Below the pieces are notes generated by a model. That model ran no database searches and was not told where the DNA came from. It worked only from the letters and a program-made list of their open reading frames with translations. Made by a program: the position numbers and the translations under genes. Positions 1 through 64,000 of a DNA stretch of 64,000 bases are shown here, piece by piece. Source of the DNA: Aeromicrobium sp. Leaf350 (GTDB lineage: Bacteria; Actinomycetota; Actinomycetes; Propionibacteriales; Nocardioidaceae); contig NZ_CAKASL010000002.1 in the NCBI RefSeq assembly GCF_916858655.1, positions 1-64,000 on the forward strand, written 5' to 3'. Position 1 is the stretch's first letter. Each line of letters opens with the position of its first letter.

Positions 1-1515
1 GCGGGGCCGGTGGCGGTGCGGGTCACGACCTCGGCCGGCACCAGCGCCGTGGTGAGCACCTCGACCTTCACCTACACCGCCGTCGCGCCTGCGGTTCCCT
101 CGGTGCAGGACGTCAGCGGCACGATCGCCGCCGACACGACGTGGGGTCCTGACCGAGCGAAGGTCTACCGGGTCACGGGGGACGTCACCGTGGCTGCCGG
201 CGCGACGCTCACGCTGCTGCCCGGCACCGTGGTGAAGCTGGGATCGGGACGCACGATCGTCGTCGACGGCACCCTCGCCGCCCCAGGGACCGCTGCCTCA
301 CCCGTGGCGATCACCTCCGACCGTGATGACGGCGCGGCCGGCGACACCAACGGCGACGGCACCGCCACGGCAGCGGGAGCAGGTGACCATCTCGGTCTGA
401 GCGTGCGGTCGACCGGCGCCCTGGCGCTGCAGCACACGCGGGTGGCCTTCGCCGACACCGCGATCACCGCAACGGGCACCACGGGCGCCCTCCCGGTCCT
501 CGACCTCACGACGACGGCGATCTCCGGGTCGACACAGTGCATCCGAGCCGTCGGACCGGTCGACGGCTCGTTCTCGGGGTCGGTGAGGGACTGCCAGGTC
601 GGCATCTCGTCCGACTTCGCCTTCGACGCCCGCGGCGTCGACTGGGGCTCGACCAGCGGGCCCGCTCCGTACGGCACCGGCATCGCGGTCGAAGGTCTGA
701 GCGTGCGCGTGATCCCGTGGTCGGGGTACACGGCGCCGGCACGGCCCGCGCTCGCCGCTCCCCAGGCCACCCCGGCGGCCACGACGTGCGCCGACGTCGT
801 CTTCCTGGGAGCGCGGGGGTCGGGAGAGCTGCCGGACAGCCCGGACCCGACCGTGCCCCCGCTGTTCGACTCCGATGCCAGCGGATTCGGCCCCTACAAC
901 TACGTCGCCGCGACGAAGATCGCCGAGGAGCTGGCCGTCTCACGTCCGTCGACGACGGTGAGCTACCTCGCCGTGCAGTACCTGGCCCTGCGGGCCCCGT
1001 CGTACGACCCGCGCGTGGGCTACGAGGCCTACCTGGCGAGCGTCTACGACGGCGTCGACAAGCTGGGCCAGCTTTTCGCGACCGAGTCCGCTCGGTGCCC
1101 GGACTCCTCGTTCGTCCTGCTCGGGACCTCGCAAGGTGCGCTCGTCATCGACCTGGTGCTGGACTCGTTGACCCGGGTCGAGCAGCAGGACCGCATCGCC
1201 GGGGTGGTCCTGCTGGCGAACCCCGGACGCACGGTCGGCGCGCCCGGGACCCTGTGGGAGACCTCGGACCAGCCTGCCGGGCCCGGGGTGGCGGACGTCG
1301 ACGGCATCTGGCGGGACTTCTCGCCCGAGATCGACACCCCGCTCCCGTCGTGGGCGGCCTCGCGGACCATCTCCTTGTGTCACCAGGACGACGTCGTCTG
1401 CGCCTTCCGGCCGGGCGCCTCGGTCGACCCCCACTCGAGCTACACGCTCGCGGAGATGCACTCGCTCGCCCTCTGGCAGGCGAGCCGGATCGCCGCCGCG
1501 CTCCCTCCCGCCTGA
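1..1515 (+). CDS. Cutinase-family serine hydrolase with IPT/beta-helix-like N-terminal region, 5' end outside window
   Basis: The reading frame is open to the left edge, so the N-terminus is missing; 501 residues follow the first visible GTG at position 10. The first 20 or so residues resemble the end of an IPT/TIG Ig-like domain. Residues 35-245 contain repeated short beta-strand stretches and look like part of a right-handed beta-helix. From about residue 255 a cutinase domain follows, with the entry motif GARGSGE, the nucleophile motif GTSQG, an Asp in HQDDVVC and a His in PHSSY, which together give the family's Ser-Asp-His triad. It is probably a secreted esterase acting on cutin-like polyesters or lipids. 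Substrate is unknown. The fusion is unusual because cutinases are normally single-domain proteins of about 200 residues. Confidence 0.8.
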   Translation, partial: AGPVAVRVTTSAGTSAVVSTSTFTYTAVAPAVPSVQDVSGTIAADTTWGPDRAKVYRVTGDVTVAAGATLTLLPGTVVKLGSGRTIVVDGTLAAPGTAASPVAITSDRDDGAAGDTNGDGTATAAGAGDHLGLSVRSTGALALQHTRVAFADTAITATGTTGALPVLDLTTTAISGSTQCIRAVGPVDGSFSGSVRDCQVGISSDFAFDARGVDWGSTSGPAPYGTGIAVEGLSVRVIPWSGYTAPARPALAAPQATPAATTCADVVFLGARGSGELPDSPDPTVPPLFDSDASGFGPYNYVAATKIAEELAVSRPSTTVSYLAVQYLALRAPSYDPRVGYEAYLASVYDGVDKLGQLFATESARCPDSSFVLLGTSQGALVIDLVLDSLTRVEQQDRIAGVVLLANPGRTVGAPGTLWETSDQPAGPGVADVDGIWRDFSPEIDTPLPSWAASRTISLCHQDDVVCAFRPGASVDPHSSYTLAEMHSLALWQASRIAAALPPA

Positions 1516-1526
1516 CCTCCCCCGGA

Positions 1527-1630
1527 TTCCCACGAGACCGTCGAAAACTTCCTGGGTGAACCCAGAAATCCCGCATCGAGCACACGAAGCTTTGTGCGCT
1601 CGATGCGGGATTCGAGCGGTCTCGTGGGAA
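1527..1630. terminator. 104-bp compound palindrome between convergent genes
   Basis: Outer arms at 1527-1540 and 1617-1630 are perfect 14-bp inverted repeats (TTCCCACGAGACCG). Nested inside are a CTGGG-TGAA-CCCAG hairpin (1552-1565) and a 15-bp perfect stem at 1567-1581/1598-1612. It separates the cutinase gene and the convergent MMPL gene, so a bidirectional terminator is the simplest role. There is no long T run. The size and three-stem architecture would also fit a non-coding palindromic repeat element. Confidence 0.6.
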
Positions 1631-1642
1631 ACCGCGGGCGGG

Positions 1643-3931
1643 TCAGGCCTTGTGCTCGGGGGCGGCCTCGGCGTGCTCGGCGTCGACGGGATCGGCGGGG
1701 TGGGCCGGGTCGGCCACGTGGTTCGAGCCGTCGGTGCGCCACAGGTGGCTGGGCCACCACATCCAGCGTCCGACGTCGAGCGTCAGCGCCGTCACGAGCA
1801 CGGACCGCACGATGATCGTGTCGAGCAGGACGCCGAGGGCCACGACGAAGCCGAGCTGGGCGAGGAACACGATCGGCAGGGTGGCGAGCGCCGAGAACGT
1901 GCCGGCGAGCACCAGCCCGGCTGACGTGATGACGCCACCCGTGGCCGCGAGCCCGATCAGCGCCCCGCGGCGCGTGCCGACCTTGATCGACTCCTCCCGG
2001 ACCCGGGTCATGAGGAAGATGTTGTAGTCGATGCCCAGGGCCACGAGGAACACGAAGGCGAACAGCGGGAACGACGTGTCGGTGCCGGCGAAGTCGAGGA
2101 CGTGCTGGAACACCAGGGCGCTGATGCCGAGTGCGGCCCCGAAGGAGAGCACCACGGTGGCCAGCAGGATCAGCGGCGCCATGATCGAGCGCAGCAGGAC
2201 GCCCAGCACCAGCAGCACGACGACCAGGATCAGAGGGATGATCAGCCGGTTGTCGGCGGCCGAGGCCTCGCGGATGTCGAGGCTGATCGCCGAGATGCCC
2301 CCGACCTGCGCGTCGGCACCGTCGACGGCGTGCACCGCGTCGCGGGCCCGGTCGACCGTCTCGTAGGCGGCATCGGTGTCGGACGCCGAGGCGAGCGTGC
2401 GCTCGAAGTACACGACGTCGCCGTCGACGAGGCCGGAGGCGCTCTCCGGCGCACCCGCAGGAGCGGCGTCGGAGATCGGCTCGATCCCGTCGACGCCGTC
2501 GAGGGCCTCGGCGACCTCAGCCGCGTCGGCGGAGCTCGCCACGACCTGCAGGGGCGAGCCCTCGCCGGCCGGGAAGTGCTCGGCGATGACCTCGTCGGCG
2601 ACGATCGAGGGCTGCTCGGTCGTGAAGGTGTCGGCGTTCGCGAGCACCCCGGAGTTCAGCTGGAACATGCCGAAGCAGGCCAGGCCGAGCAGAGCCGAGG
2701 TGGTCACCCACACGGCACGGGGACGCTTGGCGACCTTCGTGCCGACCCGGCCCCACAGGCCGGAGCCCTCCTCCCGGGTGTCACCGAAGCGCGGGATGAA
2801 CGGCCAGAACACCCAGCGACCGAAGATCACGAGCAGGAGGGGCAGGACGATCAGCATCACGAGCAGCGCGACGACGATGCCGGCCGCCGTGACGGGCCCG
2901 AGGCCGGCGGTGGAGTTCATCTGCGCGAAGCTCAGGCAGAGCAGTCCGATCACGACGGTGAGGCCGCTCGCGACGATCGCGGGCGCCGCACGACGCAGGG
3001 CGTGGCTCATCGCGTCGAGGCGGTGCTCGAAGTTGCGCAGCTCCTCGCGGTAGCGGGCAACGAGCAGCAGGGCGTAGTCGATGCCGGCGCCCAGCACGAG
3101 CACCGCAAGGATGCCGGCGCTCTGGCCGTTCACCGTGAGGTCGGCGTACCGCGCCAGCAGGTACACGACCCCCTCGGCGGCGCCGACGCTCAGGACGCCG
3201 CAGAGCAACGGGATCAGCCACAGGAACGGACTGCGGTAGGTGAGCAGGAGCATCACGACGACCACGCCCAGGGCGGCCAGCAGCAGGATGCCGTCGATGC
3301 CGGCGAACGCCGTGGCCTGGTCGGCCCCGAAGGCCAGCGGCCCGCCCACGTAGCCCTCGAGGCCGCCGGTCGCGTGCGACTCGACGATCTCGCGCATCTC
3401 GTCGATCGCGTCGGGCAGCTCCTCGAAACCGGCGGTGTCGTCGATGCGGTAGGTCACGATGAGCTGGAGGGCCTTGCCGTCGTCGGACGTCAGGCGTTGC
3501 AGGAGGTCGTCGGAGATCCCGCTGGCGGGGGCGGTGGTGAGCGTCTGGAAGTCCGCCGGCGTGAGGTTGGCGAAGGCCGGCGAGACGATGTCGCCCACGA
3601 CGTTCTCGTCGAAGTCCTGCAGCTCGGCCTGGGCGTCGCGCACGGCCACGACGTCGTCGGCCGTGATGCCGCTGTCGCGCACGAACGCCACGATCGCGGG
3701 GGACTCGTCGTCGTTGGAGAACCCGGCGGTGCGCTCGATGACCTGCGTCGACTCGGCGTCGCCGGGCAGCCAGCTCGCGATGTCGTTGTCCTGGACGCCG
3801 CCCAGCTTGCCGGCGAGCGAGGCGAAGCTGCCGAGCACGGCGAACGCCAGGACGAGGCTCACCACGACGGCGATCCAGGTGCGGCGCCGCGAGGTCGTCG
3901 GGCTGTCGGAGGTGGTGGGGGAGCTGGTCAT
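1643..3931 (-). CDS. MMPL/RND-family transporter
   Basis: This 762-residue inner-membrane protein belongs to the RND superfamily MMPL branch, which moves lipids, drugs or other hydrophobic compounds using the proton gradient. It shows the family layout: TM1 at about residues 18-40, an extracytoplasmic loop to about 190, a bundle of five helices to about 350, then a second helix (near FGMFQLNSG), loop and helix bundle. The GAGIDYALLLVARYREE and ALGIDYNIFLMTRVREES segments are the two copies of the conserved TM4/TM10 motif. The start is the ATG preceded by AAGGA; a longer open frame continues upstream but only as antisense to folC. The tail is acidic and His/Glu-rich. Substrate is unknown; the gene stands alone. 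Confidence 0.92.
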   Translation of the reverse strand: MTSSPTTSDSPTTSRRRTWIAVVVSLVLAFAVLGSFASLAGKLGGVQDNDIASWLPGDAESTQVIERTAGFSNDDESPAIVAFVRDSGITADDVVAVRDAQAELQDFDENVVGDIVSPAFANLTPADFQTLTTAPASGISDDLLQRLTSDDGKALQLIVTYRIDDTAGFEELPDAIDEMREIVESHATGGLEGYVGGPLAFGADQATAFAGIDGILLLAALGVVVVMLLLTYRSPFLWLIPLLCGVLSVGAAEGVVYLLARYADLTVNGQSAGILAVLVLGAGIDYALLLVARYREELRNFEHRLDAMSHALRRAAPAIVASGLTVVIGLLCLSFAQMNSTAGLGPVTAAGIVVALLVMLIVLPLLLVIFGRWVFWPFIPRFGDTREEGSGLWGRVGTKVAKRPRAVWVTTSALLGLACFGMFQLNSGVLANADTFTTEQPSIVADEVIAEHFPAGEGSPLQVVASSADAAEVAEALDGVDGIEPISDAAPAGAPESASGLVDGDVVYFERTLASASDTDAAYETVDRARDAVHAVDGADAQVGGISAISLDIREASAADNRLIIPLILVVVLLVLGVLLRSIMAPLILLATVVLSFGAALGISALVFQHVLDFAGTDTSFPLFAFVFLVALGIDYNIFLMTRVREESIKVGTRRGALIGLAATGGVITSAGLVLAGTFSALATLPIVFLAQLGFVVALGVLLDTIIVRSVLVTALTLDVGRWMWWPSHLWRTDGSNHVADPAHPADPVDAEHAEAAPEHKA

Positions 3932-4078
3932 GGAGGATCCTTGTCGGCACGCTGCACGCCCACGGCGGTGCAGGTCGGAATCATCATGGCGGTCCGGACC
4001 GACCGTTGGCGATGGGTGTTTTCCCTGAGGCGTCCCTGAGGGCCGGACACCCTGGCCCCGGCTGCGATACTGAGGGCG
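3932..4078. promoter_or_regulatory. Divergent MMPL/folC regulatory region with 12-bp palindrome
   Basis: This 147-bp gap holds both promoters. A perfect palindrome, CGGTCCGGACCG, lies at 3990-4001 and is a reasonable operator candidate for the exporter. GATACT at 4066-4071 is a good -10 for folC, with CGGACA at 4044-4049 as a weak -35. No regulator gene is adjacent, so the controlling protein is unknown. Confidence 0.45.
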
Positions 4079-5437
4079 ATGAGACCTACTTTCGCCGAAG
4101 TCGAGTACGCCCTCCTCGGGCGCTGGCCCGAGACGCGCCTCGAGCCGTCCCTCGACCGCATCGCCGCGCTGTGCCGCCTGGTCGGCGACCCCCAGCAGTC
4201 CTACCGGATCGTCCACCTGACCGGCACCAACGGCAAGACCTCCACGAGCCGCATGATCGACGCGCTGCTGCAGGCGCTCGAGCTGCGCACGGGACGGTTC
4301 ACGAGCCCGCACCTGCAGTCGATGACCGAGCGCATCAGCCTCGACGGCGAGCCGTTGACGGAGGAGCAGTTCGTCGATGCCTTCTCCGACGTCGCCGCCT
4401 ACGCCCAGATCGTCGACGACTCCCAGCCGCACCCCCTGTCGTTCTTCGAGATGACGGTCGGCATGGCCTACGCGGCCTTCGCCGACGCGCCCGTCGACGT
4501 CGCGATCGTGGAGGTCGGCATGGGCGGGGCGTGGGACGCCACGAACGTCGCCGACGCCGACGTCGCGGTCGTGCTGCCGATCGCGGTCGACCACGCGTCG
4601 TACCTGGGCGACACACCCGAGGACATCGCGCAGGAGAAGGTCGGCATCATCAAGCCGGGCTCCCGAGTGGTCGTCGCCGAGCAGGAGGACGCGGTGCTCG
4701 ACATCATCGGGCACCGAGCGGCCGAGGTGGGTGCCACGCTCGTGCGTGAGGGCGTCGACTTCGGGGTCGCGGCCCGCCTCGCCGCCCTGGGCGGTCAGCA
4801 GATCGACCTGCAGGGCCTCTCAGGCCTGTACGAGGACATCTTCCTGCCGCTCCACGGCGCACACCAGGCCCGCAACGCCGCTGTGGCGCTCGCCGCCGTC
4901 GAGTCGCTGCTGGGTGCTCGCGAGCTCGACGCCGAGATCGTCCGCACGGCGTTCGCCTCGGTCACGTCGCCCGGCCGGCTCGAGGTCGTGCGCCGGAGCC
5001 CCACGGTGCTGCTCGACGCCGCGCACAACCCGCATGGGCTCGAGGCGGCGCTCGCGGCCGTCTCGGAGGAGTTCACCTTCAGCCCGTTGATCGGAGTCGC
5101 GGCCGTGATGGCCGAGAAGGACGTCGACGAGATCGTCCGCGTGCTCGACGGGGCGGTGGCCCACCTGGTCTGCACGCAGAACTCGTCGCCTCGCTGCCTC
5201 CCGGCCGCCGAGCTGGGCGAGATCGCGCGCGACGTCCTGGGTGACGACCGCGTCACGGTGCTGCCCCAGCTCGACGACGCGCTGGTGCGGGCGATGTCGC
5301 TCGCCGAGGCGCTCGAGGGCTTCGAGGACGCGATCGGCAGCGGTGGCGTGATCGTCACGGGCTCGGTCGTGACCGTCGGCGAGGCTCGCACCCTGCTGGG
5401 CCACACGCTCGACGGACCGGTGGACGGCGACCGATGA
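4079..5437 (+). CDS. folC: Folylpolyglutamate synthase / dihydrofolate synthase
   Basis: The 452-residue Mur-ligase-family enzyme adds glutamate to dihydropteroate or tetrahydrofolate with ATP, in the cytoplasm. The P-loop TGTNGKTST is at residues 48-56, followed by FTSPHLQSMTERI and EVGMGGAWDATN, both FolC signatures, and by LLDAAHNPHG in the C-terminal ligase domain. Length is normal. The ATG follows GAGGG closely and also a -10-like GATACT, so initiation could be leadered or leaderless. It overlaps the next gene by 4 bp (ATGA), the usual actinobacterial folC-DUF4233 pairing. The frequent next partner ndk is displaced 8.6 kb downstream. Confidence 0.96.
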   Translation: MRPTFAEVEYALLGRWPETRLEPSLDRIAALCRLVGDPQQSYRIVHLTGTNGKTSTSRMIDALLQALELRTGRFTSPHLQSMTERISLDGEPLTEEQFVDAFSDVAAYAQIVDDSQPHPLSFFEMTVGMAYAAFADAPVDVAIVEVGMGGAWDATNVADADVAVVLPIAVDHASYLGDTPEDIAQEKVGIIKPGSRVVVAEQEDAVLDIIGHRAAEVGATLVREGVDFGVAARLAALGGQQIDLQGLSGLYEDIFLPLHGAHQARNAAVALAAVESLLGARELDAEIVRTAFASVTSPGRLEVVRRSPTVLLDAAHNPHGLEAALAAVSEEFTFSPLIGVAAVMAEKDVDEIVRVLDGAVAHLVCTQNSSPRCLPAAELGEIARDVLGDDRVTVLPQLDDALVRAMSLAEALEGFEDAIGSGGVIVTGSVVTVGEARTLLGHTLDGPVDGDR

Positions 5438-5811
5438 GGGCCCGGCTGTGCGCCGCGATGCTGTGCTTCGAGGCGATCCTGCTGGGGTTGTCGGTGCCGG
5501 TCATGATCACGGTCGACGACGTCGACCGGTCGCTCGCGCTGTGGCTCGGGCTCGGCCTTTGCGTCGCGTGCCTGCTCGTCGCGGGCATGCTGCGCCGGCC
5601 CGGCGGGCTGGTGCTCGGTCACGCCCTGCAGGTCGCGGCGATCGCCCTGGGGTTCCTGACGCCCGCCATGTTCTTCGTCGGGGCGCTGTTCGCCGCTCTC
5701 TGGTTCGGCGCCTACTTCCTGGGCCGCACGATCGACGACGACCGCGCCCGCTGGACGGCCGAGGCCGAGCAGGACACTCCGGACGAGGGTCCGCTCGCCG
5801 GCGAGGTGTGA
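5434..5811 (+). CDS. DUF4233 membrane protein
   Basis: A 125-residue protein with about four hydrophobic segments (residues 5-25, 33-50, 60-78, 80-100) and a charged C-terminal tail. Sequence and position directly behind folC match the DUF4233 family of actinobacteria, whose function is unknown. The ATG overlaps the folC stop codon (ATGA), implying coupled translation and one transcript. The segment LRRPGGLVLGHALQVAAI resembles the conserved part of the family. Confidence 0.88.
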   Translation: MRARLCAAMLCFEAILLGLSVPVMITVDDVDRSLALWLGLGLCVACLLVAGMLRRPGGLVLGHALQVAAIALGFLTPAMFFVGALFAALWFGAYFLGRTIDDDRARWTAEAEQDTPDEGPLAGEV

Positions 5812-5894
5812 CCCGCGGGGCCAACCTGCCGTTACCGTCCGCTGCATCAGGTTCTCGGGGATCGCCCTGAGACCGTGGCGCCAGGAGATCAACG

Positions 5895-6104
5895 ATGAAC
5901 TCCAGCTCTCGCGTCGTACGCAGCTACGCCTTCCAGTGGTTCGTCCTCGCCGTCCTCGCGCTCGCCTTCATCGGTGCGCGGTTGGCGATCGGGATCGACG
6001 ACGCCATGAACTGGTCCCTCTGCGGTCAGCTGTTGCTCTTCACGACACTGGCCTGCTTGCTCGGCGTGATCTACCGACGCCCGCTCCCCGACGATCGCTC
6101 CTGA
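5895..6104 (+). CDS. Small two-helix membrane protein, function unknown
   Basis: A 69-residue protein starting at an ATG with AGGAG seven bases upstream. Two hydrophobic stretches (about residues 12-32 and 40-60) are joined by a short polar loop, and the C-terminus is basic then acidic. It was not recognised as a family. TACCGT near 5833 could be its promoter -10. The next small membrane gene lies 15 bp downstream and they probably share a transcript. Confidence 0.7.
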   Translation: MNSSSRVVRSYAFQWFVLAVLALAFIGARLAIGIDDAMNWSLCGQLLLFTTLACLLGVIYRRPLPDDRS

Positions 6105-6119
6105 GCACGAGGAGGGCCC

Positions 6120-6341
6120 ATGCACTACCCGACCCGCAGCTGGACCACGGTCCCGGGGATCATCGTCCACTGGATCGAGATGACGATCCTGACCTACGCC
6201 TACGTCTACGTGCGACACCTCGTCGGTGTCGACGACCGACCCGACTGGGAGCAGGCGGGCTCGATCGTGCTCCTCGGCACCCTCGTTCTGTTCCTCGTCT
6301 GGAACTACGGTCGCCCGAGCACTGGGAGCTCGCGCCGTTGA
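6120..6341 (+). CDS. Small membrane protein, function unknown
   Basis: A 73-residue protein with a strong Shine-Dalgarno (GAGGAGGG) five bases before the ATG. One hydrophobic segment near residues 12-32 and another near 46-62 suggest two membrane helices. No family was recognised. It lies 15 bp after another small membrane protein and 78 bp before a phosphoesterase, in a stretch that interrupts the folC-DUF4233-ndk neighbourhood. Confidence 0.68.
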   Translation: MHYPTRSWTTVPGIIVHWIEMTILTYAYVYVRHLVGVDDRPDWEQAGSIVLLGTLVLFLVWNYGRPSTGSSRR

Positions 6342-6406
6342 CCCGCGGGCGACGAGCTCGGCCCTGACGGGTTCGGGACAAATACCGAATTCGTGCCTCG
6401 CGGGTC

Positions 6407-6422
6407 TAGTGTCGACGGCATG
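6407..6422 (+). promoter_or_regulatory. Leaderless promoter of phosphoesterase gene
   Basis: TAGTGT at 6407-6412 is a TANNNT -10 box seven bases before the ATG at 6420, with no Shine-Dalgarno between. This supports a leaderless transcript and the ATG over the in-frame GTG at 6393. Confidence 0.5.
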
Positions 6423-7034
6423 GTCCGGGTCCTGGCCGTCGCCGACGAGGTGGCACCCCGTGTGGACGACGTCGGGGTGCGGTCCCTGCGACCCGACCTG
6501 GTGCTCGCGGCGGGGGACCTGCCGTGGGACTACCTGGAGTTCCTCTCGTCCTGCCTCGACGTCCCGGTCGTGTTCGTGCCGGGCAACCACGACCCGGCGG
6601 TCGCCGGTCGCACCGCGTGGGGCGGCGACCCGATCGACGGGGTGCGTCCGCACGGAGGCGTCAACGCGGACGGACGCGTCGTCGAGGCGGCCGGTCTGCG
6701 CATCGCGGGGCTGGGTGGGAGCGTCCGGTACAACCGAGGGCCCAACCAGTACACGCAGCGCGAGTACGCACGCCGTGCGCGACGGCTCACGCGTCGGGCC
6801 CGCCGGTCGGGCCCCGTCGACGTCCTGCTGACGCATGCCCCGCCCCGTGGGCTCGGCGACGAGGACGACCCGACCCACGTGGGGGTCGACGCGATGCACG
6901 GCCTGCTGTCGACCCTCGAGCCGCGCTGGCACGTGCACGGGCACATCCACCCGTACGGCTTTCCCCGGCCCGACCGCCACGTCGGGCCGACGACCATCAC
7001 CAACGTGGTGCCCTGGCGACTCCTGGAGGTGTGA
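6420..7034 (+). CDS. Metallophosphoesterase
   Basis: The 204-residue protein has the calcineurin-like metal-binding motifs GD (32-33), GNHD (55-58), THAPP and GHIHPYG in the expected order. The first motif, usually DxH, is here ADEV near residues 8-11, as in a subgroup of bacterial phosphoesterases. It is probably a cytoplasmic phosphodiesterase or phosphatase with unknown substrate. The gene ends one base before the ParB/Srx-like gene, so the two are very likely co-transcribed. An alternative GTG start at 6393 would precede the apparent -10 box. Confidence 0.85.
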   Translation: MVRVLAVADEVAPRVDDVGVRSLRPDLVLAAGDLPWDYLEFLSSCLDVPVVFVPGNHDPAVAGRTAWGGDPIDGVRPHGGVNADGRVVEAAGLRIAGLGGSVRYNRGPNQYTQREYARRARRLTRRARRSGPVDVLLTHAPPRGLGDEDDPTHVGVDAMHGLLSTLEPRWHVHGHIHPYGFPRPDRHVGPTTITNVVPWRLLEV

Positions 7035-7035
7035 G

Positions 7036-7899
7036 ATGCCCCGTGAGAGCGGATCCCCGCGCGTCGACGCGGAGAGCGACTTCCTGCGAGCGCGCCGGCA
7101 TCAGGTGCTCTCGGGCCTCGCGGCCCGCCTGCGGGGCGAGACCGAGGACGTCGTGCAGTCGATGTCGTTCGACGAGGTGGTCGCGGCGCTGGGGCGTCGC
7201 GGCGAGCACTACGTCGGCACCAAGGTCATCCCACTCGACGCGATCGTGGGCTCGGTCGACAAGGTCAAGGACTTCGACCGCCGGTTCCGGCCCACGTCGA
7301 CCCGCAGCCGGGAGCGGTGGGAACGACTCGCCCGCGCGAGCCGCAAGGGCGAGGAGATCCCGCCGATCGACGTCTACCAGGTCGGCGACTACTACTTCGT
7401 GCAGGACGGGCACCACCGCGTCTCGGTCGCGCGCAGCCTGGGCGTGAACCTCATCGAGGCGCGGGTCACGGCCGTCGACACGCTGCTGACCCCGGTGGGC
7501 GTCGGGGCCCGCGACGAGCTGGAGCTCAAGCACTGGCGTCGCCTGATGCTGGAGCGCGTGCCGTTCACGGGGGAGGCCCGCGCTGCCGTGGCCGTCGACC
7601 ACCCGGTGCAGTACGGCGAGATCGCCGAGAACGTGGAGGCCTGGGCGGCCCGGCAGATGCACGCCGAGGGCGCCTACATGGACAAGGCCACGATGGCGCG
7701 CCGGTGGTACGAGGAGGAGTTCTGCCCCGTCGTCGAGCTCATCGAGGAGGCCGGCGTGCGCGGCGCCCACGAGCGGCCCGCCGAGGCGTACCTCCGCGTC
7801 GCGTGCGAGCGGTACACGCTGATCCGCGACCACGAGTGGAGCACCGAGATCATGGCCCAGGTCAGCAAGGGCAAGAAGGCCCGCAAGCCCAAGCCCTGA
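7036..7899 (+). CDS. ParB/Srx-fold domain protein
   Basis: The 287-residue protein carries, near residues 115-145, DGHHRVSVARSLG, the ParB/sulfiredoxin-fold nucleotide-binding motif (often GxxR with a His pair). Before it, LDAIVGSVDKVKDFDRRFRP and IPPIDVYQVGDYYFV are typical of ParB-like domains. There is no central HTH of the chromosome-partitioning kind, and the C-terminal half is helical and ends in a Lys/Pro tail. Function is unknown, perhaps CTP- or ATP-dependent. ATG was chosen because it follows the phosphoesterase stop by one base with GGAGGTG upstream. Confidence 0.72.
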   Translation: MPRESGSPRVDAESDFLRARRHQVLSGLAARLRGETEDVVQSMSFDEVVAALGRRGEHYVGTKVIPLDAIVGSVDKVKDFDRRFRPTSTRSRERWERLARASRKGEEIPPIDVYQVGDYYFVQDGHHRVSVARSLGVNLIEARVTAVDTLLTPVGVGARDELELKHWRRLMLERVPFTGEARAAVAVDHPVQYGEIAENVEAWAARQMHAEGAYMDKATMARRWYEEEFCPVVELIEEAGVRGAHERPAEAYLRVACERYTLIRDHEWSTEIMAQVSKGKKARKPKP

Positions 7900-7900
7900 G

Positions 7901-7937
7901 CGTCAACACCTGACCGAGACGGGGTCAGGCGTTGACG
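7901..7937. terminator. Hairpin between convergent ParB-like and msiK genes
   Basis: CGTCAAC-a-CCTGACC at 7901-7915 pairs with GGTCAGG-c-GTTGACG at 7923-7937, a 15-bp stem with one mismatch and a 7-base loop. It begins just after one stop codon and overlaps the stop of the opposite gene. There is no T run, so it is probably a bidirectional intrinsic-type terminator or barrier. Confidence 0.6.
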
Positions 7938-9088
7938 GTGAGGTTCTCGCCGGAGGACGGGTCGAACAGGTGCATCTGGTCGGTGTCGATGAACAGCGTG
8001 GTGTGCTCGCCGTCCTCGCCCTTGCTGGCCGCGTCGAGCGACACGACGAGCTGGGTGCGCAGGGACTCGCCGTCGGACTCGCGGGCCAGCTCGCGCAGCT
8101 GGTCCTGCACCTGGGGCTCGGCCTCGTACGGCACGTAGGCGTACTGCTGGTCGCCCAGCCACTCGCGGACGTCGATCGTGGCCTTGAAGGTGCGGGCCTG
8201 GTCGACCGAGTCGGCGCCGATGACCGAGACGTCCTCGAAGTGCTCGGGCCGGATGCCCGCCATCAGCAGGCCCTTGCCCTCGGTGCGCTCGGCCTTGGCC
8301 GCCGGCAGCGGGAAGGTGCCGAACGGCAGGGTGACCTGGCCGTTCTCGACCGTCGCGGGCAGGAAGTTCATGGGCGGTGAGCCGATGAACCCGGCGACGA
8401 ACAGGTTGACGGGCTGCTCGTAGAGCTCGCGCGGGGTGGCGAGCTGCTGGAGGATGCCGCGCTTCATGACAGCCACGCGGTCGCCCAGGGTCATGGCCTC
8501 GGTCTGGTCGTGCGTCACGTAGACCGTGGTGATGCCGAGCTTCTTCTGCAGGCGCGCGATCTCGGTGCGCATCTGGCCACGCAGCTTCGCGTCGAGGTTC
8601 GACAGCGGCTCGTCGAACAGGAACGCGTCGGCCTCGCGCACGATCGCACGACCCATCGCGACGCGCTGACGCTGACCGCCCGAGAGGTTGGCCGGCTTGC
8701 GCTCCAGGTGCTCGTCGAGGTCGAGCGTCTTGCTCGCCTCACGCACCTTCTCGTCGATCTCCTTCTCCGGCCGCTTCTGCAGGCGCAGCGGGAACGCGAT
8801 GTTCTCGTACACCGACAGGTGGGGGTAGAGGGCGTAGTTCTGGAACACCATCGACAGGTTGCGGTCGCGCGGAGCCAGGTCGTTGACCCGCTTGCCGCCG
8901 ATCACCATGTCGCCGCCGGAGATGTCCTCCAGGCCGACGATCATGCGCAGCAGGGTCGACTTCCCGCAGCCCGACGGGCCGACCAGGATCAGGAACTCCC
9001 CGTCGGCGACGTCGATGCTGACGTCGTTCACGGCCGGGAAGCCGTCGCCGTACTTCTTGACGATGTTCTTCATCTCGATGGTGGCCAT
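7925..9088 (-). CDS. Sugar ABC transporter ATP-binding protein (MsiK/UgpC/AglK type)
   Basis: The 387-residue cytoplasmic ATPase energises uptake by the adjacent permeases. Walker A GPSGCGKST is at 37-45, the Q-loop near 83, signature LSGGQ at 135-139 and Walker B FLFDE at 156-160. After about residue 235 comes the TOBE/MalK-type regulatory domain (FIGSPPMNFLPA, GIRPEHF). Such proteins often serve several sugar importers in actinobacteria. It is last in the minus-strand alpha-glucoside operon, 3 bp after the second permease, which argues for a dedicated AglK role. Confidence 0.93.
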   Translation of the reverse strand: MATIEMKNIVKKYGDGFPAVNDVSIDVADGEFLILVGPSGCGKSTLLRMIVGLEDISGGDMVIGGKRVNDLAPRDRNLSMVFQNYALYPHLSVYENIAFPLRLQKRPEKEIDEKVREASKTLDLDEHLERKPANLSGGQRQRVAMGRAIVREADAFLFDEPLSNLDAKLRGQMRTEIARLQKKLGITTVYVTHDQTEAMTLGDRVAVMKRGILQQLATPRELYEQPVNLFVAGFIGSPPMNFLPATVENGQVTLPFGTFPLPAAKAERTEGKGLLMAGIRPEHFEDVSVIGADSVDQARTFKATIDVREWLGDQQYAYVPYEAEPQVQDQLRELARESDGESLRTQLVVSLDAASKGEDGEHTTLFIDTDQMHLFDPSSGENLTVNA

Positions 9089-9091
9089 GGA

Positions 9092-9952
9092 TCAACCCTT
9101 CACTGCGCCGGCGGTCAGGCCGGCGACGATCTTGCGCTGGAAGAACAGGACGAGGACGACGATGGGGACGGTGGCGACCACCGCACCCGCGGCCAGCAGC
9201 GACGCCGGCCGGTTGAACGGATCGGCACCGACGAAGAACGACAGTGCAGCGGGGATGGGGCGGGCGTTCTCGGTGGAGGTCAGCGAGATGCCGAAGACGA
9301 AGTCGTTCCACGCGAAGAAGAACGTCAGGATCGCGGCGGTGAAGACGCCCGGTGCGGCCAGCGGCACGATGACCTTGCGGAACGCCTGCCACGACGTCGC
9401 GCCGTCGACCTGCGCCGCCTGCTCCATCTCCCACGGGATCTCGCGGAAGAACGCCGAGAGCGTCCAGATCGCGAGCGGCAGCGTGAACGAGATGTACGGG
9501 ATGATCAGGCCGTACCAGGTGTCGTAGAGGCCGATCGTGCGCCACATGTCGAACAGCGGGCCCACGAGCGAGACCACCGGGAACATCGCGATCACGAGCG
9601 CGGTGGTCAGGACGAACTTCTTGCCCTTGAACTCCAGGCGCGCGATCGCGTACGCCGCGAGCGTAGCGATCGCGACCGACAGGATCGTCGCGCTGAGCGA
9701 GACGACCGCGGAGTTGCGGATGGCGAGCAGGAAGTCGCCGTCCTGCAGCACCTGGCGGTAGTTGTCGAACCCGGCTCCGCCGCCGTCGGCCGGCAGGAAG
9801 CCCGGGCTGCCGTTCGTGACGGCCTGCTGCGACTTGAACGACAGCGAGACGATCCAGACGACCGGCAGCAGGCACCACCCGAGCACGAGCGCCACGCCGA
9901 CGCCCATGCCCACGCGCTGGGCGCGCTCCTTGTTCTTCCCTGTCAGTGCCAT
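9092..9952 (-). CDS. Carbohydrate ABC transporter permease (AglG/MalG type)
   Basis: A 286-residue inner-membrane permease with six predicted helices and the EAA loop EQAAQVDGATSWQAFRKVIVPLAAPG near residues 175-200, which docks on the ATPase. The long periplasmic stretch after TM1 and the end FFQRKIVAGLTAGAVKG are typical of the CUT1 MalG-like subunit. The ATG is one base from the stop of the preceding permease, so translation is coupled. With the other permease it forms the pore of the alpha-glucoside importer. Confidence 0.92.
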   Translation of the reverse strand: MALTGKNKERAQRVGMGVGVALVLGWCLLPVVWIVSLSFKSQQAVTNGSPGFLPADGGGAGFDNYRQVLQDGDFLLAIRNSAVVSLSATILSVAIATLAAYAIARLEFKGKKFVLTTALVIAMFPVVSLVGPLFDMWRTIGLYDTWYGLIIPYISFTLPLAIWTLSAFFREIPWEMEQAAQVDGATSWQAFRKVIVPLAAPGVFTAAILTFFFAWNDFVFGISLTSTENARPIPAALSFFVGADPFNRPASLLAAGAVVATVPIVVLVLFFQRKIVAGLTAGAVKG

Positions 9953-9953
9953 G

Positions 9954-10901
9954 TCAGCTCTCCTGCCTGGCGTCGGCGAGATTGACCCGGAACAGCTTCA
10001 CGATGACGAACGCCACCACGAGCACCGAGAGGAACAGCAGCACCGACAGGGCTGAGCCGATGCCCAGCTGGAACTGCTCGACCACCTGCCGATACGTCAG
10101 GAACGAGATGGACTCGGTGCCGTTGGCGCCGGCGGTCATCACGAAGATGTTGTCGAAGATGCGGTAGGCGTCGAGGGCGCGGAACAGCACGGCCACCATG
10201 ATCGCGCCGCGCATGTTCGGCAGGATCACCTTGAACAGCCGCTGGAACCACGTGGCGCCGTCGACCTTGGCGGCCTCGATCATGTCTTCCGAGACCTGCG
10301 CGAGGCCGGCCAGCAGCAGCAGCGACATGAATGGCGTCGTCTTCCAGATCTCCGACGCCATGATCGCGATCATCGAGGAGTCGTACTGGGCGAACCAGTT
10401 GAAGTCATCGCCGATGAACGGCAGCCAGCCGTTGACGAAGCCGTTGTTGTTGGAGAAGGCGAACTGCCAGGCGAAGCCCGACACGACGGTGATGACGCCG
10501 TAGGGGATCAGGATCGAGGTGCGCACCACGCCGCGGGCGAAGATCAGGCGGTGCATCACGAGCGCGAAGGCGAAGCCGATCACGAGCTCGAAGAAGACCG
10601 TCACGACCATGATCAGCACGGTGTTGCCGGTGTCCTGCCAGAACAACGGGTCGCTCAGCGCGGTGCCGTAGTTCGAGAGCCCGACGAACTCGCGGTCGTC
10701 CGGCGCCGAGAGCGAGTAGCTGAACAGCGAGAGGTACAGCGCGCGCAGCATCGGGAAGGCGGTGACCAGCAGCATCAGCACGAGCGCAGGGGCGACGAGC
10801 TTGCGCGCCAGGTTGGTCTCGGCCCGCGACCGCTCGGACTCGACGGGCTTGGCCGCCTTCGCCCTGCCCTTGTCCTTGGTGGGCTTCGTCATCACGCTCA
10901 C
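9954..10901 (-). CDS. Sugar ABC transporter permease (AglF/MalF type)
   Basis: A 315-residue CUT1 permease. A basic N-terminal tail (KPTKDKGRAKAAK) precedes TM1 near 32-55. The EAA motif region reads EAAKVDGATWFQRLFKVILPNMRG near residue 215. Its ATG overlaps the stop of the binding-protein gene by 4 bp (ATGA), so both are on one transcript. It partners with the downstream MalG-like subunit. Sequence style and the neighbouring GH13 enzyme point to alpha-glucosides, though the exact sugar cannot be read from sequence. Confidence 0.92.
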   Translation of the reverse strand: MSVMTKPTKDKGRAKAAKPVESERSRAETNLARKLVAPALVLMLLVTAFPMLRALYLSLFSYSLSAPDDREFVGLSNYGTALSDPLFWQDTGNTVLIMVVTVFFELVIGFAFALVMHRLIFARGVVRTSILIPYGVITVVSGFAWQFAFSNNNGFVNGWLPFIGDDFNWFAQYDSSMIAIMASEIWKTTPFMSLLLLAGLAQVSEDMIEAAKVDGATWFQRLFKVILPNMRGAIMVAVLFRALDAYRIFDNIFVMTAGANGTESISFLTYRQVVEQFQLGIGSALSVLLFLSVLVVAFVIVKLFRVNLADARQES

Positions 10902-12220
10902 AGCAGCGCCTCTCCGCTCAGGACGGCCTGGAGGAACTCGGCCGACCGCTGGGGGGTGGTGTCCGGGTCGACCGAGGTCGGCGAGTGCCAGCGCGACTGG
11001 ATCGCGCTCGAGATCTGGCTGTAGTACGCGCTCTGCGGACGCGGACCGCCGGTGTCGACGCTCTGGCTGAAGAGGTCGAGCAGGTCGGCCGGGTAGGCCT
11101 CCGCGAGCTCGGGGGAGTCGTAGACCGACTGGCGCGAGGGCATGAGGCCCTCGTTGACCGCGAGCGCCGTCTGGGCCTCCGGGCTCGTCACGCAGGCGGC
11201 TGCCTCCTGGGCGAACTCCAGGTTGTCGGAGTAGGCGCCGACGCCGATCGTGATGCCGCCGATGGGGGGCCGCGACTCCTCGCCGGCCTCGGTCTGCGGG
11301 TACCGCGTGTAGCCGAGGTCCTCGAGCTGGCTCTCGTCGGCCGGACCGCCCGGGTCGCCGACCTGGCCGGCGTAGTTCTGGTAGACGAAGGTCCAGTTCG
11401 TCATGAACTCGCCGGGGCCGTCCTCGGGGTACATCTGGCCGAGGCTCGTGCCCTCGTTGGAGGTCGTGAAGTCGGCCTGCGCCGCCCCGGAGTCGGCGAG
11501 CTTCTGGATGACGGCCGCGGCCGCCTTGCCGGCGTCGGAGTCGATCGTGACCTTCGCGTCACGGCCGTCCTCGACCGTGTCGGGATCGAGGATGTCGCCG
11601 CCGGCGCCCTGGATGAGGGCGTTGATCCAGACGACGTAGGCCTCGTACTTGTTGGCCTGCACGCCGACCGTGGCGTCCTGCGACGCGGCGGCGTCGATGA
11701 CCTGGTCCCACGTGACGGGCTTGGTCATGTCGAGCCCGGCGGCCTCGGCCAGCGACTTGCGGTACCAAAGGAGCTGCGTGTTCGACCACTGCGGAGCGGC
11801 GACGACCTCGTCCTCCCACTGCACGGTCTGGGCCGCGCCCTCGAGCACGTCGTCGTCGAGCACCTGGTCGGCGAGGTCGCCCGTAAAGGGCTCGAGCCAA
11901 CCGGCGCTGGCGAACTCCGGCACGAACACGGGATCGAGGCTCATCAGGTCGGTCGAGCTGTCGCCGGCCGCGAGGCGGCGAGCGAGCTGCGTGCGCTGGT
12001 CGGTGGCGCTGGAGGGGAGCAGCTGGATCTCGATGTCGTACTCGTCGGTGCTGCAGTCCTCGGCGAGCTGGTTCAGCGTGTCCTGGCCGTCGGGGTTGAT
12101 GTACCAGTTCAGCGTCGGCTTGCCGCCGCCTCCACCGCAGGCCGTGAGCAACGTGCCGGTCAGCACGAGGCAGGCCGCGACGGCCAGTCCCCGGCGTCGT
12201 CGTGGATGACGAGCGTCCAT
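10898..12220 (-). CDS. Alpha-glucoside ABC transporter substrate-binding lipoprotein (AglE type)
   Basis: A 440-residue exported lipoprotein. The signal peptide has a basic start (RHPRRRR), a hydrophobic core and the lipobox LLTAC with lipid-attached Cys28, followed by a Gly run. The mature part is a family-1 extracellular solute-binding fold (LNWYINPDGQDTLNQLAEDC, then FVPEFASAGWLEPF). The ATG at 12220 was chosen because GGAGGG stands five bases upstream; a longer frame adds 16 residues before it. It captures the sugar outside the cell for the two permeases downstream. A GTTAACGT motif lies 52 bp upstream, as it does before the GH13 gene. Confidence 0.9.
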   Translation of the reverse strand: MDARHPRRRRGLAVAACLVLTGTLLTACGGGGGKPTLNWYINPDGQDTLNQLAEDCSTDEYDIEIQLLPSSATDQRTQLARRLAAGDSSTDLMSLDPVFVPEFASAGWLEPFTGDLADQVLDDDVLEGAAQTVQWEDEVVAAPQWSNTQLLWYRKSLAEAAGLDMTKPVTWDQVIDAAASQDATVGVQANKYEAYVVWINALIQGAGGDILDPDTVEDGRDAKVTIDSDAGKAAAAVIQKLADSGAAQADFTTSNEGTSLGQMYPEDGPGEFMTNWTFVYQNYAGQVGDPGGPADESQLEDLGYTRYPQTEAGEESRPPIGGITIGVGAYSDNLEFAQEAAACVTSPEAQTALAVNEGLMPSRQSVYDSPELAEAYPADLLDLFSQSVDTGGPRPQSAYYSQISSAIQSRWHSPTSVDPDTTPQRSAEFLQAVLSGEALL

Positions 12221-12271
12221 GGTTCCCTCCCCGATTCCGCGACCGGGTGTGCTCCCCGTCACGGTCATCGC

Positions 12272-12279
12272 ACGTTAAC
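12272..12279 (-). promoter_or_regulatory. GTTAACGT motif upstream of binding-protein gene
   Basis: On the minus strand GTTAACGT contains TAACGT, a possible -10 (TANNNT). The identical octamer lies directly before the GH13 start (14047-14054), so it may be a shared operator or promoter element of the two halves of the alpha-glucoside system. No LacI-type regulator is in the window. The remainder of the 130-bp gap (12221-12350) shows nothing else clear. Confidence 0.35.
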
Positions 12280-12350
12280 GCCGCCTGAAGACACCCGCAA
12301 CAGCGCGGTCATCGGTGCAGGTCAGCGACTGGTCGGGGCCACGAACGGAA

Positions 12351-14039
12351 TCAGGTACCGCTCAGCAACCACGCCGTCGTGTCGGTCGGGACGGCGCCGT
12401 CCGCAGTGAGGGGGCCCGAGACGACCGCGACCTCCAGGTGGTCCGGAACGGGGACCGGTTCGGGCCCGAGGTTGGTCAGCACGAGGGTCGGGCCCACGTC
12501 GCTCGCGATCTCGAGGGCCAGCACGTCCGGACCGTAACCGTCGGTCCAGGTGAGCGTGCCGCGACCGAGCCCCCGCTCACGCCGGAGCCGGAGCAGGGCG
12601 CGGTAGAGCTCGAGCGTCGATCCGTCCACGCCGTCCTGCCGGTCGGCCGCGAGCTCGCGGTAGGCCTCGGGCTGCGGCAGCCACGACGCACCGCTCGGGC
12701 CGAATCCGTACGACGGCAGGTCGGCCTCCCAGGGAATCGGCACCCGGCAGCCGTCACGGCCGCGGGAGGTGTGGCCGGAGCGCTCCCACGTGGGGTCCTG
12801 ACGCGCCTCGTCCGGCAGCTGCGTGGCCTCGGGCAGTCCGAGCTCCTCGCCCTGGTACAGGTACGCCGACCCGGGCAGCGCCAGCATCAGCGCGGTCGCC
12901 GCGCGGGCCCGACGCAGGCCGAGGGCGGTGTCGGGCTGCGGATCGTCGGCCCCGATGCCCTCGATGCGCAGGTGTCCGGGCTGCTGGGGGTAGCCCAGGC
13001 GGGTCGCGTGGCGCACGACGTCGTGGTTCGAGAGCACCCACGTCTGCGGCGCACCGACCTCGGCCACGGCCGCCAGGCCCTCGTCGATCGAGGCGCGGAG
13101 GTCGTCGGGGAGCCACGGCGTCATGAGGAAGGCGAAGTTGAACGACTGGTGCAGCTCGTCGGGGCGCACGTACTTCGCCAGCGACTCCAGGGGCAGCACC
13201 CAGGCCTCGGCGCACAGGATCCGGTCACGGTCCTCGCCCGGAACGCCGTACTCCTCGACGAGGCGTCGCCAGCGGCGGTAGACGTCGTGCACGCCCGGCT
13301 GGTCGAACATGGGCTGCAGGGCCGTCGGCTCGTTCGCGCTGTCGAACTCCGCGGGACCGTCGGGCAGCCCCTCGGCCTTGACCAGTCCGTGGGCCACGTC
13401 GATCCGGAACCCGTCGACGCCACGGTCGAGCCAGAACCGCAGCACGTCGTCGAGCTCGTCGTGCACCTCCGGGTTGGTCCAGTCGAGGTCGGGCTGGGAC
13501 GTGTCGAACAGGTGCAGGTACCACTGCCCGGGGGTGCCGTCGGACTCGGCGATGCGGGTCCAGGCGGGACCGCCGAACATGCTCTGCCAGTTGTTCGGCG
13601 GCTGGTCGCCGTGCTCGCCACGGCCCTCGCGGAAGAGGTATCGGGCGCGCTCGGGGCTGCCGGGCGGCGAGGCGAGCGCCGCCTGGAACCACACGTGTGC
13701 GTTCGAGGTGTGGTTCGGCACGATGTCGACGACGATCCGCAGCCCGAGGTCGTGGGCGCGGGCGACCAGGGCGTCGGCGTCCTCGAGGGTGCCGAAGATC
13801 GGGTCGACGTCGCGGAAGTCCGCCACGTCGTAGCCCGCGTCGTGCTGGGGCGAGGTGTAGAACGGCGAGAGCCACACGGCGTCGACGCCCAGCGCGGCCA
13901 GGTGGTCGAGGCGGGCCGTGATGCCCGGCAGGTCGCCGATCCCGTCGCCGTCCGCGTCGGCCCACGACCGCGGGTAGACCTGGTAGATCACGGCGTTACG
14001 CCACCAGGGCGTCTGGCTGCTGCTGGGGCCTCCGGACAT
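12351..14039 (-). CDS. GH13 alpha-glucosidase (AglA-like)
   Basis: A 562-residue cytoplasmic alpha-amylase-family enzyme that hydrolyses short alpha-glucosides such as maltose, sucrose or trehalose-type sugars brought in by the adjacent transporter. GH13 regions are in order: DIVPNH (105-110), GFRIDVAHG with nucleophile Asp214, LCAEAWV with acid/base Glu278, and SNHD (337-340). There is no signal peptide. The ATG at 14039 (before SGGPSSSQTPWWRNAVIYQVYPRS) fits the family N-terminus; upstream in-frame starts run into ndk. Only 19 bp separate it from the divergent ndk start. Gene order A-E-F-G-K resembles the rhizobial agl operon. Confidence 0.93.
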   Translation of the reverse strand: MSGGPSSSQTPWWRNAVIYQVYPRSWADADGDGIGDLPGITARLDHLAALGVDAVWLSPFYTSPQHDAGYDVADFRDVDPIFGTLEDADALVARAHDLGLRIVVDIVPNHTSNAHVWFQAALASPPGSPERARYLFREGRGEHGDQPPNNWQSMFGGPAWTRIAESDGTPGQWYLHLFDTSQPDLDWTNPEVHDELDDVLRFWLDRGVDGFRIDVAHGLVKAEGLPDGPAEFDSANEPTALQPMFDQPGVHDVYRRWRRLVEEYGVPGEDRDRILCAEAWVLPLESLAKYVRPDELHQSFNFAFLMTPWLPDDLRASIDEGLAAVAEVGAPQTWVLSNHDVVRHATRLGYPQQPGHLRIEGIGADDPQPDTALGLRRARAATALMLALPGSAYLYQGEELGLPEATQLPDEARQDPTWERSGHTSRGRDGCRVPIPWEADLPSYGFGPSGASWLPQPEAYRELAADRQDGVDGSTLELYRALLRLRRERGLGRGTLTWTDGYGPDVLALEIASDVGPTLVLTNLGPEPVPVPDHLEVAVVSGPLTADGAVPTDTTAWLLSGT

Positions 14040-14045
14040 GCCCGC

Positions 14046-14058
14046 TACGTTAACCGTC
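14046..14058. promoter_or_regulatory. Overlapping divergent promoters of ndk and GH13
   Basis: The 19-bp gap between the two starts holds TACGTT (14046-14051), a -10 box seven bases before the ndk ATG. On the other strand it holds TAACGT within GTTAACGT (14047-14054), eight bases before the GH13 ATG. Both transcripts would be leaderless or nearly so, and their RNA polymerase sites overlap. Confidence 0.45.
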
Positions 14059-14466
14059 ATGAGCCAGCGCACCCTCGTCCTCATCAAGCCCGACGCCGTC
14101 CGCCGTGGCCTGGTCGGGGAGATCCTCGGCCGCTACGAGGCCAAGGGGCTCACGATCGTGGCTCTCGAGCACCGGGCCATCGACGCCGAGATGGCCGACG
14201 CGCACTACGCCGAGCACGTCGAGCAGCCCTGGTACCCGCCGCTGCGCGAGTTCGCGGTGTCCGGTCCGCTGGTCTCGCTCGTGCTCGAGGGCGACGAGGC
14301 GATCGCCGTCGTGCGCCTGCTCAACGGCAAGACCGACGGCCGCGTGGCCGACCCGGGCACGATCCGCGGCGACCTGTCGCTCTCGAACCGCGAGAACCTG
14401 GTGCACGCCTCGGACTCCGAGGAGTCTTCCGCGCGCGAGATCGCGCTCTGGTTCCCCTCCCTCTGA
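14059..14466 (+). CDS. ndk: Nucleoside diphosphate kinase
   Basis: A 135-residue cytoplasmic enzyme transferring the gamma-phosphate of ATP to nucleoside diphosphates through phospho-His116 in NLVHASDS. The N-terminal TLVLIKPDAVRRGL, the RLLNGKTDGRVADPGTIRGD loop and the C-terminal EIALWFP are classical Ndk segments, and the length is complete. The ATG at 14059 is preceded by TACGTT, suggesting leaderless expression. It normally follows folC-DUF4233 in related genomes; here about 8 kb of sugar-uptake and small genes intervene. A GPP34 reading frame runs antisense through its 3' two thirds. Confidence 0.97.
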   Translation: MSQRTLVLIKPDAVRRGLVGEILGRYEAKGLTIVALEHRAIDAEMADAHYAEHVEQPWYPPLREFAVSGPLVSLVLEGDEAIAVVRLLNGKTDGRVADPGTIRGDLSLSNRENLVHASDSEESSAREIALWFPSL

Positions 14467-15038
14467 GCAGAGACGCCTGACCTCAGGTCGTCGTGCTCGT
14501 CACGACCGCGACGGTGGACGCCGCTGGCCGACACCAGCGCCGCGATCGCCGCCGTCCTCGCGTCCTGCACGGGCCCGCCCTCCAGCAGGTCCGCGACCCG
14601 CCGCCGCATCACGCTCTCGTGGCGGCCGTCGGCCACCGGCAGTCGCGTGGTGGGGAACAGGCGCAGGAAGCGGCCCGACTCGCGCCGAATGAGTCCCCGT
14701 TCGACCAGGCGGTCGATGACCGGTTCGCGCAGGTTCGCCCCGATGCCGATCAGCAGCGGCATGACCCGCTGCGGCTTCTCGTCGACGGTCTCGAGGGCCT
14801 CTCGGAGGACGGGATCGCTGATCGGGTCCCCGTCGAGGGCACGCACGAGCGGCCCGTTCAGAGCACTGCGCCAGCCCTTCTCCTGCTCGTCGATCTCGAC
14901 GCGGCCCCGCAGGGCGAGGTCGACCAGCACGGCCCCGCCGAGCACGTAGTGCAGCGTGCCGGCGCCGGCGATCGCCCCGGAGCTGTCGTCGAGCAGCAAC
15001 AGCATGACGTCCTCGACGATCAGTGTCTCGTCCTGCAT
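14205..15038 (-). CDS. GPP34-family protein with abnormal C-terminus
   Basis: The first 173 of 277 residues match the GPP34 (Golgi phosphoprotein 3-like) family, with MLLLLDDSSGAIAGAGTLHYVLGGAVLVDLAL at the start and ARTAAIAALVSASGV near 160-174. These proteins bind phosphoinositide-type lipids in eukaryotes; the bacterial role is unknown. The usual last 40-50 residues (a basic EGDW-type segment) are absent. The frame instead continues as low-complexity sequence antisense to ndk. The gene may be truncated, frameshifted near 14520, or genuinely extended. The start has AGAGGA upstream. The response-regulator gene ends 14 bp upstream on the same strand, so they may share a transcript. Confidence 0.65.
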   Translation of the reverse strand: MQDETLIVEDVMLLLLDDSSGAIAGAGTLHYVLGGAVLVDLALRGRVEIDEQEKGWRSALNGPLVRALDGDPISDPVLREALETVDEKPQRVMPLLIGIGANLREPVIDRLVERGLIRRESGRFLRLFPTTRLPVADGRHESVMRRRVADLLEGGPVQDARTAAIAALVSASGVHRRGRDEHDDLRSGVSAQREGNQSAISRAEDSSESEACTRFSRFESDRSPRIVPGSATRPSVLPLSRRTTAIASSPSSTSETSGPDTANSRSGGYQGCSTCSA

Positions 15039-15051
15039 CGGAGTTCCTCTC

Positions 15052-15654
15052 CTAGAGCCAGTCGTGCTCGCGGGCGTAGCGCGCCGCTGCGTGCCGGGTG
15101 CTCGTCTGCGTCTTCTGCATCGCGTTCGACAGGTAGTTCCGCACGGTCCCCTCCGCGAGGTGCAGCTGCGCCGCGATCTCCGCGACCGAGTAGCCGTCGC
15201 GGGTCACGCGCAGCACGTCGAGCTCGCGGTCGGTCAAGGGGCAGTCGTCCATGACCGCCATCGCCGAGACCTCCGGGTCGATCCAGCGCTTGCCCGCGTG
15301 CAGCATCCCGACGACCGAGGCGATGTGTGCCGGCTCGGCCGACTTGCTGACGAATCCCTGGATGCCCAGGGCGAGTGCGCGGCGCAGCACGCCCGGCCGC
15401 GCGTGACGGGTGAGCATCAGGACGACCTGCTCCGGCAGCTCGCGGCGCACCTGCTCGACCGCGCCGAGGCCGTCCAGGCCCGGCATCTCGAGGTCGATCA
15501 CGAGCACGTCGGGGCGGTGCTCGAGCGTCGCGCGCACCGCATCGGTGCCGTCGACCGCCTCGGCGAGCACCGTCACGTCGCCGTCGATCGGCAGGAGGGC
15601 GGCGAGCGCCTTCCGCAGCAGGACCTCGTCGTCGGCGAGCACGACGCTCGTCAT
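15052..15654 (-). CDS. NarL/FixJ-family response regulator (DesR-like)
   Basis: The 200-residue transcription factor has a receiver domain (acidic pocket ADDE near 7-10, phospho-acceptor Asp54 in VLVIDLEMPG, Lys104) and a C-terminal LuxR-type HTH (LTDRELDVLRVTRDGYSVAEIAAQLHLAEGTVRNYLSNAMQKT). Its ATG overlaps the stop of the kinase gene by 4 bp, so the two form one operon and a cognate pair. The probable target is the divergent ABC-2 exporter next to the kinase, as in DesKR-type loci. Confidence 0.93.
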   Translation of the reverse strand: MTSVVLADDEVLLRKALAALLPIDGDVTVLAEAVDGTDAVRATLEHRPDVLVIDLEMPGLDGLGAVEQVRRELPEQVVLMLTRHARPGVLRRALALGIQGFVSKSAEPAHIASVVGMLHAGKRWIDPEVSAMAVMDDCPLTDRELDVLRVTRDGYSVAEIAAQLHLAEGTVRNYLSNAMQKTQTSTRHAAARYAREHDWL

Positions 15655-16814
15655 CGCGCCGCCCCTGACGCCGTGGGGAACCGGGCGACGGTCGAGAACC
15701 GACCGTGCTCGACGTCGACGCGCAGCTCGCCGCCGGCGTCGGCCACGCGGTGCTGCAACGTGCCGAGGCCGCTGAGCTCGGGCACCGACGTCAGGTCCGT
15801 CCCGTCGTTCACGATCGCGATGCCCTCGGCCGACAGCGTGATCTGCACGAGGTCGGCGCGTGCGTGACGCAGCACGTTGGTCGTGGTCTCGCGCAGCACC
15901 TGGGCGAGGAGCTCGCTGACCCGGGGATCGGCGTCCTCGGCGCGCTCGACGCGCACCCGGATGCCGGCGGCCTCGAACAGGTTCTTCGCATTCTCCAGCT
16001 CGGCCGTGAGGTTGAGGCGGCGCTGCGCGTGGGCGAGCTCCTTGGTCTGCGTGATCGTGTCGCCGACGAGCTCGTACGTCTCGCGGAGCTCCTGCTCGAC
16101 CTGGGCGGGATCGGTGTGGAGGAGCCGCTGGGCGAGGGCGATCTTGAGCTTCACGACGTGGAGCGTGTGGCCCTGGATGTCGTGCAGGTCGCTGGCGAAG
16201 CGGACGCGCTCGCGGGCCACGGCCAGCTCGGCCTCACGGTCCAGCGCCCACTCGAGGTCGGCGACCACGTCGTAGAACCGCTGGTTGGGGAACATGAGTC
16301 CGATGACACCGGCCGTGATGCCGGCCGGGAACAGCACGAAGGTCAGGAGGTCGGCGCGCAGGATCTCGTCCTCGAGCAGGAGACGCAGCACACCGATCCC
16401 GAGCACGTAGGAGACCGCCGCGACCGCGACCGCGAGGTGGTGGCGAGGCAGGCGCGGGATGACGTGCGACGCCACGAGCGTGAAGCCGAAGATCGCGCTG
16501 CCGGCGTCGGCGACCAGAGCGCCGTAGGCCCAGACGCCCGCCGCCACGACCACCAGCGGTACGGCCAGACGGCTCGTGAGGCGGTTGCTGATCCAGCGGA
16601 CGAAGGCGGCGAGCCCGGCGAGGACCCCGGCCCCGAGCACCACGACGTCGAGCGGTCCCCGGGCGTCGAGCCCGATCGAGAGCACCCCCGCGGCCGCGAT
16701 GAACGGCAGGAGCATCGTCAGGTTCAGGGAGCGCAGTCGGGCCTGGGCCCGCACGTCGTCGACCGGACCCGGCGTCCGCACCACGAGCGGGTCGCGGCGG
16801 AGCGGATCGGTCAT
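15651..16814 (-). CDS. Two-component sensor histidine kinase (HisKA_3, DesK-like)
   Basis: A 387-residue membrane kinase with about five or six hydrophobic segments between residues 33 and 175 and no large external sensor domain, suggesting it senses membrane state or a membrane-embedded ligand. HisKA_3 motif FASDLHDIQGHTLHVVK places the phospho-acceptor at His211; the ATPase domain follows (ETTTNVLRHARAD, GLGTLQHRVADAGGELRV). The ATG at 16814 was chosen as the closest fit to the family start; a longer frame upstream overlaps the divergent promoter. It phosphorylates the overlapping downstream regulator. Confidence 0.9.
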   Translation of the reverse strand: MTDPLRRDPLVVRTPGPVDDVRAQARLRSLNLTMLLPFIAAAGVLSIGLDARGPLDVVVLGAGVLAGLAAFVRWISNRLTSRLAVPLVVVAAGVWAYGALVADAGSAIFGFTLVASHVIPRLPRHHLAVAVAAVSYVLGIGVLRLLLEDEILRADLLTFVLFPAGITAGVIGLMFPNQRFYDVVADLEWALDREAELAVARERVRFASDLHDIQGHTLHVVKLKIALAQRLLHTDPAQVEQELRETYELVGDTITQTKELAHAQRRLNLTAELENAKNLFEAAGIRVRVERAEDADPRVSELLAQVLRETTTNVLRHARADLVQITLSAEGIAIVNDGTDLTSVPELSGLGTLQHRVADAGGELRVDVEHGRFSTVARFPTASGAAR

Positions 16815-16953
16815 CGGTGTCTCCCTGGTGGGGGCGGTGCGGACCCGTCCAGTATTCGGGGCCGTGCCGCCGGCCACCAGTGACGCTGCGTCATGGTCAG
16901 GTCGTGACGTCGTCCCACTGACGGCGGCGGCTCGATCTCGGTGGGATGGAGTC

Positions 16954-17844
16954 ATGTCCACCACACCCGTCATCGACGTCCACCAGCTCAACCTCGCGTA
17001 CCGCGACTTCCACGCCGTCAAGGATCTGTCCTTCCAGGTCGGTCGCGGCGAGCTCTACGCCCTGCTCGGCACCAACGGCGCGGGCAAGACCTCCACGCTC
17101 GAGATCATCGAGGGCCACCGCAGGGCCACCTCCGGCACCGTCTCGGTGCTGGGCCACAGCCCCGACGACCGCCGCGCCGTCCGCTCGCGGATGGGGATCA
17201 TGCTCCAGGAGAGCGGGTTCTCGCCCGACCTCACCGTCACCGAGACGGTCGGCCTGATCGGTCGGCTCACCCGCCGCAGCGACGATGTCGGCCGCGTGAT
17301 CGACATGGTCGACCTCAAGCGCAAGGCCGACACCCGCGTCTCCCAGCTCTCCGGCGGCGAGAAGCGGCGGCTCGACTTCGCGACCGCGGTCTACGGCGGC
17401 CCGGAGCTGATCTTCCTCGACGAGCCCACGACGGGCCTCGACATCCAGTCGCGCGACGACCTCTGGACCGCGGTCGACCGCCTCCGCGAGGACGGTTCCA
17501 CGATCGTGCTGACGACGCACTACCTGGAGGAGGCGCAGCAGCGGGCCGACCGGATCGGCCTGATGCACCGCGGCTCGTTCCACCGCGAGGGCACCGTCGC
17601 CGAGCTGACGCAGACGCTGCCGGCCGTGATCGGCTTCCGCCTGCCGGAGGGCGCGCCTGCGCCCCCGATCCCGACGGCGTCGCAGGCCGGCGGGGCCTTC
17701 ACGGTCGAGACCTTCCAGCTGCAGTCCGACCTGCGCGTGCTGCTCGACTGGGCGCACGGCCATGGTCTGGATCTCGCCGAGCTCCACGCCGGACCCACCA
17801 GCCTCGACGATGTCTTCCGCGCCATCGGCGCCGATCCCGCGTGA
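16954..17844 (+). CDS. ABC-2-type exporter ATP-binding protein
   Basis: A 296-residue ATPase of the drug/antibiotic-export class. Walker A GTNGAGKTS is at 39-47, signature LSGGEKRR near 140, Walker B LIFLDEPTTGLD, and the H-loop TTHYLEEA. The C-terminal quarter ends in GPTSLDDVFRAIG, typical of CcmA/DrrA-like proteins. It is 47 bp upstream of its permease and divergent from a DesKR-like two-component system that probably controls it. Exported substrate is unknown. Confidence 0.93.
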   Translation: MSTTPVIDVHQLNLAYRDFHAVKDLSFQVGRGELYALLGTNGAGKTSTLEIIEGHRRATSGTVSVLGHSPDDRRAVRSRMGIMLQESGFSPDLTVTETVGLIGRLTRRSDDVGRVIDMVDLKRKADTRVSQLSGGEKRRLDFATAVYGGPELIFLDEPTTGLDIQSRDDLWTAVDRLREDGSTIVLTTHYLEEAQQRADRIGLMHRGSFHREGTVAELTQTLPAVIGFRLPEGAPAPPIPTASQAGGAFTVETFQLQSDLRVLLDWAHGHGLDLAELHAGPTSLDDVFRAIGADPA

Positions 17845-17891
17845 CCGCGGCCGTCGCCCTCTCCCACCCGTCCCCGAAAGGACCCTCCGCC

Positions 17892-18611
17892 ATGCTCTCC
17901 ATCGCCCGCTCCGAGCTGATCCAGATCTTCCGCAACCGCTCCGTGCTCATCACGAGCTTCGTGATGCCGATCGCGGTCAGCGCCTACTTCGTCTACCAGC
18001 ACGAGACCTTCGCCGACCTCGCGAGCCTCGGCTACATCGCGGCGATCATCGTGTTCACCGTGGGGGCGTTCGGCCTCTACACGACGACGGTCACGACGCT
18101 CGCCTCGCGTCGGCAGAACCTGTTCCTGAAGCGACTGCGCTCGACCGCAGCGGGCGACGGGAGCATCCTGACCGGCCTGGTCGTCCCGGCGGCCGTGATC
18201 GCCGCCGTGCAGATCGTCGGGATCCTCGGCGTCTTCTCGTACGTGGCCGAGACCCCCGCGAACCTGGGGCTGCTCGCGGCCGGCGTGGTCGGGACGCTCG
18301 CGATGATGCTGGGACTCGGCCTGGCGACCGCCGGGTTCACGAACTCGCCGGAGCACGCCCAGGTCACGACCCTTCCGGTCAGCCTCGGCACGATCGCCGT
18401 GGCGAGCTGGGTCGGCATCAGCGGGACCGAGGAGCTGACGTTGCTGAAGCGTCTGCTGCCGGGCGGCTCCGCGACCGAGCTCATGACCGACGCCTGGAAC
18501 GGCGGCACGGCGGTGGGTGACTCGCTGCTGCTGCTCGCGCCCACCGCGGCCTGGGTCGTCGTGGCCGTCGCGCTCGCCGCTCAGTACTTCCGCTGGGAGC
18601 CTCGCCGCTGA
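17892..18611 (+). CDS. ABC-2-type exporter permease
   Basis: A 239-residue protein with six predicted transmembrane helices starting near residue 17, and a cytoplasmic RRQNLFLKRLRST loop typical of ABC-2 permeases. The ATG has AAAGGA about 12 bases upstream. It pairs with the ATPase just before it to form an exporter. The gene ends at a long hairpin shared with the convergent MFS gene. Confidence 0.9.
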   Translation: MLSIARSELIQIFRNRSVLITSFVMPIAVSAYFVYQHETFADLASLGYIAAIIVFTVGAFGLYTTTVTTLASRRQNLFLKRLRSTAAGDGSILTGLVVPAAVIAAVQIVGILGVFSYVAETPANLGLLAAGVVGTLAMMLGLGLATAGFTNSPEHAQVTTLPVSLGTIAVASWVGISGTEELTLLKRLLPGGSATELMTDAWNGGTAVGDSLLLLAPTAAWVVVAVALAAQYFRWEPRR

Positions 18612-18613
18612 CC

Positions 18614-18700
18614 CCACCTCCCGCACGACGTGGTCGCTCCGACCCCGGGATCAGGCGGATCTCGGGGTCGGAGCGACCACGTCTCGTGAGGAGCGGGTGG
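18614..18700. terminator. Long hairpin at convergent ABC permease / MFS ends
   Basis: Perfect 19-bp arms at 18628-18646 and 18664-18682 surround a 17-base loop, with weaker pairing extending outward. The right arm lies inside the last codons of the MFS gene and the loop contains that gene's stop codon. It is a likely bidirectional terminator without a clear T tract. Confidence 0.6.
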
Positions 18701-19877
18701 AGGCGGCGATCATCACGGCGGCGAGGGCCATGGCCACGGCACCGGCGAGGAGGCCGCTCGAGGGCGAGGTGTGCTCGGCGAGCAGGCCCAGCAGGACGCC
18801 CCCGAGCGAGGCGGACCCGAGGAAGGCCATCGAGGTGATCGACAGGGCCGTGCCGCGGTGGGCGTCGTCGACGCGGGCGTGCACGAGCGCGTTGTACGTC
18901 GAGCCGAAACCCGTGTGCACGAGGTAGCCGAGCCAGTAACCGGCGACCAGGAGCTCCGGGCCTGCGGCGAGTGACATCGCGAGCAGGCCGAGTCCCTCGA
19001 TCGTGACGAGCACGACCGCCACCGGCCGCGGTGCGCAGCGGCGGAGCACCCGGGCGGCGATCGCGGAGCCGAGGGCGGCCAGGCCCCAGGCCGCCGCAGC
19101 GACGACACCCATGCGGGCCGCGGCCTCGGCCCGGTCGCCGCTCAGCTCGGCGAGCCGCACGGGCATGAACGTCTCCAGCGCGACCACGCCGACCGCGGCG
19201 ACCACCATCGCCGCCGCGAGGCCCCGGAGACCGGGCCGAGTCACGAGCGACACGCCGCCGCGCAACGCCGACGCCCAGACGGCACCGGTCGATCCCGCAC
19301 GCGGGGGAGCGGCCTCCATCAGCACCGCCGCGACCACGCCCTGCACGAGCACCACCACGATCGCCAGCACGAAGGGCACCGCGAGCGTCGTGCCGGTCGA
19401 CCACGGCGCCACGGCGAGCAGACCGGCCGTGAGCAGGGCGCCGGTCGCGATGGCGCCACTGATGACGCTGCCCGCCCTGGCCAGTCCCGACGGCACCTCG
19501 TGCGCGGCGCCCCGGGCGTTCTCGGCATCGACGAACCAGGCCTCGAGCGCCCCGCTGTCGAGGGCGCGGAAGGCGCCGCTGACGGCCCAGGCCAGGGCGA
19601 AGGCGAGGGTGGAGCCCGCCGTCAGGGTCAGCGTGTACCCCGCTGCGGCGACCAGGGCGGACAGCAGGAACACGGGTCTGCGCCCCCAGGAGTCGGTGAG
19701 GGCGCCGCTCGGCACCTCGAGCAGCAGCACCACGACGCCCTGGGCCGCCATCGCGACGCCCAGCTCGGCCAGGCTGAGTCCGCGCTCCAGGGGCAGCAGC
19801 GTCGCGACGGGGATGATCAGCCCCGTCGCGAACCACCGCAGGCCCAGCAGCGTGAGGAAGCGGCCGGCCAGGCTCAT
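18651..19877 (-). CDS. MFS transporter
   Basis: A 408-residue membrane protein with about 12 predicted helices. The loop DSWGRRPVFLLSA near 65-77 is the MFS motif between TM2 and TM3. Such proteins are usually drug/proton antiporters. Its ATG overlaps the stop of an upstream HTH regulator by 4 bp, so regulator and transporter form a two-gene operon in which the regulator probably represses both in response to the exported compound. The last nine codons double as one arm of a terminator-like hairpin. Confidence 0.88.
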   Translation of the reverse strand: MSLAGRFLTLLGLRWFATGLIIPVATLLPLERGLSLAELGVAMAAQGVVVLLLEVPSGALTDSWGRRPVFLLSALVAAAGYTLTLTAGSTLAFALAWAVSGAFRALDSGALEAWFVDAENARGAAHEVPSGLARAGSVISGAIATGALLTAGLLAVAPWSTGTTLAVPFVLAIVVVLVQGVVAAVLMEAAPPRAGSTGAVWASALRGGVSLVTRPGLRGLAAAMVVAAVGVVALETFMPVRLAELSGDRAEAAARMGVVAAAAWGLAALGSAIAARVLRRCAPRPVAVVLVTIEGLGLLAMSLAAGPELLVAGYWLGYLVHTGFGSTYNALVHARVDDAHRGTALSITSMAFLGSASLGGVLLGLLAEHTSPSSGLLAGAVAMALAAVMIAASTRSSRDVVAPTPRSA

Positions 19878-20401
19878 CGGTCACCCGGGAGCGCGAGCAC
19901 GTGGAGCGCGACGGCGTGCTCGCCCTCGTGGTCCAGGTACTCGTGCACGACGTCGCTCAGGCGCTGGACGAGCTCGGCCAGGTCGGCGTCGTCCAGACGC
20001 AGGAGGTAGTCGGAGTGGCCCAGATCGGGTCGGGCGGCAGCACCAGCAGCGTCCAGGGCGGCGAGCTGGCGCGCGAGGTGCTCCTGCTGCACCCCGCGGA
20101 CGACGGCCAGGGCGGAGCGCCCCTCGTCGGTCCGGGTCAGCGCCGCCGGCAGCTCGGTCAGCTGGGCCGACGCGCGCCAGCGTCGCTCGCGCCCGTCACG
20201 GGCGACGTCGTCGGTCACGAACCCGAAGCGCTCGAGCTGTCGCAAGTGGTACGACATCGAGCCGCTCGACTCGTCCAGCGTGCGGGCGAGCTCGCTCGCG
20301 GTGGCCGGGCCGTTGCGGCGCAGCTCGCCGAGCGCCGTGATCCGGATGGGGTGGGCCAGGGCCTTGAGCGTGTCGATCCCCTCGACGGTCTGCGTGCGCA
20401 T
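19874..20401 (-). CDS. ArsR-like winged-helix transcriptional regulator
   Basis: A 175-residue DNA-binding protein. The winged helix occupies residues 5-75 (LKALAHPIRITALGELRRNGPATASELARTLDESSGSMSYHLRQLERFGFV). A C-terminal helical region, rich in Leu, Asp and His, probably binds the effector or forms the dimer. No metal-binding Cys pair is present, so it is not a classical metal sensor. The ATG at 20401 is leaderless behind an excellent promoter carrying inverted repeats, which implies autorepression. It is co-transcribed with the MFS transporter. Confidence 0.88.
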   Translation of the reverse strand: MRTQTVEGIDTLKALAHPIRITALGELRRNGPATASELARTLDESSGSMSYHLRQLERFGFVTDDVARDGRERRWRASAQLTELPAALTRTDEGRSALAVVRGVQQEHLARQLAALDAAGAAARPDLGHSDYLLRLDDADLAELVQRLSDVVHEYLDHEGEHAVALHVLALPGDR

Positions 20402-20405
20402 GATC

Positions 20406-20437
20406 GCAAAGGTATCTTTGCAAAGACTTCTTGGCAA
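20406..20437 (-). promoter_or_regulatory. Autoregulated leaderless promoter of the HTH-MFS operon
   Basis: On the minus strand -35 TTGCCA (20437-20432), a 17-bp spacer and -10 TACCTT (20414-20409) stand seven bases before the ATG. The first 12 bases beyond the -10 are the perfect palindrome TCTTTGCAAAGA (20415-20426), and GCAAAG-N4-CTTTGC (20406-20421) overlaps it. A bound dimer would block RNA polymerase. Confidence 0.75.
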
Positions 20438-20447
20438 TCGCTCGGCC

Positions 20448-20460
20448 TACGATTCGGCGT
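20448..20460 (+). promoter_or_regulatory. Leaderless promoter of ybaK-like gene
   Basis: TACGAT at 20448-20453 stands seven bases before the ATG with no Shine-Dalgarno. Only 59 bp separate it from the divergent repressor start, so repressor binding could also affect this promoter. Confidence 0.45.
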
Positions 20461-20931
20461 ATGAGCGAGGAGCGGGCGCGGGCCGCCCTGGAGGCTGCCG
20501 GGATCGCCCACGAGATCACGCGCCACGGGCCGGTGCGCTCGCTTGCGGAGGCGGCCGAGGTGCGAGGCGTCAACGCGTCGCAGATCGTCAAGACCCTCGT
20601 CGTGCGACGGGCTGACGACGACTACCTGCTCGTGCTGGTGCCGGGGGACCGCCAGATCTCGTGGCCGAAGCTGCGCGAGCTGCTCGACGTCTCGCGGCTG
20701 TCGATGCCTCCGGCCGAGGTCGCGCTGGAGGCGACCGGCTACGAGCGCGGCACGATCACGCCGTTCGGATCGACCACGGCCTGGCCGGTCGTGGCCGACT
20801 CCCGGGTCGTCGGCACGATCTCGCTGGGCGGTGGCGCGCACGGGGTGGCCGCCACGGTGGACGCTGCTGACGTCATCCGCGCGCTCGACGCTCGCGTCGC
20901 CGACGTGACGGAGCCACTTCCGCAGAGGTGA
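20461..20931 (+). CDS. YbaK/EbsC-family aminoacyl-tRNA deacylase-like protein
   Basis: The 156-residue protein has the YbaK/ProX fold: VNASQIVKTLVVRRADDDYLLVLVPGDRQISWPKLR near 37-72 with the conserved Lys, GYERGTITPFGS near 97-108 and SLGGGAHG near 126-133. Relatives hydrolyse mischarged Cys-tRNA(Pro) or Ala-tRNA(Pro) as single-domain editing factors. Here the substrate tRNA is not determined by sequence. It starts leaderless and converges on an unknown gene 28 bp away. Confidence 0.9.
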   Translation: MSEERARAALEAAGIAHEITRHGPVRSLAEAAEVRGVNASQIVKTLVVRRADDDYLLVLVPGDRQISWPKLRELLDVSRLSMPPAEVALEATGYERGTITPFGSTTAWPVVADSRVVGTISLGGGAHGVAATVDAADVIRALDARVADVTEPLPQR

Positions 20932-20959
20932 GTCCGACGCGGTGACCGGGAGGCGGGAG

Positions 20960-21601
20960 TCAGTCGAGCGGGGGAGCGGCGACGGAGCCGAGCACGCCGT
21001 GGTACTTCCCGCGGACGTCCTCGGGCAGCCAGACCACGTCGTGGTCCTTCGCGGCGAGCGTGACGTCGCCCTCGAGACTGACCCAGTCAAGCGCCTGGCG
21101 CGGGGCGTCGCGCAGCTTGGGGTCGGTGTGCTCGGGCTCGAGCTCGATCAGCGTGACGCGGACCTGCATCTCGGCCTCGTTGGCGTTGGCGACGCCCACA
21201 CCCCAGAAGTCCTTCGGGTTCGCCGTCGCCTTCTTGTCGAGGTCGACCATCACGGTCGTGGGCTGCGACTCCAGGCCCAGCACCTCGATCTCGACGAGGT
21301 CGAGCACCTCGGTGTCGACGAAGCGCACCGACCGGCAGCCGGGCCCGTCGAAGCGCAGCACGTCGCGGGTCGCGGAGTTCGACGGCACGACGACCTGCCC
21401 GCGAGTGAGCCCCTGCAGCGACGTCACGTTGACCAGCGGCAGCTCGCGACCGTAGAAGTCCAACGGCCGGAACCGCAGCACCGGCACCAGGTCGTGGTCG
21501 GTGCTGTTGGTCATCGTCAGGACCTGGTCGAGGCCGCCGTCTGTGGCCTTCGCCTCGTACCGCACCGCGAGCGGCCGGGGCTTCTTCGTGAACAGACCCA
21601 T
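20960..21601 (-). CDS. Protein of unknown function, probable beta-rich
   Basis: A 213-residue soluble protein without signal peptide or membrane segment. Predicted alternating beta-strands (VRYEAKATDGGLDQVLTMTN, VLRFRPLDFYG, SATRDVLRFDGPGCRSVRFVDTEVLDLVEIEVLG) suggest one or two Ig-like sandwiches. No family was recognised. The ATG at 21601 faces the divergent radical SAM gene across 56 bp. The pro-basic N-terminus (MGLFTKKPRP) is not a signal. Confidence 0.7.
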   Translation of the reverse strand: MGLFTKKPRPLAVRYEAKATDGGLDQVLTMTNSTDHDLVPVLRFRPLDFYGRELPLVNVTSLQGLTRGQVVVPSNSATRDVLRFDGPGCRSVRFVDTEVLDLVEIEVLGLESQPTTVMVDLDKKATANPKDFWGVGVANANEAEMQVRVTLIELEPEHTDPKLRDAPRQALDWVSLEGDVTLAAKDHDVVWLPEDVRGKYHGVLGSVAAPPLD

Positions 21602-21644
21602 GTGCCCGACTCTAGACAGTGTCGGGCGGGCTCGCGCACGGCGT

Positions 21645-21657
21645 TAGGCTGGAACAC
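21645..21657 (+). promoter_or_regulatory. Leaderless promoter of radical SAM gene
   Basis: TAGGCT at 21645-21650 is seven bases before the ATG at 21658; no Shine-Dalgarno is present. This decides the start codon. Confidence 0.5.
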
Positions 21658-23586
21658 ATGTCCGTCGAGTCTGTCTTCCCCCGCCTGGAGCCGTTGCTGC
21701 CGCAGGTCAGCAAGCCGATCCAGTACGTCGGCGGCGAGCTCAACGCGACCCTGAAGGACTGGGACTCCGTCACGGTCCGCTGGGCGTTGATGTATCCCGA
21801 CGCCTACGAGGTCGGACTGCCGAACCAGGGCGTCCAGATCCTCTACGAGATCCTCAACGAGCGCGACTGGATCCTCGCCGAGCGCACGTACGCGGTCTTC
21901 CCCGACATGGAGAAGATCATGCGCGAGAACGACATCCCGCAGTTCACGGTCGACGGCCACCGGCCGATCAAGGCCTTCGACCTGCTGGGCGTCTCGTTCT
22001 CGACCGAGCTCGGTTACACGAACCTGCTCACCGCGCTCGACCTCGCCGGCGTGCCGCTGCACGCGACCGACCGCGGTGACGACGACCCGATCGTCCTGGT
22101 CGGCGGCCACGCCTCGTTCAACCCCGAGCCCGTCGCCGACTTCATCGACGCCGCGGTGCTTGGCGACGGCGAGGAGATCGTGCTCAAGATCAGCGACATC
22201 GTGCGCGAGTTCCGCGAGGAGGGATCTCCCGGCGGTCGCCACGAGATCCTGCGTCGCCTCGCCGCGACGGGTGGCATCTACGTGCCCCAGTTCTACGAGG
22301 TCGACTACGACGCCGACGGCTTCATCGAGGCCATCGTCGTGAACGAGGCCTCCGCTCCGGAGCGCGTCGCCAAGCACACGCTGATGGACCTCGACGCCTG
22401 GCCGTACCCGAAGACGCCGCTCGTGCCGCTGGCCGAGACGGTGCACGAGCGCTACAGCGTCGAGATCTTCCGTGGCTGCACGCGCGGCTGCCGGTTCTGC
22501 CAGGCCGGCATGATCACGCGCCCCGTGCGCGAGCGGTCGCTGCAGGGCATCGGCGAGATGGTGGCCAACGGTCTCGAGCAGTCGGGCCTCGACGAGGTCG
22601 GTCTGCTCAGCCTCTCGAGCGCCGACCACTCCGAGATCGGCGAGCTCGCCACCCAGCTGGCCGACCGCTACGAGGGCACGAACACCTCGCTCTCGCTCCC
22701 GTCGACCCGAGTCGATGCCTTCAACATCACGCTGGCCAACGAGTTCAGCCGAGGCGGTCGCCGCTCGGGCCTGACGTTCGCCCCGGAGGGTGGCAGCGAG
22801 CGTCTGCGCCGGGTGATCAACAAGATGGTCAGCGAGGACGACCTGATCCGCACCGTCGCCGCCGCGTACTCGCACGGCTGGCGCCAGGTGAAGCTCTACT
22901 TCATGTGCGGCCTGCCCACGGAGACCGACGAGGACGTCCTGCAGATCGGTGAGCTCGCCAAGCGGGTCATCGACACGGGGCGCGAGGCGTCCGGCCGCCG
23001 CGACATCCGGTGCACGGTCTCGATCGGCGGCTTCGTGCCGAAGCCCCACACGCCGTTCCAGTGGGCCGCGCAGCTCGACCACGAGACCACCGACGAGCGT
23101 CTGCGCAAGCTGCGCGCGTCAGTGCAGTCCGACAAGAAGTACGGCAAGGCCATCGGCTTCCGCTATCACGACGGCAAGCCCGGGATCGTCGAGGGACTCC
23201 TGTCCCGCGGCGACCGTCGCGTCGGCCGCATCATCGAGGCCGTGTGGCGAGACGGCGGCCGTTTCGACGGCTGGAGCGAGCACTTCTCCTACGAGCGCTG
23301 GGAGCGCATGGCCGGCGAGGCGCTGGCCGACACCCCGGTCGACCTCGCCTGGTACACCACCCGCGAGCGCGGTGCGGAGGAGATCCTGCCCTGGGACCAC
23401 CTGGACTCGGGCCTCGACAAGGACTGGCTCTGGGAGGACTGGCAGGACGCGCTCGACCCCGACCCGATCGAGGTCGAGGACTGCCGTTGGACCCCCTGCT
23501 TCGACTGCGGAGTCTGTCCCTCGATGGACACCGACATCCAGATGGGCCCGACCGGTCAGAAGCTCATCCCGCTGAGCGTCGTGTGA
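21658..23586 (+). CDS. TIGR03960-family B12-binding-like radical SAM protein
   Basis: The 642-residue enzyme has an N-terminal cobalamin-binding-like Rossmann region (to about residue 190, with LGVSFSTELGYTNLLTALDLAG and VVLVGGHASFNPEPVADFIDAAVLGDGEE-type segments). The radical SAM core follows, with the [4Fe-4S] motif CTRGCRFC near 275-283. A C-terminal cluster of Cys (WTPCFDCGVCPSMD) may hold a second centre. The family is typically paired with DUF2344 (TIGR03936), present here 1.9 kb downstream but separated. Reaction is unknown. Its stop overlaps the next GTG start. Confidence 0.92.
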   Translation: MSVESVFPRLEPLLPQVSKPIQYVGGELNATLKDWDSVTVRWALMYPDAYEVGLPNQGVQILYEILNERDWILAERTYAVFPDMEKIMRENDIPQFTVDGHRPIKAFDLLGVSFSTELGYTNLLTALDLAGVPLHATDRGDDDPIVLVGGHASFNPEPVADFIDAAVLGDGEEIVLKISDIVREFREEGSPGGRHEILRRLAATGGIYVPQFYEVDYDADGFIEAIVVNEASAPERVAKHTLMDLDAWPYPKTPLVPLAETVHERYSVEIFRGCTRGCRFCQAGMITRPVRERSLQGIGEMVANGLEQSGLDEVGLLSLSSADHSEIGELATQLADRYEGTNTSLSLPSTRVDAFNITLANEFSRGGRRSGLTFAPEGGSERLRRVINKMVSEDDLIRTVAAAYSHGWRQVKLYFMCGLPTETDEDVLQIGELAKRVIDTGREASGRRDIRCTVSIGGFVPKPHTPFQWAAQLDHETTDERLRKLRASVQSDKKYGKAIGFRYHDGKPGIVEGLLSRGDRRVGRIIEAVWRDGGRFDGWSEHFSYERWERMAGEALADTPVDLAWYTTRERGAEEILPWDHLDSGLDKDWLWEDWQDALDPDPIEVEDCRWTPCFDCGVCPSMDTDIQMGPTGQKLIPLSVV

Positions 23587-24050
23587 GCGAGTTTCTCACG
23601 CCCGAGGCCCCGCGGGACCTCCGCGCCTCGCTCGCGTTCTCGGTCCTCGCCGGTGCTGTCTCCGCCGTCCCGATCGGTCGGGCTTCGCGCCGAACCCGTC
23701 GGCTGGTCGCCGGGCTCGCGGCCGGAGGCACGGCGCTCGCCGCGGCGGTGGCCGTGCGCGACCTCCTGCAGGAGGCCGACGCGCCGCCACGGCTCTCGCC
23801 GCGTGAGCTGGCCGCACCGGCCGCCACGGCCGGAGCGGCTGCCGCCGTCGCTGCCGGCGTCATGGCCTCCTCGTTCGCCGTGGACCGCCGCATGGAGGCC
23901 GCCCTCGTGAAGAGGGGTGTCACCCGTCCCCGCCTCCTCATCGGCGTCGCCGCGGCCGTGATGTCGTTCCTCGCCGACCGCGTCGACGGCCGTTTCGGCG
24001 ACCGTCCTGCGGCCCGACGCGACGGGGTCGGTGGATCCGCCACCGAATGA
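23583..24050 (+). CDS. Hypothetical Ala/Arg-rich membrane-associated protein
   Basis: A 155-residue protein starting at a GTG that overlaps the radical SAM stop (GTGA). It has two or three hydrophobic Ala-rich segments (about residues 14-32, 39-57, 80-100) and a weaker one near 120-135. No family was recognised. Its last codons (GVGGSATE, stop) lie inside the first copy of a palindromic repeat that recurs downstream, so the natural C-terminus may have been altered by repeat insertion. Confidence 0.65.
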   Translation: MSEFLTPEAPRDLRASLAFSVLAGAVSAVPIGRASRRTRRLVAGLAAGGTALAAAVAVRDLLQEADAPPRLSPRELAAPAATAGAAAAVAAGVMASSFAVDRRMEAALVKRGVTRPRLLIGVAAAVMSFLADRVDGRFGDRPAARRDGVGGSATE

Positions 24051-24157
24051 CGGTGGTGCCCCAGGGGGTCGGTGGATCCTCCACCGAATGAGCGCGCTTT
24101 CGGTGGAGGATCCACCGCCCACCCGGCTGAGCGGGGCTTTCGGTGGAGGATCCACCG
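24029..24157. repeat. Cluster of four 17-bp palindromic repeats
   Basis: Units are at 24029-24045, 24070-24086, 24101-24117 and 24141-24157. The second reads CGGTGGATCCTCCACCG and the third and fourth are its reverse complement; the first differs by CCGCC for CCTCC. Copies 1 and 2 also share the flanking GGGGTC and AATGA. Copies 2 and 3 form a hairpin with 19-bp perfect arms and a 10-base loop, placed between convergent genes, so it may also terminate transcription. Confidence 0.8.
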
Positions 24158-24176
24158 CCGAGGAGCGGAGGGGGCG

Positions 24177-25418
24177 CTAGTCGAGCTCGTCCTCGAGCGT
24201 GCGGTCGCGCGCCACGAGCGTGCCGACCGGTCCGAGCAGCAGCGCAGCGCACATCAGCACGACGACCGGGACGTCCCACGAGCCCGTGAGGTCGTGCAGC
24301 ACGCCGGTGCCGAACGGGCCGAGACCGGCGACGAGGTAGCCGACTGACTGGGCGAAGGCCGAGAGTCCTGCGGTGCCCGCGGCCGTGGCCGTGCGCCGTC
24401 CGAACATCGTCAGCACCCAGGTGAACGCGCATCCGCCGATGCCGAGCATGACGGCCCAGAGCCACGGGGCCGCTGCGGGCGCGAGCAGCACGCCGAGCCA
24501 CCCGGCTGACGTCACGATCGCGAAGACCCATGGCAGGACCGGTCGGTCGCCCGTGCGGCGGATCAGGCCGGGGAGCAGCAGGGTCACCGGGATCCCGACG
24601 GCCGGGATGAGCCCCTGCATGAGTCCGGCGTGACCCGACTCCAGCCCGGCGTCGACGAGGATCGCCGGGAACCAGCCGAACTGGGCGTACGCCTGCGCGG
24701 ACTGCAGGCCGAAGAACACGGCGCAGGCCCAGGCGAGGGGGCTGCGGGCGAGTCGCAGCAGCGTCGGCCCTCGCGGACGGTCGAGCCGGCCCGCGCGACC
24801 GTCGCGCGCCGCACTGGGCAGCCAGGGCAGCAGGGCCGCCGCGGCGAGCACCGCCCAGGCGCCGAGGCCGATGCGCCAGCCGCCGAAGGCATCGGCGATC
24901 GGCACGGTCAGCACCGACCCGAGCATCGCGCCGCCCATGAGCGCCGCGCCGTAGAGCGAGCTGATGAGGGGGAGCCGGTCGGGGAAGTGCTCCTTCGCGA
25001 GGGCCGGGAGGACCACGTTGCCGACGGCGCACCCGGCGAGGGCCACGACGGTCAGGGCGAGGAACGCGATCGACGAGTCGAACACCGGCCGCAGCCCCAG
25101 GCCGACCCCGGCGACCACCAGCAGAGCCGCCGCCGTGCGGTCGAGGCCCAGTGCCCGGACCACCCGCGCCGTCGTGGCGCCGAACAGCGCGAAGCACAGC
25201 ACCGGCAGCGTCGTGAGGACGCCGGCGACGGTCGCGCTCATGCCCAGGTCGGCACGGATCGGGTCGAGGACGACACCGACGCTGCCCACCGCGGAGCGCA
25301 GGTTCAGCGCGAGCAGGACGATTGCCGCTCCGATGAGCCAGGCAGGTCCCGATCGTGCGGCGCCGGTGGACATGGACGGCGTGGCGGGCACGGCCTGCGG
25401 CAGCGGATCGGGGGTCAC
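24177..25418 (-). CDS. MFS transporter (CynX/NimT-like)
   Basis: A 413-residue protein with 12 predicted helices. RSAVGSVGVVLDPIRADLGMSATVAGVLTTLPVL and the ATTARVVRALGLDR loop resemble the CynX/NimT (cyanate/2-nitroimidazole) MFS branch. The GTG at 25418 is preceded by CAGACT, a weak -10, and faces the DUF2344 gene; the ATG at 25373 would give 398 residues and is nearly as good. It sits between the TIGR03960 and DUF2344 genes, which are usually adjacent, and looks like an insertion. Substrate unknown. Confidence 0.88.
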   Translation of the reverse strand: MTPDPLPQAVPATPSMSTGAARSGPAWLIGAAIVLLALNLRSAVGSVGVVLDPIRADLGMSATVAGVLTTLPVLCFALFGATTARVVRALGLDRTAAALLVVAGVGLGLRPVFDSSIAFLALTVVALAGCAVGNVVLPALAKEHFPDRLPLISSLYGAALMGGAMLGSVLTVPIADAFGGWRIGLGAWAVLAAAALLPWLPSAARDGRAGRLDRPRGPTLLRLARSPLAWACAVFFGLQSAQAYAQFGWFPAILVDAGLESGHAGLMQGLIPAVGIPVTLLLPGLIRRTGDRPVLPWVFAIVTSAGWLGVLLAPAAAPWLWAVMLGIGGCAFTWVLTMFGRRTATAAGTAGLSAFAQSVGYLVAGLGPFGTGVLHDLTGSWDVPVVVLMCAALLLGPVGTLVARDRTLEDELD

Positions 25419-25450
25419 CGCACCAGTCTGGTCCCGGGGTCCGGCTCGCG

Positions 25451-25463
25451 TAGCCTCGGGTGG
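25451..25463 (+). promoter_or_regulatory. Leaderless promoter of DUF2344 gene
   Basis: TAGCCT at 25451-25456 is seven bases before the GTG at 25464. The separate promoter lets the gene be expressed although split from its usual operon partner. Confidence 0.45.
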
Positions 25464-26174
25464 GTGAGCACCACCCTGGAAGGCACCCCGAACCCCGAGG
25501 CGCCCAACCCCCAGCTGCCGATCGTGCAGAAGCTGCGCGTGCGCTACGCCAAGCGCGGCCGCCTGCGCTTCACGAGCCACCGCGACTTCGGGCGTGCCTT
25601 CGAGCGCGCGGTGCGCCGAGCGCGCGTGCCGATCGGCTACTCCTCGGGCTTCACCCCGCACCCGAAGATCTCCTACGCCAACGCGGCGCCGACGGGCGCC
25701 GCGAGCGAGGCCGAGTTCCTCGAGATCGGTCTGACGCAGGTCTGCGACCCCGACCAGGTGCGGGCGAGCCTCGACGCCGCGCTGCCGCCGGGTCTCGACA
25801 TCGTCGCCGTGGTCCAGGCGCCGGAGGGAACCTTCGCCGACCGCCTCGCCGCCTCGCTGTGGAGCATCCGGGTGGACGGCGCGACCGGGCTCGACGCCGC
25901 CGCTGCGGCGTTCCTGGCCGCCGACGACATCTCGGTCGAGCGGATGACCAAGCGCGGGATGCGCGACATCGACGTCCGAGCCGCGGTCGTGTCCCTCGTG
26001 GTCGACGCCCAGACCGTCGACGCGGTCGTGCTCAGCACCATCCCGACGGTCCGGCCGGACGACGTGATCCAGGCGCTGCGGCAGCTCGGGGCCGACGTCC
26101 CCGGCGCTCCGGTGTCGACCCGTGTGGAGCAGGGACCGCTGGTCGACGGGACGGTCCAGGACCCCCTCGCCTGA
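25464..26174 (+). CDS. DUF2344 (TIGR03936) radical SAM-linked protein
   Basis: A 236-residue protein. KLRVRYAKRGRLRFTSHRDFGRAFERAVRRARVPIGYSSGFTPHPKISYANA at about 23-75 is the DUF2344 signature. In many bacteria this domain is fused to or encoded next to TIGR03960 radical SAM proteins and precedes rne, an arrangement kept here except for the intruding genes. Its precise role is unknown; a link to RNA or ribosome modification is only suggested by context. The GTG start is supported by a TAGCCT box and by the family N-terminus. Confidence 0.9.
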   Translation: MSTTLEGTPNPEAPNPQLPIVQKLRVRYAKRGRLRFTSHRDFGRAFERAVRRARVPIGYSSGFTPHPKISYANAAPTGAASEAEFLEIGLTQVCDPDQVRASLDAALPPGLDIVAVVQAPEGTFADRLAASLWSIRVDGATGLDAAAAAFLAADDISVERMTKRGMRDIDVRAAVVSLVVDAQTVDAVVLSTIPTVRPDDVIQALRQLGADVPGAPVSTRVEQGPLVDGTVQDPLA

Positions 26175-26479
26175 CGCGGTGCCCGCTCGGCGCGGGTGAC
26201 CTGCAGGTGTCGTGCGGGTGTCTGTGCGATACTTGCCACAGTCGTTCCTGCGTCCCCGACGCTGTTCGACCGGACGGCACGCCGGACCACCATCGTGGTG
26301 GGTCCCGCTCCGACCGCGACGCACCCTCCAGGTGTCGACCGCGGCGGCGGACCCAGCATCGTGACGGAATCGGTCGCCGCCCCGGCCATCCGGCCGACGC
26401 GCACCAGACTTCGAGCCCGCCAGACGGGCCGTGACACTCCTCAAAACGCCCCCGGGCGCCGCGAGGTGAAGGAGAGCAC
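26175..26479 (+). promoter_or_regulatory. Long upstream region of rne
   Basis: This 305-bp stretch has no gene. GATACT at 26228-26233 is a good -10; with it the rne transcript would have a leader of about 240 bases. Long 5' leaders used for RNase E autoregulation are known in other bacteria, and this one has several short GC-rich inverted stretches, but no specific motif was identified. An AAGGAG Shine-Dalgarno precedes the rne ATG. Confidence 0.4.
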
Positions 26480-29278
26480 ATGCTCGACGAGGACTCGACC
26501 CCCACCCAGAACGCCGCCGAGCAGGGCGGCGCCGTGCGAGGGGGCTCCCGCCCTCGTCGTCGTGCCGCCGGTCGCCCGGCCGGCCCGCCGGCGCCCGTGA
26601 GCGACGACATCTTCGCCGTGCCCGGCAGCCGTGAGGCGGACAAGCCGGCCGCGGCCGCGAAGGACGAGCCCGCCGCCGCACCCACTCCTGACCCGGCACC
26701 CGCTCCTGATCCGGCGCCGGTCGACGACACGGTCGAGGTCGAGCAGCCCGAGGTCGAGGTCGAGGACGACCTGACCGACGAGGTCAGTGGCACCGACGAG
26801 ACCGACGCCGAGGAGGCCGACGACGACTCCGCCGAGGTCTCCGTGCCCGGTATCGGTGGACTCCTCTTCCAGGCGCCCCCGAGCACCCCGGCCCCGGCCC
26901 TGCGACGCGCCCAGCGCGACGCGGTCGAGTCCGACGACGACGACGAGGACGACGACGAGACCCCCGCCCGTTCCGGCGGCAACCGGGGCGGCGGCAACCG
27001 CGGCCGCGGTGCCCGCGACGCGGACGACCGCGACGACGCCGACCAGGACACCGACGCCGACGACAGCGACGACTCCGACGACGACACCGACGAGGACGGC
27101 AACGCCAACAAGCGCCGCCGTCGCAGCCGCGGCGGACGCCGTCGCCGCAAGTCCGGTGGCGGTCAGCAGGGCAACGACGACGAGTCGGGCTCCGACGAGT
27201 CCGACGAGGCAGATGACGATGCCGACGACTCTGGTGAGGAGTCCGGCAACGGGGGCACCACCCGCCGTCGCCGCAGTCGCCGCCGCGCCGGCGACAGCTC
27301 GGGCACCACGGGTGACGACCCCGAGAACACCGTCGTGCGCGTCCGCGAGGGTCGCACGGCCGAGGACGAGATCACCGGCGTCACCGGCTCCACGCGTCTG
27401 GAGGCGAAGAAGCAGCGCCGCCGCGAGGGCCGCGAGGCCGGCCGCCGCCGCGCCCCGATCGTCAGCGAGGCCGAGTTCCTGGCCCGCCGCGAGGCGGTCG
27501 ACCGGCAGATGATCGTGCGCCAGCACACCGGCTCGAGCGACGGCGACACCTACACGCAGATCGCGGTGCTCGAGGACAAGGTCCTGGTCGAGCACTACGT
27601 CGCTCGCGAGTCGCAGACCTCGCTCATCGGCAACGTCTACCTGGGCAAGGTCCAGAACGTGCTCCCGAGCATGGAGGCCGCCTTCGTCGACATCGGCGCG
27701 GGCCGCAACGCCGTGCTGTACGCCGGCGAGGTCGACTGGTCGACCCTCGGCAACAGCAAGGCCCGCAAGATCGAGGACGCGCTCACGCCCGGCCAGACGG
27801 TCCTGGTGCAGGTCTCGAAGGACCCGATCGGCCAGAAGGGCGCTCGTCTCACGAGCCAGATCAGCCTCCCGGGCCGGTTCCTGGTGTACGTGCCGGGCGG
27901 CCAGAACAACGGCATCTCGCGCAAGCTCCCCGACACCGAGCGCTCCCGGCTCAAGCACCTCCTCAAGGAGGTGCTGCCCGAGGACGCCGGCGTCATCGTG
28001 CGCACCGCGGCCGAGGGTGCGTCCGAGGACCAGCTCACGCGCGACGTCACGTCGCTCAAGGCCCGCTGGGACGACATCGAGCGCAAGGTCGCCGCGGGTC
28101 GCGCGCCCGAGCTGCTCTACGCCGAGCCCGACCTCGTCATCAAGGTCGTGCGCGACCTCTTCAACGAGGACTTCAGCACGCTGGTCGTCGAGGGCCGCGA
28201 CGCCTGGGACAACATCTCCTCCTACGTGGGCCACGTCGCCTCCGACCTCGCCGAGCGCCTGACGCTCTGGGAGCCGAGCGACGACACCGCGTCCGACGTC
28301 TTCGCCGAGTACCGCGTCGACGAGCAGATCCACAAGGCGCTCGACCGCAAGGTCTGGCTGCCGTCGGGTGGTTCGCTCGTGATCGACCGCACCGAGGCCA
28401 TGACGGTCGTCGACGTCAACACCGGCAAGTTCACCGGCACCGGCGGCAACCTCGAGGAGACGGTCACCAAGAACAACCTGGAGGCCGCCGAGGAGATCGT
28501 GCGGCAGCTCCGGCTCCGCGACATCGGCGGCATCATCGTCATCGACTTCATCGACATGGTCCTGGAGTCCAACCGCGACCTCGTGCTGCGACGCCTCGTC
28601 GAGTGCCTCGGCCGCGACCGCACGCGTCACCAGGTCGCCGAGGTCACCTCGCTCGGCCTGGTGCAGATGACGCGCAAGCGCATCGGCACGGGTCTGCTCG
28701 AGTCGTTCAGCACCGAGTGCGAGCACTGCAAGGGTCGTGGCGTGCAGCTGCACGCCGAGCCCATCGAGCCGAAGAAGGACGACGGCCGACGCGGTCGCGG
28801 CGCCCGTGGTGGGCGCGGCGGTCAGGCCGGCGGCAACGGCAACGGGAACGGCCAGCAGGGCGGCAACGGTCAGCAGTCGAAGAACGGCGGCAACGGCGGT
28901 TCGAACGGCAACGGCAACAACGGATCCAGCGGCAACGGCAACGGCAACGGCGGTGGCAACGGCCGCGGTCGTGGCCGTGGCGGCAACGCCAAGGACGCGC
29001 CGACCGACGAGCAGCCCGACACGACCCCGGACGCACCGGAGGAGACCGCAGCCGCTCCGCAGGAGCAGCACCAGCCGGCCGAGCACGACCCCGCGCAGCA
29101 CGAGACGCCCGCGCCCGACCCGACCGGCGAGCCGGCCGTGGCGGGCGAGGTCCCGCCGCCTCCCGCAGCCGACGAGACGCCCGCGGAGGCCGATCCGGCT
29201 CCCGAGGAGCCGTCGCCCGACGCCGCGAGCGGCACGGACGAGGCCCCCGTTTTGACCGACGAGGGTCAGGCTCCGTAG
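26480..29278 (+). CDS. rne: Ribonuclease E/G
   Basis: A 932-residue endoribonuclease for mRNA decay and rRNA processing. Residues 1-320 form an acidic region with alternating Asp/Glu and Arg blocks, as usual in actinobacteria. The catalytic core follows at about 335-760: S1-type RNA-binding segment (SLIGNVYLGKVQNVLPSMEAAFVDIGAGRNAVLY), DNase-I-like domain with metal-binding VVDVNTG and IDFIDM, and the zinc-link TECEHCKGRG. The tail is a Gly/Asn/Arg low-complexity tract followed by a Pro/Glu-rich region, likely degradosome scaffold and RNA binding. Its stop codon TAG forms part of the -10 of the rplU promoter. Confidence 0.95.
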   Translation: MLDEDSTPTQNAAEQGGAVRGGSRPRRRAAGRPAGPPAPVSDDIFAVPGSREADKPAAAAKDEPAAAPTPDPAPAPDPAPVDDTVEVEQPEVEVEDDLTDEVSGTDETDAEEADDDSAEVSVPGIGGLLFQAPPSTPAPALRRAQRDAVESDDDDEDDDETPARSGGNRGGGNRGRGARDADDRDDADQDTDADDSDDSDDDTDEDGNANKRRRRSRGGRRRRKSGGGQQGNDDESGSDESDEADDDADDSGEESGNGGTTRRRRSRRRAGDSSGTTGDDPENTVVRVREGRTAEDEITGVTGSTRLEAKKQRRREGREAGRRRAPIVSEAEFLARREAVDRQMIVRQHTGSSDGDTYTQIAVLEDKVLVEHYVARESQTSLIGNVYLGKVQNVLPSMEAAFVDIGAGRNAVLYAGEVDWSTLGNSKARKIEDALTPGQTVLVQVSKDPIGQKGARLTSQISLPGRFLVYVPGGQNNGISRKLPDTERSRLKHLLKEVLPEDAGVIVRTAAEGASEDQLTRDVTSLKARWDDIERKVAAGRAPELLYAEPDLVIKVVRDLFNEDFSTLVVEGRDAWDNISSYVGHVASDLAERLTLWEPSDDTASDVFAEYRVDEQIHKALDRKVWLPSGGSLVIDRTEAMTVVDVNTGKFTGTGGNLEETVTKNNLEAAEEIVRQLRLRDIGGIIVIDFIDMVLESNRDLVLRRLVECLGRDRTRHQVAEVTSLGLVQMTRKRIGTGLLESFSTECEHCKGRGVQLHAEPIEPKKDDGRRGRGARGGRGGQAGGNGNGNGQQGGNGQQSKNGGNGGSNGNGNNGSSGNGNGNGGGNGRGRGRGGNAKDAPTDEQPDTTPDAPEETAAAPQEQHQPAEHDPAQHETPAPDPTGEPAVAGEVPPPPAADETPAEADPAPEEPSPDAASGTDEAPVLTDEGQAP

Positions 29279-29281
29279 ACT
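29252..29281 (+). promoter_or_regulatory. Promoter of rplU-rpmA overlapping the end of rne
   Basis: TTGACC (29252-29257), an 18-bp spacer and TAGACT (29276-29281) match the housekeeping consensus. The first three bases of the -10 are the rne stop codon. The rplU leader would then be about 105 bases. Confidence 0.7.
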
Positions 29282-29395
29282 GGATCGTCGGTGCGCGCAC
29301 GGCCTGGTCGTGAGGCGCCCCCAGCAGACTGAAGCAGTAATCGGATGCGCCACCCGCGCATCGCTCCCGCAAGGCTCTCGACGAAGGATTTTCCC

Positions 29396-29704
29396 GTGGT
29401 GTACGCAATCGTGCGCAGTGGCGCCGGCCAGCAGAAGGTGGCCGTCGGCGACGTCATCGAGATCGACCAGGTGGCTTCGGCCGCCGGCGAGTCCGTCTCG
29501 CTTCCCGCCGTGCTCCTGGTCGACGGCGACGCCGTCACGACCGACTCCGCCAAGCTGGCCAAGGTCAGCGTGACGGCCGAGGTCCTCGGTGGCACCAAGG
29601 GCAAGAAGATCATCATCCAGAAGTACAAGAACAAGACCGGTTACAAGAAGCGCCAGGGGCACCGTCAGAAGTACACCCAGGTCAAGATCACCGGAATCAA
29701 GTAG
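29396..29704 (+). CDS. rplU: 50S ribosomal protein L21
   Basis: A 102-residue L21. The sequence [22 protein letters not shown], then [36 protein letters not shown] is the complete L21 fold, which binds 23S rRNA near L20. Two tandem GTG codons (29396 and 29399) follow AAGGA; the first gives normal spacing (7 bases) and the V-Y-A start seen in relatives. An upstream ATG at 29345 would add an unlikely basic extension. rpmA follows 12 bp later. Confidence 0.96.
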
Positions 29705-29716
29705 AGGACCTGACAC

Positions 29717-29971
29717 ATGGCTCACAAGAAGGGCGCGGCGTCCACCAAGAACGGCCGCGACTCCAATGCCCAGCGACTCGGCGTCAAGCGCTTCGGTGGT
29801 CAGGAGGTGAACGCCGGCGAGATCATCGTCCGCCAGCGTGGCACCCACTTCCACCCCGGCAGCAACGTCGGCCGTGGTGGCGACGACACGCTGTTCGCAC
29901 TCTCGGCCGGTGCCGTGGAGTTCGGCACCAAGCGCGGCCGCAAGGTCGTCAACATCGTCCCGTCGGCCTGA
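29717..29971 (+). CDS. rpmA: 50S ribosomal protein L27
   Basis: An 84-residue L27 beginning [24 protein letters not shown]. The N-terminal arm reaches the peptidyl-transferase centre; there is no Firmicutes-type cleavable extension. AGAGGA precedes the ATG. It is co-transcribed with rplU and followed by a strong intrinsic terminator. Confidence 0.98.
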
Positions 29972-29991
29972 ACCGGCGCTGACAGCTCTTC

Positions 29992-30038
29992 CAGCAGGAG
30001 GACGGACCGCCAGGTGCGGCCGTCCTCCTGCTGTTTTT
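29992..30038 (+). terminator. Intrinsic terminator after rpmA
   Basis: A 14-bp stem CAGCAGGAGGACGG/CCGTCCTCCTGCTG (29992-30005 and 30020-30033), 14-base loop, is followed by TTTTT (30034-30038). It is the only hairpin with a full T tract in the window and separates the ribosomal-protein transcript from obgE. Confidence 0.9.
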
Positions 30039-30083
30039 CGTCCGTAGGTCCCTGCAGCACCCGATCACCCAGGAGGTGACGTC

Positions 30084-31709
30084 ATGGCGATCCCCAGCTT
30101 CATCGACCGGGTGACGCTCCACGTCGCCGGCGGTTCCGGCGGCCACGGCGTCGCCTCGGTCCACCGCGAGAAGTTCAAGCCCCTGGGCGGTCCGGACGGC
30201 GGCAACGGCGGACACGGCGGTGACGTCATCCTCCGCGTCGCGGCCGACGTCACGACCCTGATCGACTACCACCACGAGCCCCGTCGGGCCGGCGGCAAGG
30301 GCATGCCGGGCGCAGGCTCCAACCGCAGCGGCGCCAACGGCGCCGACCTGGTGCTCACGGTGCCCGACGGCACGGTCGTCAAGGACGCCGACTCCGGCGA
30401 ACAGCTCGCCGACCTGGTGGGCGTCGGCACCGAGGTCGTCATCGCGGCCGGTGGCCGCGGCGGCCTGGGCAACGCGGCCCTCGCCTCGTCCAAGCGCAAG
30501 GCCCCTGGCTTCGCGCTGAAGGGTGAGCCGGGTGACGAGCTCGTCGTCACGCTCGAGCTGAAGGTCGTCGCCGACATCGGTCTGGTCGGCTTCCCCAGTG
30601 CCGGGAAGTCCAGCCTCATCGCCGCCCTCTCCCGGGCGCGCCCGAAGATCGCGGACTACCCGTTCACGACCCTGGTGCCCAACCTCGGCGTCGTCACGGC
30701 GGGCGAGGTGACCTTCACGGTCGCCGACGTCCCCGGACTGATCGAGGGCGCCAGCGAGGGCAAGGGCCTCGGCCACGACTTCCTGCGCCACATCGAGCGC
30801 TGCGCCGCGCTCGTGCACGTGATCGACTGCGCCACGGTCGAGCCGGGCCGCGACCCGCTGACCGATCTCGACGTCATCGAGAACGAGCTCGCTCGGTACG
30901 CGGAGGCCACCGAGACCGACCTCCTCGACCGCCCTCGCCTCATCGCGCTGAACAAGACCGACGTCCCCGACGCCGCCGAGATCGCCGAGTTCGTGCGCGC
31001 CGACCTGGTCGCCCGCGGGCTCCGCGTCTTCGACGTCTCCGCGGCGAGCCATGCCGGTCTGCGTGAGCTGGGCTTCGCGATGGCCGACATCGTCGGTGAG
31101 CGACGCGCGGCCGCGCCCGACGCCCCGCCCACCCGCATCGTCCTCCGTCCGCGCGCGGATGCCGGCGTCGACGCGGAGTTCACGGTCCACCGCCGCGGTC
31201 CCGACGACGCCCCGCAGTGGGTCGTGCGCGGTGAGAAGACGAAGCGCTGGGTGCGGCAGACCGACTTCACCAACGACGAGGCCGTCGGCTTCCTCGCCGA
31301 CCGTCTCAACCGCCTCGGGGTCGAGGACACGCTCCTCAAGCTCGGCGCGCAGGCCGGCGACGACGTCATCATCGGTGGCACGGGCAGCGAGGACGACGGC
31401 GCCGTGGTCTTCGACTTCGACCCGCAGACCCCGGCCGGTGCCGAGGTCCTCGGTCCCCGCGGTGGCGACCTCCGGTTCGACGACAACGACCGCCGCACCA
31501 ACCGCGAGCGCCGCGACGACCTCGCGGCTCGTCGTGCGGCCGAGGCCGCGGCCCGCGAGGTGCGGGAGGCACAGCCCGACCAGGACTACTTCGAGATGTA
31601 CGACCTCGACGAGGACCCGGACGCCCCCATCTCCGACGACCCCATCTCCGACGCCCCCGCCTCCGACGAGACCGTCGACGAGGTGTCGCAGGAGTCCGAC
31701 TCCCGATGA
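30084..31709 (+). CDS. obgE: GTPase Obg/CgtA
   Basis: A 541-residue ribosome-associated GTPase involved in 50S assembly and stress responses. The Gly-rich Obg domain covers residues 1-158 ([21 protein letters not shown]), the G domain follows with G1 FPSAGKSSL near 168 and G4 NKTD, and an OCT domain is at about 345-425. The last 100 residues are an Asp/Glu-rich tail longer than in E. coli Obg, common in actinobacteria. AGGAGGTGA precedes the ATG. It overlaps proB by 4 bp. Confidence 0.97.
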
Positions 31710-32800
31710 GCCGCATCGTCGTCAAGGTCGGCTCGTCGTCGCTGACGACGGACGACGGCCACATCGATCCCGAGCGGCTCAGCCGGCTCGTCGACGCGGT
31801 GGCCGCCGCCCGGCACCGGGGCGACGACGTCGTGCTCGTGAGCTCGGGCGCGATCGCTGCCGGACTCGGACCGCTCGGCCTGCCCGAGCGTCCCAGCGAC
31901 CTGGCCACCCAGCAGGCGGCTGCCAGCGTGGGCCAGGGAGCCCTGATGGCGCAGTACTCCGACCGCTTCGCCCGGCTGGGCCTCACGGTCGGCCAGGTCC
32001 TGCTGACGGTCGACGACGTGACGCGCCGCGGCCACTACCGCAACGCCCACCAGACCTTCGCCAAGCTGCTCGAGCTGGGCATCGTGCCGATCGTCAACGA
32101 GAACGACACCGTGGCGACGAGCGAGATCCGCTTCGGCGACAACGACCGTCTGGCCGCTCTCGTGGCGCACCTCGTGCACGCCGACCTGCTCGTGCTGCTC
32201 TCGGACGTCGACGGCCTGTACACGGCCCACCCCTCCGAGCCGGGCTCGCGACTCATCGCGACAGTCGCGGGTGACGCCGACCTGGACGGCATCGACATCG
32301 CCCGCGTCGGCTCGGCCGTCGGCACGGGCGGCATGGTCACCAAGGTCGAGGCCGCCCGCATCGCGACCGCTGCCGGCATCCCCGTCGTGCTGACGAGCGC
32401 CGCCAACGCGGCCGGCGCGCTCGAGCACCAGGGCGTGGGCACGCGTTTCGAGTCGACGGGCAAGCGCCGGTCGTCGCGACTCCTCTGGCTCGCGCACGCC
32501 AGCCAGACCAAGGGGGCCGTGCTGCTCGACGACGGCGCCGTCCGTGCTCTCACCGAGCGGGGGGCGTCGCTGCTCGCCGCCGGGGTCACCGGCGTGGAGG
32601 GCACCTTCAGCGCCGGGGACCCGATCGACCTGGTCTCGCCCGTCGGCACGGTGATCGCCCGCGGACTGGTCAACTTCGACAGTGCCGAGCTGCCGGCGCT
32701 TCTCGGGCGGTCGACGGTCGACATCGTCGCCGAGCTGGGTCCCGACTACGACCGCGAGGTCGTGCACCGCGACGACCTGACCGTCCTGCTCGGACGCTGA
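31706..32800 (+). CDS. proB: Glutamate 5-kinase
   Basis: A 364-residue enzyme phosphorylating glutamate in the first step of proline synthesis. KVGSSSLT near the N-terminus, [17 protein letters not shown] and DVDGLY are kinase motifs. A PUA domain fills the C-terminus from about residue 275 ([13 protein letters not shown]). ATG overlaps the obgE stop (ATGA). The second pathway gene proA lies 2.3 kb downstream after two inserted regulators. Proline feedback inhibition is expected for the family. Confidence 0.97.
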
Positions 32801-32821
32801 CCGCGGGCGGCGGTTCTGCCC

Positions 32822-32833
32822 TACGCTCTGGCC
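32822..32833 (+). promoter_or_regulatory. Leaderless promoter of the double-LuxR gene
   Basis: TACGCT at 32822-32827 lies six bases before the ATG; no Shine-Dalgarno. The 33-bp gap after proB thus contains a separate start for the regulator. Confidence 0.45.
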
Positions 32834-34354
32834 ATGACGCAGGTGGCGGAGCACGCACTCCTGACCGGGAGGGCCGCTCTCGCCGGTGATCCCGGGGCCG
32901 AGTGGCCCTATGCGTTGTTCCTCGCCCGGCGGTACCGCGAGGCGGTCGCCCAGCTCGACGCCCTGGTCCCCGGAGACCCGGTCGCCGATGCCGTGCGCGA
33001 CCTCGTCGTGGCCGCGTGCCTGGCGCAGCCGCCCCGACATCTGGCCGACCGCCTGCCCGACGACCGGGACTCGGCGGCGCTCGTGCGGTACCTCCGCGCC
33101 GAGACGGCGATGACCGCCGGACTCGTCGCCGAGGCCGAGCGCCTGGCCACGCTCGCCCTCGCCGCGGTCCCGGCCGACCGGCCGTGGCACGTCATGTCGC
33201 GCCTCGTGCGGGCGCGGTCCTTGGCCTTCCTGGGTCGCCTCCCGGAGTCGCGGGCCGAGGCGGAGGCGGCCGGTCGCCAGGCGCGGGACCAGGGGTGGAC
33301 CCCGCCGGCGCTCATCGCCGACTCCGTGCTCACCTTCGTCGCGGCCCACCTCGGCGACGTCCCGGCCGTGGAGGCCTGGACCGAGGGACTCCGGCTGAGG
33401 ATCCCGTCCGCGACGTCCTACGGCGAGCAGATGGCCTACCTCCTGGGCGCCCTCGCGTTGAGCGGCGCGGGGCGTCCGACGGCCGCAGCGGAGCTGCTCT
33501 TCGGGTCGTGCGGCGGGCGTGGGGTCCCGGACCTGCCGTTGTTCGCCCGGGCCTACGCGGTGGACGTCATGGTCGAGGGGGCCGTGGCGACCGCGCAGGT
33601 CGCGGTGGCCGCGGAGTACGTGCGGCTCGCCGACGGGCTCGACGTCACGGGCCAGCCGATGGCGGCCGCCGCGCTCGACCGGGCGCGCGCCCGGCTCGCG
33701 GTCGTCGTCGGTGACGCGGCCGTGGCGGCCGAGCGTGCGGAGCAGTCGGGACGCCGGGCGGAGGACGTCGGGGGAGCGCTCTACGTCGTGCGGGCCCGAC
33801 TGCTGCGGGCCGTCGCAGAGCGGGAGTCCGGGGACCCGGTCGCGGCTGCCGAGGCGGCGCGCATCGCGAGCGAGGTCGGGCCGGACGACGTGCGCCTCTG
33901 GGCCGAGCGAGAGCTCGCCGGCCTGGGCGCCGAGTCGCGTCCCGTGCCCGGCATCGGCTGGGACCAGCTCGACGAACGGCGCCAGCTCGTCGCCCGGCTC
34001 GCGGCCCAGGGTCGGCGCAACCGTGAGATCGCCGAGCTCATGCGAGTCTCGGTCAAGACCGTCGAGCGTGACGTCTCGGAGATCCTGCGGCTCATGTCGG
34101 CGACCCGCCGGGTCGACCTGGTGCGGGTCGTCCCGGCCGCAGAACCGGTCGCACCCGGGGCGCTCCTCGCCCTGACCCAGCGCCAGAGCGAGGTGGCGGA
34201 GCGCATCTCGCTCGGCCTGACGAACGTCGAGATCGCGGACTCGCTCGGACTCACGGTCAAGTCCGTCGAGAAGCACGTCTCGGCGATCTTCGACCGCCTC
34301 GGGGTCGACTCCCGCACGGCCGTCGCGGCCCTGATGCGCGACCAGCCCGTCTGA
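32834..34354 (+). CDS. Regulator with helical repeat region and two LuxR-type HTH domains
   Basis: A 506-residue protein. Residues 1-365 are all-helical with Ala/Arg-rich repeats resembling TPR-type units (LARRYREAVAQLDAL, ARSLAFLGRLPESRAEAEAAGR). Two HTH_LuxR domains follow: about 375-430 (RRQLVARLAAQGRRNREIAELMRVSVKTVERDVSEIL) and about 445-500 (LTQRQSEVAERISLGLTNVEIADSLGLTVKSVEKHVSAIFDRLG). There is no receiver domain and no LAL-type ATPase motif. Tandem LuxR HTHs are uncommon. It is placed between proB and the WhiB-like gene. Target genes and signal are unknown. Confidence 0.8.
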   Translation: MTQVAEHALLTGRAALAGDPGAEWPYALFLARRYREAVAQLDALVPGDPVADAVRDLVVAACLAQPPRHLADRLPDDRDSAALVRYLRAETAMTAGLVAEAERLATLALAAVPADRPWHVMSRLVRARSLAFLGRLPESRAEAEAAGRQARDQGWTPPALIADSVLTFVAAHLGDVPAVEAWTEGLRLRIPSATSYGEQMAYLLGALALSGAGRPTAAAELLFGSCGGRGVPDLPLFARAYAVDVMVEGAVATAQVAVAAEYVRLADGLDVTGQPMAAAALDRARARLAVVVGDAAVAAERAEQSGRRAEDVGGALYVVRARLLRAVAERESGDPVAAAEAARIASEVGPDDVRLWAERELAGLGAESRPVPGIGWDQLDERRQLVARLAAQGRRNREIAELMRVSVKTVERDVSEILRLMSATRRVDLVRVVPAAEPVAPGALLALTQRQSEVAERISLGLTNVEIADSLGLTVKSVEKHVSAIFDRLGVDSRTAVAALMRDQPV

Positions 34355-34476
34355 CCCACCGGGCGGCGTTCCAGGGCCTGTAGCAGGCGGAAAAGATTCC
34401 GTTCCCGATTCTTCGGCATATCGCGTCATGTCGGAGGGGCGAATCCCGTTTACCTAGGGACGAAGGGAGCAACATC
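34355..34476 (+). promoter_or_regulatory. Upstream region of the leader/WhiB-like unit
   Basis: This 122-bp gap is richer in AT than its surroundings. It has an inverted repeat CGGAA-N4-TTCCG at 34388-34401 and a possible -10, TACCTA, at 34451-34456, followed by GAAGGGAG, the Shine-Dalgarno of the leader peptide. Confidence 0.4.
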
Positions 34477-34530
34477 ATGGACGAGCCTCGGGGGTCGCGC
34501 CGGATCTGGACGCACGAGGGGTCCCGGTGA
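34477..34530 (+). CDS. 17-residue leader peptide coupled to WhiB-like gene
   Basis: ATG with a strong Shine-Dalgarno (AAGGGAG, eight bases upstream) opens a 17-codon frame, MDEPRGSRRIWTHEGSR, ending in a TGA that overlaps the GTG of the next gene (GTGA). The WhiB-like gene itself has no good Shine-Dalgarno, so it probably depends on translation of this leader. It might be a regulatory upstream frame. The alternative is that it is a chance frame, but the Shine-Dalgarno and exact overlap argue otherwise. Confidence 0.55.
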   Translation: MDEPRGSRRIWTHEGSR

Positions 34531-35120
34531 CGGCGGCCGGCCAGCGCCAGGGTCCCAGTCTTCGCCCCTCGACCCGCGACCTCCTCGCGGCCAGTGCGAC
34601 GGCGCAGCTCGCCGGCGCGAGCTGCGCGGGTCGTGAGATCGAGTGGGCCGACGGCGAACGCAGCTGGACCTCCGCGCGATCGGCCTCCACGGCGCTCGCG
34701 GCTGCCGCACCACTGGTCGACATCTGCGAGGGGTGCCCGGTCATCGCCGCCTGCGCCACGTGGGCCGAGCTCGACCACTACACCGGCATCGCCGGTGGGC
34801 GTCCCTACGTGCGGGGCTTCCCGCGTCCGTACGCCTGGGTGCACCGGCGCGAGTCCGAGATCGAGCTGGTCTCCACCTCGGCCGGCATGCCCGACATCGA
34901 CATCGACGACCTGGCGGTCGAGCGGGCCGTGGGCGGGGAGCCGCCGGAGCAGCTGTCGCTGGCCGAGCGGGCCGAGGTCATCCGCCGCATGAACGCGCAG
35001 GGCGCGACCGACTCGATCATCGGCGCCCGCGTGGGCCTGACGGCGCGAGCGGTGCAGAAGATCCGCCAGAACATGGGTCTCGCCGCGGTGCCCGGCGTGG
35101 GCGGTCGCCGCTCGAGCTGA
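34527..35120 (+). CDS. WhiB-like iron-sulfur protein with C-terminal HTH
   Basis: A 197-residue protein. Cys33, Cys67, Cys70 and Cys76 form the WhiB pattern C-x33-C-x2-C-x5-C that ligates a [4Fe-4S] cluster, and TGIAGG near 87-92 resembles the GVWGG turn. Unlike ordinary Wbl proteins (80-130 residues) it continues with an acidic middle part and an HTH-like region at about 142-185 (LAERAEVIRRMNAQGATDSIIGARVGLTARAVQKIRQ). The GTG start overlaps the leader-peptide stop. It probably senses redox or NO and regulates transcription with sigma; targets unknown. Confidence 0.72.
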   Translation: MTAAGQRQGPSLRPSTRDLLAASATAQLAGASCAGREIEWADGERSWTSARSASTALAAAAPLVDICEGCPVIAACATWAELDHYTGIAGGRPYVRGFPRPYAWVHRRESEIELVSTSAGMPDIDIDDLAVERAVGGEPPEQLSLAERAEVIRRMNAQGATDSIIGARVGLTARAVQKIRQNMGLAAVPGVGGRRSS

Positions 35121-35125
35121 GGTCC

Positions 35126-35138
35126 TAGAATTCGGCGC
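35126..35138 (+). promoter_or_regulatory. Leaderless promoter of proA
   Basis: TAGAAT at 35126-35131 is a near-consensus -10 seven bases before the ATG at 35139. No Shine-Dalgarno. It gives proA its own promoter after separation from proB. Confidence 0.55.
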
Positions 35139-36401
35139 ATGAGCACCAGCCAGATCGCCGACGAGGTCCACGCGACCGCGCGCCGTGCCCGCGAGGCGTC
35201 CCTCAGCCTCGCCACGGCCACGCGCCAGGTGAAGGACGCTGCGCTGCTGGCCGCCGCCGATGCGCTGGTGGCCGACACCGACCGCATCGTGGAGGCCAAC
35301 GAGCTCGACGTCGAGGCGGCCCGCGCCGCCGGCACCGGTGAGCACGTGCTCGACCGGCTCCGGCTCGATCCCGCTCGGGTCGCCGCCTTCGCCCAGGGGG
35401 TTCGCGACGTCGCGGTCCTGCCCGATCCGATCGGCGAGGTCGTGCGCGGCTCCGTGCTGCCGAACGGGCTGCGGCTCACGCAGGTGCGGGTGCCGATGGG
35501 CGTCATCGGCATGATCTACGAGGGGCGACCCAACGTCACGGCCGATGCCGCCGCGATCTGCCTCAAGGCCGGCAGCGCAGTCGTGCTGCGGGGATCGGCC
35601 TCGGCGTACCGCTCGAACGAGGTCATCGTCGAGGTCATGCGCGCGGCGATCGAGAAGGCAGGCCTGCCGGCCGACCTGATCTCGCTCCTGCGCAGCGACG
35701 ACCGCGCCTCGGCCACCGAGCTCATGCGTGCCCGGGGCCTGGTCGACCTGGTGATCCCGCGCGGGGGTGCGGGTCTGATCCGTACGGTCGTCGAGGAGTC
35801 GACCGTGCCCGTCATCGAGACCGGCACGGGCAACTGTCACGTGTACGTCGACGCCGACGCCGACCTCGACATGGCGCTCGCGATCGTCCTGAACGCCAAG
35901 ACCCACCGCACCAGCGTGTGCAACGCGGCCGAGTCGCTGCTGGTGCACCGCGACGTCGCGGAGGCGTTCCTGCCGCGGGTGGTCGCGGCCCTGCACGAGC
36001 ACGACGTCGTGATCCACGGCGACGACGCGTTCCGCGCCGTCGACCCGGCCGTCACCGCGGCGACCGACGACGACTACGCCACCGAGTACCTGGATCTCGA
36101 GATCTCAGCCAAGGTCGTCGAGTCGGTCGACGACGCCATCACCCACGTCCGTCGCTTCTCCTCGGGGCACACCGAGGCGATCGTCACGGCCTCGGCGCAG
36201 ACGGCCCGCCGCTTCACGCTCGGGGTCGACTCGGCGGCGGTCATGGTCAACGCCTCGACCCGGTTCACCGACGGTGGCGAGTTCGGCTTCGGTGCCGAGA
36301 TCGGCATCTCCACCCAGAAGCTCCACGCCCGCGGCCCGATGGGTCTCCCGGAGATGACGACCACGACCTACGTCGTGGAGGGCGACGGTCACGTGCGCTG
36401 A
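35139..36401 (+). CDS. proA: Gamma-glutamyl phosphate reductase
   Basis: A 420-residue NADPH-dependent enzyme reducing gamma-glutamyl phosphate to glutamate semialdehyde in proline synthesis. It is an aldehyde dehydrogenase-fold protein with [43 protein letters not shown] and the catalytic-Cys segment [17 protein letters not shown], all family signatures. Length is typical. Start is set by the TAGAAT box. A conserved small membrane protein follows after 40 bp. Confidence 0.97.
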
Positions 36402-36429
36402 GGGTGTCACGCCACGGGAGCGGCGCTGG

Positions 36430-36441
36430 TAGATTGTCGCC
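36430..36441 (+). promoter_or_regulatory. Leaderless promoter of 49-residue membrane protein gene
   Basis: TAGATT at 36430-36435 is six bases before the ATG at 36442, without a Shine-Dalgarno. The nadD transcript probably also starts here. Confidence 0.45.
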
Positions 36442-36591
36442 ATGCTTTCCACGATCCTGGTTGCCGCGACCGAGCACGCCGAGGAAGCCGAAGCCATCAA
36501 TCCGTACATCATCGGTGGCATCGCCCTGGGCATCCTCTTCACGCTGCTGCTGGTCATGCTCGCCTTCGGCAAGGGCCGCGAGCACACCTGA
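36442..36591 (+). CDS. 49-residue single-helix membrane protein
   Basis: A small protein with an acidic N-terminal part (EHAEEAEA), the segment [12 protein letters not shown] and one transmembrane helix at about residues 20-43, ending in KGREHT. Small proteins of this design sit between proA and nadD in related actinobacteria, so it is a real conserved gene although short. Function unknown. Its TGA overlaps the proposed CTG start of nadD. Confidence 0.72.
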
Positions 36592-37247
36592 GCGAGAACC
36601 ACGCCCTCGACCGACCCTCGTCCTCCGCACCGCGGCGGAGGCGGGTCGGAGTCATGGGCGGCACGTTCGACCCCATCCACCACGGCCACCTCGTGGCGGC
36701 CAGCGAGGTCCAGGCGACGTTCGACCTCGACGAGGTCGTCTTCGTGCCGACGGGTCAACCGTGGCAGAAGGCCGATCGTGAGGTCTCGCCGGCCGAGCAC
36801 CGCTACCTCATGACCGTCATCGCGACCGCAGCCAACCCGCGGTTCGAGGTCAGCCGGGTCGACATCGACCGCAGTGGTCCGACCTACACCGTCGACACGC
36901 TCGGCGACATCTCCCGGCAGCGGCCCGACGCCGACCTGTTCTTCATCACCGGCGCCGACGCGATGGCCCAGATCCTCACGTGGCGCGACCACGACGAGAT
37001 CTTCGAGCTCGCCCAGTTCGTGGCGTGCACCCGCCCGGGCCACGACCTCGACGAGTCGATGCTCGCCGACCTCCCTCAGGGGCGGGTCACGGTGCTCGAG
37101 ATCCCCGCCCTCGCCATCTCCTCGACCGACTGCCGCGAACGAGTGCGCAGCGGTCAACCCGTCTGGTACCTCGTGCCCGACGGCGTCGTCCAGTACGTCG
37201 CCAAGCACGAGCTCTACGCCTCCACCGAAGGAATCCCCACCGCATGA
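36588..37247 (+). CDS. nadD: Nicotinate-nucleotide adenylyltransferase
   Basis: A 219-residue enzyme (if started at CTG) making deamido-NAD from nicotinate mononucleotide and [20 protein letters not shown] is the nucleotidyltransferase motif and [10 protein letters not shown] the C-terminal ISSTxIR-type motif. The first ATG in frame (36654) lies immediately before GGTFDP and would delete the first beta-strand RRRVGVM, needed for the Rossmann fold. The only possible upstream start is CTG at 36588, overlapping the previous stop (CTGA). Hence a non-ATG start by termination-reinitiation is proposed. It overlaps rsfS by 4 bp. Confidence 0.88.
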
Positions 37248-37597
37248 CTGCCACCGAGCTCGCCCTCGACCTGACCCGGCTCGCCGCGTCGGCCGCGACC
37301 GACAAGTCCGCCACGAACGTGCGGGCCTTCGACGTGTCCGAGCAGCTGTACATCACCGACGTCTTCCTCATCTGCTCCGTCACGAGCTCGACGCAGGCCC
37401 GCGCCGTGCAGGACGCGGTGGAGGACGCCCTGCGCGAGCACGGTGCCAAGGCCGTGCGGCGTGAGGGCGCCCGTGAGGGTCGCTGGATCCTGCTCGACTT
37501 CACCGACATCGTGGTGCACGTGCAGCACGTCGAGGAGCGCGAGTTCTACTCGCTGGAGCGTCTGTGGCGTGACTGCCCGGAAGTCCCCGTCGCGTGA
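37244..37597 (+). CDS. rsfS: Ribosomal silencing factor RsfS
   Basis: A 117-residue protein that binds L14 and blocks subunit joining under nutrient limitation. [42 protein letters not shown] and [28 protein letters not shown] are the RsfS/Iojap signatures. ATGA overlap with nadD and GTGA overlap with the phosphatase gene show one operon. Confidence 0.96.
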
Positions 37598-38238
37598 GCC
37601 GGCAGGTCATCGTCTGGCGGCACGGGCGCACCGCGTGGAACGTGGCGGGGCGGGTCCAGGGTCAGACTGACACGCCGCTCGACGACGTCGGTCGTGAGCA
37701 GGCTGAGTCGGCCGCGCTCCGGCTCGCCGCGCTCCAGCCGCACCGCATCATCTGCTCCGACCTGGAGCGTGCGCAGCACACTGCGGAGGCGCTGGGCCGG
37801 GTCGCCGGAGTGACGGTGGAGCCCGACGAGCGGTTCCGTGAGATGAACTTCGGTGCACGCGAGGGTCTGACGTGGGAGGAGTCGTTCGAGCAGTTCCCGG
37901 ACGGCATGCGGGCCTGGATCGCGGGTGACGAGACGCAGATCCCCGACACCGAGACCCACCTGCAGGCGGGGGAGCGTTTCGCGGCGGCCCTGCACGACGC
38001 GCTCGAGGAGCTGCCGGCCGACGAGACCCTGGTCGTGGTCGCCCACGGCGCCGTGATCCGCACCGGGGTGTGCTCGTTCCTGGGGTTCCCGCAGTCGACG
38101 TGGCGCACCTTCGGCGCTCTCAGCAACTGCTCGTGGTCGGTGCTGACCGAGTCCGGCCCCCCGAGCCACCGGTACTGGCGCCTGACCGAGTGGAACGCGG
38201 GCACCCTGCCCGAACCGGTCATGACCGACGACGCCTGA
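37594..38238 (+). CDS. Histidine phosphatase family protein
   Basis: A 214-residue phosphoglycerate-mutase-like phosphatase. WRHGRTAWN near 8-16 has the catalytic RHG; Glu in FREMNFGAREG and His in VVVAHGAVIRTG complete the site. GTG start overlaps the rsfS stop. In actinobacteria such proteins follow rsfS and may be glucosyl-3-phosphoglycerate or other sugar-phosphate phosphatases; the exact substrate cannot be read. A promoter and tRNA-Ala follow. Confidence 0.9.
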   Translation: MSRQVIVWRHGRTAWNVAGRVQGQTDTPLDDVGREQAESAALRLAALQPHRIICSDLERAQHTAEALGRVAGVTVEPDERFREMNFGAREGLTWEESFEQFPDGMRAWIAGDETQIPDTETHLQAGERFAAALHDALEELPADETLVVVAHGAVIRTGVCSFLGFPQSTWRTFGALSNCSWSVLTESGPPSHRYWRLTEWNAGTLPEPVMTDDA

Positions 38239-38244
38239 CCCGGT

Positions 38245-38274
38245 TTGGACCTCGCCGGGGGCATCTACTAAGAT
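38245..38274 (+). promoter_or_regulatory. Promoter of tRNA-Ala
   Basis: TTGGAC (38245-38250), an 18-bp spacer and TAAGAT (38269-38274) form a strong promoter about 30 bases before the mature tRNA. Confidence 0.7.
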
Positions 38275-38303
38275 CGGTGATCGGCCTTCGGGTCACCCGG
38301 TAC

Positions 38304-38376
38304 GGGGCATTGGCGCAGTTGGTAGCGCGCTTCCATGGCATGGAAGAGGTCAGGAGTTCGAATCTCCTATGCTCCA
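38304..38376 (+). tRNA. tRNA-Ala (anticodon GGC)
   Basis: A 73-nt cloverleaf: acceptor GGGGCAT/ATGCTCC with one G-T pair, D-arm with GCGC stems, anticodon stem CTTCC/GGAAG with loop ATGGCAT and anticodon GGC at 38337-38339, and T-arm AGGAGTTCGAATCTCCT. Discriminator is A. The CCA end is not encoded. Confidence 0.97.
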
Positions 38377-38384
38377 CTCGAAGC

Positions 38385-38424
38385 GCAAGGGCCCCACGAC
38401 ACTGTCGTGGGGCCCTTGCTGTTT
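38385..38424. terminator. Terminator after tRNA-Ala
   Basis: A perfect 16-bp stem (38385-38400 with 38404-38419) and a 3-base loop, followed by TGTTT. It ends the tRNA transcript and also lies just after the convergent hypothetical gene. Confidence 0.85.
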
Positions 38425-38432
38425 GAGCTGCC

Positions 38433-38888
38433 TCAGGCTCCGTGCTGCGCGACGACGTCCGTCAAGCGCTGCACCTCGGCCTGATCGGCGTCGGGGGCGA
38501 GGGCGACGTAGTGGTCCATGACCGCCGGGCGGTAGCGCACGGGCAGCTCTTGCCCCGCAGCGAGCCGGGTGAGCTCGGTGATGGTGAGGGTCTCGTCGGC
38601 GATCCCGCGGAACGAGGTGCCCTCGGCGGTGTTGACGTCCAGCATCAGCACCACGCGGGGACTGCCGTCGCTGCTGACCTCCCGCCAGTCGACCAGGGTG
38701 CCGAGGGCGAGGACTCCCGAGCGCAGGTCCGCGTTCCGTCGCCGCGCCTGACGGCTCAGCAACGGATTCGGCGCGACGCCGGGGAAGTCGGGCCCCACGC
38801 CCAGTGCCTCACGGGTCAGGTCCGGCCGCAGCCGGCCCACCAGATCGTCCAGCGTGGTCGTCCTGCGTGACTTCTTCGATCCGAACAT
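38433..38888 (-). CDS. Hypothetical protein
   Basis: A 151-residue soluble protein with a basic N-terminus (FGSKKSRRTT), no signal peptide and a probable small beta-barrel in the middle (DLRSGVLALGTLVDWREVSSDGSPRVVLMLDVNTAEG, LPVRYRPAV). It was not recognised as a family. A strong Shine-Dalgarno (GGGAGGGGG) precedes the ATG. It is transcribed separately from its MFS neighbour, with 67 bp between them. Codon use is like its neighbours. Confidence 0.72.
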   Translation of the reverse strand: MFGSKKSRRTTTLDDLVGRLRPDLTREALGVGPDFPGVAPNPLLSRQARRRNADLRSGVLALGTLVDWREVSSDGSPRVVLMLDVNTAEGTSFRGIADETLTITELTRLAAGQELPVRYRPAVMDHYVALAPDADQAEVQRLTDVVAQHGA

Positions 38889-38955
38889 CGGTGCCCCCTC
38901 CCTCGGGTCCCGCCGCCTGGTGGTGGTGCGGGCCTGGTCGACGCGAGTCTAGGAG

Positions 38956-40203
38956 TCAGGGGCCCTCTCGGGCGAGAGGTGGCTCCGGACGGGCCTGCCC
39001 CAGGAGGTGGGCGAGCAGGGTGGCGGCGAGGCCCGCGAGCACGAGGACGCCCAGCGCGGCCTGGAGGCTGACGAGGTCGGAGATCGCCCCGATCGCGGGT
39101 GAGGTTACGAGGAAGCCGACGCGCATGAGCCAGCCCAGCATCGCGATGCCGGTGGCCTCCGGGAGCCCCGGAGCGCGGCCGGCTGCGGCGAACGCGGCGG
39201 GCACGAGGGTCGCGCACCCGAAGCCGGCCAGGGCGAATCCGGCGAACACGACGGGATAGGCCGGAGCGGCGACCACGAGGACGCCGCCGATCGTGATGAG
39301 CACGCCGCCCGCCCGAGCCACGGCGGCGCGGCCCCAGCGGTCGGTCATGGGATCGCCGAGGATGCGGCCGACGAACTGGGCGCCGATCGCCACCGTGAGG
39401 CCCAGGCCGGCCGCCCACGCAGGTGCGCCCGCGTCGCGCCCGAGGTAGAGGACCGACCAGCTGTTGGCGACCTCCTCGATCGTGGTGCCGGCGATCGCCA
39501 GGAGCACCAGGGGGAGGAGCAGCCGCCAGGGGCGGTGACGAGGGGTGTCGTGCCGCTCGTCCGCCGCCTCGTCGGCCTGGAGCGATCCGCGGACGTCGTC
39601 GGGCACGACGGCGAGTCGACAGGCCACCACGGCGGCCACGGCCCACACGGAGCTGTTGACGATCATCTGGGCGGGGATGGCGAGGTCTGCGGCGACGGAC
39701 GCGGCGCCGATGATGCCGCCGGTCGCGGCTCCGATGGACCACAGGGCGTGGAAGGAGTTCACGACCGAGCGGCCGGACCACTGCTCGACGAGCACGCCCT
39801 GCACGTTCTGGGCGGCGTCGACGACGGCGTCGTTCACGCCGGCCAGCACCATCGCGGCGACGAACAGCCACACCCCGAGGCCCGCGTCGGCACTGACGCC
39901 GGCGAGCGCCATCGTCCCGGCCAGGGCCACGGAGCCGACGGCATTGGTCCGCAGCGTGCCGAAGCGGCGGATGACCCGGCCTGCCAGCCCTGCCGCGACG
40001 AGGGCACCGGCGGGGAACGCGACGACGGCGAGTCCGAACTGGCTGTTGCTCAGGTCGAACGCCGACTTGATCTCCGGGTAGCGGGGCAGGAGCGCGGCGA
40101 ACAGCACGCCGTTGGTGAAGAACATCAGCGAGACGCCGGCGCGTGCTCGGCCGGGGCCGGGGCCGGGGCCGGGGCCGGAGGCGGGGAAGTGGGGACGTCT
40201 CAC
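38956..40203 (-). CDS. MFS transporter
   Basis: A 415-residue protein with 12 predicted helices. MFFTNGVLFAALLPRYPEIKSAFDLSNSQFGLAVVAFPAG and GRVIRRFGTLRT (motif A region) match MFS proteins of the fucose-permease-like/YbjJ type. The GTG start is six bases after a TAGCGT -10 and so probably leaderless. Residues 9-18 are a Gly-Pro repeat encoded by a tandem hexamer. Substrate unknown. Confidence 0.88.
   Translation of the reverse strand: MRRPHFPASGPGPGPGPGRARAGVSLMFFTNGVLFAALLPRYPEIKSAFDLSNSQFGLAVVAFPAGALVAAGLAGRVIRRFGTLRTNAVGSVALAGTMALAGVSADAGLGVWLFVAAMVLAGVNDAVVDAAQNVQGVLVEQWSGRSVVNSFHALWSIGAATGGIIGAASVAADLAIPAQMIVNSSVWAVAAVVACRLAVVPDDVRGSLQADEAADERHDTPRHRPWRLLLPLVLLAIAGTTIEEVANSWSVLYLGRDAGAPAWAAGLGLTVAIGAQFVGRILGDPMTDRWGRAAVARAGGVLITIGGVLVVAAPAYPVVFAGFALAGFGCATLVPAAFAAAGRAPGLPEATGIAMLGWLMRVGFLVTSPAIGAISDLVSLQAALGVLVLAGLAATLLAHLLGQARPEPPLAREGP
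40151..40178. repeat. Tandem CCGGGG hexamer repeat in MFS 5' end
   Basis: Four and two-thirds copies of CCGGGG occur in a row. On the minus strand they encode alternating Gly-Pro near the MFS N-terminus. The tract is the kind that expands and contracts by slippage, in steps of two codons so that the frame is preserved. Confidence 0.8.
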
Positions 40204-40209
40204 CCGGGA

Positions 40210-40238
40210 ACGCTAGGTACTGCTGTCTCGCAGTGCAA
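40210..40238 (-). promoter_or_regulatory. Promoter of MFS gene with small inverted repeat
   Basis: On the minus strand TTGCAC (40238-40233), a 17-bp spacer and TAGCGT (40215-40210) precede the GTG by six bases. The -35 lies in GCAGT-TGC-ACTGC-type dyad, a possible operator. Confidence 0.6.
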
Positions 40239-40316
40239 CTGCGCGCCCGACACGATTCTGTCCGACCCCTCCGCCACGGTGGCTCCATCGCACGCCGCCC
40301 ACCAGGAGGAACCGTC

Positions 40317-40724
40317 ATGTCGGTCCAGATGCTGCATCCCGAGACGCTTCCGCGTTCGGAGTTCTACGCCCAGGCCTCCGTGGCCCAGGGCTCCCGGTGG
40401 GTCTTCCTCGCGGGGCAGGTTGCTCGCGACGCGGTCGGCTCACCCGTCGGGGCCGGTGACCTGGCCGCCCAGACGGCCCAGGCGTACGCCAACGTCGATG
40501 CTGCTGTCGTTGCTGCCGGTGGCACCTTCGCCGACGTCGCGAAGCTCACGGTCTACGTCGTCGACTGGGAGCCGTCGAAGATGGGAGCGCTCGTCGAGGG
40601 CGCGATGCGCGCGGCGGCCGAGCGAGGGCTCGACCTGATGCGCCCGATCACCGTTCTCGGCGTCTCGGCGCTGGGAGAGCCCGACCTCCTGGTCGAGGTC
40701 GAGGCGATCGCGGTCCTCGAGTAG
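40317..40724 (+). CDS. RidA family protein
   Basis: A 135-residue protein of the YjgF/YER057c/UK114 family, enamine/imine deaminases that protect PLP enzymes. SVAQGSRWVFLAGQVARD, AQTAQAYANVDAAVVAAGGTFADVAKLTVYVVDW and LGEPDLLVEVEAIAVL are typical. The usual catalytic Arg near residue 105 may correspond to the R of LMRPITVLGVSAL, but this group diverges from canonical RidA. AGGAGGA precedes the ATG. Confidence 0.9.
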   Translation: MSVQMLHPETLPRSEFYAQASVAQGSRWVFLAGQVARDAVGSPVGAGDLAAQTAQAYANVDAAVVAAGGTFADVAKLTVYVVDWEPSKMGALVEGAMRAAAERGLDLMRPITVLGVSALGEPDLLVEVEAIAVLE

Positions 40725-40761
40725 TCGTTCCGCACGTCAGGTGTGCGCGGCGAGGAAGCCG

Positions 40762-42111
40762 CTACAGCACCAGCGCGAGCACGATCACCGGAGGCAGCGA
40801 GACGAGTGACGCGATGCTCGTGACCATCGTCATCGTCTTGAGCGCGCCCTGCGTGGTCAGGTTCAGCAGCGACTTGAACATCCAGAAGAAGTTGCTGTTG
40901 ACCTGCAGGGCGAACATCGCGCCGGAAGCGATCGCCAGGCCCACGGCGACCGGGGCGACGCCGGTCGTCCCGACGATGGGGCCGACGATGCCCGCCGCCG
41001 CGATGGCGGCCACGGACACCGAGCCGATCGCCAGGTGCAGCACCGCGGCGATGAACCACGCCAGGAGGATGGTCACGACGACGGGTGCTCCGGCATCGGC
41101 CGAGAACAGGTTGGCCAGGGTCTGGTCCATGCCGGTCGCCGAGATGACCTCACCGAGCGACCCGCCGATGCCGGTGATGAGCAGGATCTCGCCGGTGGTC
41201 TTGAAACCGTTCGACAGCGCCTCGTCGGTCAGGTGCGAGCCCGACCGCCAACGGGAGAGGCCGTAGGCCCCGAGCAGGCCGATGAACAGCGCGATCGTGG
41301 CGTTGCCGAGGAAGGCGATGATCGGCGTCGAGAAGTCGTAGACCTCGGCGAAGGCGCCGAAGGCGATGAGCACGAGTGGCACGAGGATCGGCAGCAGGAG
41401 CACGCCCAGCGGGAGGCCGGCGTCGACCGCCTCGGGAGCGTCCTCCGACACGGTCTCCGACTCCGCCTCGCGGGCCTCCGGCTCCTCGTCGGTCTCGGGG
41501 TTCCAGTAGCGGGTGCGCAGCAGCAGCGCGAACAGAAGGGTCGTGGCGATCGCGGTGAGCGGGCCGAGGAAGATGCCGAAGATCAGGTACTGGCCCAGCT
41601 GGACGTCCAGGAGGCTCGCGATCGAGACCGCGGCCAGGCCCGGGACCACGAACACGTAGCCCGCGAAGATGCCGGTGCCGATGGCGCCTGACAGGAGCGC
41701 CAGCCCGCGCCGGCCGACGTGCGGCGCGGAGGTGCGGGCGATGGGCGCGGCGAGCACGACCTGCACGTCGACGTAGATCGACGGGAAGACCGTCGAGAGC
41801 GCGGCAGCGAGCGCGTACGGGAGCTTCCGAGGGCCCACGGCGCGCAGGAGGGCGTGCACGAGCTTGCGGAACGCCCCCAGGGAGTGCAGGAGCGCCCCGA
41901 TCGCGACGCCGAACCCGATGAGGAGGCCGACCTCCGCCATGATCGAGCCGAATCCGGTCGTGATGGCCTCGACGGTGTCGGCGAATCCGACCCCCGAGGC
42001 GAGGCCCAGGTAGAGCGAGGCGACGAGCAGGGAGATGACCGGGTCGACCTTGACGGCGATGATCAGCGCGATCGCGAGGACGATCGCGATCGCGGTGTGC
42101 AGGACTTCCAT
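40762..42111 (-). CDS. GntP-family gluconate/organic acid permease
   Basis: A 449-residue protein with about 12-14 helices. VKVDPVISLLVASLYLGLASGVGFADTVEAITTGFGSIMAEVGLLIGFGVAIGALL and ITGIGGSLGEVISATG are characteristic GntP segments. It probably imports gluconate or a related hydroxy acid with protons. The ATG at 42111 follows GGGGGAAG. A charged, Glu-rich loop (DEEPEAREAESETVSEDAPEA) splits the protein near the middle. No gluconate catabolic gene lies beside it. Confidence 0.88.
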   Translation of the reverse strand: MEVLHTAIAIVLAIALIIAVKVDPVISLLVASLYLGLASGVGFADTVEAITTGFGSIMAEVGLLIGFGVAIGALLHSLGAFRKLVHALLRAVGPRKLPYALAAALSTVFPSIYVDVQVVLAAPIARTSAPHVGRRGLALLSGAIGTGIFAGYVFVVPGLAAVSIASLLDVQLGQYLIFGIFLGPLTAIATTLLFALLLRTRYWNPETDEEPEAREAESETVSEDAPEAVDAGLPLGVLLLPILVPLVLIAFGAFAEVYDFSTPIIAFLGNATIALFIGLLGAYGLSRWRSGSHLTDEALSNGFKTTGEILLITGIGGSLGEVISATGMDQTLANLFSADAGAPVVVTILLAWFIAAVLHLAIGSVSVAAIAAAGIVGPIVGTTGVAPVAVGLAIASGAMFALQVNSNFFWMFKSLLNLTTQGALKTMTMVTSIASLVSLPPVIVLALVL

Positions 42112-42210
42112 CGTGACTTCCCCCTGAGTGTCCGGGCGCGGGACGTCTCGTCGTGCGACCCCGGTCACACCCTGCCATGTCGGAGTCGTGACGGGGAGGG
42201 CGGTCCGGCG

Positions 42211-42222
42211 TACCGTGGCGCC
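42211..42222 (+). promoter_or_regulatory. Leaderless promoter of 66-residue protein gene
   Basis: TACCGT at 42211-42216 lies six bases before the ATG at 42223. Confidence 0.4.
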
Positions 42223-42423
42223 ATGGAGTTCGTCATCGTCGGAGTGTTCCTCGGGGTGCTCGTCGTGGGCGCTCTCGGGGCGTGGTGGCTCACGGGGCCC
42301 GACGAGCCGACCCACGGCCAGGACCGCCGGGCCGGCCGGTCCGACGACGTCAGCCCCGACGAGGCGGCCCGCCGCGCCATCGGCCGCACGTCCTGGACGC
42401 GCGGCGGTGGCGGCGGCTCCTGA
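42223..42423 (+). CDS. Small single-pass membrane protein
   Basis: A 66-residue protein: a hydrophobic N-terminal helix (residues 2-24, FVIVGVFLGVLVVGALGAWW) and a polar, charged tail ending in a Gly run, consistent with an N-in or N-out anchor and a cytoplasmic tail. Not recognised. Translation is probably leaderless behind TACCGT. Confidence 0.6.
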   Translation: MEFVIVGVFLGVLVVGALGAWWLTGPDEPTHGQDRRAGRSDDVSPDEAARRAIGRTSWTRGGGGGS

Positions 42424-42485
42424 GCGGGAATTTCCCCCGGGTGATGGCCCTTGATCACCGATCCGTGAAAAAGTTTCGGTGTCCG

Positions 42486-42512
42486 TGTCGATCCGGCGCC
42501 GTGCCGTTCGAC
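42486..42512 (+). promoter_or_regulatory. Putative ECF42-type promoter
   Basis: TGTCGA (42486-42491), a 17-bp spacer and CGAC (42509-42512) match the reported ECF42 target pattern (TGTCGA in -35, CGA/TC in -10). It stands about 48 bp before the first YciI gene, so the sigma factor at the end of the operon probably controls its own operon. Confidence 0.6.
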
Positions 42513-42559
42513 GTGTGGGTGAAGGGCGAAGAGATCGCCCCACATCGAAGGGGAACACC

Positions 42560-42985
42560 ATGAGCAAGTACATGCTGATCATGCGGAGCACGGCCGAGGC
42601 CCTCGAGGCGTCCAAGGACGTCGACTTCGAGGAGATCATCAACCAGATGGGCGCCTACAACGAGTCCATGATCAACGCCGGGGTGATGGCCGGCGGCGAC
42701 GGTCTCACCGACGCTGCCGAGGGCGTCGTCGTCGACTTCTCCACGGAGGACCGCATCGTCACCGACGGGCCCTACGGCGAGGTGCACGAGCTCTTCAACG
42801 GCTTCTGGATCATCCAGGTGTCGTCGAAGGAGGAGGCCGTCGAGTGGGCCAAGCGCGCTCCGCTCGGCCCGGGCTCGAAGCTGGAGGTCCGCCGGATCAC
42901 CGACGAGACCGACTTCGAGGACTTCGCCGACAACGAGTACGTGCAGAAGGAAGCCGGCTGGCGCGAGCAGCTGGGCACGGACTGA
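42560..42985 (+). CDS. YciI/DGPF-domain protein
   Basis: A 141-residue protein of the DGPF family. MSKYMLIMRSTAEALEASKDVDFEEIINQMGAYNESMINAG and the signature TDGPYGEVHELFNGFWII (DGPY where others have DGPF) are seen. Such proteins are regularly encoded beside ECF42 sigma factors and depend on them. The biochemical role is unknown; the fold is related to muconolactone isomerase-like ferredoxin folds. A strong Shine-Dalgarno (AAGGGGA) precedes the ATG. Confidence 0.88.
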   Translation: MSKYMLIMRSTAEALEASKDVDFEEIINQMGAYNESMINAGVMAGGDGLTDAAEGVVVDFSTEDRIVTDGPYGEVHELFNGFWIIQVSSKEEAVEWAKRAPLGPGSKLEVRRITDETDFEDFADNEYVQKEAGWREQLGTD

Positions 42986-43013
42986 GCGCGGGCCCGGGAT
43001 CGAAGGGATCGCC

Positions 43014-43388
43014 ATGAGCAGGTACATGCTGGTCATGCGGGACTCCGCCGAGGCCTACGAGGCGTCGCAGCAGGTCGACTTCACCGAGATCATCGCCGCG
43101 ATGGGCGCCTACAACGAGGCGCTGGAGGCCGCTGGCGTGCTCGTCGCGAGCGAGGGCCTCTCGGACCCGTCCGAGACCGTCGTGATCGACTTCTCCTCCG
43201 CGGACCCGGTCGCGACCGACGGGCCGTACGGCGAGGTCCACGAGCTGTTCAACGGCTTCTGGGTCATCGAGACCGCCACGAAGGAGGAGGCCGTCGCGTG
43301 GGGCAAGCGCTGCCCGCTCGGCCCCGGCTCGAAGCTCGAGGTGCGCCGCTTCGGCGACGCGTCCGACCTCGAGCTCGACAACGACTGA
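43014..43388 (+). CDS. YciI/DGPF-domain protein (second copy)
   Basis: A 124-residue paralogue of the preceding gene, with MSRYMLVMRDSAEAYEASQQVDFTEIIAAMGAYNEALEAAGV and TDGPYGEVHELFNGFWVIETATKEEAVAWGKRCPLGPGSKLEVR. It lacks the C-terminal 17 residues of the first copy. It lies 28 bp after copy one and ends 3 bp before the sigma factor. Tandem duplication is likely. Confidence 0.88.
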   Translation: MSRYMLVMRDSAEAYEASQQVDFTEIIAAMGAYNEALEAAGVLVASEGLSDPSETVVIDFSSADPVATDGPYGEVHELFNGFWVIETATKEEAVAWGKRCPLGPGSKLEVRRFGDASDLELDND

Positions 43389-43391
43389 GCC

Positions 43392-44645
43392 ATGACGCAC
43401 CAGGACACGGCGTCGACGGCCGGGATCGCCCGGACCGTCGACGCCGTCTGGCGCATCGAGGGGGCCAAGGTCGTCGCGACGGTGGCTCGCATGACGGGCG
43501 ACCTGGCCCTGGCTGAGGACCTGGCGCAAGAGGCCGTCGCCGAGGCGTTGGAGCAGTGGCCCACGACGGGCGTGCCCCGCAACGCCGCCGCGTGGCTCAC
43601 GGCCGTGGCCAAGCGCCGCGCGATCGACGCCTTCCGCCGCCGCGAGCGTCTCGACGCCCGGCACGAGGCCATCGCCCGCGACCTGGACGAGAGCGCCGAG
43701 GACGTGTGGGAGCCGATCGCCGACGACGGCCTGCGGCTGCTCTTCACGGCGTGCCATCCGGTGCTGTCGCGCGAGGCGCAGGTCGCGCTGACGCTCCGGG
43801 TCGTGGCGGGCCTGTCCAGCGACGAGATCGCCCGGCTGTTCCTGGTGCCGACCTCCACGATGCAGCAGCGGATCGTGCGGGCCAAGCGCACGTTGACCGA
43901 GGCCCGGGTGCCGTTCGAGGTGCCCGACCACACCGAGTGGGCGGCGCGCCTGCAGTCGGTCCTCAAGGTCGTCTACCTGGTCTTCACGGAGGGCTACTCC
44001 GCGACCAGCGGTGAGCAGTGGGTGCGTCGCGAGCTGGCCGACGAGGCGCTGCGCCTCGGGCGGCTCGTCAGTGCCCTGGTGCCCCATGAGCCCGAGGCGC
44101 GAGCCCTCGTGGCGTTGATGGAGATCCAGTCGTCCCGCTTCGCCGCGCGGGTCGACGCCGCCGGCAACCCTGTGCTCCTCGGCGACCAGGACCGACGGCG
44201 CTGGGACCGCAACGCGGTCGCCCGGGGTCGGGCAGCGCTGGCGGAGGTCGACCGCCTCGGCCGCGGCCGAGGGCCGTACGCCCTGCAGGCGGCGATCGCC
44301 GAGTGCCACGCGATCGCGCCGTCGGTCGACGAGACCGACTGGGAGCAGATCGTGGTGCTGTACGAGGCGCTCGGGCGGCTGGCGCCGAACCCGGTGGTCG
44401 ATCTCAACCGCGCGGTCGCGGTGTCGATGGCGCGCAGCGCGGCCGAGGCGCTCGAGATCGTCGACGGGCTGGTGGCGCGGGGAGAGCTCGCCGGCTCCCA
44501 CCTGGTGCCGAGCGTGCGGGGTGAGCTGCTCGCCCGGATGGAGCGCACCCAGGAGGCGCGCGGTGAGCTGCTGACGGCGGCGTCGCTGGCGCGCAACGAG
44601 CGCGAGCGCGCCGTGCTCGAGGCCAAGGCCGCGGGTCTCAGCTAG
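43392..44645 (+). CDS. ECF42-type RNA polymerase sigma factor
   Basis: A 417-residue sigma factor. Sigma-70 regions 2 and 4 occupy residues 15-180 (EDLAQEAVAEALEQWP; VVAGLSSDEIARLFLVPTSTMQQRIVRAKRTL). A long helical C-terminal extension of about 230 residues, with VLYEALGRLAPNPVVDLNRAVAVSMARSAAEALEIVDGL (TPR/DUF6596-like), is characteristic of ECF42, in which the extension is reported as needed for activity. No anti-sigma factor is encoded nearby, again typical. It ends in a convergent overlap of 8 bp with the hydrolase gene. Confidence 0.9.
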   Translation: MTHQDTASTAGIARTVDAVWRIEGAKVVATVARMTGDLALAEDLAQEAVAEALEQWPTTGVPRNAAAWLTAVAKRRAIDAFRRRERLDARHEAIARDLDESAEDVWEPIADDGLRLLFTACHPVLSREAQVALTLRVVAGLSSDEIARLFLVPTSTMQQRIVRAKRTLTEARVPFEVPDHTEWAARLQSVLKVVYLVFTEGYSATSGEQWVRRELADEALRLGRLVSALVPHEPEARALVALMEIQSSRFAARVDAAGNPVLLGDQDRRRWDRNAVARGRAALAEVDRLGRGRGPYALQAAIAECHAIAPSVDETDWEQIVVLYEALGRLAPNPVVDLNRAVAVSMARSAAEALEIVDGLVARGELAGSHLVPSVRGELLARMERTQEARGELLTAASLARNERERAVLEAKAAGLS

Positions 44646-45501
44646 CGGTGGAGGTGTGGGCCAGGACGGCGGGCACCACGAGGTCCCAGGCCGCGGCCGG
44701 TGGGTGCTCGTGACCCATCCCGGGCACGACGAGCAGCTCGGCTCCGGGCACCAGCCAGGCCAGGTGGCGCCCGTGCTCGAGGGGAAACAGCGGGTCGGCG
44801 TCGCCGTGGATGACGAGCGTCGGCACGCGGAGGTCGGCCAGGTCGACCGGGTCGCCGCCCTCGATCATGAAGTGGTTCGCCCCAGATCGCTGCGGACCGT
44901 CTCGGTCCAGGATCCTGCGGATCGTCTGGCCCGCCCGCACCTCGTCGAGCCCGAGCGTGCCGGCGTAGGCGCGCAGCCCCGCCAGCTCGGCCGCGACCAC
45001 GGCGTCCGGGTCGTCCCAGTCCGGTTCCGGAGGCGGGTGCTCGAAGGACTCCAGGATCGCCGGCGTCGGCCCGGGGAGGTCGGCGTCCTCGGCCCCTGGT
45101 CCACCTGCCGTGGTGGACTGCAGGATGGTCGTGGCGACGAGCTCGGGGTGCCGGACCGCCACGGTCTGCACGAGGCCGCCACCGAGCGACACGCCCCAGA
45201 GGTGCACGGGAGCGTCGCTGACGTCGCGGATCACCGCGACCAGGTCGCGCAGGAGGTCCTCGCCCGTGTAGGTCGCCGCGCCCAGCGGCACGGTGGTCGA
45301 CTGGCCGACGTCGCGCAGGTCGTACCGCACCACCCGACGACCAGCGTCGGCCAGCAGCTCGCAGAGCTCGTCGTCCCACCACTCCTTGGCGGAGGCGGCG
45401 CCGTTGACCAGCACGAGCACGGGCAGGTGCGGATCGCCGATCTCCTCGACCGCGATCGCGACGTCGTCGCTCGTGACAAACCGAACCTCGCTCCAGGTCA
45501 T
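44638..45501 (-). CDS. Alpha/beta-hydrolase fold protein
   Basis: A 287-residue cytoplasmic hydrolase. Nucleophile elbow GVSLGG near residue 97, Asp in HGDADPLFP and His in GMGHEHPP give a complete triad. VLVNGAASAKEWWDDEL is the oxyanion region. It could be an esterase, epoxide hydrolase or lactonase. Its ATG overlaps the end of the DUF222-HNH gene by 4 bp, and its stop overlaps that of the sigma factor. Confidence 0.88.
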   Translation of the reverse strand: MTWSEVRFVTSDDVAIAVEEIGDPHLPVLVLVNGAASAKEWWDDELCELLADAGRRVVRYDLRDVGQSTTVPLGAATYTGEDLLRDLVAVIRDVSDAPVHLWGVSLGGGLVQTVAVRHPELVATTILQSTTAGGPGAEDADLPGPTPAILESFEHPPPEPDWDDPDAVVAAELAGLRAYAGTLGLDEVRAGQTIRRILDRDGPQRSGANHFMIEGGDPVDLADLRVPTLVIHGDADPLFPLEHGRHLAWLVPGAELLVVPGMGHEHPPAAAWDLVVPAVLAHTSTAS

Positions 45502-46736
45502 GGTCCCGAGTCTCGCGCGGAACCCCGGCGCGCGCCAGGGAGTGGGGATGTGTAGGCGTGGCCGGTGGGGGTGGTCCAGGTGATCTCGCCGGTGGGTCCG
45601 GCATGGACGTGCCAGCCGGGTAGTTCTTTGACGAGGTTGGAGAGTCGGCAGAGGCCTTGGCCGTTGGCCTGCGTGGTCGGTCCGCCGTTGCGGTGGGGTC
45701 GGATGTGGTCGATCTCGCGGATCCGGCAAGAACATCCGGGTTGGCGGCACTTGTGGTGGTCGCGGGTGCGGATCCAGGAGGCCAGCGTGCCGGTGAAGCA
45801 GCGTCGGCGGGTGTCCAGGCCCGCGAGGGAGCCGGTGGGTTCGGTGAACAGGCGGCGGAACCAGGCCTGCCCTGCGCTGTCGACGAGCTCAGCAGCCAGG
45901 TGCGGGGTGATGGGCCCGTGGCCGGCGAGGTCGGCAGCGCAAGGGACGCCGGTGAGGGCTTCGATGGGCAGCACGATGGACAGGTCGATGTCGGGTCCGG
46001 CGACGGTCTCGACGCCGGTGACCCGCTCGAACAGGGTGTTGACCATGATCTGCCCACGATCGCGGTCGTCGCCGCGGGCGCGGAGTCGGTCGGCGTGAAC
46101 CTGCAGGCTCTGACGGATGCCGACGAGCTGCTCGGCGGGCCCGTGGACGATGAGGGTGCCGACCCCGTCGGGCTCGGCCCAGTACGAGACGAACTGGTCG
46201 GCGCGGGCCTTGCGCTCGCGTTCGGCGGCGGCCTCGACGTCGTGACTGACGACCAGCTCGCGCACCAGGTCGGCCGCCTGGGCCGGCGTCAAACCGGCGA
46301 GGGCTCCGGCGAGGGCGGCGTCGATGAGGGTGATGGTGCCGGGGTCGAGGGTGCGCACGACCCGCACGACCGCCCGCACCACCGGCTCGGACACCACCCC
46401 GTCGCCGAACGCGGTGCGCAGGATCGGCATCGGCCGCAGGCCCATCGCCAGCTCCAACAGGTTGCGGCCCGCGGTCGGTGACTGACCCCGGGCCATCGCG
46501 GTCTCGGCCGCCACGGTCAGCGCCAGGTCACGATCACCCGCATGCGTGGCCAGACGCAGCTCGTAGAAGTCGGCGACCTGCTCGACCAGACGTGCCTGCG
46601 CGACCCGGATCAGCCGCTCCAACGCCACGATCGCATCGACATGCTTGGCGCCCATCACGTCGATCGGGTCCACCACGCGGTAGTCCGCGCCCGCCACAGC
46701 AGCGAGCACGCCCTCGGGTGCCAGGTCCTCGAACAT
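45498..46736 (-). CDS. DUF222 and HNH endonuclease domain protein
   Basis: A 412-residue protein of the actinobacterial DUF222-HNH family (often multicopy). DUF222 covers about residues 15-290. The C-terminal HNH nuclease reads CRQPGC, then DHIRPHRNGGPTTQANGQGLCRLSN. Relatives have CxxCN at the end; here Ser replaces the last Cys, so one of four zinc ligands is missing. Role unknown; these genes are often linked to mobile DNA. The ATG at 46736 was preferred to a TTG at 46748. Confidence 0.85.
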   Translation of the reverse strand: MFEDLAPEGVLAAVAGADYRVVDPIDVMGAKHVDAIVALERLIRVAQARLVEQVADFYELRLATHAGDRDLALTVAAETAMARGQSPTAGRNLLELAMGLRPMPILRTAFGDGVVSEPVVRAVVRVVRTLDPGTITLIDAALAGALAGLTPAQAADLVRELVVSHDVEAAAERERKARADQFVSYWAEPDGVGTLIVHGPAEQLVGIRQSLQVHADRLRARGDDRDRGQIMVNTLFERVTGVETVAGPDIDLSIVLPIEALTGVPCAADLAGHGPITPHLAAELVDSAGQAWFRRLFTEPTGSLAGLDTRRRCFTGTLASWIRTRDHHKCRQPGCSCRIREIDHIRPHRNGGPTTQANGQGLCRLSNLVKELPGWHVHAGPTGEITWTTPTGHAYTSPLPGARRGSARDSGP

Positions 46737-46833
46737 GAGACCAGCCAACCCGCCCCCACCGACAGCGGCCCCGGCCCACCAGGACCCTGTGGAGAACGGA
46801 CGTCACGGCACCTCGGGCGACACGAAGGCAGAC

Positions 46834-46872
46834 CTTTCTTGATCCGTTCAAGAAAAGCGGTACGGTCGGAGC
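46834..46872 (+). promoter_or_regulatory. furA promoter with Fur-type operator
   Basis: Inverted repeat TTTCTTGA-N5-TCAAGAAA (46835-46842 with 46848-46855) overlaps the -35 (TTGATC, 46839-46844); -10 TACGGT is at 46861-46866, six bases before the ATG. This resembles FurA/CatR operators and implies autorepression relieved by peroxide, with katG read from the same transcript. Confidence 0.8.
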
Positions 46873-47295
46873 ATGACCTCGATGGCGGACGCGGAGCAGC
46901 TGCTGCGCGACGCCAGCCTGCGGGTCACGCGTCCGCGGGTCGCGGTCCTCGCGGCCGTGCACGCCCACCCCCACGCTGACACCGAGTCGCTCATCGCCGC
47001 CGCGCGCGCCGACCTGCCCGACGTCTCGCACCAGGCGGTCTACGACTCGCTGCACACCCTGACCGATGCCGGACTGCTGCGTCGCATCCAGCCCAACGGC
47101 TCGGTGGCGCGCTACGAGTCGCGCGTCGGCGACAACCACCACCACCTCGTGTGCCGCACGTGTGGCTCGATCACCGACGTCGACTGCGCCGTCGGACCCG
47201 CTCCCTGCCTGACCCCCTCGCACGACCACGGCTACGTCATCGACGAGGCCGAGGTCATCTACTGGGGCCTGTGCGCCACCTGCGCACCCTCCTGA
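46873..47295 (+). CDS. furA: Fur-family peroxide-responsive regulator
   Basis: A 140-residue metalloregulator. The winged helix is in residues 10-85 ([44 protein letters not shown]). [11 protein letters not shown] and LCATCAP give a structural CxxC pair set, and HDH near the C-terminus belongs to a metal site. Position directly before katG identifies it as FurA/CatR type. Start is leaderless after TACGGT. Confidence 0.93.
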
Positions 47296-47335
47296 CCACC
47301 CCGATTCATCCGCACGTCAACCGACACCCACGTAA

Positions 47336-49591
<2,256 letters not shown>

Positions 49592-49606
49592 CCCTCAGCC
49601 GGACGA

Positions 49607-49645
49607 GAACCGCCCCGCCCTGCGACAGCAGGTGCGGGGCGGTTC
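49607..49645. terminator. Bidirectional hairpin after katG
   Basis: A 12-bp stem GAACCGCCCCGC/GCGGGGCGGTTC (49607-49618 and 49634-49645) with a 15-base loop, lying between the convergent katG and ene-reductase genes. No T run. Confidence 0.65.
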
Positions 49646-49659
49646 TGCGCGCTGGTGGA

Positions 49660-50751
49660 TCAGGCGAGGGCGGGGTAGTCGGTGTAGCCCTCGGCGTCGC
49701 CGCCGTAGAAGGTCTTCGGGTTCGGGTCGTTCAGCTCGGCCCCGGCCGCGAGGCGCTCGGCCAGGTCCGGGTTGGCGATGTAGCTGCGTCCGAAGGCGAC
49801 CGCGTCGATGAAGCCCGCCGCGAGCAGGCGCTCGGCCTTCTCCGTCGTGTATGCGCCGGCACCGACGATCGGGCCCGGGAACGCCTCACGCAGCGAGGCG
49901 CGGAAGGCGTCGTCGAGCTCGGGGCCACCGGCCCAGTCGGGCTCGGACAGGTGGAGGAACGCGAGGTCGCGCTTCGCCAGCTCGGCGGCGAAGTACAGGC
50001 CCGTGTCGCCGCCCTCGAGGTCCTCCAGGCCGTTGAACGAGCCGATGGGGGAGATGCGGATGCCCACGCGGTCGGCCGACCAGGCCTCGACGACGGCGTC
50101 GACGACGGCGAGCGGCAGGCGGGCGCGGTTCTCGACCGATCCGCCGTACTCGTCGTCGCGGAGGTTGCTGACCGGGCTCAGGAACTGGTGCAGGAGGTAG
50201 CCGTGGGCGCCGTGGATCTCGACCGCGTCGAAGCCGGCCTCACGGGCGTTCGCGGACGCCTGGCGGAACTCCTCAACGGTCCGCTCGATGCCCTCGGCCG
50301 TCAGGGCCTGCGGCGTGGGGCAGCTGACCCGCTCCGGACCGCCGTCGGCGCCACGCACCGTGGTGCGGTTGCGGTACGGACCTGCCGACGCCGACACCGG
50401 GAGCTCGCCGTCGTGGAACGACTCGTGCGAGACCCGGCCGACGTGCCACAGCTGCGCGGCGATCAGGCCACCCGCCTCGTGCACTGCGTCGGTGATGCGC
50501 CGCCAGCCGGCGACCTGCTCGTCGGAGTAGATCCCCGGCGTGTCCATGTAGCCCTTGCCCCACGTGGAGACCTGCGTGCCCTCGGAGACGATCAGGCCCG
50601 CTCCGGCCCGCTGCACGTAGTACTCGCGCATCAGGTCGTTGGGCACGTCACCGGGCGGCGTCGCGCGCATGCGGGTCAGCGGTGCCATCAGCACGCGGTT
50701 GGGGAGCTCGACGGCTCCGAGGGTCACGGGGGAGAAGAGGCTCGTATCCAC
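49660..50751 (-). CDS. Old yellow enzyme family alkene reductase (NemA-like)
   Basis: A flavin-dependent reductase of 363 residues from the GTG at 50751. LFSPVTLGAVELPNRVLMAPLTRMRA starts the barrel, AQLWHVGRVSH and IHGAHGYLLHQFLSP contain active-site residues, and VAFGRSYIANPDLAERL binds FMN. It reduces activated C=C bonds or nitro compounds with NAD(P)H. A TTG at 50763 would extend it by 4 codons, but that codon touches the AGGAGG Shine-Dalgarno; the GTG is 12 bases away. It overlaps nothing essential and lies just behind the ABC-F gene, probably co-transcribed. Confidence 0.9.
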   Translation of the reverse strand: MDTSLFSPVTLGAVELPNRVLMAPLTRMRATPPGDVPNDLMREYYVQRAGAGLIVSEGTQVSTWGKGYMDTPGIYSDEQVAGWRRITDAVHEAGGLIAAQLWHVGRVSHESFHDGELPVSASAGPYRNRTTVRGADGGPERVSCPTPQALTAEGIERTVEEFRQASANAREAGFDAVEIHGAHGYLLHQFLSPVSNLRDDEYGGSVENRARLPLAVVDAVVEAWSADRVGIRISPIGSFNGLEDLEGGDTGLYFAAELAKRDLAFLHLSEPDWAGGPELDDAFRASLREAFPGPIVGAGAYTTEKAERLLAAGFIDAVAFGRSYIANPDLAERLAAGAELNDPNPKTFYGGDAEGYTDYPALA

Positions 50752-50755
50752 GTGC

Positions 50756-52417
50756 TCAGTCAACCTCCTCGGTGTCCTCGGGTATTCCGAGGTCGTCCGG
50801 TCCGGCTGCCTCCCGCAGGCCCGACGCCGTGAGCTCGAGCCAGCGGTCGACGCCGAGACGCTCCAGGAAGGCGTCGTCGTGGCTCACCACGAGCAGCCCC
50901 GACCTGCTCGAGGCGAGGGCGGAGACGAGGGCATCGATCGAGTCCAGGTCGAGATTGTTGGTCGGCTCGTCGAGCACCAGCAGCTCGTGAGCGGGCTCGG
51001 CGAGCAGCAGCCTGGCGAGGGCGACGCGGAAGCGTTCGCCGCCGGAGAGCGTGCTCATCGGCCGCGACGTCTGGTCGCCCCGCAGGAGGAACCGGGCCAG
51101 CTGACCCCGCACCTGCTCCGGAGGCGCCTGGGGGCACGCCGCCCGGACGGTGTCGAGGACGCTCGCCGTCTCGTCGAAGTCGTCGAGCCGCTGGTCCAGG
51201 TGGCCGATGCGATCGGTGAACGCCTGCGCCCAGGGCTGGTCCTCGGCGCCACCCGGACCACCGTGGACGAGCTGTCGCAACAGGCGGGTCTTCCCGATGC
51301 CGTTGCGTCCCACCAGCGCGACGCGCTCGGATCCGCGCATCTCGACGACGTGCTCGCCACTCGTCAGCTCCACGAGCCGCCGACGAGGGGAGAGGTGCGG
51401 GTCCGGCAGGTCGATCCGGATCGTCCGGTCGTCGCGCACGGCCTCGGCCGCGGTGTCGACCGCCTGCCGTGCCTCGTCGATCCGCGCCTCCTGTGTCCCG
51501 CGGACCTTGGCCATCGAGTTCTCGGACTTGAACTTGCGGGTGTTGAGCAGGATCTTCGGCACGCGCTTCTCCCGCGCGGCCTTCGCACCCTGCTTGCTGC
51601 GGTGCGCCAACCGGGTTTCGACCTCCTGCCGCTGCCGCTTCTCCGCCCGCAGCTTCTGCTCCGCGGTGCGCAGGGTCTGCTCGGCCGCCTCCTGCTCCGC
51701 CAGGAGGTGCTCGCGCCACGCGGAGTACCCGCCGCCGAAGGTCGTCAGCGTCCCGCCGGATCCGGGGGCCCGGTGGAGCTCGGCGGTGGCGTCCATGCGG
51801 TCGAGGAGGGCGACGTCATGGCTCACGACCACGAGCGCTCCCGGCCACGACCCCACGAGGTCGTGCACCCGGGCGCGGGTCGCCCGATCCAGGTTGTTGG
51901 TCGGCTCGTCGAGCACCGTGACGGCCGCGGGATCGCGCCGCAGTCCGACCAGCGCGGTCAGGACGATCTCGCCGCCGCTGAGCGTCGTCAGGGGCCGGTC
52001 CAGGGTCAGGGAGTCGAGGCCGATCGCGGCGAGGTCGGCCTCGCTGCGCTCGTGGACGTCCCACGCGTCGCCGACCGCGTCGAAGTGCGACGGGTCGGTG
52101 CTCCCGGCCTCGATCGCCGCCAACGCCTCGGCGACGGCTCGTACCCCGAGGAGGTCGGCGACCGTCGCGTCGTGCAGACGGTGGACGAACTGGTCCAGGT
52201 GGGCCACCTCGCCGTCGACGGTGACGCTGCCCGCGGTCGGGGTCAGCTCGCCGAGGACGAGTCGCAGCAGGGTCGACTTGCCGACGCCGTTCGCGCCGAC
52301 AAGACCGGTGGTACCGCGGCCGAACGTGCCGGAGACGCCGTCGAGCACGGTCGTGCCGTCAGGCCAGGTGAAGGTGAGGCCGTCGAGCACGACGGCAGGA
52401 TGGAGGGTCGAGGACAT
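50756..52417 (-). CDS. ABC-F family ATPase (ribosome-protection/translation factor type)
   Basis: A 553-residue soluble protein with two ATPase domains and no membrane part. First Walker A GANGVGKST is at 41-49 with signature LSGGE near 160; second Walker A GRNGIGKTR and signature LSGGERFRV. The region between (about 240-320), rich in Arg/Lys/Glu, is the P-site tRNA interaction motif and coiled-coil linker. ABC-F proteins rescue ribosomes or dislodge antibiotics such as macrolides or pleuromutilins. The 5' leader carries two tiny frames and a hairpin sequestering the Shine-Dalgarno, supporting antibiotic-responsive control. Confidence 0.92.
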   Translation of the reverse strand: MSSTLHPAVVLDGLTFTWPDGTTVLDGVSGTFGRGTTGLVGANGVGKSTLLRLVLGELTPTAGSVTVDGEVAHLDQFVHRLHDATVADLLGVRAVAEALAAIEAGSTDPSHFDAVGDAWDVHERSEADLAAIGLDSLTLDRPLTTLSGGEIVLTALVGLRRDPAAVTVLDEPTNNLDRATRARVHDLVGSWPGALVVVSHDVALLDRMDATAELHRAPGSGGTLTTFGGGYSAWREHLLAEQEAAEQTLRTAEQKLRAEKRQRQEVETRLAHRSKQGAKAAREKRVPKILLNTRKFKSENSMAKVRGTQEARIDEARQAVDTAAEAVRDDRTIRIDLPDPHLSPRRRLVELTSGEHVVEMRGSERVALVGRNGIGKTRLLRQLVHGGPGGAEDQPWAQAFTDRIGHLDQRLDDFDETASVLDTVRAACPQAPPEQVRGQLARFLLRGDQTSRPMSTLSGGERFRVALARLLLAEPAHELLVLDEPTNNLDLDSIDALVSALASSRSGLLVVSHDDAFLERLGVDRWLELTASGLREAAGPDDLGIPEDTEEVD

Positions 52418-52419
52418 GA

Positions 52420-52457
52420 GGCTCCCGGGTGGTCAGTCGAGCGCTGACCGTGGAGCC
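52420..52457 (-). promoter_or_regulatory. Shine-Dalgarno-sequestering hairpin in ABC-F leader
   Basis: On the minus strand GGCTCC (52457-52452) pairs with GGAGCC (52425-52420), which carries the GGGAG Shine-Dalgarno two bases from the ATG; an inner stem GGTCAG/CTGACC (52449-52444 with 52436-52431) stabilises it. GCTCCC upstream (52483-52478) offers a competing partner. Such a structure would keep translation off unless a stalled ribosome in the leader disrupts it. Confidence 0.55.
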
Positions 52458-52492
52458 CGTCCTGCGAGTGGAGGTGCGGGAGCTCGGCGACG

Positions 52493-52534
52493 TCAGCGCG
52501 TGGAACGCGTGGGGTGACGGTCGGCGATCTTCAC
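52493..52534 (-). CDS. 13-residue leader peptide upstream of ABC-F gene
   Basis: GTG at 52534 with GAGG seven bases before it opens a frame coding (M)KIADRHPTRSTR and stop. Its GTG overlaps the stop of a shorter frame, MMRGSR (52531-52551, start ATG-ATG). Short frames rich in Arg, Thr and Ser before a hairpin are typical of attenuated resistance genes. Chance cannot be excluded. Confidence 0.45.
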   Translation of the reverse strand: MKIADRHPTRSTR

Positions 52535-52553
52535 CGGGAACCTCGCATCATCG

Positions 52554-52577
52554 ACAGTGGGACGCGCTCCACTGTAC
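52554..52577 (-). promoter_or_regulatory. Promoter/operator of the ABC-F unit
   Basis: TACAGT (52577-52572) is a good -10. It overlaps an inverted repeat ACAGTGG-N8-CCACTGT (52554-52575), which could be an operator. Transcription would start near 52565 and include both leader frames. Confidence 0.45.
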
Positions 52578-52646
52578 GCCACGGCACAGGGGCGACACAG
52601 ATCCGGTCGGGGCGCACCCGTGACCTGCGTCACGTTGGGCCGTTGA

Positions 52647-54557
52647 GTGGTCGTGGACATCTCCCGTCGTTCCGTGATCCAAGGAGGCGCCCTCGGCGCC
52701 GTCGTGCTGGTGGGGAGCCAGGTGCTGGGGCCGCTGGCCGCCCAGGCCGTCTCGCCCGCCCGGGTGAACGCGAAGCTCGCGCGGAGCACGCTCCAGTCGA
52801 CCTTCACCGTGACCCCGCCGAACGCCCGGGGATACCGCAACGTCGCGATCGCGGCACCCGACCCGCACCTCGTGCGCACCGAGCTCGGCGTCGCCGCCGG
52901 TTCGGGCCGCGCCGCCACGCGGGTGCACAAGGCGACCTTCGTGCAGCTCAGCGACGTGCACGTGGTCGACCACCAGTCCCCGGCGCGACTCGAGTGGTTC
53001 GACCGCTTCGACGACCCCGGCACGGCGGGCGCCCCCACGATCGGCCTGTTCAGCTCGGCCTACCGGCCGCAGGAGATCCTGTCGGCCCAGGTCGCCGACT
53101 CGATGGTGCGAGCCATCAACTCGCTCGGCTCCGGCCCCGTGCTCGGCACCCCGCTGCAGTTCGCGATCCAGACCGGCGACAACTCCGACAACAGCCAGCA
53201 GAACGAGATCCGCTGGAACATCGACATCCTCGACGGAGGGGCGATCACGCCCGACAGCGGCGACCCGAACCGGTACGAGGGCGTGGCCGACCAGGACCCG
53301 CTCACCTACGACACGCACTACTGGCACCCGGACGGGCCGCCTCCGGGCCGCGCGGACGACGACTACCGCGGCGACTTCGGCTACCCGACCGTGCCCGGCC
53401 TGCTCGACGCGGCGCGCAAGAAGTTCGACGCCGAGGGACTGTCGATCCCGTGGTACTCGGTGTTCGGCAACCACGACGGACTCGTCCAGGGCCTGTTCCC
53501 GTCGGGCACCGTGCCGTTCGGGCTCATCTCCACGGGCAACCTCAAGGTCATCTCGCCCCCGCTCGGCGTCTCGCAGGCGAACCTGCTGGATGCGGTGACG
53601 CGCGCTGACCTGGGCGTGCTGCTGGAGAGCCTGACGCTGGGGCTCGGGGCCCGCGTCGTCACGGCCGACCAGCGGCGCCGGCTGCTGACCCGCAAGCAGG
53701 TCGTGGAGGAGCACTTCGCGACGAGCGGAGCGCCCGTGGGGCACGGGTTCACGGCCCAGAACCGGACGTCCGGCACGGCGTACTACACCTTCGACAGCGG
53801 CGACGTCCGCATGGTCGTGATGGACACCGTCAACCCGAACGGGTACTCCGACGGCTCGCTCGACCAGGCCCAGCTCGCCTGGATCAAGCAGGTCATCGAC
53901 GCCACGACCGACAAGGCCGTCGTGCTGTTCAGCCATCACACCTCCGACACGATGGGCAACCCGCTGATCGGGCTCGGGGGCGACCTCGGGCCGCGGGTGC
54001 TCGGCGCGGACCTCGTGACCTACCTGCTCTCCAAGCCGCAGGTCATCGCCTGGGTCAACGGCCACACGCACACCAACCGCGTCATCCAGCACCCGTGTGC
54101 GGACGGCTCGGGCGGGTTCTGGGAGATCAACACGGCGGCGCACATCGACTTCCCGCAGCAGGCGCGGGTCATCGAGATCGCCGACAACCGCGACGGGACC
54201 TGGTCGATCTTCGGCACGCTCCTCGACCACGCGGCGCCGGCCGCCTTCGACGGCAACCTGGACGACCCGCTGTCGCTCGCGGCGCTCTCGCGCGAGCTCT
54301 CGGCCAACGACCCGCAGGCCGACCGCGACAAGTACCGGGGCGACGTCGCCTCCCGCAACGTCGAGCTGCTCGTGCAGCGCCCGCCAGGCGTGGGCACGAC
54401 GCCGGTCGTCGTGCCGGGCGTCGTCACCAACCCGACGCCGGCGCCCACCACCCCCGCGCCAGCACCGGCGGCGCCCGCCCCGCTCGCCGGCATCCAGGGC
54501 GTGCTGACCTCGCTGATCAACACGTTGACCGGAGGCCTGTTCGGCTTGCGGAGGTGA
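52647..54557 (+). CDS. TIGR03767-family metallophosphoesterase, Tat-exported
   Basis: A 636-residue protein exported by the Tat pathway: SRRSVIQGG near residues 6-14 is the twin-arginine motif, then a hydrophobic stretch. The calcineurin-like site is visible in [35 protein letters not shown] and NGHTHTN, in order. The C-terminus has a Pro/Ala/Thr-rich linker and a last hydrophobic segment (ITLTGGLFG-type), perhaps wall- or membrane-associated. It may release phosphate from extracellular organophosphates. Start is GTG at 52647 or at 52653. Confidence 0.88.
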
Positions 54558-54563
54558 CGTCTG

Positions 54564-54620
54564 CCGTTCCCTGAGGTGCGACGAGCTCTGCGAGGAGCCT
54601 CGAAGGGCCGGCGGGAACCG
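54564..54620. repeat. Palindromic repeat element, copy 1
   Basis: It shares CCCTGAGGTGCGACGAG and GAGGAGCCTCGAAGG with the element at 58403-58461. Outer arms GTTCCC/GGGAAC (54566-54571, 54613-54618) close a larger hairpin. It lies between convergent genes (phosphoesterase and the ABC fusion), so it may terminate both. Confidence 0.75.
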
Positions 54621-54626
54621 GAGCGG

Positions 54627-57263
54627 TCAGAGGCTGGCAGACCGCTCGGCGCGGCGACGGCGCTGCTCGACGGGGTCGGGCACGGGCACGGCGCCGATGA
54701 GGCGCTGCGTGTACTCCTCCTGCGGCGAGCCGAGGACGTCGGCGCGGGGGCCGACCTCGACGAGGCGGCCGTGCTGCAGCACCGCGACGCGGTTCGCGAG
54801 GGAGTCGACGACGGCGAGGTCGTGGCTGATGAACAGGCAGGCGAACTGCAGCCGTTCCTGGAGCTCGCGGAACACCTCGAGCACCCGCGCCTGCACCGAG
54901 ACGTCGAGCGCCGAGGTCGGCTCGTCGGCGATCAGCAGGTCCGGATCGAGGGCCAGCGCCCGCGCCAGCGACACGCGCTGACGCTGCCCGCCGGACAGCT
55001 CGTGCGGGAACCGGCCCTCGTAGTCGCCGGGCAGCTGGACGTCGTCGAGCAGCTGACGCACCTTGGCCCGGACCTCGCGCTCGGCGAGGTCGGTCTGCGT
55101 GCGCAACGGCTCGGCGAGGCAGTCGCCGACCGACATGCGGGGGTTGAGCGAGGCTGCCGGGTCCTGGAACACGAAGCCGAACTTCCTGCGCTGCGGCCGG
55201 AGCTTCGCGTCGCTCACGCCCGAGACCTGCTGGCCGGAGACCGAGACGGAGCCACTGGTCGGCTGCTGCAGACCGACCGTCGTGCGGCCGATCGTGGACT
55301 TGCCCGAGCCGGACTCGCCGACCAGGCCGAGCACCTCGCCGCGGCGCACCTGCAGCGAGACGTCGTCGACGGCGCGGAAGGTGGGGCGTCCGAAGCCACC
55401 CGGGAAGTCGACGACGAGCCGGTCGACGTCGAGCACGACCTCCGAGTCGACGACGGGGGAGGGGCCGTTCTCGCGTCCCAGGTGGGGCACGGCGTCCAGC
55501 AGGGCGCGCGTGTACGCATGGGCCGGCGCCGCGAAGAGGCGGTCGACGGGTGCCTGCTCGACGATCGAGCCCCGGTACATCACCACGACCCGGTCGGCGA
55601 CGTCGGCGACGACGCCCATGTTGTGCGTGATCAGCACGATCGCGGTGCCGAGGCGGTCGCGCAGCGACAGCAGGAGCTCGAGGATCGAGGCCTGCACCGT
55701 CACGTCGAGGGCCGTGGTCGGCTCGTCGGCGATGATCACGTCGGGGTCGCAGGCGATCGCCATCGCGATGACGACCCGCTGCTTCTGCCCGCCCGAGAGC
55801 TGGTGGGGGTAGTGGTCGACCCGCTCGGCCGGGTCGGGCATGCCGACCATCTCGAGCAGCTCGACCGCGCGCTTGCGGGCCTCGGCCACGGAGACGTCGC
55901 GGTGGGCGCGGATGCCCTCGACGATCTGCCAGCCGATCGTGCGGACGGGGTTGAGGGCGGTCGACGGCTCCTGGAAGACCATCGAGACCTCGTCGCCCCG
56001 CACCGAGCGGAGGTCGGACGCGCGGGCGCCGATCAGCTCGCGCGGCTCGTCGCCCGGCGTGGTCAGCACGGCCGACCCCTCGACGGTCGCGGTGTCGGGG
56101 AGCAGGCCCATCACGGCCCGCGAGCTGACCGACTTGCCGGAGCCGGACTCGCCCACGACGGCGACGACCTCGCCCGGGGCGACGTCGAAACCGATCTCGC
56201 GGACGGCGCGCACGGGTGCGCCGTCGGTGCGGAACGAGACCGACAGGTCGCGCAGCGACAGCACCGCCACGCGCTCGCCGTCGGCCGTGGCGCGTGCCTC
56301 CTGCACGGGGACGTCGTCGGCGACGAGCTCGGCCACCTCGTCGGCGTCGTTCTCGTCGCCGCCGCGCGTGCGGAGCAGCGGGTTGAGGATGTCGTTGAGG
56401 CTCTCGCCGACCAGCGTCACGCCCAGCACGATCAGGACGATCGCGAGACCGGGGAACGTGCCGGTCCACCAGATGCCGGAGGCGGCGTCGGGCAGGGCCT
56501 TGTTGAGGTCGTAGCCCCACTCGGCGGCGGCCGACGGCTCGATGCCGAAGCCCAGGAAGCCCAGTCCGGCCAGCGTCAGGATCGCCTCCGAGGCGTTGAG
56601 CGTCGCGATGACGGGCAGCGACTGCGAGACGTTCGAGAAGACGTGGCGGCCCAGGATGCGAGGCGTGCGGACGCCCGCGACCCGGGCGGCGTCGACGTAC
56701 GGCTCGGACTTCACCGCGAGGGTCGCGTTGCGCACGACGCGGTAGTACTGCGGCACGAAGACCACGGTGATCGACACCGCTGCGGCCAGGATGCCGCCGA
56801 ACGCGCTGCTCTGGCCGCCGGTGAGCACGATCGAGACGACGATCGCCAGCAGGAGCGACGGGAACGAGTAGAGCGCGTCCATGACGAGCACGAGGGTCCG
56901 GTCGAGCCAGCCGCCGAGGTAGCCCGAGACCAGGCCGAGGGGGACGCCGACGAGGCTCGAGAGCACGACCGCCAGCAGGATGACCTCGACGGCCGTGCGG
57001 GCCCCGAACACGACCCGCGAGAGCACGTCGTGGCCACCCACCGTCGTGCCGAACCAGTGCGCCGCGGACGGCGCCTGCTGCGTGCCGAACCGGACACCCT
57101 CCGCGTCGCGGACCGCGTCGAAGTCGTAGGGGGCGATCCACGGGGCGAAGACCGCCACGACGATGAACATCGCCATGAGGGCGAAGCCGAACAGCAGCAT
57201 GAACCGCTGGAGGCCGTGCGACTGGCGCACGACGGCAGGCACCCGCAGAGCCGTGATGCTCAT
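54627..57263 (-). CDS. Peptide ABC transporter fusion: DppC-type permease plus two ATPases
   Basis: One 878-residue chain holds three subunits normally separate. Residues 1-300 are a DppC/OppC permease (helices from about 20; EAA-like loop SEPYVDAARVAGVRTPRILGRHVF). Residues 330-590 are the first ATPase (Walker A GESGSGKS at 370-377, LSGGQ at 489-493). Residues 607-865 are the second (Walker A GESGSGKS at 650-657, LSGGQ at 756-760). A 30-residue Asp/Glu-rich linker at about 302-332 joins permease and ATPase. No stop or frameshift separates them. It pairs with the DppB-type permease, whose stop TGA overlaps this ATG by one base. Confidence 0.9.
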   Translation of the reverse strand: MSITALRVPAVVRQSHGLQRFMLLFGFALMAMFIVVAVFAPWIAPYDFDAVRDAEGVRFGTQQAPSAAHWFGTTVGGHDVLSRVVFGARTAVEVILLAVVLSSLVGVPLGLVSGYLGGWLDRTLVLVMDALYSFPSLLLAIVVSIVLTGGQSSAFGGILAAAVSITVVFVPQYYRVVRNATLAVKSEPYVDAARVAGVRTPRILGRHVFSNVSQSLPVIATLNASEAILTLAGLGFLGFGIEPSAAAEWGYDLNKALPDAASGIWWTGTFPGLAIVLIVLGVTLVGESLNDILNPLLRTRGGDENDADEVAELVADDVPVQEARATADGERVAVLSLRDLSVSFRTDGAPVRAVREIGFDVAPGEVVAVVGESGSGKSVSSRAVMGLLPDTATVEGSAVLTTPGDEPRELIGARASDLRSVRGDEVSMVFQEPSTALNPVRTIGWQIVEGIRAHRDVSVAEARKRAVELLEMVGMPDPAERVDHYPHQLSGGQKQRVVIAMAIACDPDVIIADEPTTALDVTVQASILELLLSLRDRLGTAIVLITHNMGVVADVADRVVVMYRGSIVEQAPVDRLFAAPAHAYTRALLDAVPHLGRENGPSPVVDSEVVLDVDRLVVDFPGGFGRPTFRAVDDVSLQVRRGEVLGLVGESGSGKSTIGRTTVGLQQPTSGSVSVSGQQVSGVSDAKLRPQRRKFGFVFQDPAASLNPRMSVGDCLAEPLRTQTDLAEREVRAKVRQLLDDVQLPGDYEGRFPHELSGGQRQRVSLARALALDPDLLIADEPTSALDVSVQARVLEVFRELQERLQFACLFISHDLAVVDSLANRVAVLQHGRLVEVGPRADVLGSPQEEYTQRLIGAVPVPDPVEQRRRRAERSASL

Positions 57264-58363
57264 CAGAACCTCACCCTCGGGTCGACGAGCGCGACGATGA
57301 CGTCGATCAGGAAGCTCGTGACGCCCACGATCAGGGCGATCAGCGTGACGATGCCCTGCACCGCGAGGAAGTCGCGGGCGACGAGGTACTCGGACAGCTC
57401 GTAGCCGATGCCTTTCCACTCGAAGGTCGTCTCGGTGAGGATCGCGCCGGCCAGGAGCATCGCGATCTGCATGCCCATCACGGTCACGACGGGCACCAGG
57501 GCCGTGCGGAAGGCGTGCTTGCGCACGACGCGCTTCTCCGACACGCCCCGAGCGCGCGCTGCGGTGACGTAGTCGGCGCGCAGCGTCTGCAGCAGGTTGA
57601 CCCGGACGAGGCGCAGGAACACGCCACCCGTCAGCAGGCCGAGGGCCACGGCCGGCAGCACCGCGTGCTGCAGCACGTCCAGGACCATGGCCGGGGAGCC
57701 GTGGAGGATCGCGTCGAGCAGCATGATGTGGGTCTCGCCCTCGGCGCGGGAGAGCGCGAGCTCGGTGGAGGTGCTGGCCCGGCCGGACGACGGCCAGCCG
57801 AAGGGCGTGAAGGCCAGCTTGAGCAGCAGGCCTACGAAGAAGACGGGTGCGGCGTAGACGAGGATCGCGCCCAGCCGGAGGACGACGTCCGGGAAGCGGT
57901 CGCGGTGACGGGCCGCGAGGCGGCCGAGCGGCACGCCCACCGCGAAGGCGACGATCAGCGCGTAGACCGTCAGCTCCAGCGTGGCTGCGCCGTTCTGCAC
58001 GAGGATGTCGGAGACCTCGCGGTTGTCGGTCAGGGTCGTGCCGAAGTCGCCCCGCAGGATGCCGCCGAGGTACTCGAAGTACTGGGTCAGCAGGGGGCGG
58101 TCGAGCCCGGCCTCGGCCTTGCGCTCCGCGATCTGGTCGGGCTGCAGCCGCCCGCCCTGCGCGGCCTGGATCGGGTCGCCGATGACGCGCATCAGGACGA
58201 AGACGAGGGTCACGAGCACCCACATCATCGGGATGATCAGCGCCAGCCGCACCAGGAGGTAGCGGGCCAGCGGGTTCAGGCGTCCGCGCCGCGGCGTCGA
58301 GTCGCTGGTGGGTGGCCCGGAGGAGGGAAGATCGGCCTGGCCGAGCACTTCGGCGGAGGACAT
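57263..58363 (-). CDS. Peptide ABC transporter permease (DppB type)
   Basis: A 366-residue permease with six helices. Its N-terminal 35 residues are polar. YLLVRLALIIPMMWVLVTLVFVLMRVIGDPI is the family start, and the EAA-like loop reads YVTAARARGVSEKRVVRKHAFRTALVP near 255-280. It imports di/oligopeptides or nickel-type ligands together with the fused permease-ATPase. It follows the binding-protein gene after a 107-bp gap containing a strong palindrome. Confidence 0.93.
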   Translation of the reverse strand: MSSAEVLGQADLPSSGPPTSDSTPRRGRLNPLARYLLVRLALIIPMMWVLVTLVFVLMRVIGDPIQAAQGGRLQPDQIAERKAEAGLDRPLLTQYFEYLGGILRGDFGTTLTDNREVSDILVQNGAATLELTVYALIVAFAVGVPLGRLAARHRDRFPDVVLRLGAILVYAAPVFFVGLLLKLAFTPFGWPSSGRASTSTELALSRAEGETHIMLLDAILHGSPAMVLDVLQHAVLPAVALGLLTGGVFLRLVRVNLLQTLRADYVTAARARGVSEKRVVRKHAFRTALVPVVTVMGMQIAMLLAGAILTETTFEWKGIGYELSEYLVARDFLAVQGIVTLIALIVGVTSFLIDVIVALVDPRVRF

Positions 58364-58402
58364 GGAGGTCGTCCCTTCTACGGGTGGTCGTGGCGCGGCC
58401 GA

Positions 58403-58461
58403 CCGGTCCCTGAGGTGCGACGAGGCACGAGGAGCCTCGAAGGTCGCACCTCAGGGACCGG
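58403..58461. repeat. Palindromic repeat element, copy 2 (between binding protein and permease genes)
   Basis: Perfect 19-bp arms (58403-58421 and 58443-58461) surround a loop that itself holds GAGGC/GCCTC. Sequence matches the copy at 54564-54620. In the operon it sits between the binding-protein stop and the permease start, where it could partially terminate transcription or protect the upstream mRNA, raising binding-protein output relative to the permease. Confidence 0.8.
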
Positions 58462-58470
58462 CGGGTTCGA

Positions 58471-60081
58471 CTACTGGGACAGCGACGTGAACCGGAACTT
58501 GAAGGACGCGTCGAGCGTGTCCTCGACCCCCTTCACGCCGTCGACCGCGATCGCGACCGACGTGCCGGTCAGCAGCGGCAGGAACGGCACCTGCTCGGCG
58601 AGGCGCGTCTGGATCTGGCCCAGGGTCGCCGCCCGCGTGGTCGGGTCGCCGTCGGTGCGCTCGGACTCCAGCAGGCTCGTCATCTCGGGGTCGGCGTACG
58701 GGGTGCCGTCCTCGTTGTAGTGCGAGTTGGTGAAGTTGCCGGCCTTGTCCTCGGAGTACGGCGCGAGGAACGGCGACAGGTAGTTGTCGGCGTCGGGGAA
58801 GTCCGGGAACCAGCCGAGCTGGAAGACCGGGTACGCGTCGGCCGGGAACTCCTCGGAGTAGGTGACCCACTCGGTCGACTGCAGGTTGACCGTGAAGAGG
58901 CCCGTGTCCTCGAGCTGCCGCTTGACCGCGTTGTACTCCTGGTCGGAGTTCGACCCGTAGTGGTCCGGGTTGTACTGCAGCTGGACCTCGACCGGCGTCG
59001 TGACGCCCGCGTCCGTCAGGTACTTCGTGGCCGCGTCGAGGTCGGGCTCGGCGCCGTAGAGCTCCTTGAAGGCCTCGGTCGCGCCGGTCTGACCCTCGGG
59101 AACCATCGACCACGCAGGCGTGTAGGTGCCCTGGTAGACGTCCTCGGACAGCTCGGCCCGGTCGACCGACGAGGCGACCGCCTGGCGCACGGCCAGCTTC
59201 TGCTCCGGCGTGCCGCCGGGCATCGTGTCGAGGTTGAAGACCATGTACCGCAGCTCGCCGCCGGCGCCGGTGTGCACCGTGACGCCGTCGGTCTTCTCGA
59301 GGTCGGCGATGTCGGTCGGCGTCAGCGAGCGGTACGCGACGTCGATCGACTTGTTCTCGATGTCGAGCTTGAGGTTCTCGGCCTTCGCGTAGTACTTCAG
59401 CGTCACGACGTCCTCGGCCGGGGCGTCGTAGGCGCCGTCGTAGTCGGGGTTGGCCGTGAACTCGGCGAGCTCGTTCTTGTCGTAGGACGAGATCGTGTAC
59501 GGGCCCGAGAAGCCGTTCGCCTCGACGGCGTCGTCGTCGGCGAGCACCTCGTCGGCGGGGTAGGTCTCCTCGTCGACGATCGGGCCGGCCGAGGTCACGA
59601 GGATCTGCGGGAACGTCTGGTCGTTCGGCGAGTTGAGCGTGAACGTCACGGTGGTGTCGTCGACGGCCTCGACCGAGGCCATGTTGCCGAGCAGCGAGGC
59701 CGGACCGTTCGGGTCGTTGATGTCGACGATGCGCTGGAACGAGAACGCGACGTCGGACGCCGTGAGCTCGTTGCCGTTGGCGAAGGTCAGCCCCGGCTTC
59801 AGGGTGCACGTGTAGACGGTCGGCTCGGTGAAGTCACAGGACTCCGCCGCGTCGGGGCTGAGGTCCGTCGAACCGGGCTGGAAGTTGAGCAGGTACTGGT
59901 ACACCTGCGTCTGCACGGTCGTCGAGCCGTTGTCGTACGACCCGGCCGGGTCGATCGAGACGACCTTGTCGGTCGTGCCGACGATCAGGCCGGTCGTCTC
60001 CTCGCCCGAACCGCAGGCGACGAGTGCGGCAGCTGAGACAGCCGTGGTCAACGCGATGGCAGCGCCTCGGCGCAACGTCAT
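58471..60081 (-). CDS. Peptide/nickel ABC transporter substrate-binding lipoprotein
   Basis: A 536-residue exported lipoprotein with a signal peptide (RRGAAIALTTAVSAAA) and lipobox AALVAC, Cys23. The mature part is a family-5 binding protein (LIVGTTDKVVSIDPAGSYDNGS; YTCTLKPGLTFANGNELTASDVAFSFQRI). It delivers oligopeptides or a similar ligand to the permeases encoded downstream. GAGGAG precedes the ATG. Transcription starts within the 163-bp gap to the divergent DUF5819 gene; TACGGT near 60134 is a possible -10. Confidence 0.93.
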   Translation of the reverse strand: MTLRRGAAIALTTAVSAAALVACGSGEETTGLIVGTTDKVVSIDPAGSYDNGSTTVQTQVYQYLLNFQPGSTDLSPDAAESCDFTEPTVYTCTLKPGLTFANGNELTASDVAFSFQRIVDINDPNGPASLLGNMASVEAVDDTTVTFTLNSPNDQTFPQILVTSAGPIVDEETYPADEVLADDDAVEANGFSGPYTISSYDKNELAEFTANPDYDGAYDAPAEDVVTLKYYAKAENLKLDIENKSIDVAYRSLTPTDIADLEKTDGVTVHTGAGGELRYMVFNLDTMPGGTPEQKLAVRQAVASSVDRAELSEDVYQGTYTPAWSMVPEGQTGATEAFKELYGAEPDLDAATKYLTDAGVTTPVEVQLQYNPDHYGSNSDQEYNAVKRQLEDTGLFTVNLQSTEWVTYSEEFPADAYPVFQLGWFPDFPDADNYLSPFLAPYSEDKAGNFTNSHYNEDGTPYADPEMTSLLESERTDGDPTTRAATLGQIQTRLAEQVPFLPLLTGTSVAIAVDGVKGVEDTLDASFKFRFTSLSQ

Positions 60082-60232
60082 GCGAACTCCTCACGAGAAC
60101 AGGCCCGCCCCTCGGACCCGAGTCTCCGGAACCGTAGCCAGCGGCGAGGTGTCCTGGGGAGGTGCTGCAGGTTGCAAAAGGGTGACGTAAGCAACTTGTC
60201 ACCAAATCGGCAGGGCTCCCGAGGAGGGGACC

Positions 60233-60244
60233 TAGAGTGGCCCG
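60233..60244 (+). promoter_or_regulatory. Leaderless promoter of DUF5819 gene
   Basis: TAGAGT at 60233-60238 is six bases before the GTG at 60245. A good -35 was not seen. Confidence 0.45.
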
Positions 60245-61000
60245 GTGTCGACCGAGCCCTCCGCGCCGCAGCGCCGCTCGCGCGTGCGCACCGTGGTGGT
60301 CGTCCTCGTGGCGCTCGCGGCCTGCGTGCAGCTGTTCGGCGTCACCTTCATCTCGATCCCGCCCCAGTCCGCCCCGCCGGGCACCCGGTCCGCTGCCGAG
60401 GTGGTGCTCCACTCCTACTTCGAGGAGGAGTGGAAGCTCTTCGCCCCCAGCCCGGTCAACGCCGACCGCGACCTGATGGTGCAGGCCGCGTGGCGCGAGG
60501 GCGAGACGGTCGAGGTGGGGGAGTGGATCAACCTCACGGCGATCGACGACTCCGTCGTGCAGCACGCGGTCGGGGCACCGCGTTCGGCCTACCTCACGTC
60601 GCGACTGGCCGGCGGGCTCGACGCGGTGTGGTCGAACGTCACCGGCGAGATCCGCACCGCGGTGGCCGACGCCTCGAGCGAGACCGCCCCCCTCACGGAC
60701 GCCGACGTCCGCGACCTGCTGGGGGAGGAGGACGTGACGGGGCTCGCGCGTGACCTCATCGCCGAGCGGGACCTCGGAGCGACCACCTACCTGACCGACG
60801 TCTTCCGCTCGCTGGAGCCTGACCGCGAGCTCGTGGCCGTCCGGTACGGCACGCGACTGTCGACGGCGCCGACCTGGGAGCTGCGGCACGATGCCGAGAA
60901 GTCGGTGGGTGCGGTGACCGAGGGTCCCTGGCGGACCCCGGTCGAGGACGACCCGGACCGACGCCGGAGCATCGCCGACTACCTGGAGCGGAACTCGTGA
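60245..61000 (+). CDS. DUF5819-family membrane-anchored protein
   Basis: A 251-residue protein: short basic N-terminus, one transmembrane helix at about residues 14-36 (VRTVVVVLVALAACVQLFGV), then an extracytoplasmic domain starting VLHSYFEEEWKLFAPSPVNADRDLMVQAAW, the DUF5819 signature (Y-F-W-FAP). No catalytic motif is visible. Its ATGA-type overlap (4 bp) with the following HTTM gene shows a shared transcript. The family is regularly associated with HTTM proteins; function unknown. Start GTG is supported by the TAGAGT box. Confidence 0.8.
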   Translation: MSTEPSAPQRRSRVRTVVVVLVALAACVQLFGVTFISIPPQSAPPGTRSAAEVVLHSYFEEEWKLFAPSPVNADRDLMVQAAWREGETVEVGEWINLTAIDDSVVQHAVGAPRSAYLTSRLAGGLDAVWSNVTGEIRTAVADASSETAPLTDADVRDLLGEEDVTGLARDLIAERDLGATTYLTDVFRSLEPDRELVAVRYGTRLSTAPTWELRHDAEKSVGAVTEGPWRTPVEDDPDRRRSIADYLERNS

Positions 61001-61986
61001 CGTCGCCGGCCGCGACGGTCGCCACGAGCGTCGACCGCCTCGTCGACTGGCTCACGACCTCGCGGTGGTCGACGTTCGGGCTGGCGGCGACGCGCATGAC
61101 GATCGCGTTCACGATCCTGGTGCAGCTGGCCGTCGGGTTCGCCGACCGTCAGTACATCTGGGGCGTGGGCCACCGGTGGGCCGAGCCGTTCCACGAGCGC
61201 CAGGCCGTCGTCACGTGGATCCCGTGGCTGCCGGCAGCCCCCGCGTGGGCGACGGACGTGGCGCTGCTCGCGTCCGTGGTGGCCGGCGTCGCGCTCCTCG
61301 TCGGATGGCACACCCGCACCGCCTGCATCGCGACGTTCCTGCTCTGGGCCCTGATGATCGACGCGTCGCCGATCCTGCGGTCGGGGGCGGAGGACGTCGT
61401 CCGGCTGGTGCTCTTCTACCTCTGCTTCAGCGACAGCGGTGTGGTGGCCTCCCTGGACGCCCGCCGGAGACGGCGCAAGGACCGGGGGGAGCCTCGACAC
61501 GACTGGCTCGCGATCCTGCTCAACAACGTGGCGGTCGTGCTGATCGCCCACCAGATCGTCATGATCTACGTCGGTTCGGCCCTGTGGAAGTTCGACGGCC
61601 CCGCCTGGCTCGACGGCACCGCGGTCTACTACCCGCTGCAGGTCAACCAGTACTCGCCGTGGCTCGCCGAGCTCGACTGGCTCTACACCTGGTCGCCGTT
61701 CGTGATGGGCGCGACGTGGAGCGCGATGATCATCCAGCTCGGGTTCCCGCTGCTCCTGCTGACCCGGCGGACCCGCATCATCGGCTTCGTCCTGATCACC
61801 GGCACCCACCTCGGAATCGGGGTCCTGATGGGACTCATGTACTTCTCGCTCGCGATGATCGCGGCCGACGCGGTGCTGATCAGCGACGACACCTGGCGCA
61901 GCGCCGCCAGGAATTTCCGCGACCGCAGGAACAGGTGGGTGAGGCGCGCGCCTCAGGCGGGAGAGGGACTTGAGTCTGTGACCTAG
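60997..61986 (+). CDS. HTTM (vitamin K-dependent carboxylase-like) membrane protein
   Basis: A 329-residue protein with about eight predicted helices, matching the HTTM fold of gamma-glutamyl carboxylases. IGSALWKFDGPAWLDGTAVYY-type segment near 185-205 contains a Lys that appears to align with the catalytic base Lys218 of human GGCX, though this needs an alignment. GVALLVGWHTRTACIATF and ASPILRSGAEDVVRLVLFYL are other family segments. It is coupled to the DUF5819 gene and precedes an LPXTG protein. A membrane modification enzyme is suggested; chemistry and substrate are inference. Confidence 0.78.
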   Translation: MTSPAATVATSVDRLVDWLTTSRWSTFGLAATRMTIAFTILVQLAVGFADRQYIWGVGHRWAEPFHERQAVVTWIPWLPAAPAWATDVALLASVVAGVALLVGWHTRTACIATFLLWALMIDASPILRSGAEDVVRLVLFYLCFSDSGVVASLDARRRRRKDRGEPRHDWLAILLNNVAVVLIAHQIVMIYVGSALWKFDGPAWLDGTAVYYPLQVNQYSPWLAELDWLYTWSPFVMGATWSAMIIQLGFPLLLLTRRTRIIGFVLITGTHLGIGVLMGLMYFSLAMIAADAVLISDDTWRSAARNFRDRRNRWVRRAPQAGEGLESVT

Positions 61987-62145
61987 CCCACAGGACCGCG
62001 TTCCGGACGGGTATTAAGTCCTCCTGAGAATGTGGTTAACTGTCGATCGGACATCGCCAGTCCGAACGGACTAGTGCTGCCAACCGGGCGGGAACTCCCT
62101 GCCTCCCCCCGACCGCCCGTAAGAACTTACGAGGAGCTCTCTCGA
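61987..62145 (+). promoter_or_regulatory. Upstream region of LPXTG protein gene
   Basis: A 159-bp gap. Inverted repeats AGTCC-N4-GGACT (about 62059-62072) and GTAAG-AA-CTTAC (62119-62130) lie in it, the latter just before the GAGGAG Shine-Dalgarno. TTAAGT/TTAACT boxes near 62014 and 62036 are weak promoter candidates. Whether the leader is a riboswitch-like structure is not known; no known class was recognised. Confidence 0.35.
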
Positions 62146-63765
62146 ATGAAGCACATCGGCAAGAAGGTGATCGGAGTCGGCGTCGCGACGCTGCTCGTCA
62201 CCTCCGTGGCCAGCCTGAACGCAGGCGCCGCCCTCAAGACTGACTACAAGTCCTCCGCCGAGGCGACCTACATCTCCGCCTCGGGGGTGCTGCTCGGCAG
62301 CGCGCTGGTCGATCCTCTGGCTCGCCTCCTGGAGCGCCAGGGCACCGAGCAGGAGCTCGCCGCCGCCCAGGCCAAGGTCGACACGAAGGCCGGCACGCCC
62401 GCGACCGACGGTCCCGACTACTCCAACGGTGTCCTCGACCCGCTGAAGACGCTGACGAACGGCCTGGGCAACCAGCTGCTGGGCTCGCGGATCGGCGCCG
62501 TCGGCACCTACGCCTTCGCGAACCAGGACGCCTCGAAGGCCGCCTCGGGTGCGGTCACGAGCGACGGCATCGTGCAGGCCGGTGGCGGTAACGCCCCGCC
62601 CTCGAACGCGACCCTGAACCTCACCGGTCCGGGCAGCCCGCTCGCCGCGCTGAACGGCATCGTCAACGCCGAGCTGAGCCTGGGCGCCCTCGCGTCCAGC
62701 ACCGAGCTCGCCGCGGGCGCTCCGAACGCGCCGCTGCGTGACGTCACCGTCGCGGGTGGCAGCCTCAACATCAACGTCGGTCAGACGCTGCTCGCGCCGA
62801 TCACGGCGCTCCTGCAGCCGGTCATCGACCTCGGCAACAACCCCGTCGTCGGCGGACTCATCACGGGTGTCCCGGAGCTCCTCACCGCCGTCAGCACCCT
62901 GACCGGCAACGGCCTGACGATCAACCTGCAGACCGGTGACATCACGGTCGACCTCAACGCCGTCGTCAAGCTCGCCACGGGTTACGACCTCGACCAGCTC
63001 GAGGACCAGCCGGACGTGCTCCAGTCGCTCGGCTACGACTTCACCCGCACGGGCAACAAGGCGCACAACATCCAGATCCTCCCGATCGTGGTGGACGGTG
63101 TCGTGCAGCAGCTCGGCGCACTCGTCGCCGGTCTCGGCACCAATCTCAACGCCGGTCTGCAGAACCTGACCGTGCTCGGTGTGCCGCTCGGACAGCTCCT
63201 GGCCGTTCCGGTCGTCGGCGGCATCATCGCCCCGGTGCTCGACGCCGCAGGCACCGCCATCCAGGGTCTCGGTGCCTCGCTGAGCACCGCGCTCATCCAG
63301 CCGCTGTTCTCGGCGCTGGAGCCGCTGGTCGACATCCGCACCAACGTGTGGGAGACCGATCCGGGCAGCTACCGCGAGGCCGTCGCGGCTCGCACGGGCA
63401 CGCAGGGCGTGTTCTCGACGACCGCGCTGCGGGTCACGGTCCTCTCGGCCGTCGGTTCCGCGCCGGCGCTGGCGATCAACCTCGCCAACACGCTGGTGGG
63501 TCCGAACTCGGCCGTCACGACCGACGACCAGACCAACACCAACGCGAACGCTCCGGCGAACGCCCCGGCCAACGCGAACGCTCCGGCGAACGCCAACGCC
63601 AACCTGAACGGCAACGGCGGTCTGGCCGACAAGTCGGTCGACACCCTGCCGAGCACCGGTGCGTCGAACCTGTGGCCCTTCTGGCTGCTGGGTCTGCTCC
63701 TGGTGGCCCTGGGTGCCGCGGCGATGATCAACGAGAAGCGCCGCGAGTCGGCACTGCTCGCCTGA
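62146..63765 (+). CDS. LPXTG-anchored surface protein, choice-of-anchor-G-like
   Basis: A 539-residue secreted protein. Signal peptide MKHIGKKVIGVGVATLLVTSVASLNAGA is followed by SAEATYISASGVLLGSALVDPLARL, as in choice-of-anchor G proteins. The body is rich in short hydrophobic beta-strand repeats (LGLGTNLNAGLQ, GVPLGQLLAVPVVG). An Asn/Ala/Pro-rich spacer (about 460-490) precedes LPSTG (501-505), a helix and a basic tail, the sortase signal. It is probably displayed on the wall. No sortase is in the window. Binding partner or function unknown; it is flanked by DUF5819/HTTM genes. Confidence 0.85.
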   Translation: MKHIGKKVIGVGVATLLVTSVASLNAGAALKTDYKSSAEATYISASGVLLGSALVDPLARLLERQGTEQELAAAQAKVDTKAGTPATDGPDYSNGVLDPLKTLTNGLGNQLLGSRIGAVGTYAFANQDASKAASGAVTSDGIVQAGGGNAPPSNATLNLTGPGSPLAALNGIVNAELSLGALASSTELAAGAPNAPLRDVTVAGGSLNINVGQTLLAPITALLQPVIDLGNNPVVGGLITGVPELLTAVSTLTGNGLTINLQTGDITVDLNAVVKLATGYDLDQLEDQPDVLQSLGYDFTRTGNKAHNIQILPIVVDGVVQQLGALVAGLGTNLNAGLQNLTVLGVPLGQLLAVPVVGGIIAPVLDAAGTAIQGLGASLSTALIQPLFSALEPLVDIRTNVWETDPGSYREAVAARTGTQGVFSTTALRVTVLSAVGSAPALAINLANTLVGPNSAVTTDDQTNTNANAPANAPANANAPANANANLNGNGGLADKSVDTLPSTGASNLWPFWLLGLLLVALGAAAMINEKRRESALLA

Positions 63766-63780
63766 TCAGCGACGACTGAA

Positions 63781-63814
63781 CGGATGCCGGTGACGCACGC
63801 GTCACCGGCATCCG
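63781..63814 (+). terminator. Hairpin after LPXTG gene
   Basis: A perfect 15-bp stem CGGATGCCGGTGACG/CGTCACCGGCATCCG with a 4-base loop, 15 bp after the stop codon. Followed by TCATGT, without a T run. Confidence 0.75.
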
Positions 63815-63843
63815 TCATGTCCGGGGTCCGCCCGCACTCGACC

Positions 63844-63856
63844 TAGGATGAGGTCC
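63844..63856 (+). promoter_or_regulatory. Leaderless promoter of last gene
   Basis: TAGGAT at 63844-63849 is seven bases before the ATG at 63857. GAGG within the gap could instead act as a Shine-Dalgarno. Confidence 0.4.
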
Positions 63857-64000
63857 ATGTCCGCCACCACCGCCGAGGTCTCCGTGACACGGTGGCAGAG
63901 CGGACTCATGCTGACGATTGCGCTCGTCGTGATCGTGCACTCCGCGGTCGTCGGACTGTGGCTCAGCCCCGTCAGTCCGATCCGCGACAGCGTCGGCAGC
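63857..64000 (+). CDS. Second DUF5819-like membrane-anchored protein (3' end outside window)
   Basis: Only the first 48 residues are visible: polar start, a helix at about 15-38 (LMLTIALVVIVHSAVVGLWL), then SPVSPIRDSVGS. This is the layout of the DUF5819 N-terminus upstream (helix, then a Pro/Ser stretch before the conserved Y-F-W-FAP part), but the conserved part falls beyond the edge, so assignment is tentative. Confidence 0.6.
   Translation, partial: MSATTAEVSVTRWQSGLMLTIALVVIVHSAVVGLWLSPVSPIRDSVGS

Follow-up and report, generated by a model that had tools for sequence, protein, structure and literature searches.

A proposed GGCX-related two-gene membrane enzyme, widespread in actinobacteria, probably modifies the stalks of surface proteins often encoded beside it

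Here, we present a computational analysis of a gene cassette at the right end of a 64,000-nucleotide stretch of DNA from Aeromicrobium sp. Leaf350, referred to below as the window. HTTM proteins are known from linaridin clusters and from the production of the SDP toxin. What is new here is the tie between a pair of genes, encoding a DUF5819 protein and an HTTM membrane protein, and Pro-poor low-complexity stalks of surface proteins. We suggest that the pair is probably a widespread actinobacterial two-gene membrane enzyme, which is related to GGCX, the human vitamin K-dependent gamma-carboxylase, and modifies the stalks of surface proteins often encoded beside it.

RESULTS

The DUF5819-HTTM pair flanks a surface protein gene and is conserved

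The first DUF5819 gene (60245..61000, forward strand, as are all genes and motifs given here for the window; PF19136, E 2e-16, 61.5 bits) overlaps the first HTTM gene (60997..61986; PF05090, E 3.4e-11, 43.7 bits) by 4 bases. The pair is followed by a gene for a choice-of-anchor-G surface protein of 539 aa (62146..63765; NF033766), the likely substrate, and then by the start of a second DUF5819 gene (63857..64000), which extends to position 64606 of contig C2 (PF19136, E 3.3e-24, 86.8 bits). Reading the same genome to the right of base 64000 (locus L006), we found the second HTTM gene outside the window at C2 64599-65741 (PF05090, E 1.1e-12, 48.6 bits). The full order is [DUF5819-HTTM]-[choice-of-anchor-G LPXTG protein]-[DUF5819-HTTM], with the second HTTM gene past base 64000. 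Both DUF5819 copies pass the curated PF19136 cut-off of 27.1 bits and both HTTM copies the curated PF05090 cut-off of 27.7 bits. The gap between the surface protein gene and the second pair contains a perfect hairpin (63780..63815; self-match on the other strand) that folds with −38 kcal/mol for 60 bases and is possibly a terminator without a T run; a promoter and terminator scan of the locus called none, this hairpin included.

Related loci were gathered by DUF5819, HTTM, and choice_anch_G searches and therefore are not a random sample; across all loci examined in this set, an HTTM gene lies directly downstream and on the same strand for all 157 DUF5819 matches (156 distinct HTTMs, one L240 gene being split into two matches). 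This computed linkage is far beyond chance. A search for related loci contributed 80 of the 232 places that it confirmed; stretches with more than three X and two choice_anch_G places (G483:C332 and G557:C38) were left out, and rows L114, L115, L183, and L153, which duplicate stretches of L048, L046, L101, and L227, were not counted. Within the genus, 16 genomes were examined, and cassette order is kept in all eight that have DUF5819. Thus, the features that a sequence-only reading of this DNA had described, i.e., a DUF5819 gene coupled to an HTTM gene, an LPXTG choice-of-anchor-G-like neighbor, and what looked like a further DUF5819 gene at the right end, are all borne out, the last with a second HTTM gene behind it. 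Its proposed check for co-occurrence across genomes gave the same picture, with the DUF5819-HTTM linkage kept and a surface protein often linked.

HTTM aligns with the transmembrane domain of GGCX, including the catalytic Lys

In a PDB profile search, the HTTM profile matched the transmembrane domain of GGCX (E 5e-15), and K198, W204, H271, and F283 of HTTM align with GGCX K218, W223, H287, and F299. K198 (by our own count; codon at 61588..61590) is the Lys of the LWKFDGPAW motif, which the sequence-only reading had tentatively matched to Lys218, the catalytic base of GGCX; the computed alignment shows this equivalence. Moreover, the Lys is kept across 160 aligned HTTMs (156 K, 2 R, and 2 gaps), as are, among the residues of the GGCX quinone pocket, the Trp corresponding to W223 (158/160) and the Phe corresponding to F299 (149/160). 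For the other two residues of that pocket, conservation is only partial at the column of GGCX F286 (Phe in 69/160), and F294 is not kept, its column being mostly Met (132/160). In this genus group, H271 is missing from all nine second-copy HTTMs. According to PMC12589487, N159 and H160 of GGCX hold the Glu side chain. This Glu pocket is not kept: the corresponding stretch contains a His in one of the 160 HTTMs and mostly reads D-Q-G-D-N. Because the Glu-binding His160 is not kept, Glu carboxylation by HTTM is unproven.

DUF5819 has one hydrophobic helix and a predicted outside domain

The first DUF5819 protein has a single strong hydrophobic stretch (residues 18-36) with a predicted alpha/beta part behind it (model pLDDT 85.6, pTM 0.70), in agreement with the one helix and outside domain proposed previously. 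The model was compared with known folds to see whether DUF5819 is a copy of the GGCX lumenal domain, an idea that we then set aside: the best Foldseek E was 0.068 and VIA Z scores were at most 3.4, and GGCX was absent among the matches listed. We also considered that DUF5819 is SdpA proper; this identity was rejected, as neither copy matched any NCBIfam family, including TIGR04034 (SdpA), at E values up to 10. TIGR04034 has no match in the window's own genome. The DUF5819 profile matched two SdpA proteins marginally (prob 5, E 0.007), and short HTTM-linked proteins (L103, L105, L106, and L107) matched DUF5819 over 62 columns (prob 96, E 3e-9). A link from these short proteins to true SdpA is suggested marginally by sequence.

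The surface protein of the window carries a stalk ahead of a sortase anchor

The surface protein scores 52.6 bits against the NF033766 (choice_anch_G) cut-off of 45 and ends in a sortase anchor architecture, i.e., an LPSTG motif at residue 501 (63646..63660), a membrane helix (hydrophobic residues 510-528), and the basic C-terminal tail NEKRRESALLA. TIGR01167 gave 19.1 bits in one search and 13.4 bits in another, relative to a cut-off of 15.9. Ahead of the anchor lies an Asn/Ala/Pro stalk repeat (TNTNANAPANAPANANAPANANANLNGNGG; 63532..63621; low-entropy run of 45 aa), which is of the NANAPA type with almost no Glu or Asp. No such low-entropy run was found within the 450 aa before the anchor in the nine other LPXTG proteins of this genome. 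The fold prediction for the choice_anch_G domain (pLDDT 47) was not used. In the papers searched, we found no tie of choice-of-anchor-G proteins to DUF5819-HTTM or to repeat stalks.

Low-complexity stalks are tied to the pair

We scored as a stalk a low-entropy run (2.6 bits) of at least 40 aa with less than 15% Pro. All 65 choice_anch_G proteins encoded no more than 3 kb from a pair have such a run (56/56 excluding contig edges), compared with 11 of the 27 located farther away. This cut-off was changed once after the data were seen; the first test (2.3 bits, 30 aa), which gave 49/55 beside pairs and 13/25 elsewhere, missed (GTEVD)n because the entropy of this repeat is 2.32 bits. In the repeat, the HMMER filters were turned off because they dropped repeat-rich proteins, and the resulting counts of 67/67 and 11/27 became 65/65 and 11/27, as used here, upon removal of a doubled contig. 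Among the 11 distant proteins, seven have D/E-type repeats and are from genomes carrying DUF5819 elsewhere, three have hydrophobic runs inside the folded part, and one has a Gly/Asn-rich linker. By inspection, such repeats occur in none of 16 choice_anch_G rows from 10 genomes without DUF5819. In genome G669, the choice_anch_G protein adjoining a pair has a stalk of ~300 aa, while its other choice_anch_G protein has none.

Acidic repeats such as (GTEVD)n, (VDAD)n, (DA)n, and DDDAAA make up many of the stalks; further types are (QA)n and NANAPA, and the stalks of L043 (QA)n, L046 (TTGN)n, and L190 (TTTPG)n are, like that of the window, almost devoid of Glu and Asp. We found no residue common to all stalks. 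Similar stalks are present beside pairs on unrelated folded parts, including Ice_binding (L097 and L098), SdrD_B (L176), and DUF6923/DUF7507/DUF11 (L188), and on type B proteins, which are unrelated to choice_anch_G; their assignment as remote choice_anch_G was rejected (hhalign prob 0.1).

Counted strictly, a stalk protein within 1 kb is missing for 69 of the 156 pairs. In some of these cases, the count overlooked one, namely for the window's own pair, L044, L097, L098, and second pairs of tandems. For all 11 Streptomyces-like main copies (L086-L096) and for 25 Brevibacterium loci, however, no stalk protein adjoins the pair, so the adjacent substrate cannot be a stalk at every locus. In a tree of 71 choice_anch_G domains, built by a quick method on an earlier row set, supported branches provided six independent contrasts, of which four agree with the tie, none oppose it, and two show no difference (p 0.125); these contrasts are too few for the tree to prove the tie.

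DISCUSSION

We estimate a probability of about 0.47 that HTTM and DUF5819 together form a membrane enzyme of the GGCX/SdpB type that acts on surface proteins after export and modifies their stalk. We infer catalysis, quinone use, topology, timing, and the stalk as the site as follows. HTTM would be the catalytic subunit, in which the conserved Lys and what is retained of the quinone pocket would activate a reduced quinone (here, menaquinol) for removal of a proton from a substrate residue. DUF5819 would be the outside subunit, anchored by its one helix and gripping the substrate with its outside domain, and would thereby replace the lumenal domain that, in GGCX, binds the propeptide and is fused to the enzyme. 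The substrate in this locus would be the low-complexity stalk of the surface protein encoded between both pairs. Its modification would follow export and precede or accompany sortase anchoring. The sequence-only reading held that the LPXTG neighbor need not be the substrate; based on the stalk association, it is now the likeliest one here. For the earlier suggestion that HTTM carboxylates or otherwise modifies a surface protein with DUF5819 as partner, the conserved gene linkage, the frequent surface protein neighbor, and the conserved Lys speak in favor; carboxylation as stated is not supported.

Because the stalks share no single side chain, we favor a tolerant or backbone-directed reaction, e.g., Cα epimerization, over strict Glu carboxylation, although this is a guess to which we give rather poor odds. 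As stated in PMC10373908, grmL and not the HTTM gene has been proposed as the epimerase of linaridins, and this point counts against our HTTM-based explanation, as do the non-conservation of F294 and H160, the partial conservation at F286, and the missing H271 of the second HTTM copy. It is a tentative idea, which we regard as doubtful, that a quinone-driven GGCX-fold enzyme with a separate outside subunit modifies low-complexity stalks of wall-anchored proteins as a bacterial counterpart of vitamin K-dependent modification. The product of this modification would possibly be independent of the side chain, e.g., D-residues that would protect the disordered stalk.

True bacterial gamma-carboxylation, in which HTTM would carboxylate stalk Glu (perhaps Asp) to generate a calcium-binding surface, would fit the kept counterpart of K218 and the numerous acidic stalks; we consider it unlikely, as N159/H160 are not kept and the stalks of the window, L043, L046, and L190 nearly lack Glu and Asp. 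That the tie is with low complexity and not with a particular residue, together with the lack of a known fold match for DUF5819 in Foldseek and VIA, would suit a non-catalytic helper that assists disordered, repeat-rich proteins in their export, folding, or anchoring. However, a mere helper would not need a near-invariant catalytic Lys and Trp, making this role still less likely.

It is improbable that, instead of decorating the stalk, the pair is required for freeing a toxin or signal peptide from the surface protein. Such processing would be in line with SdpB being the NCBIfam model nearest to HTTM, with the substrate-A-B gene order shared with the SdpC-SdpA-SdpB loci L111 and L112 (SdpC assigned by eye), and with the requirement of SdpA and SdpB for SdpC maturation, as described in PMC6818787. 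However, in most loci the partner protein is large and bears a sorting motif, the part shared by the partners is the repeat stalk, and the window protein has no match to any NCBIfam SdpC family. Finally, a few lineages may have inherited pair and stalk jointly with no functional tie. The small number of informative independent contrasts (four, p 0.125) leaves some room for this, but unrelated folded parts carry similar stalks, and contrasts occur inside one genus and inside one genome with none in the opposite direction; we regard shared ancestry alone as very improbable.

The enzyme proposed here, i.e., a stalk-modifying DUF5819-HTTM pair, is undescribed in part, its nearest described relatives being SdpA/SdpB and linaridin HTTM proteins. 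SdpA/SdpB of the Bacillus SDP system (TIGR04034 and TIGR04033) are likewise a two-gene unit, a small protein and then HTTM, after a substrate gene. The SdpB model TIGR04033 matches both HTTMs (E 4.6e-17 and 3.2e-8), but neither (62.5 and 33.5 bits) reaches its cut-off of 178.4 bits, and the candidate substrate here, in contrast to the SDP system, is a large anchored surface protein. With GGCX, HTTM shares the transmembrane domain by profile and the counterparts of K218, W223, F299, and H287; GGCX differs in the Glu-holding H160 region and in its fused lumenal domain, and DUF5819 is a separate protein. PMC9927463 describes a linaridin HTTM (crdG of corynaridin) that adjoins its secreted peptide substrate, with a maturation role that is assumed and an exact mechanism in linaridin clusters that is unclear. 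This system, likened to ours by description only, has a small peptide antibiotic and no DUF5819.

Because the proposed enzyme adjoins large, anchored, and highly repetitive candidate substrates here, mass spectrometry of stalk peptides could reveal the reaction. If our proposal is true, DUF5819, a family without an assigned function, would gain a role, and vitamin K-type protein modification would gain a new class of substrates. Moreover, the maturation of bacterial surface proteins would be joined to vitamin K-type chemistry.

Results

The window covers bases 1-64000 of contig C2 in a 3.5-Mb genome. There, a DUF5819 gene (60245-61000, plus strand) shares four bases with the HTTM gene that follows it (60997-61986, plus strand), and the gene for an LPXTG surface protein of the choice-of-anchor G family (choice_anch_G) comes next (62146-63765, plus strand). 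The sequence-only reading had described this arrangement, which the overlap and the family matches confirm, and had noted a likely further DUF5819 gene; that gene is real (C2 63857-64606, plus strand, read from the genome right of the window) and is followed by a second HTTM gene beyond the window end (C2 64599-65741, plus strand). Both DUF5819 and both HTTM proteins score above their Pfam cut-offs. Thus, a single surface protein is enclosed by two DUF5819-HTTM pairs, and a whole-genome search found two HTTM matches, both in this cassette. Downstream of the surface-protein gene, and ahead of the second pair, lies a perfect hairpin lacking a T run (63780-63815). Left of the cassette, the minus strand carries oligopeptide-type ABC transporter genes (54517-60081; solute-binding protein and permease tested).

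DUF5819 is present in 10 of 100 genomes of the family, including 8 of the 16 that share the window's genus code. All eight keep the order DUF5819-HTTM-surface protein-DUF5819-HTTM, followed by two opposite-strand genes that by eye encode an MFS transporter and an M13 peptidase; by pattern match, seven of the eight surface proteins have an LPXTG-type motif at their end, and the other has LPDAG. Across the phylum, 21 of 296 genomes have a DUF5819 match at E 0.001 (17 above cut-off). The 80 of 232 places kept from a named-genome scan with an HTTM alignment include Aeromicrobium, Brevibacterium, Microbacterium, Oerskovia, Leucobacter, Sediminivirga, Subtercola, Ruania, Microlunatus and others. HTTM lies directly downstream of DUF5819 in 157/157 DUF5819 matches at all loci examined. 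Six of 163 HTTM matches fall outside a pair, namely fragments (L045, L157) and genes beside short SdpA-like genes (L105, L107) or weak DUF5819 matches (L104, L108). Single-pair loci L046-L049 have a type B LPXTG protein, unrelated to choice_anch_G, then DUF5819, HTTM and two small lipoprotein-like genes. The order of these two genes is conserved at all four loci (L046, L047, L048, L049), and at L049 neither has a Pfam match.

Searched against the PDB, a profile built from 18 HTTMs matched GGCX sequences alone (E 5e-15 to 3e-13; next row 0.88). Counting from the printed alignment, HTTM K198, W204, F283 and H271 stand opposite GGCX K218, W223, F299 and H287. In GGCX, K218 is the base that deprotonates vitamin K hydroquinone, the quinone pocket includes W223, F286, F294, F299 and H160, and the Glu side chain is held by N159, H160 and Y395 (PMC12589487). 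Among 160 HTTMs, the K198 column, whose Lys the sequence-only reading had tentatively matched to K218, holds Lys in 156, Arg in 2 and a gap in 2; the W204 column holds Trp in 158 and a gap in 2, and the H271 column His in 150, Asn in 9 and a gap in 1. Opposite F294 most HTTMs have Met, and opposite F286 69 have Phe. The stretch opposite N158-N159-H160 is mostly D-Q-G then D-N, with His in 1/160. As judged from these alignments, the base is retained, the quinone pocket is retained in part and the Glu pocket is not, which does not support carboxylation, the first of the modifications suggested. All nine Asn variants at H271 are second HTTMs of tandem cassettes in the genus group (C2 64599-65741; L038-L044, L167) and account for 9/9 such second copies, so that the second HTTM may partner the first in a specialised role or as an inactive copy.

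DUF5819 has a single hydrophobic helix and an alpha/beta part that is predicted at fair confidence; comparison of the model with PDB folds gave no outstanding match. Conserved residues centre on F-x-Q-x-W-x-x-F-A-P-x-P, plus some Arg. By profile comparison this segment recurs in short HTTM-linked proteins (probability 96), and its match to two true SdpA proteins is marginal (probability 5). At L103:8959-10020 and L107:7532-8536, which come from other classes of the phylum, an HTTM gene paired with a short SdpA-like gene also adjoins a surface-like protein that has KKQPA or DDGTDDGQ repeats and carries a C-terminal helix.

By inspection, neighbours of pairs differ in their folded parts and are alike in their low-complexity stalks. 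These are acidic, as in (GTEVD)n, (GVEVD)n, (VDAD)n, (DA)n and DDDAAA, or consist of Ala-rich blocks with D/S/N/T, (QA)n, GTDNS, VDQTG, TTGN or TTTPG; that of the window protein is of NANAPA type and about 30 residues. Stalks of a similar kind are carried by Ice_binding (L097, L098), DUF6923/DUF7507/DUF11 (L188) and SdrD_B (L176) proteins encoded next to pairs. The Ice-binding-like (PF11999) genes at Streptomyces-like L097:7946-8935 and L098:7741-8991 encode (TTG)n or (NTTG)n tails and lie upstream of secondary pairs.

Counting was confined to choice_anch_G at loci from searches blind to DUF5819 plus DUF5819 and HTTM searches, with a stalk defined as a Pro-poor low-entropy run of at least 40 residues, a cut-off changed once after the data were seen. 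Such a run occurs in 65/65 proteins within 3 kb of a pair (56/56 away from contig edges, median 129) and in 11/27 elsewhere (9/20 away from contig edges). By inspection, seven of these 11 are D/E-type repeats, and their genomes have DUF5819 at another place (one each in G403, G565, G498 and G573, three in G549); three are hydrophobic and inside the folded part (L231, L234 and L260, the last read whole), and the remaining one, at L258, is a linker rich in Gly and Asn. DUF5819 is absent from ten of the 21 genomes tested, and none of their 16 choice_anch_G rows (two being fragments of one frame) has such a stalk: the linker is absent, Pro-rich (L050, L232, L235) or the Gly-rich one. Genome G669 has one choice_anch_G protein with a stalk of ~300 residues, which lies beside the pair, and another without a stalk. 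In the window genome, 0/9 other LPXTG proteins have a stalk-like run in the last 450 residues before the anchor. On a quick-method tree of 71 choice_anch_G domains, six independent contrasts on supported branches gave four in agreement, none opposed and two without difference (p 0.125). The tie between pair and stalk is strong by count, and the independent evidence is modest.

By a strict count, a stalk protein lies within 1 kb of 87/156 pairs; the 69/156 for which this does not hold include count misses (the window's own locus L006, L044, L097, L098 and second pairs of tandems). Counting against a stalk substrate next to every pair, a stalk neighbour is missing at 11/11 Streptomyces-like main copies, where neighbours are ordinary (at L086, SpoU methylase and aldehyde dehydrogenase families), and at 25 Brevibacterium loci (within L116-L191), where the upstream gene, when read, resembles a CoA transferase (L116, L123, L135). 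Brevibacterium sediminis (L135, L144, L160) and B. oceani (L155, L157, L173) each have both partnerless pairs and pairs by stalked proteins.

Discussion

The most economical reading of the pair is that it would be a stalk-modifying enzyme, in which HTTM would supply the base and the quinone site, DUF5819 would act as a grip on the outside, and the stalk of the surface protein would be the site worked on. Because stalk residues vary and the base hardly does, we speculate that the reaction could be tolerant or backbone-directed. Overall, the gene arrangement first noticed was confirmed and extended, and the accompanying idea of a surface-protein modification is supported in part.

The order substrate-DUF5819-HTTM in most partnered loci is that of SdpC-SdpA-SdpB at L111 and L112, loci in two actinobacterial genomes with true SdpA genes (TIGR04034, above cut-off) in C-A-B order, SdpC by eye. 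SdpC processing requires both SdpA and SdpB (PMC6818787). For linaridins, one account gives grmL, not the HTTM gene, as the candidate epimerase (PMC10373908), and another names HTTM in a cluster with its mechanism described there as unclear (PMC9927463). A literature search covering few subscription papers found no mention of DUF5819, no paper naming SdpB and HTTM together, and none naming choice-of-anchor G, HTTM domain-containing or SdpB family proteins. The locus would join the known maturation systems built on HTTM, and its candidate substrate can be tested.
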